Assembly: GCA_030690215.1 (NCBI GenBank)
Contig: JAUYHD010000011.1
Coordinates: forward strand, 1 to 55,030
Source of the DNA: a bacterium
GTDB lineage: Bacteria; Patescibacteriota; Minisyncoccia; 1-14-0-10-42-19
Reading direction: 5' to 3'
Length of the DNA: 55,030 bases
Shown here: positions 1 to 55,030 of the stretch, piece after piece
How the letters are laid out: every line of letters starts with the position of its first letter
How positions within the stretch are numbered: position 1 is the stretch's first letter
Notes under the pieces: generated by a model
Told to the model about the DNA's origin: nothing
Database searches by the model: none
What the model saw: only the letters and a program-made list of their open reading frames with translations
Program-made: the position numbers and the translations under genes

Positions 1-135
1 GAGGATTTACGATACTATCTTAGATTATGGAATATGTACTACAATGACCTTGAACATTGCGGATTGAATGGGAAAACTCCAAATGAATTTCTCGCGAATT
101 ATCAACTAATCAATCCGCCAAATGTGCCTGCCTAA
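1..135 (+). mobile_element. Transposase/integrase C-terminal fragment (truncated by window start)
   Basis: Frame 1 reads EDLRYYLRLWNMYYNDLEHCGLNGKTPNEFLANYQLINPPNVPA*, typical of DDE integrase-core transposase C-termini (IS481/IS3-like). Confidence 0.7.
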
Positions 136-142
136 AACAAAA

Positions 143-187
143 AAAATATAAAACCCGCTACCTTATGCAGGGAGCGGGTCTATTTTT
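143..187 (+). terminator. Hairpin plus T-tract terminator
   Basis: ACCCGCTACC...GGGAGCGGGT followed by CTATTTTTTTA. Confidence 0.6.
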
Positions 188-193
188 TTATAT

Positions 194-1453
194 TTATTCA
201 GTAGCGTAAAGAGCTTCGCTAAGCTCTTGGTAAACACCTATCGGAGGCTCAAGTCCGGTCGAGAAGCGCACAGAGTTAGGCGTAATGCCTATCTTTGCTT
301 TATCTTCCGCGCTCAACCCTTTGTGGCTCAATGAATACGCCGATTCAATGCTGGAAACATCTCCGGCGAGAGACGCCTTATTCGGAATAGATGTATTGTT
401 GTTCAGATAAAACAGGAATTTGTTTGTCCGTTCTTCCGACGCCCCTTTGATATAAAAATATATCATCCCGCCGTAATACATCTCCCCATCTATCGGTTTT
501 ACATGGCTCTTGAAGTTTTTCTTGTATTCATACGAATCAAGACCCGGATAAATAACACGCTCAACCAATGGATGACGTTCAAGCATACGCGCTATCACAA
601 GAGCATTCCGGCTATGCTGTCTGATGCGTTCGGGAAAATCCGCCATGGAAAACGTATGCGTCATAAACGCCTCAAACGGCCCAAGCGTGCCTCCATGTAT
701 ACAGGACCACCGAAACATCTCTTTCCAACAATCAGGATGCTCTGCGTAAAAACCCTTTGAGAGCGTAATAAACCCGAGCGACCAGCTTGATGCCCCCGCG
801 ATGTATTTCGTCCCGCTGTTTACGATTATATCAACGCCCCATTCAAACGGATGGACAAAACCGGTGCCAAACGTATTATCACAGGCAACTTTGGGTTTCG
901 CTTGTGTGCTCCGCGCAACCTTTACTATTCCCTTCGCGTCAACAAACGGTAATGTCGGGTTGCCTGGGTTCTCAAAAAATATCAGAACGGTGTTTTTGGT
1001 AATCGCTTTGCGGAGATTCTTTAAAAGGTTGGGGTCTGTTGAATACAAAAACTTAACCTCAACGTTATAAAGCAAGCTTTCATCTAGATAGACACCCGCG
1101 TCATCCGAACCGCCATAAAGCGTACGGATGATTATGACTCTTGCCTTCTTAAGATTTTTCTTCCGCATAAAATAGGATAGAGTCGGCTCAATAGCCTTAA
1201 TGACCGCGCCCATGCCATCAGAACACACACGGCCAACCGCGCCCCCCTCCATTTCTATGAGCTGTTTTTCCAACGCTACATGATCGGGATGGCACCCCAG
1301 ACGTATATATCCATGAAATTTTCCCTCAAATATATCCTTGTTCTGCTTTTCATTGCCTATCCCATCGCTTACATGGAAATACGGCATTGCCCCACAAAAT
1401 GTTTTGAAAAAATCTTCAACAGCGCTAATCGCTTCCCTGACTTTTGCTTTCAT
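194..1453 (-). CDS. PLP-dependent trans-sulfuration (Cys/Met metabolism) enzyme
   Basis: 419 aa ORF; NPGNPTLPFVD, CDNTFGTGFVHPFEWGVDIIVNSGTKYIAG (PLP Lys context), C-terminal VRFSTGLEPP typical of the family. Confidence 0.85.
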   Translation of the reverse strand: MKAKVREAISAVEDFFKTFCGAMPYFHVSDGIGNEKQNKDIFEGKFHGYIRLGCHPDHVALEKQLIEMEGGAVGRVCSDGMGAVIKAIEPTLSYFMRKKNLKKARVIIIRTLYGGSDDAGVYLDESLLYNVEVKFLYSTDPNLLKNLRKAITKNTVLIFFENPGNPTLPFVDAKGIVKVARSTQAKPKVACDNTFGTGFVHPFEWGVDIIVNSGTKYIAGASSWSLGFITLSKGFYAEHPDCWKEMFRWSCIHGGTLGPFEAFMTHTFSMADFPERIRQHSRNALVIARMLERHPLVERVIYPGLDSYEYKKNFKSHVKPIDGEMYYGGMIYFYIKGASEERTNKFLFYLNNNTSIPNKASLAGDVSSIESAYSLSHKGLSAEDKAKIGITPNSVRFSTGLEPPIGVYQELSEALYATE

Positions 1454-1511
1454 TGCAGTAGTATCCTCCGTAATGTATTTTATGTTTTATTTTCAAATAA
1501 AAACCGTGGTT

Positions 1512-1540
1512 ATTGTACCATTTAAGCCGGGAAAAATCAA
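1512..1540 (-). promoter_or_regulatory. Sigma-70-like promoter upstream of the PLP enzyme
   Basis: Minus strand TTGATT-17 nt-TACAAT; -35 overlaps the TSD of element A1. Confidence 0.55.
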
Positions 1541-1679
1541 CCCCGTAAGACAATATCGCATAATACGTCATGCGTTCGCCGCTCACTACACGCGCACTGA
1601 TTTGTTTTCTTGCTTTCCCAAAAATGTTGTTTTGTAAAATGACATATAAGAATGCATCATGCGATATTGCTCTACGGGG
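1541..1679 (+). mobile_element. Type A palindromic element, copy A1 (139 bp)
   Basis: CCCCGTAAGACAATATCGCAT...ATGCGATATTGCTCTACGGGG; TCAA on both sides (1537-1540, 1680-1683). Confidence 0.8.
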
Positions 1680-1684
1680 TCAAC

Positions 1685-1825
1685 CCCCGTTTGGCTAAAT
1701 CGAACCGTCTTCCTCGCTGCATCTACCAGCAAGTCTCGATGGCATACTCAACGGAACATTGCTTCTTCAATCATGAATGGCATTCCGTAAGACGTAGATG
1801 CGGCTTTCGATTTTGCCTAACGGGG
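1685..1825 (+). mobile_element. Type B palindromic element, copy B1 (141 bp)
   Basis: CCCCGTTTGGCTAAATCGAA...TTCGATTTTGCCTAACGGGG, TCAA on both sides. Confidence 0.8.
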
Positions 1826-1829
1826 TCAA

Positions 1830-1873
1830 CCCCATTAGATAGAGCGTTGCAAAGCCCGCTCATCTAACGCCCC
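1830..1873 (+). mobile_element. Type C short palindromic element, degenerate copy C1
   Basis: CCCCATTAGATAGAGCGTTGCAAAGCCCGCTCATCTAACG, right cap mutated to CCCC. Confidence 0.6.
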
Positions 1874-1889
1874 CCCCAGCAACACAAAA

Positions 1890-1916
1890 TAAAAAACGGA
1901 CATTGCTGTCCGTTTT
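1890..1916 (-). terminator. Intrinsic terminator of gdhA
   Basis: Minus strand AAAACGGACAGCAATGTCCGTTTTTTATTTT. Confidence 0.7.
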
Positions 1917-1931
1917 ATACTACTTTTTATC

Positions 1932-3221
1932 TTAAACAGAAATTGCTGTGTGCTTCGTCCGAAACAAAGGAGCAACATTTTCAAGCGCAAGTAAATATGC
2001 GGCAAAACGCATTGAAACTTTATATTTCTTTTGAGCTTCAAATACATTATTTGTTTCGCGCCACATAACTTTGGAAAGCGCAGTCAGCACCTGATCGCTA
2101 GTTAATTCCCCCATAGGTACGCGGTGATCTATCTTGCCCATATTACGCGCCCATTCAAAAAATGAAACCGTTACCCCGCCGGCATTTGCCAAAATATCCG
2201 GTATGACAAAAACTCCTCTGCTCTCTAAAATCAAATCGGCTTCGCATGTTGTAGGTCCATTTGCACCCTCAATAATGCCCTTTGCTTTTATCTGCCAAGC
2301 ATTTTCTTTTGTAATAACATTTTCGAGCGCGGCTGGGATAAAAATATCAATATCTGGCAAGACAAGCAATTCATCATTTGTAATACGTTCACAATCTTTT
2401 ATTTCGCGCGTATCCTTTTTCCCTTGAAATTTTTCAAGTGGTATGCCGGATTTATTATATACCCCGCCATGCACATCACTGGTCGCAACAATGGTGAAAT
2501 CTTCCTCTGCGAGGATGCGCGCCACATGGTAGCCGACATTCCCGAAACCCATCACGCCAATACGCTTAAAATCTTTTTTCTGAAGATTTTTCAGTTTAAG
2601 AAATTTTTTGAATACCTGCACAAGTCCCCAACCGGTAGCCTCCACTCTCCCGGGGATGCCTCCATATCCAATCCCCGTTGGCTTTCCTGTGACAACTGCC
2701 TCAAATGGACCATAATTATGTGTTCGCGCCCTTTGGGCATATTTATTATGAAACCAATTCATAGTAGTCGGATTAGTACCGACATCGGGAGCGGGCACGT
2801 CCAATCTCGGTCCTATGAGATTTCGTTCAAGCATCTCTTCAGTCAATGCTTCAGTAACCCTTTTAAGTTCTTCCTGGGAATGCCTGCTAGGATCAATCGC
2901 AATACCACCCTTAGCGCCTCCGAATTCAAGCCCCATAAGCCAAGATTTGAGCGACATCTCTACGGCATGATCTTTCATCTTTTCTACAGTAACATCAGGG
3001 TGGTAACGCATCCCCCCCTTATAGGGAGAGCCGGGGAAAGGAGATCGGTGCCATGCCCGACATGCTTTAAATGATTGGAGAGACCCATCATCCATAGGCG
3101 CTTCGATGTCGCACTCCCAGACCGATTTAAATCCATGAAATTTTCTCTTCAGCCATGGTTCTAATCCTAAAAAATCACTCGCCTCATCTAGGCGTGCCAT
3201 AGTGCTGCTTTTTTCAGCCAT
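1932..3221 (-). CDS. gdhA: Glu/Leu/Phe/Val dehydrogenase (glutamate dehydrogenase)
   Basis: PFPGSPYKGGMRYHPDV, GGAKGGIAIDP, APDVGTNPTTMNW, GFGNVGYHVA motifs; MAEKSS start preferred to the track start at 3236. Confidence 0.9.
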   Translation of the reverse strand: MAEKSSTMARLDEASDFLGLEPWLKRKFHGFKSVWECDIEAPMDDGSLQSFKACRAWHRSPFPGSPYKGGMRYHPDVTVEKMKDHAVEMSLKSWLMGLEFGGAKGGIAIDPSRHSQEELKRVTEALTEEMLERNLIGPRLDVPAPDVGTNPTTMNWFHNKYAQRARTHNYGPFEAVVTGKPTGIGYGGIPGRVEATGWGLVQVFKKFLKLKNLQKKDFKRIGVMGFGNVGYHVARILAEEDFTIVATSDVHGGVYNKSGIPLEKFQGKKDTREIKDCERITNDELLVLPDIDIFIPAALENVITKENAWQIKAKGIIEGANGPTTCEADLILESRGVFVIPDILANAGGVTVSFFEWARNMGKIDHRVPMGELTSDQVLTALSKVMWRETNNVFEAQKKYKVSMRFAAYLLALENVAPLFRTKHTAISV

Positions 3222-3267
3222 ATAATTCCTCCGCAATAGTGCGATTATAAATTTATTTTCAAAGAAA

Positions 3268-3294
3268 AAAGCGGTACAAAACCGCTTTCAGTAT
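3268..3294 (-). terminator. Intrinsic terminator of the pterin dehydratase gene
   Basis: Minus strand AAAGCGGTTTTGTACCGCTTTTTT. Confidence 0.65.
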
Positions 3295-3309
3295 ACTGCT
3301 GTGGGATTT

Positions 3310-3645
3310 TTACTTCAAGAGCGCGTCTATTTTTGCCGCCATAATAAAATCATTATCGGACAACCCCCCAATAGCGTGCGTCCAAAGCTCTATGCTTACC
3401 TTATTCCAGGAGTGTATAAGGATATCCGGATGGTGCCCTTCTGTCTCGGCAATATCCCCTACCTTATTTACAAAAGCAAGCGCTTCTTTAAAATCCTTAA
3501 ACTTAAAATCACGGGATATCTTCCTATGGTTATCTGCTACCGCCCATCCGGGAACCTGCCTATGAAATTCCTCTATGTTCTCCTTTTTGAGGGGAGGGGT
3601 ACCACCCTCACAGGGAACGCATTTCTTTTGTGTTAAATCGTCCAT
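3310..3645 (-). CDS. phhB: Pterin-4a-carbinolamine dehydratase
   Basis: HHPDILIHSWNKVSIELWTHAIGGLSDNDFIMAAKID is the PCD/DCoH signature region. Confidence 0.85.
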   Translation of the reverse strand: MDDLTQKKCVPCEGGTPPLKKENIEEFHRQVPGWAVADNHRKISRDFKFKDFKEALAFVNKVGDIAETEGHHPDILIHSWNKVSIELWTHAIGGLSDNDFIMAAKIDALLK

Positions 3646-3837
3646 AAAAAAATAGTACCAAGAAGTACAAAAAAACAAAATATTTAATCTGTCAATTGCA
3701 TGCTATAATAAAAATAGACACAAAACATGCAATTCACAAATACCCCAAAAACGCCTTGAAATAAGAACTATTTTAAGGTAAGCGGCAGTAAGAAGCAGCA
3801 GACAAAAACGGCATTACGGAATAAAAAAAGAACTTTG

Positions 3838-3870
3838 ACAACCCCTCTTTCACTCGAAAGAGGGGTTTGT
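3838..3870 (+). terminator. Strong hairpin, terminator-like
   Basis: AACCCCTCTTTCACTCGAAAGAGGGGTT. Confidence 0.45.
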
Positions 3871-4017
3871 GTCAATAAACTGTGAATAAAGCGTGAGTAA
3901 CACGTTAAAAATACAGGGAAAAATCAGTCTGCTTCCTAACGCCTACCTTAGAAACTATTGAAAAATAAGCTTTTTCATTAGGTCATGCCAGGGGCTTGTT
4001 TACAGGAGGCTCTTGGT

Positions 4018-4500
4018 ATGGCTTGGTGGACGCACATACTATTTGCGAAAAAAGAAACTATTCCTTCTTCAAAAAAGAAAAGGGGCGTCTTCATTACTGG
4101 CTACACAAGACTTAAAAAACATATACAAAAGAATTTTGTTGATATCCTGTATGTGATTTTTTCAATCTTTACTTACCTTTATCTTGTAATTTCGGTAGTA
4201 ACATTTTTCTTCCATGCATTTGTCCCTCATTCTCTGCCCTTCGCCATTGAAGCGCTGTCAGACCCCTATCTCGGAGCGCTCGGTGTGTATATTGTCATCC
4301 ACGGAATTGAAAAAAAACGCCGAAAAACGAAATCAAAAGGCCAATTATTCGTTTCGCTCTGGGCATTATTCTTTGTTGTAGCGTCCGTCTTTCTCTATTT
4401 TGTGCCTGACAGCACAGTTGAGAATTTATACAAAACAATTGTAACAAACGCATTCGCGGCAGTTATACTCCGCGTAGGAATGCTGATTCGTTACTTATAA
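4018..4500 (+). CDS. Hypothetical membrane protein
   Basis: ORF 3985-4500; ATG at 4018 has upstream AGGAGG; several hydrophobic segments. Confidence 0.6.
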   Translation: MAWWTHILFAKKETIPSSKKKRGVFITGYTRLKKHIQKNFVDILYVIFSIFTYLYLVISVVTFFFHAFVPHSLPFAIEALSDPYLGALGVYIVIHGIEKKRRKTKSKGQLFVSLWALFFVVASVFLYFVPDSTVENLYKTIVTNAFAAVILRVGMLIRYL

Positions 4501-4511
4501 CAAGAGTACAT

Positions 4512-4886
4512 TTAAAACAAAAGGCCTGCTTCCCGAGCTCCATCGGCAACCGCTTTTGTGCGGCCATGGTATTTATAATGGGAACGGTCAAAAACCGCTC
4601 GGTGGATTCCTTTTTTAACCGCCGCTTCGGCAAGTTTCTTGCCTATATCGCGCGCGGTTTCTGTTTTCTTCGCGGTTTTTTTCTTTGCTGAAGCTTTTTT
4701 TACATTTCCCACGCCCACTATGGTCTTCCCCGAGGCATCGTCAATAAGCTGGGCGTATGTGTGCTTGTGAGAATGGGAAACAGAAAGACGCGGACGAACG
4801 TGCGTGCCATACATACCCGCTCGAACCCGCTTTTTTCTCCGCATCATGCCTTCTTTTTTCTTTTGTGATTCTTTTTGCGTTTTCAT
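4512..4886 (-). CDS. rplR: 50S ribosomal protein L18
   Basis: RPRLSVSHSHKHTYAQLIDDASGKT...FDRSHYKYHGRTKAVADGAREAGL; syntenic. Confidence 0.93.
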   Translation of the reverse strand: MKTQKESQKKKEGMMRRKKRVRAGMYGTHVRPRLSVSHSHKHTYAQLIDDASGKTIVGVGNVKKASAKKKTAKKTETARDIGKKLAEAAVKKGIHRAVFDRSHYKYHGRTKAVADGAREAGLLF

Positions 4887-4892
4887 ATTCTA

Positions 4893-5441
4893 TTACGCTC
4901 CTGTGGTTGCAGCTTTTTTCCCGGCTTTCCGCCTGACAACCTCTCCTTGATAACGAATCCCCTTTCCTTTGTATGGTTCGGGTTTGCGGTATGAGCGGAT
5001 TCTTGCCGCTGTTTCTCCCACTTTTTCTTTATCAATACCGGAAATAGTAATAACATTCTTCTCAACCTGCAACGTGATGCCATCTTGCGGCTTTACTTCC
5101 ACCGGATGCGAAAACCCTAAGCTCAATACCAAGTCCTGTCCTTGCATATTCGCGCGGTATCCGATACCTTCTATCTCAAGCTTCTTAGAAAATCCTTCGG
5201 TCACTCCCGTTATCATATTTTTTATGTGAGCAACATATGTTCCCCATAACGCCTTTGATTCCAGCGTCTCTTTGCGAAGCGTTACTGTAACTACCGCGTC
5301 TTGTATTGTAACTTCTACCAAACGGTCATATATAGAACGCGTAAGCTCACCTTTTGGTCCTTTGACGCGAACGACGCCATTGTCATATGAAATGGTTACT
5401 CCCGCGGGTATAGCAACTGGTTGTTTTCCTATACGACTCAT
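4893..5441 (-). CDS. rplF: 50S ribosomal protein L6
   Basis: MSRIGKQPVAIPAGV...PEPYKGKGIRYQGEVVRRKAGK. Confidence 0.96.
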   Translation of the reverse strand: MSRIGKQPVAIPAGVTISYDNGVVRVKGPKGELTRSIYDRLVEVTIQDAVVTVTLRKETLESKALWGTYVAHIKNMITGVTEGFSKKLEIEGIGYRANMQGQDLVLSLGFSHPVEVKPQDGITLQVEKNVITISGIDKEKVGETAARIRSYRKPEPYKGKGIRYQGEVVRRKAGKKAATTGA

Positions 5442-5445
5442 AGTA

Positions 5446-5832
5446 TTACCAAACGCGCGCGATTATTTCTCCACCGACTTTCTGTTTTTCCGCATCTTTC
5501 GCAGAAACCAAACCCTTTGGAGTTGAAACAACAACCATGCCGCGTGAGGAACGGAATGATTTTAACTCTTGCCACCCTCCGTATATTCGCTGTGATTGTT
5601 TTGAAACCATGCGGATACCATGAATAACGGACGCGTCTTTTTCATATCGCAACGTCACTTCTATGACACGCTTGTTCTTTTTCCCCCGGCGGACGGTATC
5701 TGTAACATATCCTTTGTCTTGAAGAAGTTTTATAATTTCCATTTTAAATTTGGAATACGGAACAGACACGCTTTCGTGATGAGCGCGGGATGCATTTACT
5801 ATTTGTACAAACATGTTTGCTATTGGGTTCAT
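5446..5832 (-). CDS. rpsH: 30S ribosomal protein S8
   Basis: C-terminal VVVSTPKGLVSAKDAEKQKVGGEIIARVW; synteny. Confidence 0.94.
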   Translation of the reverse strand: MNPIANMFVQIVNASRAHHESVSVPYSKFKMEIIKLLQDKGYVTDTVRRGKKNKRVIEVTLRYEKDASVIHGIRMVSKQSQRIYGGWQELKSFRSSRGMVVVSTPKGLVSAKDAEKQKVGGEIIARVW

Positions 5833-5877
5833 GCCAATTTTTATTATGAGCGAAAACGAATAACTATAAAATTGCGC
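5833..5877. repeat. Start-codon-abutting inverted repeat (copy 1)
   Basis: GCCAATTTTTATTATGAGCGAAAACGAATAACTATAAAATTGCGC, directly before rpsH ATG. Confidence 0.6.
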
Positions 5878-6027
5878 CTATTCCTCGGCATATGTATACT
5901 TCGTGAAAATGCGGGATCTTCGCCCATTCAACTACTCGCTCGCGCTCGCAGGAATGGGCGGGGGTTTTGCAGTCGCTCGCGCCAAATGCGCATTACGCAT
6001 CTCGCGCGAGCGAGCAAATTCACTTTA
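5875..6027. repeat. ~153-bp intergenic repeat, copy 1
   Basis: Near-identical to 10112-10265; ends at the rpsN stop codon. Confidence 0.85.
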
Positions 6028-6210
6028 CCATGATGACTTCTTAACGCCGGGGAGCATGCCTTCGTTTGCAAGCTCACGGAAACAGATACGACATAAATCA
6101 AAATCCCTCATATACCCGTGCTTGCGGCCGCACCGAAAACATCTTCGCACAACGCGTGATTTGTATTTTGGCTTCTTTTTCGCTCTCGCGATTACTGATT
6201 CTTTTGCCAT
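6025..6210 (-). CDS. rpsN: 30S ribosomal protein S14 type Z
   Basis: 61 aa, [38 protein letters not shown] zinc form. Confidence 0.95.
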
Positions 6211-6253
6211 GCCAATTTTGTTTATGAATACAATGAATAACTATAAATTTGGC
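6211..6253. repeat. Start-codon-abutting inverted repeat (copy 2)
   Basis: GCCAATTTTGTTTATGAATACAATGAATAACTATAAATTTGGC. Confidence 0.6.
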
Positions 6254-6805
6254 TCATTTTTGCGGGTCAATTCTTTTAAAAGGAAATCCTAATTGGGTAA
6301 AGAGCGCCATTGCCTCTTCTTTTGAACGGGCGCTTGTAACAATAGTAATCTCAAACCCAAAAATAAGCTTTGCGTCTTCACCCACCATCTCTGGAAATAC
6401 AATATGTTCTGGGACCCCTATTGTCAAATTGCCCGACCCATCAATCGCAGAGTTTTTTATGCCGCGAAAGTCTCTCGTACGCGGGAGCGCAACAAAAATA
6501 ACACGCTCAAGAAAATCATACATACGCTGCCCACGAAGGGTTGACGCATATCCGATGATCTGCCCCTGGCGCGTTTTAAAAGTAGCAATTGATTTTTTCG
6601 CTGGACGCGGGGCTACTACCTGCCCCACGATAAGCTGTAAATCCCGAACTATCTGTTTTTGTTCTTCTTCGGTTCTCCGCCCCACGCCGACATTCACCAC
6701 AACCTTAACAATCTGGGGTATTGCCATAGGATTATCGTACCCGAATTCCTTTTTAAAAAACGGCATAACTTCCTTTTTATATTGTTTTTGCAATGCTGTT
6801 TCCAT
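6254..6805 (-). CDS. rplE: 50S ribosomal protein L5
   Basis: NPMAIPQIVKVVVNVGVG...GVPEHIVFPE. Confidence 0.96.
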   Translation of the reverse strand: METALQKQYKKEVMPFFKKEFGYDNPMAIPQIVKVVVNVGVGRRTEEEQKQIVRDLQLIVGQVVAPRPAKKSIATFKTRQGQIIGYASTLRGQRMYDFLERVIFVALPRTRDFRGIKNSAIDGSGNLTIGVPEHIVFPEMVGEDAKLIFGFEITIVTSARSKEEAMALFTQLGFPFKRIDPQK

Positions 6806-6807
6806 AA

Positions 6808-7137
6808 TTATATGTTATTCTTGCATTTTTTACATACACGAACCTTTTTCTTGTCCTCGCCCGTACGAAAACCAACACGCGTCGGCTTACCGCACGATCC
6901 GCACACCACCGAAACATTTGATGCGTGGATCGGCATCGCAAGCAATACTTTTTCTCCTTTTTTCCCTTGCTTGCGCGAACGTCTGTGGCGAGTTTGCATA
7001 TTCACGTTCTCAATAATAACGCGGCCATTTTCCAAAAAAACGCTTACAACTTTACCGGTTTTCCCTTTGTCTTTCCCTGAAAGCACTCGCACCGTATCCC
7101 CCCGCTTTATTCTTGTTTTTGCCTGCATCATTGCCAT
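6808..7137 (-). CDS. rplX: 50S ribosomal protein L24 with C-terminal CxxC pairs
   Basis: KOW-type N-terminus RIKRGDTVRVLSGKDKGKTGKV; CGSCGKPTRVGF...CKKC. Confidence 0.94.
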   Translation of the reverse strand: MAMMQAKTRIKRGDTVRVLSGKDKGKTGKVVSVFLENGRVIIENVNMQTRHRRSRKQGKKGEKVLLAMPIHASNVSVVCGSCGKPTRVGFRTGEDKKKVRVCKKCKNNI

Positions 7138-7141
7138 ATGC

Positions 7142-7507
7142 CTACACCACCTCCTGCGCTAAACCAATAATCTTTGCGTACTTTTCCCGTAATTCACGGG
7201 GGATAGGCCCGAATATGCGCCCCCCGCGCGGCTCTCCCTTTGCGTCAACCACTACAACCGCGTTGTCATCAAACCGGATGTATGAACCATCCTTCCTTCG
7301 GAACGCCTCGCGCTGTCTTACCACCACCGCCCGTACAACTTCTTTTTTCTTCAAAATCTTTCGCGGTTCTGCAACCTTCACCGACCCCACAATAACATCG
7401 CCGATACGCGCGTACCGCTTTCGCGTTCCCCCCAACACCTTAAAACACTGGATGAGCTTTGCTCCGGTGTTATCGGCTACCCCCAACATTGTTCGCGGTT
7501 GAATCAT
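7142..7507 (-). CDS. rplN: 50S ribosomal protein L14
   Basis: [37 protein letters not shown]. Confidence 0.96.
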
Positions 7508-7512
7508 AAAAA

Positions 7513-7755
7513 TTATATTTTTTCTACCACAAGCCAGCACTTGTCCCGGGATATCGGACGCGATTCCTGGATAATAACGGTATCGCCAACCTGATATTGG
7601 TTTGTTTCGTCGTGTGCTTTATAGCGCTTGCTTCGCTTAATGTATTTTTTAAATACCGGATGCTTCAAATAATTGTGTACTTCTACCACAGCCGTTTTTT
7701 GGCCTTTATGCGAAACTATCTTTCCTTTTAATTTTTTCTTTGTTGGGTTATTCAT
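7513..7755 (-). CDS. rpsQ: 30S ribosomal protein S17
   Basis: [26 protein letters not shown]...[21 protein letters not shown]. Confidence 0.94.
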
Positions 7756-7939
7756 GATTTTCTTTGTTCGTGCGGGTAAAAATACGCGCAATCGTCCGCC
7801 TCATTATTTTCCCGTTCTGATTATTTTTCACTTTTCCTTGCCCGACCTGAAAACGAAACTCGCGGAGCGCATTGCGGGTCTCTTTCAATAATTGCGCGAG
7901 CTCCTCGGTATTTTTATGTTGTATGTCTTTCATCTTCAT
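7748..7939 (-). CDS. rpmC: 50S ribosomal protein L29
   Basis: MKMKDIQHKNTEELAQLLKETRNALREFRFQ; synteny. Confidence 0.92.
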   Translation of the reverse strand: MKMKDIQHKNTEELAQLLKETRNALREFRFQVGQGKVKNNQNGKIMRRTIARIFTRTNKENHE

Positions 7940-8056
7940 ATGTTTATTCCTACAAAAAATACGAATACTTACAAAATTACAAAAACCTATCCCACTCTTT
8001 CGTACGTTCGCGTATGTTTATAATTTCATAGGATTTCATATATTCGTGGGGGTGTG

Positions 8057-8470
8057 TTACTCACGAAACACAACTTTTGTGCGCATAGGGAGTTTGGCAC
8101 CCGCACGCCGTAAGGCTGTCCGGGCATCCTGCTCCGAAATGCCGTCAACTTCAAATAATATCCTTCCTCTGCCCACCTCTGCGACATATTTTGAAGGATC
8201 GCCCTTCCCTTTGCCCATTCCTACTTCCGGCGGCTTTTGGGTGATTGGCTTGTCGGGGAAAATACGAATCCAGAGCTTTCCTCCCTTTTGCACAAAACGG
8301 GTGATTGCCTTCCGCGCAGCCTCAATTTGGCGCGAATCAATTTCTGCCGCGTCTTCCGCCTGAAGTCCGGCGCTCCCAAACGCAATTGCCGTCCCTCGAG
8401 AAGCGACTTTATTCGCATTCCCTCTCATGCGATGCCATTTTCTGTATTTTACTTTCTTTGGAAATAACAT
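8057..8470 (-). CDS. rplP: 50S ribosomal protein L16
   Basis: [26 protein letters not shown]. Confidence 0.96.
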
Positions 8471-8479
8471 ACGTTCGTA

Positions 8480-9151
8480 TTATTGTTTATTTTTTACATC
8501 TTTCACGAATTTTTCTCCGCGATAGATCCATACTTTAATGCCAATATCACCATACGGTAAATGCGCGCGCTCCCGAACAAAATCAATGTCCGCACGAAGC
8601 GTCTGCAACGGCACACGCCCCCTCATAAGCCACTCCACCCGAGACATTTCTGCTCCTCCGAGCCGTCCCGATAACTTTACTTTGACACCCTCAACATCCC
8701 TGTTTGTGATTACCTTATCAAGCGTTTTTTTCATAACACGGCGAAACGGCAACCGTCGTTCCAAATCCTCCGCAATCATTTGCGCCACGATAGCGGCATT
8801 GCTTTCGGGTGATCGAAGCTCTTCGATGGATAATTTAATCTCCTGCGGAATCGGCAGCTTTAATCGCTGCATACGCCGTATAGTCTCTTTGCGCAATGTT
8901 TCAACGCCTTCGCCTTTCTTACCGATAAGCATACCGGGTCGGGATGTGCTGATAATAAAATGCAAAAGAGTCGGTGAACGCTCTATAATAATATCAGAAA
9001 CATATGACCCGCGGAGCCGCTTTACAAGCCATTCTCGCATCAGTATGTCGCTCTTCAAAAACGTATGATATCCTTTTTTATTAAACCAGCGTGACTTCCA
9101 ATCACGAAGAATGCCTAATCGAAATGAATATGGATGAACAGTGTGGCTCAT
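8480..9151 (-). CDS. rpsC: 30S ribosomal protein S3
   Basis: MSHTVHPYSFRLGILRDWKSRWF, KH motif GMLIGKKGEGVETLRK. Confidence 0.96.
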   Translation of the reverse strand: MSHTVHPYSFRLGILRDWKSRWFNKKGYHTFLKSDILMREWLVKRLRGSYVSDIIIERSPTLLHFIISTSRPGMLIGKKGEGVETLRKETIRRMQRLKLPIPQEIKLSIEELRSPESNAAIVAQMIAEDLERRLPFRRVMKKTLDKVITNRDVEGVKVKLSGRLGGAEMSRVEWLMRGRVPLQTLRADIDFVRERAHLPYGDIGIKVWIYRGEKFVKDVKNKQ

Positions 9152-9615
9152 AGTGATGATATCGGATTAAGTGTAATCTTTTTTTTGTTTATTTCTTTAA
9201 CTTCTTCCGTGACGATTGGTGTTTTGGGCGTTTTATTTTTTTTGGATGCGGACATTTGGACTTGGGGCTTCTTGGCGGTGCGGCGTTCTTCCAACACAAG
9301 AGTAATGTGGCTCGTTTTTTTACGGATAAGCGTCGCGCGCCCCATGGCCCGCGGCGAATAGCGCTTTAATACAGGGCCCTCGTCCACCCGAATTTCCGAT
9401 ACATACAAATGCGCGTCCTCCATATGAAAATTATGCTTTGCGTTTGCCTCTGCCGATTGTAATAATTTTTTCATCGGAAGCGACGCGCGTTTCGGAAGAA
9501 ACGACAAAATCTGAATTGCGTCCGTTACGTCTTTTCTTCTAATGGCATCGGCTACAAGCCGCACCTTTCGGGGCGCTATACGCAGATGTTTTAATTGTGC
9601 TTTTACTGCGGGCAT
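9148..9615 (-). CDS. rplV: 50S ribosomal protein L22 with C-terminal extension
   Basis: LKHLRIAPRKVRLVADAIR...YSPRAMGRATLIRKKTSHITLVL. Confidence 0.94.
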   Translation of the reverse strand: MPAVKAQLKHLRIAPRKVRLVADAIRRKDVTDAIQILSFLPKRASLPMKKLLQSAEANAKHNFHMEDAHLYVSEIRVDEGPVLKRYSPRAMGRATLIRKKTSHITLVLEERRTAKKPQVQMSASKKNKTPKTPIVTEEVKEINKKKITLNPISSL

Positions 9616-9620
9616 AGTGT

Positions 9621-9935
9621 TTATTGTTTTTTAGCTTGTATATCCGTTTCTTTCGCGCGCATTTCTGTTTCTTTTTGTAATTTTCCTCCGTGCCGTACAA
9701 ATTTGCGCGTGGGCGAAAATTCACCAAGCCGATGGCCAACCATCTCTTCGGTAACTTTCACCGGAATAAAATCTCTTCCGTTATGCACGCCGAACGTAAA
9801 CCCGACCATTTCAGGCGCAATCTGGGAATCGCGCGACCAGGTCTTTACAACCGTATTGTATTCCGGCTTCAATACGCTTATCTTTTTCAGTAGCTTTGGA
9901 TCCACATACGGACCCTTTTTCGCTGATCGTGTCAT
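9621..9935 (-). CDS. rpsS: 30S ribosomal protein S19
   Basis: [19 protein letters not shown]...[19 protein letters not shown]. Confidence 0.96.
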
Positions 9936-9979
9936 GCCAATTTTATTTATGAGCAGAGCGAATAATTATAAAATTGCGC
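9936..9979. repeat. Start-codon-abutting inverted repeat (copy 3)
   Basis: GCCAATTTTATTTATGAGCAGAGCGAATAATTATAAAATTGCGC. Confidence 0.6.
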
Positions 9980-10039
9980 ACCCAGCACATAACTTTGTAT
10001 TGAAAAAAATATTTATGAATACAAAGTTATGTGCTGGGT
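9980..10039. repeat. Perfect 22-bp inverted repeat hairpin
   Basis: ACCCAGCACATAACTTTGTATT - 16 nt - AATACAAAGTTATGTGCTGGGT. Confidence 0.85.
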
Positions 10040-10111
10040 AAAGTCACCGCGCTGTTCACGAAGCAAGTTTTGATGTACAAAACGTAGCTGAGTGATTACA
10101 GTGCGCGACCC

Positions 10112-10265
10112 CGCCTATTCCTCGGCATATGTATACTTCGTGAACATGCGGGATCTTCGCCCATTCAACTACTCGCTCGCGCTCGCAGGAATGGGCGGGG
10201 GTTTTGCAATCGCTCGCGCCAAATGCGTTTTTACGCATCTCGCGCGAGCGAGCAAATTCACTTTA
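10112..10265. repeat. ~154-bp intergenic repeat, copy 2
   Basis: Near-identical to 5875-6027; ends at the rplB stop codon. Confidence 0.85.
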
Positions 10266-11096
10266 ATGTTTCTTTTTCTTGCGTCCTTGCATAATTAACG
10301 CATTTGAATATTTTGTTTTCTTCCGGGTTTTCACGCCGCGCACCCCTTTGCCCCACCTGTTCTTTGGACGTTTAGTCCCACGAGGCGCTTTTCCTTCGCC
10401 TCCCCCATAGGGATGGTCAACCGGATTCATGGCAGATCCTCGGACAGTCGGTCGGACTCCCATCCAGCGAGTTCGGCCCGCTTTGCCGTACACAACAAGG
10501 TTATGTTCGCTATTTGAGGCTTGCCCTACGCTTGCCCAGCAGGAACTAGGAATTTTGCGCACCGTTCCTGACGGAAGTTTGACCAATGTATACCCAGAGT
10601 CATGCGCCATGACCTCCGCACTATTTCCCGCAGAACGCACAAGCCGCGCACCGCTCTTAGGGTAAGTTTCAATATTATATACCGAAGTACCTACCGGCAT
10701 CAAGTCCAGGGTGAGACGCGCACCGGGCAGTGGTTCTTGGGTTTTGCTTGTACGCATCACGTCTCCTGTTTTCAACCCTTCGGGCACTATATGGTAGCGA
10801 TGCTCACCGTCAGCATATAAAACATGCGCGATAAAAGCTGTGCGGTTCGGGTCATATTCAATGCTTATCACACGGGCAGGAATGTCAATTTTGTTGTAGT
10901 GAAAATCAATTTCGCGCCACAAGCGCTTTGAACCGCCTCCTTTGTGACGGGTTGTGATTTTGCCTGACGCACGCCCTTTCGCGCGCTTCCGTCCTGAAAC
11001 AAGCGCCTTGTAGGGTTCTGACTCGGTTAACACCCCGCGGTATGTCACCGTAGTCATTTGTCTTCGTGATGGGGTTGTTGGTCTATATGATTTCAT
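10263..11096 (-). CDS. rplB: 50S ribosomal protein L2
   Basis: HKGGGSKRLWREIDF...RGSAMNPVDHPYGGGEGKAPRG; MKSYRPTTPSRR start. Confidence 0.96.
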   Translation of the reverse strand: MKSYRPTTPSRRQMTTVTYRGVLTESEPYKALVSGRKRAKGRASGKITTRHKGGGSKRLWREIDFHYNKIDIPARVISIEYDPNRTAFIAHVLYADGEHRYHIVPEGLKTGDVMRTSKTQEPLPGARLTLDLMPVGTSVYNIETYPKSGARLVRSAGNSAEVMAHDSGYTLVKLPSGTVRKIPSSCWASVGQASNSEHNLVVYGKAGRTRWMGVRPTVRGSAMNPVDHPYGGGEGKAPRGTKRPKNRWGKGVRGVKTRKKTKYSNALIMQGRKKKKH

Positions 11097-11211
11097 ATAT
11101 ACGTGATGCTCATCTACGAATCTTATGCTAATCTGCAAATTGCTAATACTATGTTTACGCAATATTCGCAATTCGCATTATTGGCATGACATTCGCTGAT
11201 TGGCATAACAA

Positions 11212-11655
11212 CTATACAAATTCTATTTTTTCACCTTTCTTTAATGTAATCATTGCTTTTCGGTAGCCTGGCTTTGTCCCTACAACACCGCGAAGCACGC
11301 GGCGTTTAGACTGGACATGCGACACATTCACGGAACTCACGCGCACCCGATATAATTCTTCAACCGCTTTGCGAATTTCGTTTTTCGTCGCCTCCCCCGA
11401 CACCCGAAATGTATAGGTGCCATGTTCTGCAAGACGCGCGGACTTCTCGGTTACGGACGGCTGGATCAACACGCGCGCGGCCTGATTGGACGCATACGTC
11501 GTGCTTCCTTTCTTTTCTTTTTTATCTGTTGTTTGTGTGTCAGGTTTTTCTGCGACTTCTTTTTGCGTTTTCTCTTTTGTCCGTTCACGGTATCGCGCGT
11601 CTCGTCCCTCTTCTTTCCTTCCTTTTTTTGTTTTAAAAATATCAAATAGCGCCAT
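11212..11655 (-). CDS. rplW: 50S ribosomal protein L23 with charged N-terminal extension
   Basis: LIQPSVTEKSARLAEHGTYTFRVS...; ~55 aa Lys/Glu-rich N-terminus. Confidence 0.93.
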   Translation of the reverse strand: MALFDIFKTKKGRKEEGRDARYRERTKEKTQKEVAEKPDTQTTDKKEKKGSTTYASNQAARVLIQPSVTEKSARLAEHGTYTFRVSGEATKNEIRKAVEELYRVRVSSVNVSHVQSKRRVLRGVVGTKPGYRKAMITLKKGEKIEFV

Positions 11656-11660
11656 ATGTG

Positions 11661-12308
11661 TTATGAAATTTTCTTTTCTAATACGGAAATGCTTTCTTTC
11701 GGCAACATGACGTACTGGGAACCCAACAAATCAAGCACATTAAGATTCCGCGCCTCTGTTACCGTAACGCCATTCATGTTGCGGAGCGCGCGGATAGTTG
11801 CCGCATCGTTTGACGGAATAAGCACAAGAACTTTTCCTTTGCCGAGACGCTCAAATCCATTAATTCCCGCGAGTATTTTTATTACCGACGCTGCCGCTTT
11901 TGTCTTTGCCTGCGTACATGAAAATTCATCAAGCACCAAAACAGTATGTTCACGAAACTTTTGAGAAAGTACTGAAAACACTGCTTTTCGCTTCATTTTT
12001 TTATTTATCTTTTTTGTATAATTGCTCTCGGAGCGCGGACCATGCGTTACCCCTCCCCCGATCCAAATGGGCGAACGAATTGAGCCGTGTCGCGCGCGCC
12101 CCGTGCCTTTCTGGCGCCATGGCTTTTTTCCTCCTCCGCGCACTTCACTCCGATCTTTTGTATGGGCGGTTCCTCTGCGCTTATTTGAACGTTCGGATTC
12201 GGCTACCTGCCACACAAGAGCGGGACTCCACGCTACATCAAAAAGCGCGCTCGGCATTTCAAGCGTTCCTGCTTTTTCTCCTTTTTGATTGTAGATAGTC
12301 GTTTTCAT
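11661..12308 (-). CDS. rplD: 50S ribosomal protein L4
   Basis: GGGKKPWRQKGTGRARHGSIRSPIWIGGGVTHGPRS. Confidence 0.95.
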   Translation of the reverse strand: MKTTIYNQKGEKAGTLEMPSALFDVAWSPALVWQVAESERSNKRRGTAHTKDRSEVRGGGKKPWRQKGTGRARHGSIRSPIWIGGGVTHGPRSESNYTKKINKKMKRKAVFSVLSQKFREHTVLVLDEFSCTQAKTKAAASVIKILAGINGFERLGKGKVLVLIPSNDAATIRALRNMNGVTVTEARNLNVLDLLGSQYVMLPKESISVLEKKIS

Positions 12309-12315
12309 AGATCGC

Positions 12316-12978
12316 TTATTTTTTCTTTTGCTCCTTTCCTTTAATTTCCACGAGGGACCCGAACGCGCCCGGCAACGCGCCTTTCAACGCGAGTATGTTC
12401 TGTTTTATATCAATTTTCACCACCCGGACATTTTTTAGGGTTACTCGATCACTCCCCATACGACCGCCCATGCGCATACCTTTCGCCACCTTTCCTCCGG
12501 CGCGTCCCGAACTCCCCCCGATAGAGCCGGGCTCGCGTTCGGAATGCTTCTGTCCATGGGTTCGCGGGCCCCCGTGGAACCCATGACGCTTTACAACGCC
12601 CTGAAACCCCTTTCCCTTAGAAACGCCGCTCACTTCTACCTTTTCTCCTTCCTGAAACACGGACACGGTAACATCATCTCCTTCTTTCATAGCGGTGTCG
12701 CTATCCATTTTCATTTCTCTCATCCATCGTATGCCCGAGTTTTGAGTTTTGAGTTTTGAGTTTTGAGTTTTCCCAAGGTGCCCTTGTTGGGGCTTCTTCA
12801 TCTTGCTTTTGCTCTTTTTGCCGAACCCAATCTGCAAAGCATCGTATCCGTCTTTTTCCTTCGTTTTTATCTGGGTCACTACAACCGGACCCGCCTGCAC
12901 TAAAGTCACGGGGGTTACATTTCCCTCGTCATCAAACACCTGCGACATTTCTAGTTTTTTCCCTAAAATAAACTTCAT
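12316..12978 (-). CDS. rplC: 50S ribosomal protein L3 with repeat-encoded insertion
   Basis: GKGFQGVVKRHGFHGGPRTHGQKHSEREPGSIGG; TQNSKLKTQNS insert. Confidence 0.95.
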   Translation of the reverse strand: MKFILGKKLEMSQVFDDEGNVTPVTLVQAGPVVVTQIKTKEKDGYDALQIGFGKKSKSKMKKPQQGHLGKTQNSKLKTQNSGIRWMREMKMDSDTAMKEGDDVTVSVFQEGEKVEVSGVSKGKGFQGVVKRHGFHGGPRTHGQKHSEREPGSIGGSSGRAGGKVAKGMRMGGRMGSDRVTLKNVRVVKIDIKQNILALKGALPGAFGSLVEIKGKEQKKK

Positions 12979-13049
12979 ATGCCAATTATAAAATTAAGGT
13001 TTGATAGTGCTTTTTGCCTCCGGCAAAATCGCACATCAATTTTCTTCAT

Positions 13050-13078
13050 TGAAAAAATCCCGGCATAACGGGATTTTC
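13050..13078 (-). terminator. Intrinsic terminator-like hairpin between rpsJ and rplC
   Basis: Minus strand AAAATCCCGTTATGCCGGGATTTTTTC. Confidence 0.55.
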
Positions 13079-13114
13079 AAAGCATCGTAACCCGAATAAT
13101 GCACTTTCGCTATG

Positions 13115-13522
13115 TTACATCATTTTTACCTCAATATCAACGCCTGCTGGCAGGTTAAGATTAGTCAGCGCATCAATGATGCGGGGCGTTGGGTTAAGGA
13201 TATCTATCAGCCGTTTATGGACTCTCATTTCAAACTGCTCTCGCGCATTTTTATGCACGAATGTTGAACGATTTACGGTATATTTGCGTATCTCAACCGG
13301 AAGCGGCACGGGACCGGTAAGTTCCGCGCCGTATCGACGTGCAGTCTCAACAATCTGCTTTACCGATGAATCAAGGATCTTGTGGTCGTAGGCACGAACA
13401 CGAATGCGAAGCTTCTGCGGCAATGCTTCCTCAGAAGGCGCTTTTTTCCTGATTACCGTCTTTGCTGGTGCGCTTTTTTTGGGAGCGCTTTTCTTTTTTG
13501 CTTTTGATTGAGTCGCTGTCAT
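13115..13522 (-). CDS. rpsJ: 30S ribosomal protein S10 with basic N-terminal extension
   Basis: [42 protein letters not shown]. Confidence 0.95.
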
Positions 13523-13630
13523 GTGCCAAAAATTAAGGAACGTAGTTGATTATAATATTTGTATACCCCCTCCGATTTCACAATTGAAAACAGGCGCTAA
13601 TAGGTCGCAGGGGTTGCTGTTATCGCAATC

Positions 13631-14824
13631 CTACTTGGTAATCTTGGTGACAACACCCGCGCCCACGGTCTTTCCACCTTCACGAATAGCGAATCGTTGC
13701 TTCTCCTCCAACGCAACAGGCGCTATCAATTTCCCGGTGAATGTAATGGTGTCGCCCGGCATAACCATTTCGGTTCCTGTGGGCAATGTCACCTCTCCGG
13801 TAACGTCAGTGGTGCGAATGTAAAATTGGGGTTTGTATCCGGTAAAGAACGGGGTGTGCCGTCCTCCCTCTTCCTTGCTTAATACATATACTTCCGCTTC
13901 AAATTCTGTGTGAGGAGTAACCGATCCCGGCTTTGCCAAAACCTGCCCTCGCTCAATATCTTCTTTCTTAAGACCGCGGAGCAAAATACCTGCATTGTCC
14001 CCCGCCATACCTTCGTCCAATGATTTATTGAACATTTCGATTCCGGTGACAGTCGTCTTTGCGGTGTCTTTAATACCGATAAGCTCAATATCGTCTCCTA
14101 CTTTTACCTTTCCTCGCTCAATACGGCCGGTAACAACAGTCCCCCGTCCTTCAATTGAGAAGATGTCTTCGATAGGCATCAAAAATGGTTTTTCTATTTC
14201 CCGCACCGGTTCAGGGATAAATTCATCAAGCTGACGCGCAAGTTCCAAAATCGGCTTTGCCCATTCGCTATCAGCAGAGGTTGCTTCAAGCGCTTTAAGG
14301 CCCGACCCCCGAATAATAGGGGTTGTGTCTCCCGGATATTGGTATTTTGTAAGAAGCTCGCGGATTTCTGCTTCAACAAGGTCAATAAGCTCTTTGTCAT
14401 CAACCGTATCAACTTTGTTCAAGAAAACAATGATTGCAGGCACTCCAACTTGGCGCGCAAGAAGAATGTGCTCGCGCGTCTGAGGCATTGGTCCGTCTGC
14501 CGCAGACACTACAAGAATTGCGCCGTCCATCTGTGCCGCTCCTGTAATCATGTTTTTGATGTAATCAGCGTGACCCGGCGCGTCAATGTGCGCGTAATGA
14601 CGCTTTTCTGTTTCATATTCTGAATGGTGAAGCGCAATGGTAATACCGCGCTGCCGTTCTTCGGGCGCCTTATCAATGTCTGTAACCTTTTCCATCTTTA
14701 CCTTGTTCCCCGCAAGATTCAAGACATTTAAAATCGCTGCGGTCAACGTTGTTTTTCCATGGTCAACGTGACCAATGGTACCGACATTTACGTGCGGTTT
14801 TGTTCGTTCAAATTTTTCTGCCAT
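13631..14824 (-). CDS. tuf: Elongation factor Tu
   Basis: [31 protein letters not shown]...[49 protein letters not shown]. Confidence 0.98.
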
Positions 14825-14886
14825 AGTGTCTTATATAGAATAGACTAATAAAAATAAAAAAACCTTTTTATAAGGATATAGAGACA

Positions 14887-14915
14887 ATAATAACGGAGGG
14901 GTCAAAAGAAGTCAA
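14887..14915 (-). promoter_or_regulatory. Sigma-70-like promoter of tuf
   Basis: Minus strand TTGACT-17 nt-TATTAT; -35 directly abuts element A2. Confidence 0.65.
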
Positions 14916-15054
14916 CCCCGTAAGACAATATCATATAATAAGTCATGCGTTCGCCGCCAAAAGCACAAAAACCATTGTATTTTGTTGTTTTTCCGGGAAT
15001 ATTGTTTCGCATAATGACTTATAAGAATGCATCATATGATATTGCTCTACGGGG
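14916..15054 (+). mobile_element. Type A palindromic element, copy A2 (139 bp)
   Basis: CCCCGTAAGACAATATCATAT...ATATGATATTGCTCTACGGGG; TCAA on both sides. Confidence 0.8.
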
Positions 15055-15058
15055 TCAA

Positions 15059-15097
15059 CCCCGTTAGAGCGTTGCAAGGCCCGCTCATCTAACGGGG
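15059..15097 (+). mobile_element. Type C element, copy C2 (39 bp)
   Basis: CCCCGTTAGAGCGTTGCAAGGCCCGCTCATCTAACGGGG; TCAA on both sides. Confidence 0.75.
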
Positions 15098-15101
15098 TCA
15101 A

Positions 15102-15382
15102 CCCCGTTTGGCTAAATCGAAAGCTGTATCTACGTCTGACGGATACTGTATGTGGTTAAAGAAACAACGGTCCGTTGAGCATATTGTCGAAATTTGCTGG
15201 TAGATACAGCAAGCCCCGTTTGACACTATCACATGGTAAGTCATGCGTTCGCCGCTTTTATTATGTGTATAGTAGATTTCTTTTTCATTGTACATATATT
15301 GTCCACACAAGGACTTACAAGAATGCATTATGTGATAGTGTCTTACGGGGCAAGGAAGACGATTCGATTTTGCCTAACGGGG
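15102..15382 (-). mobile_element. Type B element, copy B2, interrupted by A3
   Basis: Reverse-complement alignable to B1 when 15214-15350 plus one 4-bp duplication are removed; TCAA on both sides. Confidence 0.75.
15214..15350 (+). mobile_element. Type A element, copy A3 (137 bp), nested in B2
   Basis: CAAG-CCCCGTTTGACACTATCACAT...ATGTGATAGTGTCTTACGGGG-CAAG; 4-bp TSD. Confidence 0.85.
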
Positions 15383-15443
15383 TCAAGCATCCAGTAAAAC
15401 TTGCTGAAGGCAAGCAAAATAGGCAAAAATAGCCATTCGGGGC

Positions 15444-15479
15444 GAAAAAAAGCCGCACAAACAATATGCGCGGCCCGGG
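15444..15479 (-). terminator. Intrinsic terminator
   Basis: Minus strand GCCGCGCATATTGTTTGTGCGGCTTTTTTT. Confidence 0.55.
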
Positions 15480-15481
15480 TA

Positions 15482-15769
15482 TTACTTTTCTATTTTTTCT
15501 ATACAAATGCCCTTTCCGGCAAAGCGTTCATTAAACCTCTCTACCGAAAAACAAGGCATTTCTAGGATATCTATCATAAGGATCTCGCCCCCTGGATATG
15601 AGATGCCGAAAATTTCATCCGGCCCATTACCAGTAATGGTAATGGTATATTCCGTTAGTCCCCTGTACCGCCCCGCTTCTTCTTCCAAGAACAATCGTAT
15701 TGAATGGATGTAGATATTATCCCGTCTCTTCGAATCTAATTTATTTATTCTTTCGCTAAGCACTGACAT
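15482..15769 (-). CDS. Hypothetical protein
   Basis: 95 aa ORF with upstream promoter TTGACA-17-TATTCT at 15802-15830. Confidence 0.6.
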   Translation of the reverse strand: MSVLSERINKLDSKRRDNIYIHSIRLFLEEEAGRYRGLTEYTITITGNGPDEIFGISYPGGEILMIDILEMPCFSVERFNERFAGKGICIEKIEK

Positions 15770-15801
15770 TACACTTCTCCTTTTTTAATTTGCTTTCTGT
15801 C

Positions 15802-15830
15802 AGAATAGCATTCTTTATGGTTTTTGTCAA
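15802..15830 (-). promoter_or_regulatory. Sigma-70-like promoter
   Basis: Minus strand TTGACA-17 nt-TATTCT. Confidence 0.65.
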
Positions 15831-15899
15831 GCGCGTTCGTAACCCCAGAGCCAAGCTCTGGGGCTTGGCGCGGGGTTGTCAAGAATTACGAATGGGCAT

Positions 15900-15930
15900 A
15901 AAAAAACGGACCAAGGTTTTGGTCCGTCTA
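15900..15930 (-). terminator. Intrinsic terminator
   Basis: Minus strand ACGGACCAAAACCTTGGTCCGTTTTTTT. Confidence 0.65.
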
Positions 15931-15956
15931 ATTCTTATATTTGCTATCCTACCCTT

Positions 15957-16259
15957 CTAACGAAAAATTGAATGTGTTAATAAATGAAACACCGAAATGC
16001 CCATAAACAATTCAACGTATATAGCAATCGAGATTACCCATGATGCAAAAAGAAATGGCAGCAAGATATAAAAAATCACATAATACAATGCTACCGCCCT
16101 GCTTGATGCGAAAAATCCCCCACTACTGTCTTTTGTGAAGCACGCTATTATTCCAGCCGCAGTAATCAGGATTGAAAAAATGGCGAGCGACCTCATCGTG
16201 AGCAAAAATCCAAGAATACCCCCCGCCACAAGCGCGAGCGCAATATACCATTTAGACAT
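15957..16259 (-). CDS. Hypothetical small membrane protein
   Basis: 100 aa, three hydrophobic segments; overlaps upstream ORF by 8 nt. Confidence 0.55.
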   Translation of the reverse strand: MSKWYIALALVAGGILGFLLTMRSLAIFSILITAAGIIACFTKDSSGGFFASSRAVALYYVIFYILLPFLFASWVISIAIYVELFMGISVFHLLTHSIFR

Positions 16260-16623
16260 ACGCTCGACCTCCCATCGACCGAAATCCCATTTTACGAAGC
16301 TGGATAAGGGTCCTCATCGATGTTTCCTTCGGTCGCCCCACAAAGACCATTTCACCGGAATACAGAACAAAATATAGGTTATTGCCGTAAAGTCCTCGTA
16401 TCTTTATACTGCCATCCACATCAATTACCCGTTTTCTTTCCTTTTTTATACTGGGATCTTTTGCGTACATCTTATTCCATTTTTTTAAAAACGCCTGGAA
16501 AGAAAATCCTCCCATTTTTTCGGCATGATCCCTCATGAATTCTTTTTTTAACTCCTTGTCATCCCCGCATTCTACCTGCGCGAATTTTTCAAACGCATCT
16601 TTTTCATAAATGAATACCGGCAT
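16252..16623 (-). CDS. Hypothetical protein
   Basis: 123 aa ORF in operon-like arrangement. Confidence 0.55.
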   Translation of the reverse strand: MPVFIYEKDAFEKFAQVECGDDKELKKEFMRDHAEKMGGFSFQAFLKKWNKMYAKDPSIKKERKRVIDVDGSIKIRGLYGNNLYFVLYSGEMVFVGRPKETSMRTLIQLRKMGFRSMGGRAYV

Positions 16624-16837
16624 GCTTTTCCTCCTTTTGTGACTTTGTACTTTTAAATTCTTCGTAAATTGTTTTATAACACTCGCAAGTTTTGCTTAAA
16701 GATTCGGGGCTCCCGCCTAATCGAAACGCGAAATAACATCCGCGCTCTTTATGCATTTTGCATTCATTCGCCTGTTGGGTTTCTGCAAATCTACGCCTTA
16801 TACCATCTTCATCTACAAGGGATTCCTTGCTCATCAC
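16604..16837 (-). CDS. Hypothetical protein
   Basis: 77 aa ORF, promoter/leader upstream. Confidence 0.5.
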   Translation of the reverse strand: MMSKESLVDEDGIRRRFAETQQANECKMHKERGCYFAFRLGGSPESLSKTCECYKTIYEEFKSTKSQKEEKHAGIHL

Positions 16838-16867
16838 TTCCCCCCTTTATTTTCAAAGAACAAAAAT

Positions 16868-16896
16868 AAAATAGCACATTTTATATTATTTTTCAA
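16868..16896 (-). promoter_or_regulatory. Sigma-70-like promoter
   Basis: Minus strand TTGAAA-17 nt-TATTTT with GTGC before the -10. Confidence 0.6.
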
Positions 16897-17003
16897 ACAT
16901 CCAGCAAAATGAAAAACAAACTATTCGCCTATTCGCGCGAATTAGAGATTGGGAAAACAATGCGAATAAATAAAAACCGCAGGGCAAACCGTGCGGTTAT
17001 TTT

Positions 17004-17291
17004 TTACATTAAATGCTGGTCAAAACTGTCCAACACGTCATCTTTCGAATATGCGCCTTCTTCTGCGGACCATAACTCAATAATATCGCCCCACAGTAAG
17101 ACCACATTCGTAGTAAAGACGTAGCCATCTACTCGTATGTTTATCCCCTCTGTCGTCACACCCCCCAAAATCGCTTCGTCCGAAGAAGATCCTCCAGCCA
17201 CAACTACATGCACCCTATCTCCATATTTGAGATTGCTTTGTAAAAAATCCTCTTTGCTCTGAATATTTACAGGTACTTTTGTGGTGCTCAT
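17004..17291 (-). CDS. Hypothetical protein
   Basis: 95 aa ORF, overlaps upstream ORF start by 4 nt. Confidence 0.5.
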   Translation of the reverse strand: MSTTKVPVNIQSKEDFLQSNLKYGDRVHVVVAGGSSSDEAILGGVTTEGINIRVDGYVFTTNVVLLWGDIIELWSAEEGAYSKDDVLDSFDQHLM

Positions 17292-17590
17292 TCGCTTGCC
17301 TCCTTTTTGGATGCTTCCTTTTCTTTTTCGCTAAGTTCGCGCAAACGTATGTGGGACGCCATGCCAAACGGCGTAATCCTGTCATAACTAGGCCACTCAA
17401 GCCCGCACATAGAAGCAAACATCTTTGCCTCCTCGCCCGTAACATTGAAATCTGCGGCATCTCGCCCTCTAAGTGTAATGGAAACATTATATTCCGTCCC
17501 CTCTTCAATCAATTCTTCTGCGCCGGCCTTAATTTCTTTTTGCCTTTCTTCCGGCAGTTCTTTTATTCTTTCATCAAGCGTTTTACCCAT
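17288..17590 (-). CDS. Hypothetical protein
   Basis: MGKTLDERIKELPEERQKEIKAG..., AAGGAG RBS upstream. Confidence 0.55.
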   Translation of the reverse strand: MGKTLDERIKELPEERQKEIKAGAEELIEEGTEYNVSITLRGRDAADFNVTGEEAKMFASMCGLEWPSYDRITPFGMASHIRLRELSEKEKEASKKEASE

Positions 17591-17624
17591 TTCTATTCTC
17601 CTTGTTAATTTCCAATCCAAAAAC

Positions 17625-17653
17625 AAAATAGCACGGAAATGTTTATTTTTCAA
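17625..17653 (-). promoter_or_regulatory. Sigma-70-like promoter
   Basis: Minus strand TTGAAA-17 nt-TATTTT. Confidence 0.6.
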
Positions 17654-17696
17654 TACCAAAAAATAAAGACCGCGGAATGCGCGATCTTTTTATTTT

Positions 17697-18881
17697 TTAA
17701 CTAAGGAGTCTTTGAAATAAAAATTTACTGATATCAATAGAACTTTTTTCATATAAAGCAAGCTCCGATACGACTTCGCCGATTGCAGCAGAATGCTTAA
17801 AGCCATGCCCGGAACAAGGAGAGGCAACAATAATATTTGGATGATCTGGAAGAAAATCAATTATAAAATTTCTATCGGGAGTGATTGTATACAAACAAGA
17901 TACTGCTTTCAGGCATTTGCTCCTCAAAGCCGGAATGCGATTATAAACGCGCTCGCTATACATAATTTGAATTTCCTCGTCTGATACTCTTTTGTCTACA
18001 CTGTCTGGGTCCACAAACTGCTCGTATTGTTCAGAACCAATCTTAAGCCCTCCGTGTATCCCATCTATCGCGGGAAATCCATACATAGACCCCCTACCGA
18101 ATTCCCAAATAAAAATTGGGAAATTTTTAGGAAGAAATGATTGTGCTGATTTTTTTGATTTTTGTATATCAAACCACAAAAGTATTTGGCGAGATATACG
18201 AAAATAACGAGTAAATTCTTCACCAAGTATTTTTGATACCCATGCTCCCGCAGAGACAACAACCTTTTTCGCAATATAATTTCCCCCCGTCGTCTGCACA
18301 GTTACCATGTCATTGTTTAATTCGGTTTTAATAGCGAGAACTTTTTCGTTAAGAAAAATTTCTGCCCCTATTTCTTTTGCTAATCGTAATTGGACCTCAA
18401 CGCACCGCTCTGGCCGCAAAAATCCCGCCCCATATTCATAATACCCCTCTTCGTCGCCGACAAGATTAAATTGAGGAAAATAATTTCGTATTTCGTCGGT
18501 ATCAAGAAGCATATGCGGGATATTATGTTCTTTTGCCGTAGTAATTGTGTTCTGAAAAAATGTACTAATACCTTTTATACGGCGCAGGGAAGACCGACTG
18601 GACATTATTAATCCTCCGATTCTTTCAAAAAGTTCTGTCCCTGTGGTCCGTTCTAATTCTCGCCAAATTTCATTTGATCGTAAGACCAAAGGAACATACT
18701 CTGCCCCCTCTCCAAGCGCCTGACGAGTTATCCGAGTGTCTCCGTGCGTAGAACCAAAATGATGAGGAGGAGAAAATTGATCTATCCCAAGCACATCACA
18801 GCGTCTCTTCGCAAGTTGATACAAGGCAGCACTTCCCATGGCACCCAGACCCACGACAATAACATCAAATATTTTTTTCAT
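17697..18881 (-). CDS. FAD-dependent amine oxidase, monomeric sarcosine/pipecolate oxidase family
   Basis: MKKIFDVIVVGLGAMGSAALYQLAKRRCDVLGIDQFSPPHHFGSTHGDTRI; DAO-family fold motifs. Confidence 0.85.
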   Translation of the reverse strand: MKKIFDVIVVGLGAMGSAALYQLAKRRCDVLGIDQFSPPHHFGSTHGDTRITRQALGEGAEYVPLVLRSNEIWRELERTTGTELFERIGGLIMSSRSSLRRIKGISTFFQNTITTAKEHNIPHMLLDTDEIRNYFPQFNLVGDEEGYYEYGAGFLRPERCVEVQLRLAKEIGAEIFLNEKVLAIKTELNNDMVTVQTTGGNYIAKKVVVSAGAWVSKILGEEFTRYFRISRQILLWFDIQKSKKSAQSFLPKNFPIFIWEFGRGSMYGFPAIDGIHGGLKIGSEQYEQFVDPDSVDKRVSDEEIQIMYSERVYNRIPALRSKCLKAVSCLYTITPDRNFIIDFLPDHPNIIVASPCSGHGFKHSAAIGEVVSELALYEKSSIDISKFLFQRLLS

Positions 18882-18914
18882 TTTTTGCTCCTTTTCAATT
18901 TTCAATCCAAAAAC

Positions 18915-18943
18915 AAAATAGCGCTTTTGGATGGTATTGTCAA
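18915..18943 (-). promoter_or_regulatory. Sigma-70-like promoter of the FAD oxidase
   Basis: Minus strand TTGACA-17 nt-TATTTT. Confidence 0.7.
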
Positions 18944-18989
18944 TACAGACGTCTTTCGATATAGTGAGGGGCAAGAGGAGAAAAAATAA

Positions 18990-19169
18990 ATGAATAAAAG
19001 CATCCAACGGGAATTGGAACGGCTAGAAGATATCGGCGCAATAATAAAAATTGATGGAAATACAATAACGATATATCGGGGAGTCGTCCCTCAAGACATA
19101 GTGGAAGCATTCAAAAATCGCATCAAATCACATGATACGAAAAACGACATAGAGGTCATAATAAAATAA
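18990..19169 (+). CDS. Hypothetical 59-aa protein (below ORF-track cutoff)
   Basis: MNKSIQRELERLEDIGAIIKIDGNTITIYRGVVPQDIVEAFKNRIKSHDTKNDIEVIIK*; AGAGGAG upstream, terminator downstream. Confidence 0.55.
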   Translation: MNKSIQRELERLEDIGAIIKIDGNTITIYRGVVPQDIVEAFKNRIKSHDTKNDIEVIIK

Positions 19170-19197
19170 ACGGCATGCGTGCATGCCGTTTTTATAT
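19164..19197. terminator. Intrinsic terminator, possibly bidirectional
   Basis: ACGGCATGCGTGCATGCCGTTTTTAT. Confidence 0.65.
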
Positions 19198-19407
19198 CGG
19201 GAGATTCTCCAAATCTTTTTCTACTTCAAAATCCTCCTCCAACAGCTCTTCGGAGTATAGCTTGTCTCGCCCCGCATCAGCAGGGACGGATTTTTCTTCC
19301 TCGCCCGCCATAGCCCATTGCCCTTCCGAAGCCTCTGGCGAAGGAGGGTTGGCGAAGGCCGGTTCTATTTTTTCATTTTTTTGGTCTCGGGATTGCATAT
19401 TAAAAAA

Positions 19408-19833
19408 TTATTTATTTTTAAGAATTTCTTTAATCCTTTCGGATGTTATATCTACAGCCTCATCATACTTTTTCCAATTTTTTCCTAATTCTTTCGCAAG
19501 AAGCTTTTCAATCTTCAACGCAAAGAGATGTTCGCGGCGGTATGGGGACAATTTGAGAGAGGCGCCTCCTTTAAATCTTCTGAAGCGTCCTTTTGTCTTT
19601 TCGCGCTGGAACCATTCATCAAATTTTTTAATTTTTGGCTCCGGGATTCCTCTTCGTTGAGTAAGATACAATTCAATAAGTTCGTGCACCAAAATAAGAA
19701 AATTATAATCAGGATCTTTAAGGTCGGCACTAACAACATCCCAGCCGGTTTTTGTTTTATAGTAATCGCCAACGGTACAATATCTCATGTTACCCGGAGA
19801 TTGCACGATGAGTTTGTAGATTTTTTTTGACAT
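19408..19833 (-). CDS. Hypothetical protein with HELIE motif
   Basis: 141 aa ORF; LVHELIELYLTQRRGIPEP. Confidence 0.6.
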   Translation of the reverse strand: MSKKIYKLIVQSPGNMRYCTVGDYYKTKTGWDVVSADLKDPDYNFLILVHELIELYLTQRRGIPEPKIKKFDEWFQREKTKGRFRRFKGGASLKLSPYRREHLFALKIEKLLAKELGKNWKKYDEAVDITSERIKEILKNK

Positions 19834-19846
19834 ACGTATTATTTTT

Positions 19847-21985
19847 TTACTCCTCTTTCTTCATTCCGCGAGCTTCCTGGATTTGTTTTGCGATATTTGT
19901 AGGCACTTGCTGGTAATGGCTAAATTCCATTGTATAGGTGCCACGCCCTTGCGTCATAGAGCGAAGGTTTGTTACATAACCGAACATTTCTGAAAGCGGA
20001 ACTTTTGCATCCACTACTTTCAAGTTGTACCGGTCGGTCATACTCTCAATGGTCGCGCGTTTTGAAGAAAGATCGCCCGTCACATCTCCCAAAAAATTTT
20101 CAGGTGCCAACACCTCCACCTTCATAATCGGTTCAAGTAATACTGGTTTTGCACGGCGCGCCGCTTCTTGGAACGCCATGGAGCCCGCGATTTTGAAGGC
20201 GACTTCAGATGAGTCAACATCATGGTATGACCCGTCATACAAAGCGACTTTGATATCAACAATAGGAAAGCCCGCAACAACTCCGCGCGAGAGCGATTCT
20301 TTTACTCCTTTTTCAACCGCAGGAATATATTCTTGCGGAATAACCCCTCCCCTAATTTCGTTTACAAATTCAAAACCCTGCGCTGCCTCCAACGGTTCTA
20401 CGCGCAAACGCACATGCCCATATTGTCCCCGGCCTCCCGACTGCTTGATGTATTTTCCTTCCGCTTCTGCCTTTGCCGTGATCGTTTCGCGAAACGCCAC
20501 CTGCGGTTTGCCTGTATTTGCTTCTACTTTAAACTCACGACGCATACGGTCTACCAGCACTTCCAAGTGAAGCTCGCCCATTCCCGAAATAATGACATCA
20601 AGAGTTTCTTGATCGGTTTCCACGCGGAATGTCGGGTCTTCTTCAGACAATCGCTTGAGTGCTAAACCCATTTTTTCCTGGTCTGCTTTTGTTTTTGGCT
20701 CAATCCGGACAGATACCATCGGCTCCGGAAAATCTATTTTTTCAAGCACGATTGGATTATCGGGATCGCAAAGCGTATCCCCTGTTTTTGTATTTTTAAG
20801 CCCCACAATTGCGCCGATATCTCCCGCGTACATATCTTTTACCTCATCGCGCGAATTTGCATGAATCCGAAGAATGCGTCCAATGCGCTCTTTTGTATCT
20901 CCTATCGTGTTATATACATATGAGCCCGCCTCAAGCACACCCGAATACACGCGGAAAAATGTAAGCTGTCCTACATACGGATCACTTTGCAATTTGAACG
21001 CGAGGGCAGAGAATGGCTCGCTGTCGTCTGCTTTGCGTAAAAGTTTTTTCGATTCGTCTCCCGGCTCAAATCCTTCTACCGGAGGCAAATCTATTGGGGA
21101 CGGCAAATAATCAACAACGCCGTCCAACACCAATTGCACTGCTTTGTTTTTGAGCGCGGAACCCGCAAATACGGGAATCAATTTGTATGATAATGTCGCT
21201 CGGCGAAGAGCGGGACGAAGCTCCGGTTCGGTTATTTCTTTTCCTTCAAGGTATTTTTCGGTAAGAACATCATCGGTTTCTGCGATTTTTTCAACCATCT
21301 TTGTGCGCCATTCTTTTGCGTAGGACGCGAGGTTTTCGGGAATATCTTCTAGGCGGATTTTTTCTCCGTGTTCGCCGTCAAAATACACCGCTTTCATCCG
21401 CATCAGATCAATTATTCCTTTGTGGTCTTGTTCGTGCCCGATTGGAATTGTCACCGCCACCGCATTCGGTGTTAACCGTTCATAGATAGATGCCAGAGAT
21501 TTTTCAAATGACGCACCGGTGCGATCAAGCTTGTTTATAAAACAAACGCGGGGCACTTCAAATTTATCTGCCTGCCTCCATACCGTCTCTGATTGCGGCT
21601 CTACTCCCGCTACCCCATCAAACACAACAACCGCGCCATCCAACACGCGAAGCGAACGCTGCACCTCAACCGTAAAATCAATGTGGCCCGGAGTATCAAT
21701 AATATTTATTTTGTATTCGTTTTTTTTACGCTCGTCTACCTGCTCTGCCCCCAATCCTAAATAGGTAGGCACCCAAAATGCCGTGGTCGCAGCAGACGTA
21801 ATCGTAATCCCCCGTTCGCGCTCCTGTTCCATCCAGTCCATAACCGCCTGTCCTTCGTGTACCTCTCCGATTTTGTGCGAAATGCCTGTATAAAAAAGAA
21901 TCCGTTCGCTTACGGTTGTTTTTCCGGCATCAATGTGAGCAATAATACCGATATCTCGTATTCGTTCTATTGGGGTTTGGCGCAT
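19847..21985 (-). CDS. fusA: Elongation factor G
   Basis: [43 protein letters not shown], 712 aa. Confidence 0.98.
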
Positions 21986-22180
21986 AATAAATGGGAAATG
22001 AAAATATCAAAATAAGCACCTTATACTCGGCGTTGGGGGCAACGTATTTCTATAAATTTCGCGAAGCATATTTCTATGTATTTTCTGAAATGTATTGAAA
22101 TATGTAGAAATATATTGCCATTTTGCATTTTGATTTTTTAAATTTTGATTTTTGCATTTGACCGAGCGTAGCGAGGGAAC

Positions 22181-22669
22181 CTACCACGCAAAGTGCGCGA
22201 ATGCCTTGTTTGATTCAGCCATTCTATGCGTATCTTCTTTTTTCTTGTAGGCCGCACCTTCTTTTTTGGAAGCCGCGATAAGTTCATCAGCAAGAATACG
22301 CGCCATCGGCTTTCCTTTTGCCGAGCGCGCCACAAGCAACAGCCAGCGGATAGCAAGCGTGCGCCGCCGTTCCGGGCGTACTTCGCGCGGGACTTGGTAA
22401 TTCGCGCCACCAACACGGCGCGACCGCACCTCCATAACAGGCGAGAGGTTCTCCAGCGCCTGCTCAAATAGTTCTAAAGGATTTTTTATTTTCTTTTCCT
22501 TTTCCATTATTTCAAACGCGTCATAGATAACTTGGCGCGCGGTAGATTTTTTGCCGTCCCACATCAAAGAATTGATAAATTTCTCTACCAATGTTGAATC
22601 GTATTTCGGGTCTGCTTTTATTTCCGGTTTTTTTCGTAATGGTCTACGCATACTAATGTGTGATGCCAA
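22181..22669 (-). CDS. rpsG: 30S ribosomal protein S7
   Basis: SLMWDGKKSTARQVIYDAFE...VGGANYQVPREVRPERRRTLAIRWL. Confidence 0.96.
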   Translation of the reverse strand: MASHISMRRPLRKKPEIKADPKYDSTLVEKFINSLMWDGKKSTARQVIYDAFEIMEKEKKIKNPLELFEQALENLSPVMEVRSRRVGGANYQVPREVRPERRRTLAIRWLLLVARSAKGKPMARILADELIAASKKEGAAYKKKEDTHRMAESNKAFAHFAW

Positions 22670-22763
22670 TCTACCAATGAAATGCTAATCTACAAATTGC
22701 CAATCTGTATAATGAATTCGCAATGGGCATTATCGGCATAAAATTCGCATATTGGCATAATAT

Positions 22764-23183
22764 TTATTTTATTGCTTTTGGGCGTTTCGCGCCGTATTTA
22801 GATCGCCCCTGTCTTCGCGCAGATACACCCGACGCATCAAGGACACCGCGGACAATGTGATAGCGAACACCCGGCAAATCCTTTACCCTGCCCCCACGAA
22901 TAAGAACGATTGAGTGTTCCTGCAAATTGTGCCCTTCTCCCGGAATATACGCGGTTACTTCCATGTTATTTGTGAGACGAACACGCGCAACTTTTCGAAG
23001 CGCGGAGTTCGGTTTTTTTGGCGTAACCGTTTTTACCTGAAGACACACCCCGCGCTTAAACGGCGAAGGAAAGTACGTCGGACTATTTTTCAAGACATTA
23101 AAACCGTGCTGCAACGCAACAGCTTTGGATTTTTTGTGGGATCGCTTACGCCCCTTTTTTACTAATTGATTGATTGTCGGCAT
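22764..23183 (-). CDS. rpsL: 30S ribosomal protein S12
   Basis: [13 protein letters not shown]...[17 protein letters not shown]...[35 protein letters not shown]. Confidence 0.97.
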
Positions 23184-23218
23184 GCTGCATTATAAAAATT
23201 TTTCTCTTGATGCAAGCG

Positions 23219-23260
23219 CCCTGTTAGACAGCGAGCTCTGACGAGCCCTATCTAATGGGG
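23219..23260. mobile_element. Type C element, degenerate copy C3
   Basis: CCCTGTTAGACAGCGAGCTCTGACGAGCCCTATCTAATGGGG. Confidence 0.55.
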
Positions 23261-23320
23261 TTAAGATTTGATAATTACAGAGACACTGCTTTTAGCTCGT
23301 CTTCGTAAATCAATTCACTT

Positions 23321-23349
23321 AAGATACCAGATTGCCAAGAATCGGTCAA
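23321..23349 (-). promoter_or_regulatory. Sigma-70-like promoter of the rpsL operon
   Basis: Minus strand TTGACC-17 nt-TATCTT; -35 overlaps the C4 TSD. Confidence 0.55.
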
Positions 23350-23350
23350 A

Positions 23351-23391
23351 CCCCATTAGATAGAGCTCGCAAGCTCGCTCATCTAATGGGG
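23351..23391. mobile_element. Type C element, copy C4 (41 bp)
   Basis: CAAA-CCCCATTAGATAGAGCTCGCAAGCTCGCTCATCTAATGGGG-CAAA. Confidence 0.8.
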
Positions 23392-23411
23392 CAAACAGGA
23401 GATTCTTCTTG

Positions 23412-24668
23412 CTAGTTTTCTCCTGCAAGCACCCGTTTTACTTCATCTACAATCTGGGCGGGGGTACAATTTGTTTTAATGAGATAGAGAACCGCCCCCA
23501 TAGAAAGCCCTTTTTGCACCTCATGTCGCTGGGCAAGATTGGACAAAATAACTACCGGAATGGATTTTAGTTTTTTATCTCTTTTTAATTCTTCAAGCAC
23601 GCTGAAGCCGTCGCGTCCCGGTAAAAGCATATTCAGCAAGATAAGACTGGGGGCTGTTTTGAGCGCCTTTTGTATTCCTTCTTTGCCGTCTTTCGCAGAA
23701 ATAAAAGGAATGCCCTCCGCGCTAAAACGCTCTGCGATTAGTGTTTGCATGTTCATATCATCGTCTATGTATAAAATCGTTCCCGTACTTTTCGTTGTTT
23801 CTTTTTTTTCCTGCATACGCGCATGCCTTCCCTCCGGCACAGTTTGTTGATGTACGGCAGACTCTTCCGCTTTTGATTCGTTCCCGCTTACAAACGGCAA
23901 TCGGATAGTAACACTCGTTCCCTTCCCCTCTTCTGACGCGTAGACAATGCTCCCCTTGTGCATTTTTACAATTTCGCGCGCGGTAAACACTCCGAGCCCC
24001 GTTCCTTCCGCAATATGTTTTTTAGCGCCACCGGAACGGAAAAACTTTTCACCGATATGCGAAAGTTCATTTTTTGAAATACCTATACCCGTATCAGAAA
24101 CGACAATAACGACATCCTCATCCTCCATACGCCCGCTCACCTCTACAGCCCCGCCTTGCGCGTTGTAGATAACGGCGTTTTCTATAACATTCTCAAGCAC
24201 GCGACTCATTGCCTCACTATCAATAACAAGATCGGGCAGGCGCGAATCAATATTTTTTGAAAGCCGTATGCCGCGGTCTTCGGCAAGCGGCATAAGCTTG
24301 CCTACCGTTTCATCAAGAAACGCCGTCATATTCATACGACCAAAATGCAGTACAGTCCGTTTTGACTCAATGCGCGTCACATCCAACAGAGCATGCACAA
24401 AGCGGATCAGCTCTTCACTGCGCTGCGTTAACGCACGGAACATTTTTTTTTGCTCATCGGTAAACGACCCGTAATTTCCTTCCAAAAACTCCGTGAGAGT
24501 CCACTTCATGAGCGTGAGGGGCGTGCGCACATGATGCGACGCGATAGACAAAAATTCTGTTTTTGTTTCGTCTCTTTTTTTGATGCGCGCGCGGTCTACC
24601 AAAAGATACGCGATAACAATAATCAGCGCGCCCGCTATCCCAATAATCAATGGAATGGATATGAGCAT
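23412..24668 (-). CDS. Membrane histidine kinase fused to a receiver domain
   Basis: H-box SIASHHVRTPLTLMKW, N-box, GTGLGVFTAREI, C-terminal REC fold; phospho-acceptor position reads N. Confidence 0.88.
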   Translation of the reverse strand: MLISIPLIIGIAGALIIVIAYLLVDRARIKKRDETKTEFLSIASHHVRTPLTLMKWTLTEFLEGNYGSFTDEQKKMFRALTQRSEELIRFVHALLDVTRIESKRTVLHFGRMNMTAFLDETVGKLMPLAEDRGIRLSKNIDSRLPDLVIDSEAMSRVLENVIENAVIYNAQGGAVEVSGRMEDEDVVIVVSDTGIGISKNELSHIGEKFFRSGGAKKHIAEGTGLGVFTAREIVKMHKGSIVYASEEGKGTSVTIRLPFVSGNESKAEESAVHQQTVPEGRHARMQEKKETTKSTGTILYIDDDMNMQTLIAERFSAEGIPFISAKDGKEGIQKALKTAPSLILLNMLLPGRDGFSVLEELKRDKKLKSIPVVILSNLAQRHEVQKGLSMGAVLYLIKTNCTPAQIVDEVKRVLAGEN

Positions 24669-24677
24669 AGCTTCTTT

Positions 24678-25304
24678 TTAAAAAAGACTAGCGGTGGGCA
24701 TTCCCGTTATAAGAGAAAATAAAAACGAAACAATCGGGAAGATAAGACGCCAAAAAAAGAAAATAAAGAGCAACACAAGAAAAAATCCGTAGCGTTCAAG
24801 AAATTGCTGCACGTGCATCCAGCGATATGGCAAGACCGCAAATAATATTTTTGAACCGTCTAAGGGCGGAATGGGAACAAGATTAAAAATCGCAAGAATG
24901 ACATTGATGAATACGATATAAAAGAGCACCTGCACAAACACCTCCGGCAACGAAAGCATATCTGCCATGCGGATTATAATTCCAAAAAAAACCGCCATAA
25001 TGATATTGGCTAAAGGACCCGCAGCCCCCACTATCGCTGGACCCCATTTCTGGTTTGAAAGATTATACGGATTGAACGGAACCGGCTTTGCCCATGCGAT
25101 AATAAACCCCCCAAAAAATGCGAGCACAAATGGAACGAGAATAGAACCGATAGGATCAATATGAGGAATCGGATTGAGAGTCAGGCGGCCCTGATATTTT
25201 GCTGTAGGATCGCCCAAAAGCAACGCGGCATATCCATGAGAAAATTCGTGGACGACCGCAGACATAATGACGATCGCTATGATAAAAACAATATCAATAG
25301 ACAT
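24678..25304 (-). CDS. Site-2 protease family (M50) metalloprotease
   Basis: VVHEFSHGYAALLLGDPTAKYQGRLTLNPIPHIDPIGS; NLVPIPPLDGSKIL. Confidence 0.9.
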   Translation of the reverse strand: MSIDIVFIIAIVIMSAVVHEFSHGYAALLLGDPTAKYQGRLTLNPIPHIDPIGSILVPFVLAFFGGFIIAWAKPVPFNPYNLSNQKWGPAIVGAAGPLANIIMAVFFGIIIRMADMLSLPEVFVQVLFYIVFINVILAIFNLVPIPPLDGSKILFAVLPYRWMHVQQFLERYGFFLVLLFIFFFWRLIFPIVSFLFSLITGMPTASLF

Positions 25305-25354
25305 ATTATTATAACCATGGTAACATAGAACATACTTAATTTCGATACATTCGT

Positions 25355-25561
25355 ATGACAACATGTCCTATATGCGGGAAGGGTTCGCGCATGGGCGGAA
25401 AACGAAATCTCCTCCGCGGAAAATATAATCCAACGAAACACGTGCGTAAATATCCGAATCTCCAGTGGGCACGACTCCCGAACGGAAAACGGATAAAAAT
25501 CTGCACTACCTGTCTTAAGGGCAACCGCCATCTTAAACAAAAAGCAGTTCCGACAAAATAG
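25355..25561 (+). CDS. rpmB: 50S ribosomal protein L28 (CxxC form)
   Basis: MTTCPICGKGSRMGGKRNLLRGKYNPTKHVRKYPNLQWARL...KICTTCLK. Confidence 0.9.
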   Translation: MTTCPICGKGSRMGGKRNLLRGKYNPTKHVRKYPNLQWARLPNGKRIKICTTCLKGNRHLKQKAVPTK

Positions 25562-25576
25562 GAACTGCTTTTTGTG
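25540..25576 (+). terminator. Intrinsic terminator of rpmB
   Basis: AAAAAGCAGTTCCGACAAAATAGGAACTGCTTTTTG. Confidence 0.7.
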
Positions 25577-25613
25577 TGCGCTGAACTGCTCACACAATGT
25601 GTAAGCAGTTCAC

Positions 25614-26864
25614 TTACACGAGAAAAATAGCTGCGAGACCCAAGAATACAAGAAAGCCGAGCACATCGGTCGCTGTTGTAATAAAAATAGTCGCGGATGA
25701 TGCGGGGTCTTTGCCTAATCGCTTCATGACAAGCGGAACAAGTGTTCCGAAGAATGCAGCAACCAAAAGATTAATGATCATAGCGCTTGCTAAAATAAGC
25801 GCAATTTTTATATCTTTATTTACAAAAAAGACAACTACGGCAACAAGTACTCCATTAATAACGCCGTTTATAAATCCGCTTATAAGCTCGCTTCGCAATG
25901 TCCGCCAGACGTGAGAAATGTCAATTTGACGAAGCGAAATGCCCCGCACCAATACTGCAAGCGTTTGCGTTGCCGCGTTCCCGCCCATACCCGCAACAAT
26001 CGGCATATAGACTGCAAGCAAAATATATTTGGACACTGTGGCATCAAAAATCCCGACAGTGAACGCCGCAAGAAACGCTGTTGCCAGGTTTACGATGAGC
26101 CACTTATACCGATATCGGATTTTCCGCCGAGCAGAATCAAATACACCCTCCTCATCCGAGACACCCGCAAAATCATACAAAGATTTTGATTCCTGTTCAT
26201 GCATAAGACGCAACACGTCATCGGAATAGATAATGCCCAGCGCATTATTGTCTTCGCCAAAAACAACTATTTTATTGTGCGGGTGCGTGCGGAATTTTTT
26301 AAATACTTCATCATGGCTTGCCGAGTAGTGGATAGTTTCAATCTTTCGCACGTGCTTCTGTACCTTCTCCCCCGGCCGCGAAAATCCCAGCTCATGCCCG
26401 GGCAAATACCCAAGCATCTTCCCTTCACGAAATACCACAATTGCCGGAAGCCGACCGGTCCGTTTTTCATGGACCTTGAACCGCTTTGCAACATTTGCGA
26501 CAGTGTCATTTGCGTCAACGTTAATGTAATCAAGATTCATAAGACCGCCTGCCGTTTCTGGGTCAAACTGCAAGAGCACCGCCAAACTATTCTTCATTTC
26601 TTCAGCCATTTCATGCAAAAGCGCTTCCTGTTTACGCTTCGGGAATATCTGAAGGATATCTGTCGCTTCATCCGGATCCAATTGTTCAAGAACTGCGATA
26701 ACTTCTTCCTTTTCAAGCCGGCTGAGAAGGTCGTACTGGACATGCCGTCCTAACCGCAAAAGAACTTCGGATTGAAGCTTTGGTTTGAGCATACGGAACG
26801 TGTCAGCGCGATGCTCGTGTTCGTATGCTATCTTTTGTACAAATTTTTGTACGGTCTGCGGCAT
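25614..26864 (-). CDS. mgtE: Magnesium transporter MgtE
   Basis: MgtE_N-like repeats, CBS region, GNAATQTLAVLVRGI, PxV membrane domain. Confidence 0.92.
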   Translation of the reverse strand: MPQTVQKFVQKIAYEHEHRADTFRMLKPKLQSEVLLRLGRHVQYDLLSRLEKEEVIAVLEQLDPDEATDILQIFPKRKQEALLHEMAEEMKNSLAVLLQFDPETAGGLMNLDYINVDANDTVANVAKRFKVHEKRTGRLPAIVVFREGKMLGYLPGHELGFSRPGEKVQKHVRKIETIHYSASHDEVFKKFRTHPHNKIVVFGEDNNALGIIYSDDVLRLMHEQESKSLYDFAGVSDEEGVFDSARRKIRYRYKWLIVNLATAFLAAFTVGIFDATVSKYILLAVYMPIVAGMGGNAATQTLAVLVRGISLRQIDISHVWRTLRSELISGFINGVINGVLVAVVVFFVNKDIKIALILASAMIINLLVAAFFGTLVPLVMKRLGKDPASSATIFITTATDVLGFLVFLGLAAIFLV

Positions 26865-26944
26865 GCTAAAAAACGCGATATAAATATATCTTTATTCTAC
26901 ACGAAAGCGTATTGTCCGCATAAAAATCGGGAAAACCCGGTCTA

Positions 26945-26975
26945 CCCCAGTAGAAGAGCAGAGCTCTCTACGGGG
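26945..26975. repeat. CCCC/GGGG-capped palindrome, candidate type C relative
   Basis: CCCCAGTAGAAGAGCAGAGCTCTCTACGGGG. Confidence 0.5.
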
Positions 26976-26991
26976 CAGGCATGCACCTTTA

Positions 26992-27100
26992 CCCCGCACT
27001 AAAATTTTTGGTCGGGGTGGGGAGAATCGAACTCCCACTACAAGACCCCCAGCCTTGCGTACTACCACTATACTACACCCCGAAAATTTTTAGTGCGGGG
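26992..27100. repeat. Inverted repeat enclosing tRNA-Pro
   Basis: CCCCGCACTAAAATTTT (26992-27008) and AAAATTTTTAGTGCGGGG (27083-27100). Confidence 0.85.
27009..27082 (-). tRNA. tRNA-Pro(GGG), CCA encoded
   Basis: CGGGGTG/CACCCCG acceptor; CAAGG-CTGGGGG-TCTTG anticodon arm; GGGAGTTCGATTCTCCC T arm. Confidence 0.93.
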
Positions 27101-27134
27101 CCATGCATGCGTACTACCGGTATACTACACCCCG
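27101..27134 (-). pseudogene. tRNA-Pro 5' fragment
   Basis: CGGGGTGTAGTATACCGGTAGTACGCATGCATGG, then breaks. Confidence 0.75.
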
Positions 27135-27220
27135 ACCAAAGTTTTTAAAAAGCCAGAGATTGCTCTTAATCTATAAAATAAAGAAGCAATCTCGTAAAAT
27201 ATAAAGACCTTTATATTTTA

Positions 27221-27257
27221 CCCCCATGCGTGCATAATGCCGTTATACCACATCCCG
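27221..27257 (-). pseudogene. tRNA-Pro-like 5' fragment ending at the anticodon loop
   Basis: CGGGATGTGGTATAACGGCATTATGCACGCATGGGGG, followed by palindrome TAAAATATAAAGGTCTTTATATTTTA. Confidence 0.65.
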
Positions 27258-27377
27258 AAAACATCTTTACCGTATCATAAAAAAAACAGCTCTTCTAGAG
27301 AGCTGTTCGTGCTTTTTATTATCTGCCCGCAGCCGCCCATGGCGAGCCTCGCTTCTGGCGGGAATGCGGTATGCAGA

Positions 27378-28904
27378 TCATTTTTTATTTTTAAAAAAAT
27401 CTATTCCTTGCGACAGCGGAAGTTCGCCTGACCAATTAATGGTGCACTGGCTATGCCTGCAATATTTTTTCCACGCATCGCCACCCGCTTCTCGCCCCCA
27501 ACCGGTATGCTTGTTCCCGCCGAATGCCCCGCCGATTTCAGCGCCGCTTGTCCCGCAATTTACATTACGAATACCGCAATCGCTTCCTTCAGCGCTCAAA
27601 AAATGGAATGCGCTCAACAGATTGTTGGTAAACAAAGAAGACGATAATCCCTGATCTACCTTATTGTTTAATGCAATACCTTCTTCTAAGTCGTGGATTG
27701 GCTGAATATACAAAATCGGGCCGAAGGTTTCTTTTTCCATAATAGAAAGATGCTTTTTTGTATATATAACCGTAGGCTCAAGAAAAAATCCTTTTCTGTC
27801 TAACGGCTTGCCCTCATACACCACTTCTCCGCCCTGCTCCTTTGCTTTTTGAACACTTCTCAAAACATTCGCTCTTGCTTTCTCGCTTATCAATGGACCC
27901 ATTTGGGTTTGCGGATGAAGAGGATCTCCTATAGTCAAAGATTTACACCAATCAACGACCCTATCAGTAACAATGCCGGCAATATCCTCTTCGGGATACG
28001 CCCGGCTGGTAGAGGTGCACCGTTGCTTTGCAGTACCGGTAAATCCGAAGGCTAATCCTTTTATCGCAAGATCAATATTCGCATCGGCAAGTATGATCAG
28101 AGCATTATTCCCGCCAAGCTCAAGGATACACTCTCCCCCGCGTGCCGTTACAAGAGACCCAACACGCAAGCCTACGGCAGTAGATCCGGTGAAACTTACC
28201 AAGGGAATACGCGAATCTTTCACAAGACGATCGCCAATTATCATATCCTCGCCTATAAGAAGGTTGAACACCCCCTCAATGCTATATTTTTTCATCACAC
28301 GATTACAAATATGCTGAACTGCAATCGCAGATAATGGTGCTTGCAAAGACGGCTTCCATATAACAGGGTCACCGCATACGGTGGCATTCAAGGTATTCCA
28401 TCCCCACACCGCTTGAGGAAAATTAAACGCAGTAATTTCTTCTGCAAGACCAAGAGGATCATATGATTCAAACGTAAAATGGCCCGGACGTTCGCTTGGT
28501 GTTACGCGCCCGCCCATCATTCGGGCATGCCCAATTGCGACGTCAGAAAAATCAATTATTTCCTGAACTTCTCCCTTGCCTTCCTCGTAAATCTTACCGA
28601 CCTCCATGGTAATCAATCTTCCCAGATCATCTTTGTGCCTACGAAACTCGTTGCATAAATCACGAACGATATCTCCGCGTTTTGGCGCCGGCATTCTGCG
28701 CAATATCACGGCTGCTCTTTCCGCCGCTTCTATGACTTGTTCGTAGTCCTGACTGCCCGCCATTCTTACTTCGGCAATCACTTCTTCCGTTGCGGGATTG
28801 ATTGATTGGAGTATATTTCCTTCCGGTTTTTCTATCCATTCACCGAAACACGCGCCGGAATTTACTTTCTTGATGCCCAATCTTTCCAAAAAATCATACT
28901 TCAT
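27378..28904 (-). CDS. Aldehyde dehydrogenase family, ALDH7/aminoadipate-semialdehyde-dehydrogenase-like
   Basis: AFNFPQAVWGWNTLNATVCGDPVIWKPS, SFTGSTAVG, LELGGNNALII, QRCTSTSR, EKETFGPILY. Confidence 0.85.
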   Translation of the reverse strand: MKYDFLERLGIKKVNSGACFGEWIEKPEGNILQSINPATEEVIAEVRMAGSQDYEQVIEAAERAAVILRRMPAPKRGDIVRDLCNEFRRHKDDLGRLITMEVGKIYEEGKGEVQEIIDFSDVAIGHARMMGGRVTPSERPGHFTFESYDPLGLAEEITAFNFPQAVWGWNTLNATVCGDPVIWKPSLQAPLSAIAVQHICNRVMKKYSIEGVFNLLIGEDMIIGDRLVKDSRIPLVSFTGSTAVGLRVGSLVTARGGECILELGGNNALIILADANIDLAIKGLAFGFTGTAKQRCTSTSRAYPEEDIAGIVTDRVVDWCKSLTIGDPLHPQTQMGPLISEKARANVLRSVQKAKEQGGEVVYEGKPLDRKGFFLEPTVIYTKKHLSIMEKETFGPILYIQPIHDLEEGIALNNKVDQGLSSSLFTNNLLSAFHFLSAEGSDCGIRNVNCGTSGAEIGGAFGGNKHTGWGREAGGDAWKKYCRHSQCTINWSGELPLSQGIDFFKNKK

Positions 28905-29021
28905 CTGTACGCCTCCTATACTCTTTCGCACATTTTCAATGATAAAAACCGCCTTCATCCTAGCATACGAAAATAAATATTTCCATAAAAAAAACCGCAG
29001 ACACAAGTGCCTGCGGGCTGA

Positions 29022-30422
29022 TTACTTTTTCTTTGTTATTTCATGGGCTTCTTTCAATGCTTCCTGAAGCCGTAACGCAAATATCTCTATTTCTGCCTTC
29101 GTTATCGTCAACGGAGGCATAAAACGAATAGTCGGATTTATATTCGGATTACCCGCGGAAAGCGTAATAATCCCATTCCTCTGTAAGCATCCGAGCACCA
29201 CGTTACGAAATTCAGGATCAGGAATATATTTGTCCTGGTGTACATTAACCTTCCGGAACTCTATGCCAAAATGAAAACCAAGACCCTTGAGAATGAGTTC
29301 GTGCAATGTGAATGCGACATTCGGCTCAGAAACATTATAAAAATATTCAATAGCACCCTCTAACGCCGCTTGGAAAAAACCGCTATTCTCTGCCGCTTTT
29401 TCAACCAACTTCTCTTTTTCAAGAATCATGATAGTAATAATAGCGCTAAATACCGCATGCGGATTCCATTGAAATGTGCTTGAATCCCAGCCGACAGCCA
29501 ATGCTTCTTCCCATCCTTTTAGTTTGGGGTTCTTTGCGTTAAAAAATGCAGCGCTTATCGGGTCACCGCCACCCATAGATTTAGAAATTGTTACAATATC
29601 CGGCACAAAACCATAATTCTGGAAACTCCACCACTTGCCTGTTCTGCCGAATCCCTCTTGGATGTCGTCGCATAAGAGCAATATGTCGTATTCACTCCGC
29701 AGATACTCGAGAAATTCTATTGTATACCTATTTGCAAACTCAACACCGCCCTCGCCCTTTCCTGATTCAAACATAATAAAACCATGATCCTCTACATTAA
29801 ATTCCTTGAGTTCTTCGTAACACCGATCAAGCTCTTCCTTGCTTCTAACAAACGGGAAGTGCGTATCAACGGTTCGCTGGATATCAAAACCTGCGCGCTG
29901 GATTGGTTTTCCATACGTAGCGCCCAGTGCCGCTCCCTGCCGTCCATGGAAAGCGCCCCTAAACGCAAACCCCTGTTTACGACCAGGGCGCAATTTTTGT
30001 ATGAATTTTATTGCGGCATTGTTTGCGGTAACGCCCGTTACCTGTTGAATAAATCGGGTGTCTTTCCCAAAGGTGTGTTTTTTTAAGAGCTCGGCTAATG
30101 CAGGCTGTGATATTTCTATTTTTTTACCGCCCACGGTAACAAAAAAGTGGAAATGAAAATCGGACGCAATAAGATACCACGGAATGTGTTCACGTTCTAC
30201 GGTTTCCCAAAACGCTTTTTGCGCTTCCACAAAAAATGGGTGATTGTGGCCTATATTCATCACGCCTGCCTGAGAACAAAAATCCAAATAGCTTTTACCG
30301 GATATATCAAATAATTCGCACCCGCGAGCTCCCTTTAAAATCAATGCATCATCATATGCAATAGTGCTTGGGGTGAAAGAATCCCAATATCTTTTTAGAA
30401 ATTTCTCTGTTATTTCATCCAT
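29022..30422 (-). CDS. Class III PLP aminotransferase (lysine 6-transaminase-like)
   Basis: FDISGKSYLDFCSQAGVMNIGHNHP, LLLCDDIQEGFGRTGKWW, SKSMGGG. Confidence 0.83.
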   Translation of the reverse strand: MDEITEKFLKRYWDSFTPSTIAYDDALILKGARGCELFDISGKSYLDFCSQAGVMNIGHNHPFFVEAQKAFWETVEREHIPWYLIASDFHFHFFVTVGGKKIEISQPALAELLKKHTFGKDTRFIQQVTGVTANNAAIKFIQKLRPGRKQGFAFRGAFHGRQGAALGATYGKPIQRAGFDIQRTVDTHFPFVRSKEELDRCYEELKEFNVEDHGFIMFESGKGEGGVEFANRYTIEFLEYLRSEYDILLLCDDIQEGFGRTGKWWSFQNYGFVPDIVTISKSMGGGDPISAAFFNAKNPKLKGWEEALAVGWDSSTFQWNPHAVFSAIITIMILEKEKLVEKAAENSGFFQAALEGAIEYFYNVSEPNVAFTLHELILKGLGFHFGIEFRKVNVHQDKYIPDPEFRNVVLGCLQRNGIITLSAGNPNINPTIRFMPPLTITKAEIEIFALRLQEALKEAHEITKKK

Positions 30423-30525
30423 GATTACACCTCTTTTTTTAATGTACGAACACTCAAGTGTAGCATAAAAAATGGCAAAAAAAATCGCGTATATTATTAC
30501 GCGATTTTTTAAAAAAGAAATCAAA

Positions 30526-30664
30526 CCCCGTTAGACAATATCGCATAATACGTCATGCGTTCGTCGCCTATCACACATATATTGATTTGTTTTCTTGCTT
30601 TTTCGAAAATGTTGTTTTGCACAATGACGTATAAGAATGCATTATGCGATATTGCTATACGGGG
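30526..30664 (+). mobile_element. Type A element, copy A4 (139 bp)
   Basis: CAAA-CCCCGTTAGACAATATCGCAT...ATGCGATATTGCTATACGGGG-CAAA. Confidence 0.85.
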
Positions 30665-30797
30665 CAAATTGGATGAGTTACGCGTTAAGAGTTAAGGGGT
30701 CACGAGTTAAGGGTTAAGGGTTCAGGGTTATGAGTTATTGGTTACGAAATTAAGTTATTTTCATATGGGTATATTATTTACAACACGCATATGTATG

Positions 30798-31183
30798 ATT
30801 ACTCCTTAATCATTCTCTTGAATTCCTCCACCAAATCTAGCGTTTTTATATATGAAGATCAGCAGGTTTCGTTACACGGCTCAATCCCCTAATAGAACCA
30901 CAGACTAGTCTGTGGTTCTATTAGGGTTAGGGGTGAGTTTTTTGCGAACGAAAATAAAAAACTGTTCTGCGTTATGCAAAATGGTTTTTGTTTTTTTATG
31001 TATTGTCGTTAGAAAAAATTCTTTCCCCCACTCTCGTATTTTTCCCAAAGATTCGAGGTTCATTGGGACATCTTCGGACTCAACACCAGATTTGACCGCC
31101 ACCGCCAATGCGGCAACATCTGCGACTAAAAGCGGAAAAAAAATTATACCAAAAAATACCATTACGACTGCCAGTATCGGCAT
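30798..31183 (-). pseudogene. Fragments of the sugar-phosphate isomerase C-terminus
   Basis: LLVADVAALAVAVKSGVESEDVPM and VEEFKRMIK match the C-terminus of 32254-33222. Confidence 0.6.
30887..30926. repeat. Perfect 40-bp palindrome
   Basis: CCCTAATAGAACCACAGACTAGTCTGTGGTTCTATTAGGG. Confidence 0.9.
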
Positions 31184-31256
31184 TCATTACGCAGGCCCCT
31201 ATCGGATGCGCAGAAAACTGCGTCTCTATATAAAAACAATAAGGCGGTACCAAAAC

Positions 31257-31294
31257 CACAACACTTCAATACTTTAAAGTATTGAAGTGTTGTG
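31257..31294. repeat. Perfect 38-bp palindrome
   Basis: CACAACACTTCAATACTTTAAAGTATTGAAGTGTTGTG. Confidence 0.9.
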
Positions 31295-31344
31295 ATTCCG
31301 TATAAAAAATCCGTATAAAAAATAGTACTGCGGTCTCAAAAAAA

Positions 31345-31388
31345 TAAAAAGCCTTACGCAATGTCAACATATTGCGTAAGGCCTATTT
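31345..31388. terminator. Intrinsic terminator
   Basis: AAAAAGCCTTACGCAATGTCAACATATTGCGTAAGGCCTATTTT. Confidence 0.65.
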
Positions 31389-31417
31389 TAAAAGAGAAAA
31401 AGAAAAAAGTTTAAAGG

Positions 31418-32134
31418 TTAAGAAACTACTAGACGAACGCCATAGCGCGGACTCAAGCTATCAACACTATACCAGAACACAAACACCTCCTCGTAGTCCG
31501 AATCCCAAAGCACGCGCGGAACGCTGCCATCTACGCTGCGAGAGGCCGAACACTTAGTTGCCCCTTTGGCATCTAAGTGTTTACCTGTTTGGTCAAAATA
31601 CCACTGTCCAAAAACCATTCTCTCAAGAAGCGTCATTCCGATGTCCATATTGGGATCGGCAACCGTAACTGGTTTACCAAGGAATTCTTTATCTGGTTCA
31701 ATACTATCAAGCACCCATATTGCATACGACTCCCCTGCAGTTCTTGTGTTTGTTGGAACTGACGCATCTAGATCGCTCGTATACCTCCACTTACTAAAAC
31801 TCCACGCATCATACATCTTATTAGGCGTCAGCCCTTTTGCAATAAAAAGAAGGACCCACAACCCTTCGGATGGTTTAAGTGGAATGGCTACTTTACTAAA
31901 ATCAACATCCCAGTTAAGATGTTTTTTATAAAACTTTGAAAATTGCTGACGTTCTTCAAAATATTCGTCAGCAATCGCAAATGATACAAGTAAATGCTCT
32001 TTGTACTCTTTTTTATGAGAAAGCCAGTACGCGATTTGCTCTGGCGATACCTGCACCAAACATTGAACTGTATAGCCGGCAAGAGCGCCCATTTCTTCAA
32101 TGCTTACTTCTATGGATTTTGTGCTACTTTTCAT
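31418..32134 (-). CDS. Hypothetical protein
   Basis: Long ORF, MKSSTKSIEVSIEEMG start preceded by GGAGGACATGCT. Confidence 0.65.
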   Translation of the reverse strand: MKSSTKSIEVSIEEMGALAGYTVQCLVQVSPEQIAYWLSHKKEYKEHLLVSFAIADEYFEERQQFSKFYKKHLNWDVDFSKVAIPLKPSEGLWVLLFIAKGLTPNKMYDAWSFSKWRYTSDLDASVPTNTRTAGESYAIWVLDSIEPDKEFLGKPVTVADPNMDIGMTLLERMVFGQWYFDQTGKHLDAKGATKCSASRSVDGSVPRVLWDSDYEEVFVFWYSVDSLSPRYGVRLVVS

Positions 32135-32253
32135 AGCATGTCCTCCTATTTTTAGATTTGTGAAAGTACAAAAACACTTATCACATAAGAAACATACTGG
32201 CATACCCAACAAAAAATGTCAAGCAAAATCTGCCTGCTGGCAAGGCAGGTCTA

Positions 32254-33222
32254 TCAAATCATTTTCTTGAATTCCTCCACCATTGGCACGGCTTCGGATT
32301 CAACGCCGTACATATCCGCAATATGAAACGCTGTAACATCCGCAACAAGTAACGAAGAAAAAATTTTATTCCATATCGTAGCGCCCTGCGACTCTACTGT
32401 TTCTACCGCAAACCCACGTGCCTCATACAGTTTTTTACATACATCCATGCGTTTTTGTATTTTTGGGTGATCGGCAACATCTTTCAAAAAAATAAAATGA
32501 AATTTTTCACTCAAAGATTTTGTTTTTTCCGCTATATCAAACCCCGTCATCTCATTATGATTTAATTCAGGAAATATATTATAAAAAGCAGGAATTTTTC
32601 CGGTTTCGTTCAGTTTAATTTTCCAATTATACGCAATTGCTTCATTGTGACGCGACGCATAGATTACAGGAATCTTGCCCTCCAATTTTTTGGCAAGCGC
32701 TGTTCCTTTTTTCTCCGCTTCTTTTACATCAAGAGTCTCCTGAAGTTTCGCGGTTTCTACGAGCGCATCTTCCATTGAAAGCATTTTCATAAGTGCTCGG
32801 AGATGCAACCCCACCGCAAGCCGTGGCTGAATAGTGCTGTTCGGCAATTGAATATACGCGACTCCTTTTTCTTTCGCGCGCGCTAAAAGCTTTCCTCCCG
32901 ACGCAATAACCGCAAGAAGCGCTCCCCTTTTTTCGGCCGTATTGAATGCATCAATTGTTTCTTCGGTATTGCCGGAATGCGAATTGCACACCACCAAACT
33001 TTCACGCAAAAAATCGCTTGAAACAAACGGAAGCCCATAATCGCTATGCACCATAATATCCATATCGCGATATGCCATTGTTAACAAATCGGATGCGAGA
33101 TGAGATCCTCCCATTCCTACAGAAATAACGTGCTTATCGTACCCCAGCGCTTCCGCGTTTTCTATAACCGGTTCGTACCCGAATTGCTTCGGAAATTCTT
33201 TAATTGCCTTATTCGTTGCCAT
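32254..33222 (-). CDS. SIS-domain phosphoglucose/phosphomannose isomerase family
   Basis: VGMGGSHLASDLLTM, VVCNSHSGNTEETIDAF, ELNHNEMTGF. Confidence 0.85.
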   Translation of the reverse strand: MATNKAIKEFPKQFGYEPVIENAEALGYDKHVISVGMGGSHLASDLLTMAYRDMDIMVHSDYGLPFVSSDFLRESLVVCNSHSGNTEETIDAFNTAEKRGALLAVIASGGKLLARAKEKGVAYIQLPNSTIQPRLAVGLHLRALMKMLSMEDALVETAKLQETLDVKEAEKKGTALAKKLEGKIPVIYASRHNEAIAYNWKIKLNETGKIPAFYNIFPELNHNEMTGFDIAEKTKSLSEKFHFIFLKDVADHPKIQKRMDVCKKLYEARGFAVETVESQGATIWNKIFSSLLVADVTAFHIADMYGVESEAVPMVEEFKKMI

Positions 33223-33308
33223 GTGATTATTGTATCACTTCAAAAAAATAAAAAAATAGTGTATTATAGATGTGGCTTACATTCAAAAAATGACACAGAG
33301 GTGGCACC

Positions 33309-34280
33309 ATGAAAACATATGCATACAGGCCAAAACAAGTTTTTTTAGTAGATCCAGTATATTTTAGGCTGCGCAGCGAAAACGCACATGATAACATGGA
33401 GATACAACCCGACCACAAACTGCAATGCACCCAAACAGCAGTTGCATGTAATATGTATACGAACTTGCGGCTAAACGCGTTTTTAATACCCCCTCACCCG
33501 TATCTTGAAAGTCTCATATACCCCACTAATGATTTTATGGGGCATCCCGACCCACAGAGAAAAGAAATTATACTTTCCAACATGCTTCTTGATACGAGAT
33601 TCCACGAACCGGAAGAAATAGCAAAATGGTTCCCGCTCCCGGGCTACACAATTCACAAGATACCCAGAATAATCCGCACATCATCCGGTGAAACAATAGA
33701 AATGACCTTTGAAGGGTTCGGAGATATGCTCCCCGGAAGAGACTGGTGGTTTGCAGGCATCGGACAGCGCACAACAAAAGAAGCAGTACAATATGTGGCA
33801 CGGCATTTTGGGCTAGAAGAAGGAAAAATTGCCTATCTTCGCCTGGTAAACCCCTATTTCTATCATCTGGATACCTGCCTCCTTTCGCTCCGATACACAA
33901 ATCACCTGATATATTACCCCGGAGCTTTTGACGAACACACTCTACAATTTTTACGAACACTCGTATGCGAACGATATGAGGTAAGCGAACATCTCGCAAA
34001 AGACTATCTCATCTGCAACAGCGCTCCGCTGGGTAATATAGTTGTACTGAACGCTCCGTTCGAAGGAATCTCAGAAAAATCCATGATCAGAACTGCTCAA
34101 GGCATACTTCTCTCAAAAGAAGACCGGCGCTTTCGGGAAATAGAAGAGCGTTCATCCGAGTACGCTGATTTCATCCGATATCTCTGGAGTTTGGGATATA
34201 ACACAATACCCGCATACACATCCGAAGTCCGCAAAGACGGAGCAGGAATATTCTGTCTTTCAAATTTCGTGCATCTATAA
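33309..34280 (+). CDS. Pentein-superfamily (DDAH/amidinotransferase-like) enzyme
   Basis: EGFGDMLPGRDWWFAGIGQRTTKEAV, FYHLDTCLLSL, C-terminal KDGAGIFCLSN resemble the pentein Glu/His/Cys motifs. Confidence 0.7.
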   Translation: MKTYAYRPKQVFLVDPVYFRLRSENAHDNMEIQPDHKLQCTQTAVACNMYTNLRLNAFLIPPHPYLESLIYPTNDFMGHPDPQRKEIILSNMLLDTRFHEPEEIAKWFPLPGYTIHKIPRIIRTSSGETIEMTFEGFGDMLPGRDWWFAGIGQRTTKEAVQYVARHFGLEEGKIAYLRLVNPYFYHLDTCLLSLRYTNHLIYYPGAFDEHTLQFLRTLVCERYEVSEHLAKDYLICNSAPLGNIVVLNAPFEGISEKSMIRTAQGILLSKEDRRFREIEERSSEYADFIRYLWSLGYNTIPAYTSEVRKDGAGIFCLSNFVHL

Positions 34281-34284
34281 AAAG

Positions 34285-34314
34285 AAGTAAAAAAAAACCC
34301 CATATGGGGTTTTT
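34285..34314. terminator. Intrinsic terminator
   Basis: AAAAAAACCCCATATGGGGTTTTTT. Confidence 0.7.
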
Positions 34315-34329
34315 TACATCTTTTCTCCA

Positions 34330-34632
34330 TTACTGCCATTTAATAGACGAGCGCAAATATTGGATGGCATCAATCAATTTATCATCATTATCAGCCCCAT
34401 CAAACATTTCCCAGCAGGACGCATAGTATTCTTCCACGTTGTTTCTCAAAAAAGAATAAGTTTTTTCATAATTTCTTCTCATTTCCTGGACAGAAGCAAT
34501 AATAATTTGCCGGTGTTGATTTAACTGTTCTCTTGTTAGGGGCTTGTCATCGCTACCGGTAATTTTATCCAGATAGTCGCGTAATGTAAACTTATCTCCT
34601 ACACTGTTGGGCTTGTCTACCATATCAATCAC
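34330..34632 (-). CDS. Hypothetical protein
   Basis: 100 aa ORF. Confidence 0.5.
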   Translation of the reverse strand: MIDMVDKPNSVGDKFTLRDYLDKITGSDDKPLTREQLNQHRQIIIASVQEMRRNYEKTYSFLRNNVEEYYASCWEMFDGADNDDKLIDAIQYLRSSIKWQ

Positions 34633-34756
34633 CTCTTTATTATAAATTTACTCCATCTACCTCACAGCGTAGCAAGGAGAAAAATAGAAATCAACAACTT
34701 GCCCGCCCAGTAGAAACTATCGAGACCCCTTAATAATGGCATTATTAAGATTTTAC

Positions 34757-34785
34757 TTGACAAAGCTCTTATAATTTGCTATAAT
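34757..34785 (+). promoter_or_regulatory. Sigma-70-like promoter
   Basis: TTGACA-17 nt-TATAAT with TGC before the -10. Confidence 0.75.
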
Positions 34786-34836
34786 CGCCAATGAAAATTA
34801 AGCAAATTCTTTTAAATCAAAAAGGAGAAATGAAAA

Positions 34837-35301
34837 ATGGTTCATGTCCTAAGGACAATTCTAAGGCCGTTCAGACATTTAAGCGACATGATTAACAAAC
34901 TTCCATTATCAGGAAAGTTTTTTGTACGCCGCATTTTATTTTGGGCTTATACATCTACGCCGGATAGAAAGATGCGCAATACACTTCTTGCCCTACTTGT
35001 TCTCGTGGCGCTTATTTTTTTCCACAGCTCACAAATGGTTATGGGCTGGGATCTCTACAGTAAGACGTCTTTGGTTTTTGCCCAAATCGTCGGAATAACT
35101 TATGGGATTCTTAACGCTCTTGTTATTTACTCGCATTGTATTTTGTCAATAAGACTAGTGGGTATGGCTCGTAGGTCTTATCAACATTGCAGTTACAGAC
35201 GGCGCCAGACATCATTGCGTTCAACCACATATATGTTATTTTGTTTTGTGGTTACTCTTGGCGGACAAATTGTTTTTTTAACAACCTACTTTCGAATATA
35301 A
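34837..35301 (+). CDS. Hypothetical membrane protein
   Basis: 154 aa ORF with RBS AAAGGAGAA and promoter upstream. Confidence 0.6.
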   Translation: MVHVLRTILRPFRHLSDMINKLPLSGKFFVRRILFWAYTSTPDRKMRNTLLALLVLVALIFFHSSQMVMGWDLYSKTSLVFAQIVGITYGILNALVIYSHCILSIRLVGMARRSYQHCSYRRRQTSLRSTTYMLFCFVVTLGGQIVFLTTYFRI

Positions 35302-35771
35302 ACTATCGAACATTCATGAAAAAGTTTTTATCAAGGTCCCTTGCATAATAATGCTTGGGACTTTTTATTTTATCTTATTAATTTTAACTTATTAATACTT
35401 TGTGAAAAATACCGAGGAATAAAAAACCCATCCGGCAAGAATCAAGTCCCGATATACCGATGATTTCGTAACCACCCTAGAGCGTCCATACCACCCGCAC
35501 GGGCTAGCCTACGCCTTCTTTCCCGACGGTTTGGTCGGGGCTCCGACTTCAATATTTTGAATTTATAACAGTGCGTCGGAGCTTAAGAGGGAGCAGTCCC
35601 GATCCAGCTTTCCATTGTAGATAATTACGTGAATAGCGGGATCGAGGATCCTCGATATTGCGTCCGCCCTGGAGGGCTCGTCCGCCGTCTCCGCCGGCTG
35701 GCGGAGACGGCGGATTGCGATTTGCAATCGCGCGAAGCGCGAGCAAATCGGGAAAACCTACGACCTTCTCC

Positions 35772-35805
35772 TTTCCGCCATAGGCGGATCAGCCTCTGGC
35801 TGAAA
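35772..35805. repeat. Double-hairpin module, copy 1
   Basis: TTTCCGCCATAGGCGGATCAGCCTCTGGCTGAAA. Confidence 0.85.
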
Positions 35806-35836
35806 GGGGGGGATTTAACTTGAATTCAGTATTTCG

Positions 35837-35909
35837 TCCGCCCAGCAGGATTCGAACCTACGACCTTCTCCTTAAGAGGGAGCAGCTCTACCAACTGAGC
35901 TATGGGCGG
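35837..35909 (-). tRNA. tRNA-Lys(CTT)
   Basis: CCGCCCA/TGGGCGG acceptor, GCTCAGTTGGTAGAGC D arm, CTCC-CTCTTAA-GGAG, GTAGGTTCGAATCCTGC T arm. Confidence 0.92.
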
Positions 35910-35925
35910 ACGAAATATTGGATCA

Positions 35926-36171
35926 TCAATTATTTAACATTTCATCAAGATATTTTCTGCCGATGCCTGATTTCAAAAAATTTTCGCGTTTTCTCGCCTC
36001 TGTTTTATTATCACATCCTTCTTGATAAATTAATTCAAAGGGCCCATTTCTTTTGGTGAATTTACTCGCACCATAATTATGTTGCTTCAACCGCTCTTTA
36101 GGTAATAATTCTGTACTCCCAGTATAGCGCTTACCATTCCTTAAGCTTTTTAATACATAAACAAATGACAT
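35926..36171 (-). CDS. GIY-YIG nuclease family protein
   Basis: MSFVYVLKSLRNGKRYTGSTELLPKERLKQHN...TEARKREN. Confidence 0.85.
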   Translation of the reverse strand: MSFVYVLKSLRNGKRYTGSTELLPKERLKQHNYGASKFTKRNGPFELIYQEGCDNKTEARKRENFLKSGIGRKYLDEMLNN

Positions 36172-36193
36172 ATGTAAAGAAAATATCTTCTCC

Positions 36194-36227
36194 TTTCCGC
36201 CATAGGCGGATCAGCCTCTGGCTGAAA
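36194..36227. repeat. Double-hairpin module, copy 2
   Basis: Identical 34-mer to copy 1, in the anticodon-loop position of a tRNA-Lys 5' part. Confidence 0.85.
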
Positions 36228-36320
36228 GAGGGAGCTACTCTACCAACTGAGCTAAGGGCGGACGCAATATCGGGACTCTACTAATTCCGACGCTTAATTC
36301 GGGACTACTAGCGGAAAATA

Positions 36321-36668
36321 TCAATTCTGACTATTTATTAGCCCTAAAAGCATTTTGGATATTTCTTCGTATTTTTCATAAAAATATCTGAATCGCTTTT
36401 CATCTATTAACCTATCATCATAAATTAATTCCAACAATGACACGCATTCGTACACGGAACCGCGAGCTATAATATAAAATCTTTTTTTATCTGGCTTAGA
36501 AAACTTCCCGCTGCCCTCGGCAATATTAATAACGCTACTGATTGACGCTCGTTTTAGCTGATCTCTAATATAAGAATCTATTCTTTTTTCATACCTCAAA
36601 AATAGAATTATCTCTCTATTCAGAACTTTTGCCTTACTATATACGGTCAATTTTTCAAAATCAAACAT
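36321..36668 (-). CDS. Four-helix-bundle (S23/TIGR02436-like) protein
   Basis: RDQLKRASISSVINIAEGSGKFSKPDKKRFYIIARGSVYECVSLLELI. Confidence 0.85.
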   Translation of the reverse strand: MFDFEKLTVYSKAKVLNREIILFLRYEKRIDSYIRDQLKRASISSVINIAEGSGKFSKPDKKRFYIIARGSVYECVSLLELIYDDRLIDEKRFRYFYEKYEEISKMLLGLINSQN

Positions 36669-36802
36669 AAGATTGTAGTTTGTGTGAGTGTGAGTAGTTC
36701 GTAATTAGAAAAAATTTTCGCTTTCATTTAAGCGTTTTATGGTAACCCCAAATACTAATTACAAATTACTCATTACTCAAAATTTGAGCGTTAGCGAAAA
36801 TT

Positions 36803-37288
36803 TTACGTATGCCTATCGGCAAGCACGAACGCACCAAACGAGTACGGCTTTACCGCGGCTTCAAATCCGTATCCTTTCACCATGCCCACAACAGCATCTA
36901 TTAAATCACGCGTCGGGCCATTCTCGCCTACATCCAAATGAACCGTCAAATTATTGTTCCAAAAAAATTCTTCTCCAAGTTTATCCTTAAGGGCGCTTCG
37001 CAATTCCTGGGTAAATACAATTGACCGCATCGTCTCCTTAAAAATTCTGTCCTGAAGCGTCCCGCATTTTTCGGGCAAAGAACGCGACCAAAAATATCTC
37101 CCTCCATTCCCTATGCGGTGCACCCCCACCGCCGTCACAAAACATACTTCTTTTTCGGCGCGAGAGTCGCTCCCTACCACAATGTGATAGCGTACATCAG
37201 GTTTTTGGCGGATATACGAAACAAGCTCTTCTATGAGCCCATCAAAAGTAAAGCTTCCTACACTATTATGAAAATGTTGGTGAGTCAT
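36803..37288 (-). CDS. YkuK-like (DUF458) RNase H-fold protein
   Basis: YHIVVGSDSRAEKEVCFVTAVGVHRIGNGGRYFW...HLDVGENGPTRDLI. Confidence 0.8.
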   Translation of the reverse strand: MTHQHFHNSVGSFTFDGLIEELVSYIRQKPDVRYHIVVGSDSRAEKEVCFVTAVGVHRIGNGGRYFWSRSLPEKCGTLQDRIFKETMRSIVFTQELRSALKDKLGEEFFWNNNLTVHLDVGENGPTRDLIDAVVGMVKGYGFEAAVKPYSFGAFVLADRHT

Positions 37289-37289
37289 A

Positions 37290-37434
37290 CCCCGTTAGGC
37301 TAAATCGAAAAACGTCTTTCTTACAAAACCGCAGAAGATATTTCGATGTTTACCTTTGTTTGTACTTTTAATATTCATACTTTGTATTACCCCGCAAGAC
37401 GTAAAGGTTTTGCTTTCGATTTTGCCATACGGGG
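37290..37434 (+). mobile_element. Type B element, copy B3 (145 bp)
   Basis: CATA-CCCCGTTAGGCTAAATCGAAA...TTTCGATTTTGCCATACGGGG-CATG. Confidence 0.8.
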
Positions 37435-37446
37435 CATGTATTTCTA

Positions 37447-38259
37447 TTATAAAAGACTGCTCTGGACATCAGAGTGAAGCTGATATTCCTTGTCGGTACG
37501 ACGCGCGCGAAGAATTCTATCAAGCTTAAATATGCGATTCCCCTTGCGAAGGTGGCAATATCCCTCAATAGTTGCCGTATTCAATGTATATACGTCAACT
37601 AATCGGGTATTGAGCGAACCGCCTCCATGTTCAGGATTTTTTGTCACATAATCAATTTCAACGCTCCTTCTGGAATCAAACGCGTCTTTCAATACCTGGA
37701 ATACATTCCCCTGGAACTCTTCACCCCATCGCACAGGAATAGACACCTCGCCCAACGCGTCACGCGGAACGAACTTTATATGTCCCTGCTTTTTCCCATA
37801 TTCATATAATTCCTTTGTAACTTTTACATCTTGCACGCAATAATCTTTAACTTCCTGTATCCGTCCTTCGCGAAACCACTGGAGTGCTTGTAACCCGTCA
37901 GCGCTCTTTGAGATGCTCAATGTTGTCCGCGCCAGATTATCAAGCGACACGCGAAACCCTACTCCGCGTACTACATCATCCATCATATCAAGCATGGGAA
38001 CTTCTTGCAGATTAATAGATGTGTACGGCTGAAGCACGGGAATATCAAATCCTGTGATATTAAACCCAACCAACAAATCAGTACTGCGTATCATGTCTTC
38101 AAATTTCTGTAATTCGTGCTCCTCAAATACATGATACTTGTCATCATCCGATGTGTGAGCGGCAAGAACAGAAATACCGAGTTTATCCACAAAATCGCGA
38201 CCGCCGACTTCGGCAAATTCTTTTTTTGTTTCAATATCAAAAACGATAATATTTTTCAT
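37447..38259 (-). CDS. DEDD-type exonuclease with C-terminal WYL-like domain
   Basis: IIVFDIETKKEF, FNITGFDIPVL, VKDYCVQDVKVT; C-terminal RRSVEIDYVTK...EGYCHLRKGNRIFKLDRI. Confidence 0.75.
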   Translation of the reverse strand: MKNIIVFDIETKKEFAEVGGRDFVDKLGISVLAAHTSDDDKYHVFEEHELQKFEDMIRSTDLLVGFNITGFDIPVLQPYTSINLQEVPMLDMMDDVVRGVGFRVSLDNLARTTLSISKSADGLQALQWFREGRIQEVKDYCVQDVKVTKELYEYGKKQGHIKFVPRDALGEVSIPVRWGEEFQGNVFQVLKDAFDSRRSVEIDYVTKNPEHGGGSLNTRLVDVYTLNTATIEGYCHLRKGNRIFKLDRILRARRTDKEYQLHSDVQSSLL

Positions 38260-38369
38260 TGGAAATGATTATAGCACAAAAAAAAATAATCACAACACCC
38301 ACATGTAAAGCGGTTATTCAAAAAGAAGGCCGTACGGCCTTCTCCCCGGCACGCGTCCCGGCAATGGCA

Positions 38370-38771
38370 TTAAAATGGAGCATCAATCGCAAATATACCC
38401 GCCCCCATTATGACTAACGAAAGCGCGATAATAAGCAGGGCAAGTTCAAATTCCCATCCGTTTACAAATCCCTTTTTGCGCGCAACTAATACAATCGCAA
38501 AAAACATATTAACCGCAAGCAAGAGTGCTACGGGCTGAACAAAAAGTCCGATAATAAGAAGAGCGCCCCCGAAAAATTCAAGAATACCTATCCAAAGAGT
38601 CCACGCTGTCGCGGGGCGAAGACCCAGACTTGCAAAAAATGCCTTAGTTTCCGAGAATTTCTTAAATAATTTTGGATATCCGTGAAGAATAAAAATAACA
38701 CCCAAAAAAACCCGCAGAATAAAGGGAACCGTAAACCAAAAATCAAATAATTGAGGAAATACGCTTGGCAT
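38370..38771 (-). CDS. DoxX family membrane protein
   Basis: RVFLGVIFILHGYPKLFKKF...LEFFGGALLIIGLFVQPVALLLAVNM. Confidence 0.85.
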   Translation of the reverse strand: MPSVFPQLFDFWFTVPFILRVFLGVIFILHGYPKLFKKFSETKAFFASLGLRPATAWTLWIGILEFFGGALLIIGLFVQPVALLLAVNMFFAIVLVARKKGFVNGWEFELALLIIALSLVIMGAGIFAIDAPF

Positions 38772-38942
38772 ACTATTCTATTCCTACGAAATTACGAACC
38801 TCTACGAAAGTACGAAATAGAAATTAAATTTTTTCGTACTTTCGCGCTTTTTCGTATGTTCATAGGCTTTATCTTTTTCGTATTTTCGTACAGTTTCGTA
38901 TGTTCGTAGGAAATCTTGCCATACGAAGCATGTACATCTATA

Positions 38943-39614
38943 TTATACATGTTTTTGGAGCCATGCAATAATATCATCTTCCAGTTTTTGATATACGGAA
39001 AATAGATGAATGCCGTGCCCCCCCGTCTCAAAAATTTTTATATGTTTATTCTCTGAAGCAACTGCATCAAAAATTTCTTTGCCCATAACCGTAGCCGAGA
39101 TACCATTCCTTCGTATGTCATCTTTTGCCGCAATAATGTAAACATTTTGGTGCCCGGATACAGCACGCGCCGACGGAAGCGTTTGGATGCCATGATAATC
39201 AATACCCGCCGAAAGCATTACCGCTCCGTTTATTTCTTTCTCTTCCGCGAGAATCTGCAAAGCAACATTTGCCCCGATTGATGCCCCTACAACAAAAAGT
39301 GGAATATGGCTCTCATTTTTTTGAAATAAAAATCCCGCACGAGCATCTTCAATGCTTTTTTTTGTTTCATCTTCCGAAAATGACCGATATCCATCGGGAC
39401 CGCCATCCGATTCACCATGTCCCCGAAAATCAATCGCAAGAACCCCAAATCCCTTGCTCTGCAGTTTTTTTGCAAAGCCATCCCATGATTCTTTCGTTTC
39501 GGGCAGCATATGCAAAAGCAAAACGGCGGGACTTCCCTTTTCCCATTTATAATGAGTGCCGATAATAGCTACACCGTCTTTCGTTTTTAATTCTATGCGT
39601 TCTTGCATCTGCAT
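38943..39614 (-). CDS. Alpha/beta hydrolase
   Basis: LLLHMLPETKESWDGFAKKLQSKGFGVLAIDFRGHGESDGG...VVGASIGANVAL. Confidence 0.88.
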   Translation of the reverse strand: MQMQERIELKTKDGVAIIGTHYKWEKGSPAVLLLHMLPETKESWDGFAKKLQSKGFGVLAIDFRGHGESDGGPDGYRSFSEDETKKSIEDARAGFLFQKNESHIPLFVVGASIGANVALQILAEEKEINGAVMLSAGIDYHGIQTLPSARAVSGHQNVYIIAAKDDIRRNGISATVMGKEIFDAVASENKHIKIFETGGHGIHLFSVYQKLEDDIIAWLQKHV

Positions 39615-39663
39615 ATATAATATGATACTATACCACTAACTATGTTTTAAAAGGAGAATATGA

Positions 39664-39960
39664 ATGGCGGAAAAGGCAGAAGAAAAAGATATACGCGCAT
39701 TTGATATGGCAAACGGACTTACCTACATAGGAGAATTTGAAAATCCTGGCAACGGAATTATGCCGAGCCTTAAAAATACCATAATAACAGAGACGCTTGT
39801 AACCACAAATTCAGAAAAAACCCTTGAAAACAAATATAGGGAGCTGTATGAATTATTTGGATTGGGACAAAAAAACTCGCTTGCTTCAAAAATGGTCCTG
39901 ATCACATTAAGTCAAGTAGTCGCAACCCATTTTTTACCAGGTGAACTAACGAAGAAATAA
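39664..39960 (+). CDS. Hypothetical protein
   Basis: 98 aa ORF, AAAAGGAGAATATGA RBS context, terminator downstream. Confidence 0.55.
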   Translation: MAEKAEEKDIRAFDMANGLTYIGEFENPGNGIMPSLKNTIITETLVTTNSEKTLENKYRELYELFGLGQKNSLASKMVLITLSQVVATHFLPGELTKK

Positions 39961-40276
39961 AACCCGCAAGGGTTTTTTTATTATCTGCCCGCGCTATTGC
40001 GCGATTTGTAGGCAACACACCCAGCACATACCTTGTAAGACATACTGACTCATTGGTTTGATGCCTATAAAATATACACAAGATTCAGCATGAGTATAAT
40101 TTCATTTCTCTAATTCCCTCCGAAGGAGGACAGGCGCGCTTGTCTGCCTTCGGCAGAAATAGGCGAATAGTTTATAAAATAGAAAATATGCCCAATGTAA
40201 TTACGTTATGTGCTTAGTGGAATAACCGTAAGGACCCCAATCAACGTGGATACTGTAGTGCAAGTAGTGCGGTTAT

Positions 40277-41569
40277 TCATTTTTTGGGACGATAATATTT
40301 TTTTCCTTTCAGCTCTTTCGGTAAATGCTCTTGGATCACTTTTGCGTCCTTTCCGCCAAAGGCGGATCCTCCTTTGGAGGGAAAATCATGGGCATATTTG
40401 TACCCTTTGCCATACCCCAATTCCTTCATCAAGTTAGTAGAAGCATTGCGCAAATGCAACGGTACAGGAAGGGCTCCTTTCTCTTTCGCATCTTTCCATG
40501 CTTCCATAAGACCCGCGTACGAAGCATTATCTTTTTTAGCAGACGCCAAATACGTAACGCCTTGCGCGAGATTGATTGCCGCTTCCGGCATCCCTACAAA
40601 TGAAACTGCCTGCATAACGGCAACCGCAACAGCAATTGCGGTCGGCTGGGCATTCCCTATATCTTCTGACGCAAATATAACCATACGCCGCGCGATAAAA
40701 CGGGGGTCTTCTCCTCCTTCAAGCATCCGCGTCATCCAATATAAAGCGGCATCCGGATCGGAATCGCGCATTGATTTTATAAAAGCGGAAATAAGAGCAT
40801 AATGCTCTTCTCCCTTCTTATCATATCGGATTGTTTTTTTCTGAAGCGCTTCTTCAATCATTGCGCCGGAAAGGGCTACGGAATCCTTTTTTTCTTGGGA
40901 CAACGCATGCTGTATCGCAAATTCAAGCGCGTTTAATGCTATACGCGCGTCTCCATCCGAAAAATGGACAAGCTTTTGCATTCCTTCTTCTGCAAGCAGA
41001 ATCTTTTTTCCCCCAAAGCCGCGTTTTTTGTCAGACAATGCGTTTTTGATTATTTTTTCCACATCTTTTTGAGCGAGGGATTCAAGGACCAATACAAGCG
41101 AGCGTGACAAAAGGGGGCTTACAAGCGCAAACGAAGGATTTTCGGTTGTGGCACCGACAAGAACGACTGTTCCCTTCTCTACATAGGGCAGAAATACATC
41201 CTGTTGCGTTTTATTAAAGCGATGAATTTCATCAACAAACAATATGGTGCGTTTTTGGTGATGCTTCAAACGGTTTTCCGCTTCCTGAATTACTTTACGC
41301 AATTCGGGAATGCCGGATACCGCGGCAGAGAACGGCTGAAAAAACGATTTTGATTTTTCCGCGATAATATGCGCGAGGGTAGTTTTTCCGGATCCGGGCG
41401 GCCCCCATAAAATAACAGACTGCACAGTATCATGTTCAATTGCTTCCCGAAGGGGCTTGCCCTTCCCCACTATTTTTTCATGCCCGAAAAAACCCGAAAA
41501 ATCCCGCGGACGCATGCGTTCGGCAAGGGGCATGATCTGTAACACTGTGTCATCAAACAAGTCTTTCAT
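40277..41569 (-). CDS. rarA: Replication-associated recombination protein A (AAA+)
   Basis: LAERMRPRDFSGFFGHEKIVG, ILWGPPGSGKTTLAHIIAE, LFVDEIHRFNKTQQDVFLPYVEKGTVVLVGATTENPSF. Confidence 0.93.
   Translation of the reverse strand: MKDLFDDTVLQIMPLAERMRPRDFSGFFGHEKIVGKGKPLREAIEHDTVQSVILWGPPGSGKTTLAHIIAEKSKSFFQPFSAAVSGIPELRKVIQEAENRLKHHQKRTILFVDEIHRFNKTQQDVFLPYVEKGTVVLVGATTENPSFALVSPLLSRSLVLVLESLAQKDVEKIIKNALSDKKRGFGGKKILLAEEGMQKLVHFSDGDARIALNALEFAIQHALSQEKKDSVALSGAMIEEALQKKTIRYDKKGEEHYALISAFIKSMRDSDPDAALYWMTRMLEGGEDPRFIARRMVIFASEDIGNAQPTAIAVAVAVMQAVSFVGMPEAAINLAQGVTYLASAKKDNASYAGLMEAWKDAKEKGALPVPLHLRNASTNLMKELGYGKGYKYAHDFPSKGGSAFGGKDAKVIQEHLPKELKGKKYYRPKK
40350..40386. repeat. Double-hairpin module inside rarA (in frame)
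   Basis: TTTCCGCCAAAGGCGGATCCTCCTTTGGAGGGAAAA; encodes ...SKGGSAFGGKD... Confidence 0.75.
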
Positions 41570-41634
41570 AATAAAAAACACACCCACTCTATCAAAGAAG
41601 CGCCGTTAAGAAGACACGGACACACATCCTGTGT

Positions 41635-42201
41635 CTATTGTTCTTTCAAAAGATAATGATGAAGCACTTTATACTCGGCACCCCCAAATCCCAAAATTGA
41701 CTGCATAATAACTACGGAAGAAGCAGTCCCAAAAAAATGAACACCCTCATCTAATTCCTGCACAGAAAACGACGCAAACGCTTCGGGCTGGAAGCGCGCG
41801 AGCGTCACATGAAGCTCAAAGGGCCGCCGTTCCGGATGAAAATTAACATTTGCGTTTTTTAGTATTCTCTCCATTTGTTCTCCCAATTCTTGCATCACGG
41901 GAGGCATTGGCCCCTCAATCCAAATGAGCCGAGGCGCGTGTGCTGTCGGCCCAAATTGTACGCGTGTAAGCTCTATTTCAAACGAAATAGTATTGCTGAT
42001 AGTCGGCAAAAGAAGTCCTTTTAAAAAATCTATGTGGTGTTCTTCTACAGACCACGGGGGAATAAGCGTGATATGAAGATCATGCGGCTCAGTCCAACGG
42101 ACAGGAATATTTGTTCGCTTTTTAAATTCTTTTTCCCACCCGACTACCTTGCTTTGAAGCACGTCATCTAGCGGAAACGCAAAAAAAATTCTCTTGCTCA
42201 T
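41635..42201 (-). CDS. thpR: RNA 2',3'-cyclic phosphodiesterase
   Basis: RIFFAFPLDD, HDLHITLIPPW, PFELHVTLAR: paired HxT motifs of 2H phosphoesterases. Confidence 0.88.
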   Translation of the reverse strand: MSKRIFFAFPLDDVLQSKVVGWEKEFKKRTNIPVRWTEPHDLHITLIPPWSVEEHHIDFLKGLLLPTISNTISFEIELTRVQFGPTAHAPRLIWIEGPMPPVMQELGEQMERILKNANVNFHPERRPFELHVTLARFQPEAFASFSVQELDEGVHFFGTASSVVIMQSILGFGGAEYKVLHHYLLKEQ

Positions 42202-42239
42202 TATATATAGAATATCACATCCGGACCCAATTAAAAATT

Positions 42240-42270
42240 CCCTGCTTATTTTGAATAAGCAGGGAATATA
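42240..42270. terminator. Hairpin terminator
   Basis: TTCCCTGCTTATTTTGAATAAGCAGGGAA. Confidence 0.55.
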
Positions 42271-42277
42271 TTTATTT

Positions 42278-43789
42278 TTATTTTAAATAATATAGATGAA
42301 TAATTGAAGTAGCTCTGCGATTGAGCAACTCCCCTATGCGTGAAAAAGTAAACCCAAATGTATCCCGCAATTCTTCCACTATGCACTTACGAACATAAAG
42401 CACCTCACTGCTTCTGTCAGCGCTCAAAAGTTTTTCTTTAGAAACGGCATATTTCTTTACAATAGAATCTAAAAGCGCATTGTCATTTGCATGAAGGATA
42501 CCCGGAAAAAAATTCCGTTCCATAAGTTTCTTGCGAAGTTCCTTTGGAGGACCCCAGGAATTAAAAAAAGAGTCGATCTTTTTTGTGGGCGCACTTGCTT
42601 TCAAAAAAGCTAGCATGATTGCAACTTGTCTTGCATAATAAAAATCATTTTTAGTTGCATATTCTTCTTTGCGTCTACGCCTTGTGATATCCTTGGATGC
42701 AACACTAAACGCTTCTGCGGTTTTCTCAACAATATAATTAAGAGACGCACCACCAGGCAATGAATCATACAATTCTTTAAAAATAACGCACGTGCGATCC
42801 CATTGCATCACGCCCTCAGATGCAGAAAAATCCTGGAGACCATCTACAAAACACTTTGCCCTCTCCCAAAGTTCATGTGTGCGCAATTTTTCTTTTATTT
42901 TCTCAAGATCTTTTTGAGCTTTTGCAAGAGAACAACTCAATCTCACGCTTATTTCTTGGAAGGTATGCTCTTTTGTATTACCCAAGCCATAATATAGGGT
43001 AAGAATTTTACGCTCCCCATTAGTAAGAAGCGCGTCACGAAGAACTTTATGTACAAACGCTTGCAAGTCACTCTCACTCGCAACGTCTTCCTGCGACACC
43101 CTTTCGTCAACGACATAATCAACTAAAACGCCTTCGTCGTCTTCAGAAATAGCACGGCTTGCATCAAGAGAAATCTTTTCGCGCCAAAATTCTTCTGTGA
43201 AAAGCACCCAACGAACTATATTAAAAGGTTTGTCCATTTCCTTCGCGATTGCTTCAACTGTAACATCCCCTTCTTCACTTTTAATCTTATAAACAACTTT
43301 TCTTAACTTGCTTATAGCTGCCATCATACGAGTAGATATTTCTAAACTACCGCTTATAGCATCATACATTTCTTTTCTAACCCACCATCCAGCATACATC
43401 ACAAAACGACCGTCTAGATTATAATCATAGCTTGTAACAGCTTTTGTAAGACCGATCATTCCTTCTTGTATCAAATCAGGCTCATCAAGCACTGGGTTTT
43501 CAAATAAATTATAAGAAAAAGCAAAACTACGCGCGTATTTATGAACAAGTCCTTTATACTTAAGGATAATCTTATTCCTTAAACGTATTCGTTCTTTTGG
43601 GTCTGACGCTTTTCTATATTTCTCAAAAAGCAACAAATCATCGGGGCGATAACAGAACAAATCTTTAAGTTCTTTGCATGAAAGTTTTTTAGATGTTTTA
43701 GAGGGCACTGATCTATTTCCGGTTACCCAATCAATCTCTTCTCGAACAGTAAAACTACTTTCGGCAGAAAGCGTATTAATATTATTCAT
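42278..43789 (-). CDS. Sigma-70-family factor with C-terminal DnaA domain IV-like repeats
   Basis: Region 2-like DLIQEGMIGLTKAVTSYDYNLDGRFVMYAGWWVRKEM, region 4-like ERKILTLYYGLG...TFQEISVRL; C-terminus resembles Bac_DnaA_C. Confidence 0.8.
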   Translation of the reverse strand: MNNINTLSAESSFTVREEIDWVTGNRSVPSKTSKKLSCKELKDLFCYRPDDLLLFEKYRKASDPKERIRLRNKIILKYKGLVHKYARSFAFSYNLFENPVLDEPDLIQEGMIGLTKAVTSYDYNLDGRFVMYAGWWVRKEMYDAISGSLEISTRMMAAISKLRKVVYKIKSEEGDVTVEAIAKEMDKPFNIVRWVLFTEEFWREKISLDASRAISEDDEGVLVDYVVDERVSQEDVASESDLQAFVHKVLRDALLTNGERKILTLYYGLGNTKEHTFQEISVRLSCSLAKAQKDLEKIKEKLRTHELWERAKCFVDGLQDFSASEGVMQWDRTCVIFKELYDSLPGGASLNYIVEKTAEAFSVASKDITRRRRKEEYATKNDFYYARQVAIMLAFLKASAPTKKIDSFFNSWGPPKELRKKLMERNFFPGILHANDNALLDSIVKKYAVSKEKLLSADRSSEVLYVRKCIVEELRDTFGFTFSRIGELLNRRATSIIHLYYLK

Positions 43790-43899
43790 AGAATCCTCCT
43801 TATCAAAAAACTAACAAATCTAAAAAAAATGTAACATATCTTTTTCTAAAAATCAAGCCCCCATCTTGACATTTTATGAAAATGCATTATTATATCCTT

Positions 43900-44729
43900 G
43901 GATATGTTTTTCTGAATGATCGCCCAGCTCCAGTTTTGTAACAGAAATTTGTAGAGGAAATGCACCATCTTTTGTAAACGGTTCCAATGATACAGATGTT
44001 AGTTACAAAACTGGGGCTGGGAGGAAAGTCCGAACACTCCCCCTCACATGAAAAAGCATACTTATTTTTAAAATTCAATCGATACTTCAGACAATAAGAC
44101 CCATGATGGTATCAAAAAAGACTCAAAAACATATAAGCACAAGCTTATAATGCTTTTTCATGTGAGGGGAACAAGGTAGCGTCCCATATCCCGCTCATAG
44201 CGGGATCAAGGATCCCGGCATCTTATAATTCATAAATAGAGGTCGGGAGGTAACACCCGTCGTGCGCAAGCATAGTGGTGCGAGCAGAAACGTCCCGATT
44301 CGAAAGAATCGCGGAGGACCCACATCCCAAGCTAGATGGTCCACCTTCACCATAGGGACAACAAAGTGAAGATGAAACGGCTAAATCCATACCCGAGTGC
44401 AAGGCCGTACTTTCGATGCTTCGCATCGAACGCAGAACTACGCAGAATAAACGCAGAACAACGCGGAAATTTTCCGCGAGGGTCTGCGTCACGTCTGCGC
44501 AAGTCCGCGCTCGACGCGGAGCGTCGAGAGAGTGCCGCAAGATCCCGATAGCAATGTCGGGACCAGATAAATGATCATTGCCAATTTTGTTTGCTGCAAG
44601 CAAACACAAAATTGAGCTCCCGAGCAAGGTCGAGGGACTCTTCGACTACGCTCAGAGTACTCGATTTTGTAATTTCGCTTCGCTCAAACAAAATCGGTAC
44701 AGAATTCGGCTTATAGGAATAATATATCC
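43900..44729 (+). ncRNA. rnpB: RNase P RNA, expanded (~830 nt)
   Basis: GGGAGGAAAGTCCGAAC near 44020, AGATAAATGATCATTGCC near 44566, ACAGAATTCGGCTTATAGG at 44699-44717, candidate P1 GGATAT/ATATCC. Confidence 0.85.
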
Positions 44730-44734
44730 AAAAC

Positions 44735-44764
44735 ACAAAAATCCCGGCTTTCCGGGATTTTTGT
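44735..44764. terminator. Intrinsic terminator
   Basis: AAAAATCCCGGCTTTCCGGGATTTTTG. Confidence 0.65.
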
Positions 44765-44774
44765 TCACACATAA

Positions 44775-47093
44775 TCAATTAGAATCGCCCTCGGACGTTA
44801 TTTTTTCGGGAAACGTACGAGCTGTTTCAGAATCAATGTCTATCTCGCATACTCCGCCGACACACGCAAGCTCTTTTGCGCCAGCCGTGTTATCTTCTTT
44901 TTCGTACGCAACAATCTGAGAAAAATCAACCTGCGGCATACGCGCGGTTAATTCATTATATTTTTCTTCCGAAATTGCCTCATACGGCGCAAGCTGGTAG
45001 GCGTGATCTGACTTTGGAAGAAACGAAAGCCCTCCCAAAATACTCCACCGCTGATACAGCCAATTTGCAGTCTCAATCCATTCATCGCGCATAACCGAAA
45101 CCGTAACCGAAGGGTTGTGCTCGGTGAAATTCTTTTTTACCATTTCCCAATGTTTTAATTGCTCAATTGCGTTCAAATTGACAATTGCCTGCTCCGGCGC
45201 TTTTACCGGAAACTCCAGCACAAATGTCGTCGCAGAACTTGCGTCCTGCCCCACTTCGGAATGATATGGAAATTTTTGATCTTTCAGCATATGAAACAAC
45301 GGATCAGTCGCCGAAATCCGAACGCGGCGAATATAATATTTTGCGTGCCTCGTATGCATGCCGGAAGCCGCATCAACAAGCTGGGATACCGTGCCCGACG
45401 GTTTTACGCATGTAACACATGTGGATGCATTGATTCCAAACCGACGCGCATATTCTTCGTTCGTACGCACCGCGACTTCTTTCATGCGCAGAAGCGTTTC
45501 GGGATTGCGCACTGCAGACGAATCCCATTGACCGGTAATTGAGACGCCAAGCAGCCGCTCTTCCTCGCAATTTTCTTTCCACTCTTTTGAAATAAACGGA
45601 AAATTCGTGAGCGATGACTGATATGTGCCCAACATTGAAGCAAGGCGGGTTTTCCGAACAAGCATTTCTTCTGTGTCTTCTGCTCGCGCGACAACTTCTG
45701 AAAGATTGCAGAACTGCTTTGAACGAAGCACTATTTCACCGCATGGATTCGTCCCGCATGTCCCGTGATGATGTTTAAATACTTTCCATCGGCGCGCGGG
45801 AAGCTGGTTTTTGAGGCTTCCTCGGTTAAAAATACCCCGCTCGCCTGTCCCTGATTGCGCAAGCGCGAGCCATTCCTGCATAAATTCGGTTGCCGTCGGC
45901 CGTTCGTTGTATACTGCGGAATTGTTTGCCATAGAACGCTGGGGTTCGGTGAGATAAAATTGCCCGGTTTTTGCATGGCGCATTTCTTTATCATCCAAAT
46001 CCGAAAGCGAAATTAAAGCGCTTCGCCGTACTCCCCCCATCACGACTACTTCCCCTGTTTTGCAAATAATATCGTGAATATCCAAATTTGAAAGACGGCG
46101 TCCTTGGCGCGAAAATATCTTTGAACGAGAAAAATCCAAAAGCGCTCGAAGCGGCTCCGGCCCCGAACTTCGCCCCCCCATAGTGGCAAGACGAGCCCCT
46201 GCGGGACGCAATGTTGAATAATCAAATGCGATGTCTTTACCCGAGTACCATGTTTTAAGTCCGAGCGTTAATGCTTCTGCCCATCCCTCTTTACTGTCGC
46301 CGACAATATGTGTCGGGAGCGTTGTTCCTATCTGACGTTTTACAATTGGAAGCTGTTGAACTGTCTGTGATTCAACGGAGTAACCGACACCCGTCCCGCA
46401 CATCAATAAATACATTATTTCTGCAAAATCTTCGAGCTTTGAAGGCGCAATGAAAGAACAATTGTAGGCGGCAACATTACTTTTCCGTGCCGCATGCCCA
46501 GCACTCCACAAAAGACGCATAGAGGGCATTACCTCTTGGCGCAACACAGCTTCGCGCAATTCGTTATATTCTTCGGATGTGAGCTTATCGCCAATATTCT
46601 CACGCATAAAATTGATATAGCGATCAACCGTCTCTATCCATGTTTCCCTTCTTCCCTCATCTTCAACCCAGCGAGAATATGTTCGGTAATAAATAAATTC
46701 TGAAAGAGGATTTCTAAAATATTTTTTGCTTTCTTGGGCAAACGCCTGGACATGATCCGGAATGACTTTCTTTTTTTCTCGGATATGCGCGCGCTCGCTT
46801 CGATATAAAATATACGCTTTTGCCGTTTTTGGAAAATCAAGAAGAATAAGACTTTCTTCAACCACGTCTTGAATCGCCTCAATAGAAGGTACCCCCCCGC
46901 GAGGATATTTCTCTGTTAATCGCTTGATTACGCGATCGGCAATAAGCAATGGATCGCGCCGCGTATCACCTTCGCCGCTTGCCTGCATGGCGCGGGATAC
47001 TGCGTTTACAATTCTGTTTTTATCAAAAGAAACTACTCGGCCATCGCGCTTTCGCACGGATTGGACCAAAAAAGACGATGCGTGTGACACCAT
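44775..47093 (-). CDS. nrdJ: Adenosylcobalamin-dependent (class II) ribonucleotide reductase
   Basis: ATP-cone-like N-terminus, MRLLWSAGHAARKSNVAAYNCSF, MCGTGVGYSVE, GTCGTNPCGEI, CVKPSGTVSQLVDAASGMH. Confidence 0.88.
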   Translation of the reverse strand: MVSHASSFLVQSVRKRDGRVVSFDKNRIVNAVSRAMQASGEGDTRRDPLLIADRVIKRLTEKYPRGGVPSIEAIQDVVEESLILLDFPKTAKAYILYRSERAHIREKKKVIPDHVQAFAQESKKYFRNPLSEFIYYRTYSRWVEDEGRRETWIETVDRYINFMRENIGDKLTSEEYNELREAVLRQEVMPSMRLLWSAGHAARKSNVAAYNCSFIAPSKLEDFAEIMYLLMCGTGVGYSVESQTVQQLPIVKRQIGTTLPTHIVGDSKEGWAEALTLGLKTWYSGKDIAFDYSTLRPAGARLATMGGRSSGPEPLRALLDFSRSKIFSRQGRRLSNLDIHDIICKTGEVVVMGGVRRSALISLSDLDDKEMRHAKTGQFYLTEPQRSMANNSAVYNERPTATEFMQEWLALAQSGTGERGIFNRGSLKNQLPARRWKVFKHHHGTCGTNPCGEIVLRSKQFCNLSEVVARAEDTEEMLVRKTRLASMLGTYQSSLTNFPFISKEWKENCEEERLLGVSITGQWDSSAVRNPETLLRMKEVAVRTNEEYARRFGINASTCVTCVKPSGTVSQLVDAASGMHTRHAKYYIRRVRISATDPLFHMLKDQKFPYHSEVGQDASSATTFVLEFPVKAPEQAIVNLNAIEQLKHWEMVKKNFTEHNPSVTVSVMRDEWIETANWLYQRWSILGGLSFLPKSDHAYQLAPYEAISEEKYNELTARMPQVDFSQIVAYEKEDNTAGAKELACVGGVCEIDIDSETARTFPEKITSEGDSN

Positions 47094-47169
47094 AACATGT
47101 GAGATGGTTTATGAATGATAAAGAAATAAATTATTGGAAACGCAATGAAACGGTACGAGTCCGCGCGCA

Positions 47170-48309
47170 TTAATCTTTTCGAGAACGCCTGAGAAACGCG
47201 GGAATCGTATTCCAATCTTCCTTCTCTTCTATTGTATCATTTTTTCCGTTATCCTCTGCAAGTAAGTTTTCCACTACTGCCTTTGTCGCAACCTTCTTTT
47301 GGGCGAAAGCATGAGACCCCTTCCCCTCGGCAAAAAGGCTTTTTGAAATGCTTCCTTCGGGGAAGCCCGAAGCAATCACGGTAATTTTAATCTCGTTTTT
47401 CTTCAATCGTTCATCATGGATCGCGCCAAAAATGACGCGGGCATCCTTATCAATGGCATCTGTAATAATGCGCGCGGCTTCCTGGATCTCCCACATGGTC
47501 ATATCAGGCCCTCCGGCGATAGAGAAAAGAACGCCCCGAGCGCCATCAATTGACATATCCAACAATGGAGAATTAATCGCCTTATGGGCCGCTTCCTCTG
47601 CGCGCTTATCTCCCGTTGCAGTCCCGATGCCCATAAGCGCGGATCCGGCATTCTGCAAAATAGCGCGAACATCAGCAAAATCAACATTAATGATGCCGGG
47701 GAGCATAATCAAATCGGAAATTCCTTCTACCGCTTGACGCAACACCTCATCACACATCGCAAACGCCGAAAGAAATGTCGTTTCTTTTTCAATAGCAGTC
47801 AACAATCGGTCATTTGGAATAATAATCATTGCGTCTACCGAAGATCGTAATCGGTCAATGCCTGCTTCTGAAATTCGGGAACGCTCCGCGCCCTCAAAAC
47901 CAAATGGCCGCGTTACAACCCCAACGGTAAGAGCGCCTTGCGCGCGAGCGGCTTCAGCAACGACGGGACTCGCGCCAGTCCCCGTGCCTCCCCCCATACC
48001 ACAGGTAACAAAAACCATATCAGCGCCTTTAAGCGATTCTTGAATCTCATCACGCGTTTCTTCGGCGGCTTGCCGTCCGACTTCCGGATCCATTCCCGCC
48101 CCAAGTCCCTTTGTAAGATTTTTTCCTATATGAATTTTTTTGGATGCTTGAGAATTATGAAGATCTTGCGTATCGGTATTTACAACGACAAAATCAACAC
48201 CCTTTACCTTGGAGTGTATCATGTGATCAACCGCATTTGACCCCGACCCACCGGTGCCAACTACTTTAATGCGGGCAAATGCTTCAATGTCTGGTTTTAT
48301 GTTTGCCAT
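47170..48309 (-). CDS. ftsZ: Cell division protein FtsZ
   Basis: [38 protein letters not shown]. Confidence 0.97.
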
Positions 48310-48497
48310 ACTACAAGAGAGAAACCAATATAACGCATCCTCATAATAAATAAAAAAAATACCCGTTTCAAGGATATTATTACAAGAACATAGAGCAATG
48401 AAAAAATCCAGCCCCCCTCACATATCTCTCGCGATGAGGGATAGATGGCATGAAAAAAAATTCATCCACGGCTATTGCTCTCAGTAAAACGAGCCTC

Positions 48498-49670
48498 CTA
48501 GGGCAGAAAAGCTTTAAACCAGCGCCACAAAAGCGAACCCCCTTTTTCAGAAATGCCTGCAAAAATACCGCGCTTGTTTCTTTCCTCTGATTCATACGCC
48601 AGCAAACAAAGCCCTGTCACTGCCGCAAAGCGCGGGTCAAACTCTTCTGCAAGACCCGATTCTTCTATCGTACGCGCGACTTCAACGGGTAATCGAAGCG
48701 CGCTCCGTCCCATTGTTTCAATATTGAACAAATGCGCCCCTCCGCCCGCAAGCACAACACCTCCCGGCAAAAGACCATCCCTATTAATTTTCTTTAAATG
48801 AGCGCCGACAGATTCAAATATGTCCCCCACGCGCGCGGCAATAATTTCTTCAATCTGTTTTTTATTTGAACCGCGAAACTGCCTATATTCTTGCTTTTGG
48901 CGTTCTGCCTCATCAAGCCCGATACGAAGACCGATTGCGATATCGTGGGTAATCGCTTGCGCGCCGATAGGAAATGCTTTGACCGATACCGGCAAGCCCT
49001 CTTCAAAGATCGCCGAACTTACGGTCCCCGCACCAATATCAAGCGTCATCACGCCAACTTCTTTTTTGTGGTTAGAAAGAATGGCGCGCGAAACAGCCAA
49101 AGGAGAAGCAACAACATCATCTACCGCTACTCCCACGCGCTCGGCGCACGCCGCAATGTGTTCTACGTGCTGGGACAGAGCCGTGATAAATATTGTTTCT
49201 GCTTCAAGGCGAGAGCCGGTAATGCCTACGGGGTTTCGGGTTACCAAATCTTTATCAACCCGAAATAAAAGCGGAAACCGATGAAGAATTTCCTTGTTAT
49301 GATGAGGAACAATGCTTGCGTAGCTCGCGTCTAACACCCGGCTCACATCGCGCTCGCTGATATCTCCTCCATTTGCGTATGGCAACACAATAGACCCGCG
49401 CGCTATCACCGAATCCAAGCTTGTCCCCCCATACGAAAAAAAGGCAGATGAAACCTTCACTCCTGCCATTTTTGTCGCTTGAAAAAGAGATTTTTTAAGC
49501 TGTAATGCTACCGCATCAACGTCTATAATGTCTCCTCGCCTAACGCCTTCGGATCGTACATCGCCAACACCCCGAATCTGCATGCGTCCTGTTGCGTCAT
49601 CCCACTCTGTAATCATCGTTTGGATGCTTGAAACTCCGATATCAATTCCTGTAGCAATGTGACGAGTCAT
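48498..49670 (-). CDS. ftsA: Cell division protein FtsA
   Basis: ATGIDIGVSSIQTMI, VGVMTLDIGAGTVSSAIFEEG, GGVVLAGGGAHLFNIE. Confidence 0.93.
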   Translation of the reverse strand: MTRHIATGIDIGVSSIQTMITEWDDATGRMQIRGVGDVRSEGVRRGDIIDVDAVALQLKKSLFQATKMAGVKVSSAFFSYGGTSLDSVIARGSIVLPYANGGDISERDVSRVLDASYASIVPHHNKEILHRFPLLFRVDKDLVTRNPVGITGSRLEAETIFITALSQHVEHIAACAERVGVAVDDVVASPLAVSRAILSNHKKEVGVMTLDIGAGTVSSAIFEEGLPVSVKAFPIGAQAITHDIAIGLRIGLDEAERQKQEYRQFRGSNKKQIEEIIAARVGDIFESVGAHLKKINRDGLLPGGVVLAGGGAHLFNIETMGRSALRLPVEVARTIEESGLAEEFDPRFAAVTGLCLLAYESEERNKRGIFAGISEKGGSLLWRWFKAFLP

Positions 49671-49671
49671 A

Positions 49672-49816
49672 CCCCGTTAGGCTACATCGAAAAACGTCTT
49701 CCTTGCAAAACCGCAGAATATATTTCGATGTTCACCCTTTATTGTACTTTTACTAATAATACTTTATGTTACCCCGTAAGACGTAAAGGTTTTGCTTTCG
49801 ATGTTGCCATACGGGG
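49672..49816 (+). mobile_element. Type B element, copy B4 (145 bp)
   Basis: CATA-CCCCGTTAGGCTACATCGAAA...TTTCGATGTTGCCATACGGGG-CATA. Confidence 0.85.
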
Positions 49817-50010
49817 CATACATTCAGTATACCGTGCGCCAGAAGAATTTTGCAAAGTGCGCTGTTCTTAAAACGAGCGCCTTTAACATAATAGCGCAAG
49901 TTCAAAGTTCAAAACTCCCGCCAACAGCGACTCGCTTCGCCAAAGCTTGAGCGAGGCGAGGGCTCGCCCTGGGCGGCAAAAGTCAAAACTATATACACAA
50001 TTAATAATTA

Positions 50011-50499
50011 CTACCTTTGCGTTTTACGCTTTGGTTTTAAACTTTTAATTTTGCGCTTTGAGCTGATGTTTTTGTAAAAACGATCAAAAAATTTTTCTTC
50101 CTCCCGTCTCATTCGCTTTTCTTCTTTGACGCTCTGATGGTCGTATCCCTTCAAATGCAGAAGCCCATGGATATAGAGATATAAAAGACGCGCGTGGAAT
50201 GATTGCTTATACCGCTTTGCTTCTTTTTGTATCTGATCCTTGCCCAAAAGAATCTCTCCCGAATTTTTATCAAGCAGAAAAGAAAGGACGTTCAACGCAT
50301 GACGCGGCCCAAAACGATATTTTTTCCCCCTGCGTAATACGCGCCGAACACGGCGCATCTCATATTCCGAAACCAACGCGATACTCACATGGAAACGCTC
50401 CCCTATGATATGTTTTTTGACGGCTCTCCACGGCAACAAACGGTGTCTTTTTGCCGCGACGTTGAGTTCAATCGCCATCGTTTTTTTCTTGGGAGGCAA
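50011..50499 (-). CDS. ybeY: Endoribonuclease YbeY
   Basis: LYIHGLLHLKGYDHQSVKEEKRMRREEEKF, HGLLHLxGYDH motif. Confidence 0.88.
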   Translation of the reverse strand: MPPKKKTMAIELNVAAKRHRLLPWRAVKKHIIGERFHVSIALVSEYEMRRVRRVLRRGKKYRFGPRHALNVLSFLLDKNSGEILLGKDQIQKEAKRYKQSFHARLLYLYIHGLLHLKGYDHQSVKEEKRMRREEEKFFDRFYKNISSKRKIKSLKPKRKTQR

Positions 50500-50944
50500 G
50501 ATGGCTTCGCACCATCTCCGAGACCCGATCTCCGGACGCTTTTCCTTTCAGCACCGGCATAATTGCTTTCATAACATTGCTAAAATCAGCCATGCTTTTT
50601 GCATTCGCTTCGCGTATCCCCTCTTCTATCCGGGACTGCAATTCTTCATCGGACATTTCCGGAGGAAGATAAGAGGAAAGAATAGAAAGTTCTTTTGATT
50701 CTTTTTCTGCAAGGTCTGCCCGCCCTCCCTTTTGGAAACTTTCAATGGAATCCTTGCGTTTTTTCGCCTCGCCCTGCAATACCTCTATCACTTCCTCGTC
50801 AGAAAGCCCTACGTCTTTTTTTCGCAATTCAATTTCTTTATTTGTAATCGCGGAAGAAAGCATGCGTAACGCAGAAAGACGCGCCTCGTTTTTTTCTCGC
50901 AAGGCACTTTTTACGTCATCATGAATAGATTGTTTCAAACTCAT
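50468..50944 (-). CDS. GatB/YqeY domain protein
   Basis: LRMLSSAITNKEIELRKKDVGLSDEEVIEVLQGEAKKRKDSIESFQKGGRADLAEKE. Confidence 0.9.
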   Translation of the reverse strand: MSLKQSIHDDVKSALREKNEARLSALRMLSSAITNKEIELRKKDVGLSDEEVIEVLQGEAKKRKDSIESFQKGGRADLAEKESKELSILSSYLPPEMSDEELQSRIEEGIREANAKSMADFSNVMKAIMPVLKGKASGDRVSEMVRSHLASQEKNDGD

Positions 50945-50988
50945 AGATATACAGGCACAATGGCGCTATATCGAGACGCTTGATACCG

Positions 50989-51243
50989 TTATCGTGTCCG
51001 TGTCTTCTTTTTTAACTTCCCTATCTTACGAAGATATGTGGACTCTTTGAGGCGCGCCATGCGGCGAAGCGCGGACTGTTTTCTCTTTTTGTGCGACAAT
51101 GGACGCGAACGAAATTGGTTTGAACGAGTTTTACGCACGATGCCCGCCTGTTGCGCTTTTTTTGAAAAACGGCGAACAAGCGCCCCGGGTGTTTCATTTT
51201 GGCGCCTCTTTACTTCTATAATTGTCGCGTTTTTTGTGCTCAT
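50989..51243 (-). CDS. rpsU: 30S ribosomal protein S21
   Basis: ALVRRFSKKAQQAGIVRKTRSNQFRSRPLSHKKRKQSALRRM. Confidence 0.88.
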   Translation of the reverse strand: MSTKNATIIEVKRRQNETPGALVRRFSKKAQQAGIVRKTRSNQFRSRPLSHKKRKQSALRRMARLKESTYLRKIGKLKKKTRTR

Positions 51244-51607
51244 GCCAAAAATTAAGGATTACCGCTTTTCACTAATAATTACTTTATATTATAGCCGAGC
51301 GGGATGACTATAATTTTTGAGCACCCCCTCCTTTTAGACGCTATCAGCACTTCGACTGATTCGCTTGCGGAGACGCCCCCATGAACTTTTGAACTTTTTT
51401 AATTGCCGTTCCCTATCCCGCGCGTCCTTCTCGTTTTGATATGCTTCATACTATACGATGCCTCTTATATCTTTTTCTCTTGTATGCGTTTTTGCTCGCG
51501 CGCGCAAATCTTTGGTATATCCCGTATATAAATCCCCATTGGGCAGTTTTGCAAGATATACATAATACATAGCGCTCAAAAGGAGGGGGTGGAGGTTCTG
51601 CCGCCAC

Positions 51608-51949
51608 TCAGACTTCGTCTTCGCGGGCAGACTCGCTCCATCCGCCCATAAGGTGAAGATGCATATGGTCTATCAGCTGTCCTCCCTTTCGTCCTACATT
51701 AAACAATAATTTATATCCGTCAACATGCTTGTCCCGCGCGATATCCCGCGCTTTCAAAAGCATCTTTCCGAGCAACAAAGCATCCGCATCTTCTACTGTG
51801 TCTATTGAGACAATGTGCTTTTTCGGGACAATAAGAAGATGAACGGGCGCTTTCGGATGGATATCCTTAAATACCATCACTGTGTCATCTTCGTCAACAA
51901 TATCCGCTTCTTTTTCTTTATGAACAATGGAACAAAACAAACAAGTCAT
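51608..51949 (-). CDS. HIT family protein
   Basis: MTCLFCSIVHKEKEADIVDEDDTVMVFKDIHPKAPVHLLIVPKKHI...GGQLIDHMHLHLMGG. Confidence 0.93.
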   Translation of the reverse strand: MTCLFCSIVHKEKEADIVDEDDTVMVFKDIHPKAPVHLLIVPKKHIVSIDTVEDADALLLGKMLLKARDIARDKHVDGYKLLFNVGRKGGQLIDHMHLHLMGGWSESAREDEV

Positions 51950-52114
51950 TGTATGCCTTCGATACAAATATACTAATTATACTAATAATGCTAATTTACA
52001 CAAACTTCTTTTTAGCAACCGTGTCAATGCGCACAATTCTCATAGGTTTAAGGTAACGATTCCTAAAATTAAACAATAGCCCCAATTTTACATCTGCCGC
52101 CTGCAAGTATCGCG

Positions 52115-53569
52115 CTACTTCTTCTTTTTTTTCTTTAAATAGTCAAGAAGCTTTGATTGCGGAACGATTTCTTGCATGCCGGTTTCCATATCACGAACGA
52201 TAACTGTGTTATCAATCGTTTCCTTTTGACCGAGGATGATGGAATACGAAACGCCTAATTTGGCAGCAAATCCGAGCTGATTTTTTATATTGTCCTTAGA
52301 AAGAGACGACGCTACCGAAAGACGATTTTTGCGGAATTGCTCAAGCAACAATAAACTTTGCTGTTTTGCTTGCGGCCCAAGCTGTATCAAAAATACTTTC
52401 GGATTTTCTTTTTTTATACCTTTCCCTTTTTGCGAAAGCAATCCTTCTACAACCCGATCAAGACCGATCGCTCCCCCTACCGCCCCTTTCCATGCTTCCT
52501 CTTCCTCTGATTGCGGTTCTTGTATGCCTAAATCATACGCGAGCGAATCATATCTGCCACCGGACGCAAGCGCTAAAGGACGCCCCTCTTCTTTATGGGC
52601 CGGCTTTTCTTCTTTCTTGGGGGGAGGCGCGTCAGCTTCTTTGCTTTCTCCTCCTTCTATATCCGCGCTTTCCGAATCCGCGCTTTCCGAAACCTCTACG
52701 GGAACTTCTTCTTTTTTTTCTTCTGCGGTTTCCGTAAAAATTTCAAAAACAGTGCGGGAATAATAATCAAGCCCGCGAACAAGTTTGTGATCCAAAAAAT
52801 ACGGGATACTTGCTTTATCCAAAAATTCCAGCACCTCGCGGAAATGCTCCTTGCACGCATCACATGCATATTCAATACATTGCGGGGCGTCAGTTGCAAT
52901 CTCCTGGCACTTTTCTTCAACACAATCAAGAATGCGAAGCGGATTTGTTTTGAGCCGACGCCTGCACTCTGTACATAAATAATTCTGCTTTTTACGAAAA
53001 TGCGCCACCAAATCTTTTCGGTAGTCCTCCCTGCATGCCTTATCGCCAAGCGTATTTACGTGTACCATCATTTTTTTAAAACCAAGTTCTTCAAAAACCA
53101 GCATGAATAATCTGATAATCAAAGCGTCGGCAACAGCGCCTTCGGCCCCCAAAATCTCCAAACCGAATTGCCCGAATTCCCGATAGCGCCCTTTTTGCGG
53201 ACGCTCATGGCGAAAAAATGAACCGCTATAATACAGCATGACGGGTTGCGGCCAGGTACGCATACCATGCTGGATATACGCGCGCATGATGGGGGCCGTA
53301 CCTTCAGGGCGCAGCGTTAATGAGTCTTTCCCGCGCGTGCGAAATGTATACATCTGCTTCTCTACAATATCAGTCGCCTCCCCTACGCTTGTCGTAAATA
53401 ATTCGGTATGTTCAATATGCGGCATACGGATGGGACGAAAACCATAATATTCCGCGATTTCGCGCGCTTTCTCTTCAACCGCCTGCCACACCACAGCATC
53501 AAACGGCAAAACATCCCGAGTTCCTTTGGGATTTTGCAATAATTCTTTTTTGTTTTTTGATTTAGGCAT
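52115..53569 (-). CDS. hisS: Histidyl-tRNA synthetase
   Basis: NPKGTRDVLPFDAVVW, TLRPEGTAPIMRAYIQHGM, FRHERPQKGRYREFGQFGLEILG, LASGGRYDSLAYDLG. Confidence 0.95.
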   Translation of the reverse strand: MPKSKNKKELLQNPKGTRDVLPFDAVVWQAVEEKAREIAEYYGFRPIRMPHIEHTELFTTSVGEATDIVEKQMYTFRTRGKDSLTLRPEGTAPIMRAYIQHGMRTWPQPVMLYYSGSFFRHERPQKGRYREFGQFGLEILGAEGAVADALIIRLFMLVFEELGFKKMMVHVNTLGDKACREDYRKDLVAHFRKKQNYLCTECRRRLKTNPLRILDCVEEKCQEIATDAPQCIEYACDACKEHFREVLEFLDKASIPYFLDHKLVRGLDYYSRTVFEIFTETAEEKKEEVPVEVSESADSESADIEGGESKEADAPPPKKEEKPAHKEEGRPLALASGGRYDSLAYDLGIQEPQSEEEEAWKGAVGGAIGLDRVVEGLLSQKGKGIKKENPKVFLIQLGPQAKQQSLLLLEQFRKNRLSVASSLSKDNIKNQLGFAAKLGVSYSIILGQKETIDNTVIVRDMETGMQEIVPQSKLLDYLKKKKKK

Positions 53570-53625
53570 GATAATAACTTAAAACTCAAAACTAAAAGCT
53601 CAAAGCCACATCTTAAAACTAAAAA

Positions 53626-54024
53626 CTAATTTTTCTTTTTAAGGGTTAATACGCTGGAGCCCAACATGCGGGATATTTCTTCAACCTCATTAAGCAACGT
53701 TCTTATTTTTTCTTTATCTGCGTCAGTCGCATCCCTCAATAACCCCAACCAATATTTTGTTTCGTTCGCTGATTTCAATGCGATGATATAAAATTTTATA
53801 AAATCTTTTTTAGAGCTGGACGATTTAGCTTCAACAATATTAGCGCCGATTGAGGTTGCGGAACGCAGTAATTGATCGGCGATGATCCAGTAGGTACGTT
53901 TTTGGGGTAATATTTCTAAAAATTTAATTACATCTATGGAGAAATAATAACAACGATACCGTAATTCGGTTTTACGCTTTGCGTTTTGGTTTTGAGTTTT
54001 TAGATTTGAGCTTTGCGTTAACAT
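53626..54024 (-). CDS. Four-helix-bundle (S23/TIGR02436-like) protein
   Basis: IADQLLRSATSIGANIVEAKSSSSKKDFIKFYIIALKSANETKYWLGLL; start uncertain. Confidence 0.82.
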   Translation of the reverse strand: MLTQSSNLKTQNQNAKRKTELRYRCYYFSIDVIKFLEILPQKRTYWIIADQLLRSATSIGANIVEAKSSSSKKDFIKFYIIALKSANETKYWLGLLRDATDADKEKIRTLLNEVEEISRMLGSSVLTLKKKN

Positions 54025-54056
54025 ATTATATGACAGTCTACCGAAAGACAAAATTC

Positions 54057-54644
54057 CTATATACCAGGAAGAACACCTATGTCTCCCAATGGCCATAACC
54101 GCAAAAGTGCCCGCCCAATAATGAGGTTTTCCGGAAGCGTGCCCCATACGCGGGAATCAGAACTAAAATCGCGATTATCACCCAATACAAAATATTCGTT
54201 TTCTTCCAGCATCCATGTCCCATCCTGCTGATTTGCGTCTACGAAATCCGTTAACGGATCGGGAAATACGTCGCTTCCATTCGTAACTGATACCTTGCCG
54301 TCTCGGATGCGAACGGTATCGCCGGGAACGCCTATAATCCGCTTAATAAAGAATGTTTTCGGATCCCGCGGATACCGAAATATGATTACTTCTCCGCGCT
54401 CTGCCTCGCGCAGAAACCGATACGTAAATTCGTCAATAATTAAATAGTCGCTATTTTCAAACGTCGGCTGCATGGATTCGCCCCGCACAATAAATGGCTG
54501 CGCTACATACATCCGAATCGGCACAACAATAACAAAAACAATAGCAACAAACTTTAAAAAGGACAAGACGGAATAGAAAAACGACCTGCGGTTTTTGCTT
54601 GAATCGTTTTCTTGATATTCGTTCGTATTCTGTGGAGTATTCAT
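54057..54644 (-). CDS. lepB: Signal peptidase I
   Basis: FIVRGESMQPTFENSDYLIIDEF, RGEVIIFRYPRDPKTFFIKRIIGVPGD, YFVLGDNRDFSSDSRVWG. Confidence 0.95.
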   Translation of the reverse strand: MNTPQNTNEYQENDSSKNRRSFFYSVLSFLKFVAIVFVIVVPIRMYVAQPFIVRGESMQPTFENSDYLIIDEFTYRFLREAERGEVIIFRYPRDPKTFFIKRIIGVPGDTVRIRDGKVSVTNGSDVFPDPLTDFVDANQQDGTWMLEENEYFVLGDNRDFSSDSRVWGTLPENLIIGRALLRLWPLGDIGVLPGI

Positions 54645-54946
54645 ATACTATAGCTAAAAACTCAAATCTAAAAACTCAAAACCAAAACGCAAAGCGTAAA
54701 ACCGAATTGAAACATCGTTGTATAAGTTTTGGGTTTTAGCACTGCGGTTTTCCCTCCGAAGGAAAATTCGCCTTCGGAGGAAACTTTTGAGTTTTGAGTT
54801 TTGAGTTTTGACTTTTGAGTTTTGAGTTTTGAGTTTTGAGTTTGTATGTAACCACCATACCACGAAAAAAGTCCCCGAGCAACAAAAAGCGGTAATGTGC
54901 AAGCACATATGGCGGTTTTCCCTACAATGGGGAAATGGCTATACAT

Positions 54947-55030
54947 ATGGCAAAAACAATTAAAGAGGAGCGACTACGATGGGTTCTGCCCATAGTCCAC
55001 AAGGAGATAAAGCTGGTCGATGTTGCGAAG
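54947..55030 (+). mobile_element. Transposase N-terminal fragment (truncated by window end)
   Basis: ATGGCAAAAACAATTAAAGAGGAGCGA...: MAKTIKEERLRWVLPIVHKEIKLVDVAK. Confidence 0.6.

Follow-up and report, generated by a model that had tools for sequence, protein, structure and literature searches.

MITE-like palindromic insertions in a Patescibacteria genome and their probable link to miniature elements encoding only a GIY-YIG nuclease

The window that we analyzed is a stretch of 55,030 nucleotides, contig C30 of a Patescibacteria genome (G000; 1,019,534 bases in 38 contigs). It contains 11 palindromic elements of three types (A, B, and C) that carry CCCC...GGGG caps. One array holds A1 (1541..1679, plus strand, 139 bp), which has TCAA on its left and right, along with B1 (1685..1825, plus, 141 bp) and C1 (1830..1869, plus), whose right cap is mutated and whose end is approximate. 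Another array, at 14916-15382, consists of A2 (14916..15054, plus, 139 bp), C2 (15059..15097, plus, 39 bp), and B2 (15102..15382, plus), the last two with TCAA on either side. B2 is split by a nested copy, A3 (15214..15350, plus, 137 bp), which has CAAG on either side. Elsewhere, C3 (23351..23391, plus) and A4 (30526..30664, plus, 139 bp) each lie between two copies of CAAA. The remaining elements are on the minus strand and occupy start codons (TATG): B3 (37290..37434) that of a 161-codon open reading frame (ORF) at 36803-37288 (minus), and B4 (49672..49816) that of a 390-codon FtsA/PilM-like ORF at 48498-49670 (minus). The window also contains a decayed GIY-YIG element of another family (51323..51592, minus), with one in-frame TAG in its ORF and inverted repeats CACCCCCTCCTTTTGAGCGC and GCGTCTAAAAGGAGGGGGTG. 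An Rfam search of the window returned two tRNAs and nothing else. Two other repeats were observed: a 116-bp direct repeat (5875-5990 and 10112-10227; 98% identical, 4.2 kb apart) that is unrelated to the CCCC elements, and a 65-nt inverted repeat (53950-54014 and 54657-54721) with 91% complementary arms and 642 nt between them.

Several lines of evidence characterize the palindromic elements as real and repeated units. Types A, B, and C all have terminal inverted repeats, and the end pattern had 79 + 71 matches, compared with 18 + 18 for a reversed control pattern. Across the 1.02 Mb of this genome, about 20 copies, full or partial, were found with the A query, and some 45 places matched the B query. 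In the 269 kb that were read for paired elements, 37 of 55 pairs were flanked by a perfect 4-bp duplication, whereas 1,000 shuffles of the right flanks gave 6.6 such pairs on average and never more than 16. Several of the remaining pairs had 5-bp or one-mismatch duplications (e.g., TAAAG, TTTGA, and CATA/CATG). Because the duplications differ in sequence (CATA, TCAA/TTGA, CAAG/CTTG, CAAA, TTTA, CACA, TACG, and TGTG), they do not belong to the element itself. The A2 strand folds strongly relative to dinucleotide shuffles (z = -7.4). Type A was absent from the same-genus and class relatives that we searched; the sole match, in the same-genus genome G002, was weak (E = 3.3e-4), covered the interior only, and is probably due to chance.

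Comparison with G002 provided direct evidence of insertion with target duplication. This genome belongs to a species of the same genus, and its syntenic contig has ~73-88% nucleotide identity to the window in most aligned blocks. We found precise empty sites, in which the 4-mer occurs once, for B3, B4, C3, and the whole array at 14916-15382. At B4, the junction reads GTCATA, then CCCC...GGGG, then CATACATTCAGTATA in the window and GCCATATACTTTAGTATA in G002. At B3, the element lies between GTCATA and CATGTATTTCTATTATAAAAG, where G002 has GTCATATACTTCTATTATAAAAG; at C3, it lies between GGTCAAA and CAAACAGGAG, where G002 has GGTCAAATAGGAG. The array lies between AAGTCAA and TCAAGCATCC, where G002 has AAGTCAAGCGCC; its left edge, that of A2, is where synteny stops (the aligned block ends at 14915), and the right side rests on few bases. 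These four loci meet the MITE criterion of a target-site duplication confirmed by an empty site. For A4, the left flank alone aligns, and its AAATCAA occurs once in G002. The decayed GIY-YIG element at 51323-51592 is also missing at the syntenic place in G002, which has 27 bp compared with 394 bp here. A preliminary description, made without database searches, had listed the positions of the A, B, and C copies, the lengths of the A copies, and flanking duplications, including CATA/CATG at B3, and all of these held. Its reading of the copies as mobile, non-autonomous, and MITE-like with 4-bp duplications is supported, with empty sites now added. It had stated that orthologous loci lacking the element while keeping both 4-mers would refute that reading; G002 has a single 4-mer, and the claim stands. 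We conclude that A, B, and C are mobile, MITE-like DNA insertions.

The preliminary description had further taken the splitting of B2 by A3 as a direct footprint of transposition. The nesting is real, with its CAAG (= CTTG) duplication, but the composite itself has been copied to several sites and is not unique to this locus. Composites of the form B[A]B, again with a CTTG/CAAG duplication, also occur on other contigs of the genome (C6:151-440, C8:50793-51143, and C9:6214-6527), and another CAAG-flanked A adjoins B sequence at C18:24218-24357. Since the same composite and duplication recur at several sites, a single insertion of A into B, followed by movement of the composite as a unit, is the likely history.

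No family had been recognized in the preliminary description. We have now found a likely coding partner with B ends, outside the window. Three 299-bp elements, each between two copies of CATA, lie at C5:6-304, C8:50490-50788, and C18:55560-55858, with 283-291 of 299 positions identical among them. Each consists of a single GIY-YIG nuclease ORF (~95 residues) that spans from inverted repeat to inverted repeat. In the direction of the ORF, the left end reads TATG/CCCCGT-ATG-GCA and the right end GCC-TAA-CGGGG/TATG, so that the start and stop codons fall within the terminal repeats and the duplication adds a further start codon. The two ends of such a 299-bp copy differ from each other, and B3 and B4 reproduce each of them at 17 of 17 terminal positions (for B4, in comparison with C5:6-304). 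Type B thus meets the criterion of sharing its ends with a coding element of the same genome. The criterion of a known transposase in that partner is not met, as the partner encodes the GIY-YIG protein only. The interior of B differs from the coding element; agreement is limited to the terminal 17 bp, so an origin of B by simple loss of the middle of a 299-bp element has not been shown.

Types A and C have no coding copy in this genome, and a coding partner for them here is inferred only from the kind of ends they carry. We did not find a coding copy with A ends in the genome. A 434-bp A-ended element (C14:6212-6645) was considered as an A-type GIY-YIG copy and rejected, as its translation contained no GIY-YIG gene; it is an A with other insertions, and the sum of 299 + 131 + 4 bp is coincidental. 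The C ends resemble those of the CCCGTTAGA family, which occurs as coding copies in another genome (G003) and others. In all, the genome has 17 GIY-YIG genes above the cutoff (PF01541), one of them a 440-aa UvrC-like frame. No PF01609 (DDE_Tnp_1) gene was found, in a transposase search limited to PF01609 and PF01797 and to an assembly that is 96% complete.

The protein of the coding elements matches PF01541, and its closest solved relatives are the UPF0213 proteins 1zg2 and 1ywl, followed by Slx1 and I-TevI. The active-site positions that define the GIY-YIG family are invariant (Y5, Y16, G18, R26, H30, and E62; numbering of alignment A2). An AlphaFold2 model (mean pLDDT 87.5, pTM 0.76) had its best fold matches among UPF0213 and Slx1, although the top match was weak (1zg2, E = 1.1e-3). 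For same-genome copies located at different genes, dN/dS was 0.034 and 0.045, and the medians in two families were 0.18 and 0.16. This purifying selection, shown by sequence, means that the protein has been kept functional while the element moves.

To describe how widely such elements occur, we examined 100 GIY-YIG ORFs from this genome and relatives of its class. Flanking inverted repeats scored ≥28 in 36 of them, compared with 0.39% of 3,843 mismatched left/right flank pairs and 1.0% of 582 shifted windows. Most of the repeat-bracketed elements were 278-320 bp long. The other 64 ORFs lacked a clear inverted repeat; these could be decayed copies, housekeeping genes, or genes of another kind. 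We also scanned a collection of 85,000 genomes using the protein alone, with a five-member set from the ATG family as the query (a 20-member alignment was too diverse), and obtained 56 named loci. Clear ends, often with duplications, were found in Niyogi-, Portnoy-, Terry-, Yanofsky-, Uhr-, and other Patescibacteria. The related end class (A)CCCTGT[GT]AAATA occurred in Bacteroidota, Thermodesulfobacteriota, and Elusimicrobiota, and its duplications in Bacteroidota were TAAA in Ancylomarina and TCAA in both Psychroflexus aurantiacus and Algibacter. Omnitrophota had the CCCGTTAGA end class. A tblastn search of viral contigs found no relative. When five end classes were placed on a protein tree built from a 66-column core, they required four changes, the minimum possible, compared with 28.7 for shuffled labels. 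Since the gene and the ends lie on one unit, this congruent history shows that they have traveled together and does not show recognition of the ends by the protein.

Five loci from the Bacteroidota (L288, L289, L297, L304, and L305) belong to a second GIY-YIG subfamily, most with an LYIGVT or YIGVT motif. They have long REP-like inverted repeats, such as GTCAACCTGAACTTGTTTC or GTCATTCCTGCGCAGGCAGGAATC, and measure 350-406 bp overall. This subfamily may represent another mobile kind of GIY-YIG gene.

An ATG is usually part of the duplication in the CCC(A/C/G)GTA and CCCGTTAGA families, and in 30 of 32 such cases the right-hand copy opened a frame of at least 100 codons, compared with 14.7% of control ATGs. 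Judged by eye, the downstream N-termini are housekeeping-like and include what we take to be RuvB, adenylate kinase, an IleRS-like protein, and peptidyl-tRNA hydrolase. Elements of the CCCGTTAGA family begin their nuclease ORF at the left ATGA, and the right copy of ATGA contributes the TGA stop of that ORF as well as the ATG of the host gene. Besides B3 and B4, three other B copies in this genome precede ORFs of 253, 408, and 489 codons. A different site is used by elements ending in CCCCTCAC, all four of which lie at the 5' end of an intact tRNA gene (three Ala, one Val); this family has a 7-bp duplication, and the tRNA is left intact in the clearest cases. By sequence, families of GIY-YIG elements target start codons and tRNA 5' ends.

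Other GIY-YIG ORFs were observed at RNA genes. Within the window, at 35765-36273, a GIY-YIG ORF (core 35968-36168, minus strand) lies between partial and intact copies of tRNA-Lys, with the hairpin CTTTCAGCCAGAGGCTGATCCGCCTATGGCGGAAAGG repeated on either side; the same layout occurs at C20:8002. Its ends are unlike the CCCC class, and it is absent from G002. Another ORF of this genome (L123, C6:52437) lies inside the 16S rRNA gene; the counterpart in G002 is empty, and a duplication could not be defined. A 16S insertion in G003 (L219, G003:C4:28912) falls in the same region, between CTGCTTTT and GGGCTTGCTAAC motifs. The two hosts represent two genera of one family, and the ends of the two insertions differ.

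We propose that A, B, and C are non-autonomous riders of a minimal transposon whose sole protein is a GIY-YIG nuclease, and we regard this as likely. The sequences show mobility as a unit, the ends and target duplications, the empty sites, and the architecture of the ORF. That the GIY-YIG protein is the mobilizing enzyme is inferred, as is every chemical step, and no activity has been shown. In the proposed mechanism, a full element of ~280-320 bp would comprise two short inverted repeats beginning (C)CCN-GT around one ORF, which would encode a single-domain GIY-YIG nuclease of ~80-100 residues, with start and stop codons in or touching the repeats. An element residing on a start codon would have its nuclease translated from the signals of the host gene. 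The nuclease would recognize its own palindromic ends, either as duplex or as extruded hairpin, together with a short target (ATG, TATG, ATGA, TCAA, CAAG, or the 5' end of a tRNA gene). It would then cut or make staggered nicks at the ends and target, the element would be inserted, and gap repair would leave a duplication of 3-7 bp. Short gene-less copies with matching ends would be moved in trans. Insertion at an ATG would duplicate it, giving the element ORF a start codon while leaving one to the host gene; because the host gene retains its ATG, insertion into essential genes would be harmless.

A bolder reading is that these elements form a new class of DNA transposon, ~300 bp in length, with a single-domain GIY-YIG nuclease as the only mobilizer. 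Its families would occupy safe sites, either start codons (ATG, TATG, or ATGA), where they duplicate the ATG and borrow host translation, or tRNA 5' ends, and would spawn MITEs that are mobilized in trans. We consider this reading more likely than not. Counting against the nuclease as mobilizer, only two transposase families were searched for, in an incomplete assembly, and another mobilizer is not excluded. Moreover, a protein of ~95 residues without a separate DNA-binding domain is not known to act alone as a transposase.

The alternative that survives best is that A, B, and C are conventional MITEs belonging to a DDE insertion sequence that the genome no longer has or that the assembly lacks, with the GIY-YIG gene as picked-up cargo. 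Perfect inverted repeats and constant 4-bp duplications do resemble DDE chemistry, and the genome was searched for only one DDE family (PF01609). However, GIY-YIG is the sole gene between such ends in several phyla and five end classes, the ends and the ORF are fused, the duplication providing a start or stop codon, and cargo would hardly remain under a dN/dS of 0.03-0.2. We consider this alternative unlikely.

Less plausible still is the view that the elements are REP/REPIN-like palindromes moved by RAYT (Y1, IS200/IS605-type) transposases. In its favor, the elements are palindromic and mostly intergenic, and the genome contains two Y1_Tnp (RAYT-like) genes (L162, C15:74967; L163, C11:6475). 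Yet each of these genes is bracketed by its own, different, near-perfect palindromes (TGTGCAAGACCCGGTCTTGCACA and ACTAAACACCGAGTGTTTAGTA, respectively) without CCCC caps, and the ends of the CCCC elements do not match the palindromes that flank the Y1_Tnp genes. Y1 enzymes leave no target duplication, whereas the empty sites show a true one, contrary to what is required of an IS200/IS605-type element. We judge this explanation very improbable.

Another explanation that we consider very improbable is homing, in which stand-alone endonuclease genes would invade the matching site of relatives that lack them through repair of double-strand breaks. GIY-YIG nucleases are a homing family, and tRNA and 16S rRNA sites are occupied. 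But homing requires flanking homology and leaves no duplication, whereas the copies described here lie at many unrelated loci and have inverted repeats, 3-7 bp duplications, and gene-less forms. The expectation of homology-based spread without terminal repeats or duplication is not met, and for the CCCC class it is contradicted. Finally, conserved structured regulatory RNAs at gene starts, as suggested by strong folding and start-codon placement, are all but ruled out: the empty sites are precise, and the insertions have duplications, nest, and are absent from same-genus genomes. The empty sites refute such an origin, although later regulatory use is possible.

If the reading of a GIY-YIG transposon is correct, this nuclease would constitute a further class of transposon enzyme, in a nearly minimal autonomous element. 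To our knowledge, no prokaryotic transposon uses an enzyme other than the DDE, HUH, tyrosine, serine, or Cas1-type. Such an element would also account for the many small GIY-YIG ORFs seen in Patescibacteria and in other phyla. Targeting of start codons with duplication of the ATG would be a simple way to reside harmlessly in essential genes and might serve as an insertion tool. We found no description of GIY-YIG transposons in the open-access literature that we searched, which included no preprints and few subscription papers, and from that search we infer that the class appears to be undescribed.

The elements share traits with several known systems. Like prokaryotic MITEs (MITEAba12, Correia, and RUP), they are short, have inverted terminal repeats and target duplications, lack an ORF, reach high copy numbers, and nest. 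Known MITEs, however, borrow the DDE transposase of a named IS family, whereas the coding copies that share ends with the present elements encode a GIY-YIG nuclease. The REPIN/RAYT system likewise combines palindromic intergenic repeats with the gene of a small single-domain enzyme, but that enzyme is of the HUH (Y1) type, the tags are of the GTAG/CGTC type, and there is no target duplication; this genome contains both a RAYT-like and a CCCC/GIY-YIG system, each with palindromes of its own. GIY-YIG homing endonucleases and the seg genes of T4 have the same catalytic domain and insert at conserved sites, yet they lack inverted repeats and duplications, rely on homology-directed repair, and usually have an extra DNA-binding domain. 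The UPF0213/YhbQ-type GIY-YIG proteins (1zg2 and 1ywl) are similar in length and fold, but they are not known to be mobile, and no flanking repeats have been described for them. Penelope-like retroelements and Tsy transposons are mobile and encode a GIY-YIG domain. In Penelope-like elements, however, that domain serves a reverse transcriptase, and the Tsy nuclease is merely an accessory, and a dispensable one, to a tyrosine recombinase (PMC10293859). The rRNA genes of CPR bacteria also contain unclassified insertions (PMC11270868), including GIY-YIG ORFs that do not lie in introns and short ORF-less inserts of <200 bp. Those unexplained inserts were not recognized there as a transposon and its non-autonomous copies; we propose that link here, and elements of the kind described in this study, if the reading holds, are a possible origin for them.

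Follow-up and report, generated by a model that had tools for sequence, protein, structure and literature searches.

Palindromic elements with crossing helices at start codons and -35 boxes of a Patescibacteria genome, and their possible mobilisation by a GIY-YIG nuclease

The DNA analysed here (the window, 55,030 nt) is contig C30 of a 1.02-Mb, 38-contig genome (G000) related to Candidatus Niyogibacteria. It carries a set of short palindromic elements of types A, B and C, single or in chains, among them the 145-bp type B3 element (Table 1). Blast searches of the same genome gave 90 matches to B3 and 63 to type A, partial matches counted. Loci (L numbers) are the regions taken around matches in genome contigs, and the relatives are coded G001, G002, G004, G025, G058 and G100, with G002 as the sister species. 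A covariance-model search found non-coding copies in seven genomes; a scan of reference genomes with the exact end pattern matched one record, Candidatus Niyogibacteria JACQLG010000063.1, and no viral contig. The window also holds two clusters of TTTCGTA-rich short repeats (38830-38910 and 7996-8032), which are mutually related though far apart. Two other identities for the palindromic elements were considered and dropped: a CRISPR or tandem array, because the copies are dispersed and stack only at the same target, and an integron attC-like site (GTTAGGC...GCCTAAC), because attC has its boxes in the opposite order and the elements come with target duplications.

Table 1 Features of the palindromic elements in the window
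Feature	Position	Strand	Details
Type B3 element, 145 bp	37290..37434	- (gene sense)	Flanks CATA/CATG, 4-bp target duplication with one mismatch
B3 outer stem arm, CCCCGT..GGC..AAATCGAAA on + strand	37290..37310	-	Pairs with 37414-37434
B3 outer stem, other arm	37414..37434	-	ATG in gene sense (CCCCGTATGGC)
B3 inner helix S2 arm, ACGTCTT on + strand	37312..37318	-	Pairs with 37396-37402
B3 inner helix S2 arm, AAGACGT on + strand	37396..37402	-	
B3 inner helix S1 arm, CAAAACC on + strand	37324..37330	-	Pairs with 37406-37412, crosses S2
B3 inner helix S1 arm, GGTTTTG on + strand	37406..37412	-	
B3 host gene, RNaseH-like PF04308	36803..37288	-	ATG 37286-37288 inside duplicated TATG
Type B4 element, start codon of FtsA-like gene	49672..49816	-	Duplication CATA/CATA
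B4 host gene, FtsA-like	48498..49670	-	ATG inside duplicated TATG; G002 site empty
Type A element, first of chain at -35 box	1541..1679	-	TCAA/TCAA; minus-strand promoter TTGATT-17-TACAAT
Type B1 element, chain with type A 1541..1679	1685..1825	+	
Type C short hairpin CCCCATTAGAT..ATCTAACG, chain with A 1541..1679 and B1	1831..1871	.	
Type A element at -35 box	14916..15054	-	TCAA/TCAA; minus-strand TTGACT-17-TATTAT
Type C short hairpin, chain with type A 14916..15054	15059..15097	.	
Type B2 element, interrupted by nested type A	15102..15382	+	TCAA/TCAA
Type A nested between B2 inner-helix arms	15214..15350	+	Duplication CAAG/CAAG
Type A element	30526..30664	+	CAAA/CAAA
Type C short hairpin	23351..23391	.	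CAAA/CAAA

The pairings of the original prediction are all present in the 145-nt element at 37290-37434, and so is their crossing order: in B3 the helices ACGTCTT/AAGACGT and CAAAACC/GGTTTTG cross inside an outer stem that keeps a 2-nt internal mismatch. Since the host genes of B3 and B4 lie on the minus strand, the strand first described runs opposite to gene sense. Alignments were made of 29 type-B and 21 type-A copies, with nested insertions taken out beforehand, and covariation was counted over the named helices as paired cells and both-side changes, with shuffles and slid pairings as controls. In type B, 95.0% of the cells at 33 pairs are paired (32-46% in the slid controls), 17 of the 33 pairs have changed on both sides (9.3 in shuffles), and there are 100 double-change cells against 30 +/- 4 in shuffles. 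All eight pairs of inner helix S1 (CAAAACC/GGTTTTG) covary, with the variants GTTTTATC/GATAAAAC, GTTTCATC/GATGAAAC, GCCCAATC/GATTGGGC and GCTGTATCTAC/GTAGATACAGC in other copies, as do five of the eight pairs of S2 (ACGTCTT/AAGACGT), with CGTCTTGC/GCAAGACG, CATCGTAC/GTACGATG and CGTCTTAT/ATAAGACG. The outermost pairs show a joint switch from C-G to T-A, the first pair in three copies and the second in one. In type A, 34 pairs are 95.8% paired and 11 covary, seven in the outer stem and four of nine in H2. Helix H3 of type A has no covarying pair and weak support from covariation, since its changes are all one-sided, with G-U, A-U and G-C at a single pair. The compensatory changes that had been claimed for both types are borne out in the outer stem and both inner helices of B and in the outer stem and H2 of A, and are weakly supported for H3 of A.

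The same crossing order recurs where the sequences are unrelated: in types A, B and D, and in copies from G004, G058 and G100. The crossing pairs of type D (L074 and L094) are GTTGTTC/GAACAAC with ACGCCT/AGGCGT, and crossing pairs of unrelated sequence were found in other genomes too. An order shared by unrelated families, with helices kept through full sequence turnover, is more than inverted repeats in double-stranded DNA need, as had been argued from the window copies. Against local shuffles, single representatives of B, A (L012), D and a distant genome gave p <= 0.008 for the crossing pair. Two type A copies (L038 and L047) were missed by the strict form of this test, as they require a G.T pair or a mismatch. 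The inner helices abut in type A and overlap by about one base in B1 and B2, and in the recombinant copy L009_445 the first helix is broken. RNA and DNA folding programs, which are unable to score a crossing pair, mostly picked one inner helix or the other; the pairings may form a pseudoknot or two mutually exclusive hairpins. The structural observation is correct, and for type B it is stronger than first claimed.

Comparison of copies and genomes identifies the 145-bp repeat as a non-autonomous mobile element, with both its mobility and its targeting evident from the sequences. Family ends are palindromic, CCC[CAGT]GT... (CCCCGT), and are bordered by a target duplication of 3-4 bp; terminal inverted repeats and a target duplication occur together in many copies, as in MITEs. 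Terminal-repeat pairs were collected without requiring a duplication, and of 70 pairs in the own genome, which include spurious and composite ones, 41 have a perfect 4-bp duplication, in all 41 of the form YNNR. The G002 orthologs of both window hosts have empty sites (TATACTAAAGTATATGGCGCG and TATAATAGAAGTATATGACG) where the genes of the own genome are interrupted: TTATAATAGAAGTATATGACG in G002 corresponds to TTATAATAGAAATACATG-element-TATGACT in the window, and TATACTAAAGTATATGGCGCG to TATACTGAATGTATG-element-TATGACTCG. Stacked copies have one target copy in common (CGGGG-CATA-CCCCG), and type A is repeatedly nested in type B, in the stretch between the inner-helix arms. That the 145-bp copies might be coding was considered and rejected: a frame from the captured ATG crosses some of them, but copy lengths of 142-147 do not keep frame, and so the copies are treated as non-coding. 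At locus L005 (G000:C15:13478-13629), two stacked B copies lie at a TGTG target within TGTGGATAA, which resembles a DnaA box; the neighbourhood has repeated TGTGGATAA motifs and is possibly a replication origin region.

Two classes of target are recognised, TATG/ATG start codons and the TTGA with which -35 boxes begin. Insertions of the TATG class fall exactly on start codons; many of those in the own genome follow a -10 box by 5-7 nt, and these sites appear to resemble leaderless genes. Among TATG duplication sites of several genomes, the ATG opens a frame of at least 60 codons in 24 of 37, against a background of 28% for all TATG in the window; at most of the remaining sites another stacked copy or the end of the contig follows, and one site has a complete L34-like gene of 45 codons. 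In the TTGA class, 16 of 19 entries have TANNNT at 15-19 nt spacing (10% for all TTGA in the window; about 16 of the sites are independent, because some entries have one promoter in common), and L196 of G100 also lies at such a site, TTGACA-16-TATAAT. Every time, the -35 box or start codon is formed anew by the duplication, and with the host signal restored, essential genes stay readable. Hosts of either class, assigned by eye from their first residues, include ftsA-like, rpsE, rplI, serS, lepA, groES and dnaE. The bases of the foot-proximal mismatch (AT/TA, AGAG/TCTT) are correlated with the class of target and not with the interior. A search of the open-access literature found no account of elements targeted to start codons, and a literature search for GIY-YIG palindromic elements returned nothing relevant.

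A larger relative of these elements has the same ends and encodes a protein. Three 299-bp elements of the own genome (on C18, C8 and C5) have CATA duplications and a 98-residue protein consisting of a single GIY-YIG domain (PF01541, 60.9 bits), for which the nearest solved structure by sequence is that of UPF0213 (PDB 1zg2, E 3e-5). The catalytic-motif residues Y14, Y25, G27, R35, H39 and E59 are invariant in nine elements, and relatives with E below 1e-20 are present in 96 of 383 genomes of the class. The ends of the coding loci are hairpins with 3-4 bp duplications. Analysis of flanks yielded about 20 GIY-YIG elements with inverted ends and a duplicated host start codon; chimeric controls score up to 22, so that the lower-scoring of these also lean on the start-codon coincidence. 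Their hosts, again by eye from first residues, include folD, groES, dnaE and hrcA. In nine of 14 coding elements examined, the captured host start codon opens the nuclease frame, which crosses one terminal repeat (MPRMAKSN..., MPSKTKSN..., MPSNTTSS...) and ends in or near the other, with its stop 5-22 nt before the restored host ATG; in the other five, the captured codon gives a short frame only.

Coding and non-coding elements are linked by their ends. In G004, the 21-nt ends (CCCAGTAAGACAAAATCGAAT) of a coding element are identical to those of eight or more non-coding copies, and in G058 the two kinds of ends are closely similar (CCCAGTACAATTA). Non-coding copies are also present in G100, G025, G001 and G002, genomes that yielded no GIY-YIG gene with matching ends. 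The coding relatives encode GIY-YIG only, with no known transposase inside matching ends. The sole candidate source of a TTGA-targeting enzyme is the GIY element L095, which has a TCAA duplication. No Rfam intron match that would place a group I or II intron around a GIY-YIG gene was obtained in the window. The coding elements share the outer stem, and no significant crossing pair was found in them; were the fold the substrate, coding elements would have to be recognised by the outer hairpin alone.

This linkage points to the GIY-YIG protein as the mobility enzyme, and types A and B are probably non-autonomous derivatives that it mobilises as folded single strands. In such a mechanism, the nuclease would mobilise coding and non-coding elements alike, and the moving form of A and B would be a folded single DNA strand recognised by its shape, hairpin plus crossing helices. 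The TATG or TTGA target would be cut with a stagger of about 4 nt, and gap repair would give the duplication. Template switching between the arms would keep them complementary and at times invert the interior, while the polarity of the folded strand could be fixed by its conserved foot-proximal mismatch. A more sweeping proposal, to which we give a little under an even chance, is that these elements form a class of transposable element whose sole protein is a GIY-YIG nuclease of about 95 residues. Members would insert at start codons (-35 boxes and tRNA-gene 5' ends in sister groups), borrow the host start codon, provide the host with a new one, and have non-coding partners moved as shape-recognised, pseudoknotted single-stranded DNA.

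The retained helices had been attributed to selection on a folded RNA or on single-stranded DNA. The RNA half of that claim loses ground to the target duplications, to TTGA sites upstream of the promoter and to the scarcity of G-U intermediates, and single-stranded DNA fits better. The outer stem of B has 14 double-change cells and zero G-T cells. Without the distant copy L099, single-sided departures in B comprise two G-T and ten A-C on the gene-sense strand, and the outer stem has neither kind. Type A has few single departures apart from one G-U pair, and double changes from A-T to C-G are abundant. Template switching between the arms of inverted repeats yields double changes without RNA selection, and inversion of the interior is another of its known outcomes (PMC8794818, PMC8604942). 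The interior is indeed found in both orientations relative to the element ends: the same two helices occur in opposite order in D L074 and L094, in A L039/L040 and L032-L034, and in G004 and G100. With few G-U pairs and with many double changes and interior inversions, as template switching gives, the fold is more probably a DNA-level feature than the outcome of RNA-level selection. A pseudoknotted leader or switch acting as RNA in host mRNAs is quite improbable in our judgement. It would suit the TATG-class copies, which lie in one orientation in what is probably the transcribed 5' part of the host gene, the covariation in type B, and RNA folds better than those of shuffles (z -3.3 to -4.6). 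Six A-C and no G-T departures in TTGA-class B copies, a weak strand bias, still lend RNA some probability. The TTGA class, however, lies upstream of the -35 box and would not be transcribed from that promoter, G-U intermediates are nearly absent, stacking and nesting are transposon-like, and both orientations of the interior are found relative to the ends. The Rfam scan of the window matched two tRNAs only, with no structured-RNA family above gathering score.

If template switching maintains the arms, the elements might be neutral MITE-like repeats, complementary through mutation alone and with a fold that has no function. Simultaneous A-T to C-G changes without intermediates and the interior inversions agree with this, but it covers the upkeep of arms and not two crossing helices beside an outer stem in unrelated interiors, and we regard it as unlikely. 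Movement by another enzyme has also to be weighed. REP/BIME elements are small hairpins thought to move in trans as single-stranded DNA through RAYT (Y1) transposases. A host Y1 transposase could likewise move the present palindromes, with the GIY-YIG gene as a passenger or as an independent element sharing the ends; the own genome has two RAYT-like Y1 genes, four of six relatives tested have Y1 genes (G001, G004, G025, G058), and REP elements, too, are short hairpins with foot sequences. However, no Y1 gene lies within or between element ends, the own-genome Y1 genes are unflanked by such ends save for one short hairpin 0.5 kb away, and none is present in G002 or in G100, the latter a genome with seven reported matches, some of them two strands of one place. 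Moreover, Y1/IS200-IS605 chemistry makes no 4-bp target duplications, which are present here. We hold this explanation to be improbable. An undetected ordinary IS (DDE or other) with CCCCGT ends is very unlikely as the parent: terminal repeats with a 4-bp duplication are typical of several IS families, but a search of the genome for DDE_Tnp_1 gave no match, and the coding elements with these ends carry GIY-YIG genes.

Mobilisation of folded single strands by the GIY-YIG nuclease, the reading that we prefer, has relatives among known systems. The present elements share with REP/BIME-RAYT systems a small hairpin form and a proposed movement in trans as single strands of DNA; target duplications are absent from REPs, whereas here duplications of 4 bp are found and the enzyme within the ends is a GIY-YIG protein. 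The Ssn nuclease family of Neisseria acts on repeated genomic sequences in single-stranded DNA. Ssn and the UPF0213/YhbQ-type single-domain GIY-YIG proteins have the same nuclease domain, but in the present elements the nuclease is encoded within a palindrome that has a duplicated target, and its gene makes use of a host start codon. Rickettsia palindromic elements are likewise palindromes of 100-150 bp that leave the host gene functional; they lie inside reading frames, unlike the elements here at start codons or -35 boxes, and no partner enzyme is known for them. With MITEs (PMC10969869), the family has in common short, non-coding copies in large number, inverted ends, target duplication, and nesting and stacking. 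It differs in that the larger relative with matching ends encodes GIY-YIG and no known transposase, in its start-codon and -35 box targets, and in its conserved crossing helices. GIY-YIG homing endonuclease genes are described in group I introns and in insertions of CPR rRNA genes (PMC11270868); they belong to the same superfamily, are mobile and occur in Patescibacteria, and one GIY gene of the own genome (L090) lies in a 16S rRNA gene, but here there are many ectopic sites with duplications in place of one homing site, and the window has no intron match. The family is a variant of palindromic non-autonomous elements with unusual targets.

Should the GIY-YIG protein indeed drive movement, the coding and non-coding elements would together make up a new class of transposable element, and GIY-YIG would join the enzyme superfamilies that drive DNA transposition. 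A selfish element would be spreading in a 1-Mb genome with little spare DNA, striking essential genes at the single position at which a duplication of 4 bp undoes the harm. The substrate would be a defined one, a folded hairpin with TATG and TTGA targets, and a role would be offered for the numerous small GIY-YIG genes of Patescibacteria.

Further GIY-YIG genes were seen in other settings. In the window, a GIY-YIG ORF (35926-36171) lies just upstream of tRNA-Lys (35836-35909, minus strand), and 36226-36273 is a 90% copy of the 5' part of this tRNA gene, as if the insertion had duplicated about 45 bp. Adjoining this insertion, at 36321-36668, is a four-helix-bundle protein of the 23S rRNA intervening-sequence family (PF05635/TIGR02436). 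Palindromic-end GIY-YIG elements also lie at tRNA-gene 5' ends in the own genome, G004 and G058 (L092, L210 and L211), and the GIY-YIG ORF of L090 (G000:C6:52437-52646), within the 16S rRNA gene, has the palindromic ends GGAATCCCCTCCTTGAGG / CCAAGGAGGGGATGACG. A decayed GIY-YIG ORF with one TAG is flanked by CCCCCTCCTTTT inverted ends at window positions 51382-51570. A GIY subfamily (L115, L146, L164 and L202) has ends (C/T)CCCGTTAGAGA and targets A^TGAA/A^TGAG; it inserts one base inside the start codon, and the element gives the first base of the new one.

Follow-up and report, generated by a model that had tools for sequence, protein, structure and literature searches.

Inverted-repeat miniature elements at start codons of a patescibacterial genome and their GIY-YIG-encoding relatives

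Introduction

What kind of sequence lies, in one orientation, exactly at the start codons of ftsA and of a ykuK-like gene in a member of the Patescibacteria, and how did it come to be there? The two genes are found in a window of 55,030 nt, the whole stretch of DNA analysed here (contig JAUYHD010000011.1, assembly GCA_030690215.1), in a genome of 1.02 Mb and 38 contigs (G000). The original prediction was that two copies of one element (type B), B4 and B3, had inserted with the ATG inside the duplicated target, and that genes once leaderless or nearly so had thereby gained a structured leader of ~150 nt. Judged from comparative sequence data, we are fairly confident that B3 and B4 are miniatures, themselves non-autonomous, of a mobile element that captures start codons and whose full-length form carries a GIY-YIG gene.

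Results

Two elements with the start codon inside the duplicated target

B4 (49672..49816, minus strand) and B3 (37290..37434, minus strand) are each 145 nt long, display 90% identity to each other and share the inverted ends CCCCGTATGGC ... GCCTAACGGGG. Their common orientation and their junctions, GGGG-TATG-ACTCGTCAC at ftsA and GGGG-TATG-ACTCACCAA at the gene 36803-37288, were described correctly in letters and coordinates. The gene-side TATG of B4 (49668..49671, minus strand) contains the start codon (49668-49670) of ftsA (48498..49670, minus strand; FtsA and SHS2_FTSA Pfam domains), and that of B3 (37286..37289, minus strand) contains the start codon of the gene encoding a YkuK-like RNase H-like protein (36803..37288, minus strand; PF04308 by Pfam). 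The outer flank is again TATG for B4 (49817..49820, minus strand) and CATG for B3 (37435..37438, minus strand), the latter unlike its gene-side copy in the first letter, and the ATG thus lies inside the duplicated target at both loci. As claimed, taking B4 out leaves TATACTGAATGTATGACT and taking B3 out leaves TATAATAGAAATACATGACT. A TATACT box (49826..49831, minus strand), a candidate leaderless promoter, is located 6 nt 5′ of the outer ATG of B4, and a TATAAT box (37446..37451, minus strand) is located 8 nt 5′ of that of B3, overlapping the stop codon of 37447-38259.

Two parts of the prediction stand only in modified form. B3 and B4 do belong to one family, but they are not mutually nearest, B4 being closer to a copy at C18:56885-57184 (95%). 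The inserted stretch does sit at the start codon, but it is not merely an untranslated leader, since the left ATG keeps the host promoter and start and a reading frame (MPRMA[TK]SK...) begins there; at B4, the outer TATG opens the frame MPRMATSKAKPLRLTG* into the element.

An FtsA query against the genome contigs gave no match. The gene directly upstream of the B3 insertion (37447-38259) encodes a fusion of an RNase H-type exonuclease domain with a WYL domain, and elsewhere in the window 42278-43789 encodes a single protein that combines matches to sigma-70 regions 2 and 4 with a DnaA DNA-binding domain at its C-terminus.

Empty sites in a sister species

The sister species G002 belongs to the same genus, and its FtsA and YkuK-like orthologs are 85-86% identical to the proteins studied here. 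Neither gene carries an element in G002: the natural empty sites read TATACTAAAGTATATGGCGCGTCAC at ftsA and TATAATAGAAGTATATGACGAAT at the ykuK-like gene, and both genes start at the same codon as in G000. The sites at rpsE, rpsF and cdaA are also empty in G002, so that the predicted insertion at the start codon was confirmed at five genes by ortholog comparison. Conservation of the start positions makes a true start deeper in either reading frame, which would have spoken against the prediction, unlikely. In G002, a TATAAT-like box stands 7-8 nt 5′ of the ftsA and ykuK-like start codons, and the TATACT box of ftsA is kept; across the empty sites, the ancestral ATG lies 6-8 nt 3′ of such a box, which is consistent with ancestral mRNAs that were leaderless or nearly so, as had been proposed. 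Boxes resembling a -10 element in the flanks of B copies have a mean best match of 4.56 of 6, against 4.03 for other window genes. A special preference of B for leaderless promoters was rejected since other window genes carry such boxes too, and the signal appears to reflect the gene starts of this genome more than a proven extra preference.

The duplication is not always exact. An outer CATG together with a gene-side TATG is found at three B copies, namely B3 and those at rpsA (C16:17051) and cdaA (C11:50914), and G002 shows T at both of the sites checked among these. This could reflect mutation of the outer copy or a T carried along by the element.

B copies across the genome

At least 20 near-full B copies, plus fragments, are present in G000. 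In the orientation of the gene, they directly precede ftsA, the ykuK-like gene, rpsA, rpsE, rpsF, hrcA, cdaA and tsaE, and further copies directly precede a ccdA/DsbD-like gene, a pyridine-nucleotide oxidoreductase gene and a 61-codon ORF. About 13 of the 18 scorable B-family sites are gene starts, 12 of them in genes of a named protein family; the 13 take in two nuclease-coding copies abutting VirB4-like and DUF4446 genes, and the 18 are our own count of distinct, scorable sites. As background, the window has 166 non-coding TATG sites, of which 26 are gene starts; against this rate the binomial P is about 1e-7, and 1e-4 with only 10 sites accepted. Copies away from gene starts were found at C15:13480 and C27:1262 (TGTG/TGTA flanks) and as arrays on C18. 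The genome G001 has a single B copy, which is also at rpsF. It differs in subfamily from the rpsF copy of G000, and the rpsF start codon was therefore probably hit twice, independently. Taken together with the empty sites, these comparisons establish insertion and its specificity for start codons as far as genomic sequence can.

This distribution bears on the reading that a conventional transposase (DDE, Y1 or RAYT) moves the elements as ordinary MITEs, and that their position at gene starts would merely mark the tolerated sites of a compact genome. The ends and 4-nt duplications do look MITE-like, and an insertion that restores the ATG would be harmless at a start codon; yet starts are over-represented even against other non-coding TATG sites.

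Most B miniatures have no ORF spanning the whole element, and only a few copies read through to a TAA before the host ATG, so that translational coupling cannot be the only route by which the host genes are translated. A conserved full-length peptide was considered and rejected: a 47-codon ORF is kept in few copies only, and coding selection on the miniatures is thus not supported.

Conserved pairing within the element

The terminal inverted repeats, CCCCGT(AT)GGC/GCC(TA)ACGGGG plus A[AC]ATCGAA/TTCGAT[TG]T, form an end stem in which 98.8% of cells are paired. Across 15 B copies, this stem and two inner helices that cross each other (alignment columns 22-29/108-115 and 34-41/118-125) are conserved, with 96.8% of cells paired against at most 49% in slid controls and with changes on both sides in 13 of 33 pairs. 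The conserved pairing is almost purely Watson-Crick, with G-U in only 2 cells, and it appears to be conserved at the DNA level because G-U pairs are almost absent. By eye, types A and C also show the crossing helix order, in either orientation. One B copy (G000:C6:445-586) resembles a chimera of two subfamilies, in which one crossing helix is broken and the other intact.

Strong covariation, including the two crossing helices, and the uniform orientation before essential genes might point to a riboswitch-like, cis-regulatory structured leader common to a housekeeping regulon. Such a leader is highly improbable, given that the same genes in the sister species lack the element, that the copies show flanking duplications, tandem arrays, nesting and positions away from genes, and that the scarcity of G-U, with the topology shared by types A and C whatever their orientation, points to a role in DNA. 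Rfam at gathering thresholds returned two tRNAs only in the window and no structured-RNA family; a self-splicing or riboswitch reading was dropped for this reason and for the absence of the element from orthologs. An integron attC reading of the GCCTAAC/GTTAGGC ends was discarded as well, the order and spacing of the boxes being unfit.

Types A and C and the evidence of mobility

The window also contains relatives of B. A type A element of 139 nt (1541..1679, plus strand) has TCAA flanks and the same CCCCGT...ACGGGG ends as B, and a type C element (15102..15382, plus strand) is split by a type A insertion (15214-15350) that has doubled CAAG, which is direct evidence, in the sequence itself, of mobility. 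Type A is nested in B and C elements with its 4-nt target (CTTG/CAAG) doubled at C6:185-324 and C8:50827-50966 as well as at window 15214-15350, and of the 40 elements of the wider CCCCGT...ACGGGG group in G000, 34 are flanked by direct repeats of 4 nt or more. The targets of type C, and of most A copies, resemble TCAA, and these elements are not at ATG; the choice of start codons therefore belongs to type B, and similar ends with other targets are hard to reconcile with a conventional MITE that simply settles where insertion is tolerated. A genome search for Y1_Tnp and DDE_Tnp_1, the enzymes covered, found two Y1_Tnp genes and no DDE_Tnp_1. The Y1_Tnp genes could be counted in favour of a conventional transposase, but neither locus carries B-type ends, and a RAYT reading was rejected on the same ground. 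A different transposase acting in trans may move the elements.

A full-length parent with a GIY-YIG gene

Three complete elements of 299 nt (C18:55560, C8:50490 and C5:6) have the same ends and TATG flanks as B. They encode MPRMAKSN[MV]LFWTYVLRSKKDGNMYVGYTKN...SSFDLA, read from the flanking ATG of the target (left flank of GIY_C18_55858, TATAATAGATATATG), in an ORF of ~94 codons; its TAA belongs to the right end (GCC-TAA-CGGGG-T) and precedes the second ATG by 6 nt. The product is a GIY-YIG protein (PF01541, E 1.6e-17, 64 bits against a curated cut-off of 22.6), the nearest solved proteins being the UPF0213 structures 1zg2 and 1ywl. Two more right halves of the parent, at contig starts, abut VirB4-like and DUF4446 genes. 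Because the 299-nt elements share ends, TATG flanks and an ORF starting at the flanking ATG with B, the B elements are, by this resemblance, the miniature form of an element with one gene, which takes its start codon from the target. The only gene in the parent with B-type ends is the GIY-YIG gene, not a known transposase, which again sits poorly with a conventional MITE, and we infer that the GIY-YIG protein moves the element.

Inverted-repeat GIY-YIG elements across the Patescibacteria

G000 contains 17 GIY-YIG matches, several of them within elements of 260-320 nt with other inverted ends. A decayed GIY-YIG ORF in the window (51382..51570, minus strand) lies in such a relative of the coding elements, ~270 nt long and with 23-nt inverted ends (CACCCCCTCC...). 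The layout of the coding elements recurs in relatives: [C]TATG|CCCAGTAAGAC...GTCTTACTGGG|TATG with the ORF MPSKTKSNVFFWVYVLES from the left ATG (L086), AATG|CCCGG...CCGGG|ATG before a gene resembling VirB4/TraG ATPases (L087), and the same layout at L150. In L084 (Jorgensenbacteria), the gene-side ATG is present with TATAG on the left. A second clade, with ends TCCCGTTAGAG, has ATGAN flanks on both sides, and its TGA stop overlaps the regenerated ATG. At one element of this clade (L114, G033), the TAA of the left flank appears to be the stop of the upstream gene, and the element's own stop is supplied by the right copy.

A fixed rule scored an ATG-start gene of at least 60 codons at the right end of each element, with the mirror side as control. 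Gene starts were found at 19 of 38 right ends against 1 of 38 mirror sides in the discovery set (P 1.3e-6, Fisher), and at 13 of 21 against 1 of 21 (8e-5, Fisher) in a replication set drawn from other genomes of the phylum once the rule was in place; its hosts include tsaD (L198). Among GIY-YIG ORFs without inverted ends, only 6 of 56 are at gene starts, compared with the 13 of 21 replication elements (1.4e-5, Fisher). With this last contrast added to the evidence above, a conventional MITE seems unlikely to us, and the start-codon-capturing element with a GIY-YIG parent remains the preferred reading. In both sets together, the script rule assigned no ATG-start gene to the right end of 27 of the 59 elements with inverted ends. 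A left-boundary target ATG in frame with the nuclease ORF was scored in a minority, 8 of 38 by script, a count that is partly low since the boundary call may be a few bases off.

The distance from the nuclease stop to the next ATG is mostly -4 to +11 nt (32 cases), with ATGA overlaps in 10 of 32. Coupling by termination-reinitiation is reported to require short overlaps or gaps (PMC10666635), and these short distances, ATGA overlaps included, suggest that the spacing reflects translational coupling, which would, we infer, keep the host genes expressed.

Some GIY-YIG ORFs lie at RNA genes. In the window (35765-36273), the ORF 35926-36171 adjoins a tRNA gene (35837-35909) and is followed by a partial tRNA duplicate (36226-36273), and C20:7969-8205 shows a like arrangement, which suggests that some GIY-YIG elements insert in tRNA genes and duplicate part of the tRNA. 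The elements L068 (C27:13681-13896) and L122 (G004), with inverted ends CCCCTCAC, lie on the 5′ side of tRNA-like sequences and have longer flanking repeats of 5-7 nt. Another GIY-YIG ORF, with inverted ends ATCCCCTCCTTG (L066, G000:C6:52437-52646), interrupts the genome's own 16S rRNA gene.

The GIY-YIG domain, a homing-endonuclease fold, and the rpsF start hit in two species might be read as the work of free-standing homing endonuclease genes, each homing into one conserved site. Such homing is very unlikely: the starts of many unrelated genes are hit in one genome, the target is a short YATG, the insertions have inverted ends and target duplications, and miniatures that lack the nuclease multiply. 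An earlier study likewise judged that the GIY-YIG inserts of CPR rRNA genes fall outside homing (PMC11270868).

Discussion

The data can be joined in the following model, which leads back to the GIY-YIG parent. A full-length element of ~299 nt, consisting of inverted ends and one gene of ~94 codons for a putative GIY-YIG nuclease, would insert at YATG gene starts, often just 3′ of a -10 box, by a short staggered cut, so that about 4 nt, the ATG among them, are duplicated. The outer (left) ATG and the host promoter would then start and express the nuclease ORF (MPRMAKSN-GIY-YIG), which would end at the TAA in the right end and, 6 nt on, return the second ATG to the host gene; translation of the latter would probably be kept by termination-reinitiation or internal initiation. 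Miniatures, moved in trans, would still have the ends, a short ORF and the preference for the same targets. The ends, the duplications, the empty sites, the location at gene starts and the geometry of the nuclease ORF on which this model builds are evident in the genomes compared. We lean, cautiously, towards the broader proposal of a new class of bacterial transposon in which one GIY-YIG nuclease of ~90 residues would be the entire mobility machinery, targeted to start codons, often using the host promoter, and borrowing an ATG that it returns within reinitiation distance of its own stop.

Such an element illustrates how near-minimal genomes can accommodate a transposable element in essential genes (rpsE, rpsF, ftsA, tsaD) with the genes left intact, the start codon itself being the duplicated target; insertion into essential genes would, if this is true, be tolerable in very small genomes. 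It would account for the many small GIY-YIG genes in Patescibacteria (17 matches here in 1 Mb) and for GIY-YIG inserts in rRNA genes of the phylum that have so far lacked an explanation. Should the GIY-YIG protein prove to be the enzyme, few transposition systems known to us would be smaller, and the system would give an insertion tool placing DNA at start codons. The insertions would also let leaderless and coupled translation be studied, as a natural experiment, in bacteria that have not been cultured.

A search confined to the open-access literature found no description of GIY-YIG elements with inverted ends or start-codon insertion. REP/BIME sequences with a RAYT (Y1) are, like B, palindromic, intergenic and multicopy, but B has 4-nt duplications on both sides, and palindromes flanking a Y1 transposase gene, the hallmark of RAYT/REP systems, were not found, the RAYT-like genes of this genome being without B ends. 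UPF0213-type GIY-YIG proteins (1zg2, 1ywl) and GIY-YIG homing endonucleases share with the parent ORF a single small GIY-YIG domain, and the PF01541 match above the curated cut-off places the parent ORF in this family. Unlike them, it is enclosed by inverted repeats and, in elements of the B type, starts at the ATG of its target; spread into gene-free alleles at a single long specific site, the hallmark of homing endonucleases, was not seen. B resembles MITEs in several respects: at ~145 nt, it has terminal inverted repeats, a short target-site duplication with corresponding empty sites, many copies, some of them nested, and no functional gene. B differs from them in its start-codon target in one orientation, in a parent encoding only a GIY-YIG nuclease, and in subterminal inverted repeats that follow a swapped (crossing) order with covariation. 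Finally, GIY-YIG proteins have been described in CPR rRNA insertions whose sequences are unlike either intron type and which seem to lie outside homing (PMC11270868). These are alike in placing a GIY-YIG ORF in a non-intron insertion, with a case of our own in the 16S rRNA gene at C6:52437, but they were reported as uncharacterised only, whereas the ends, the duplications and the start-codon capture are defined here.
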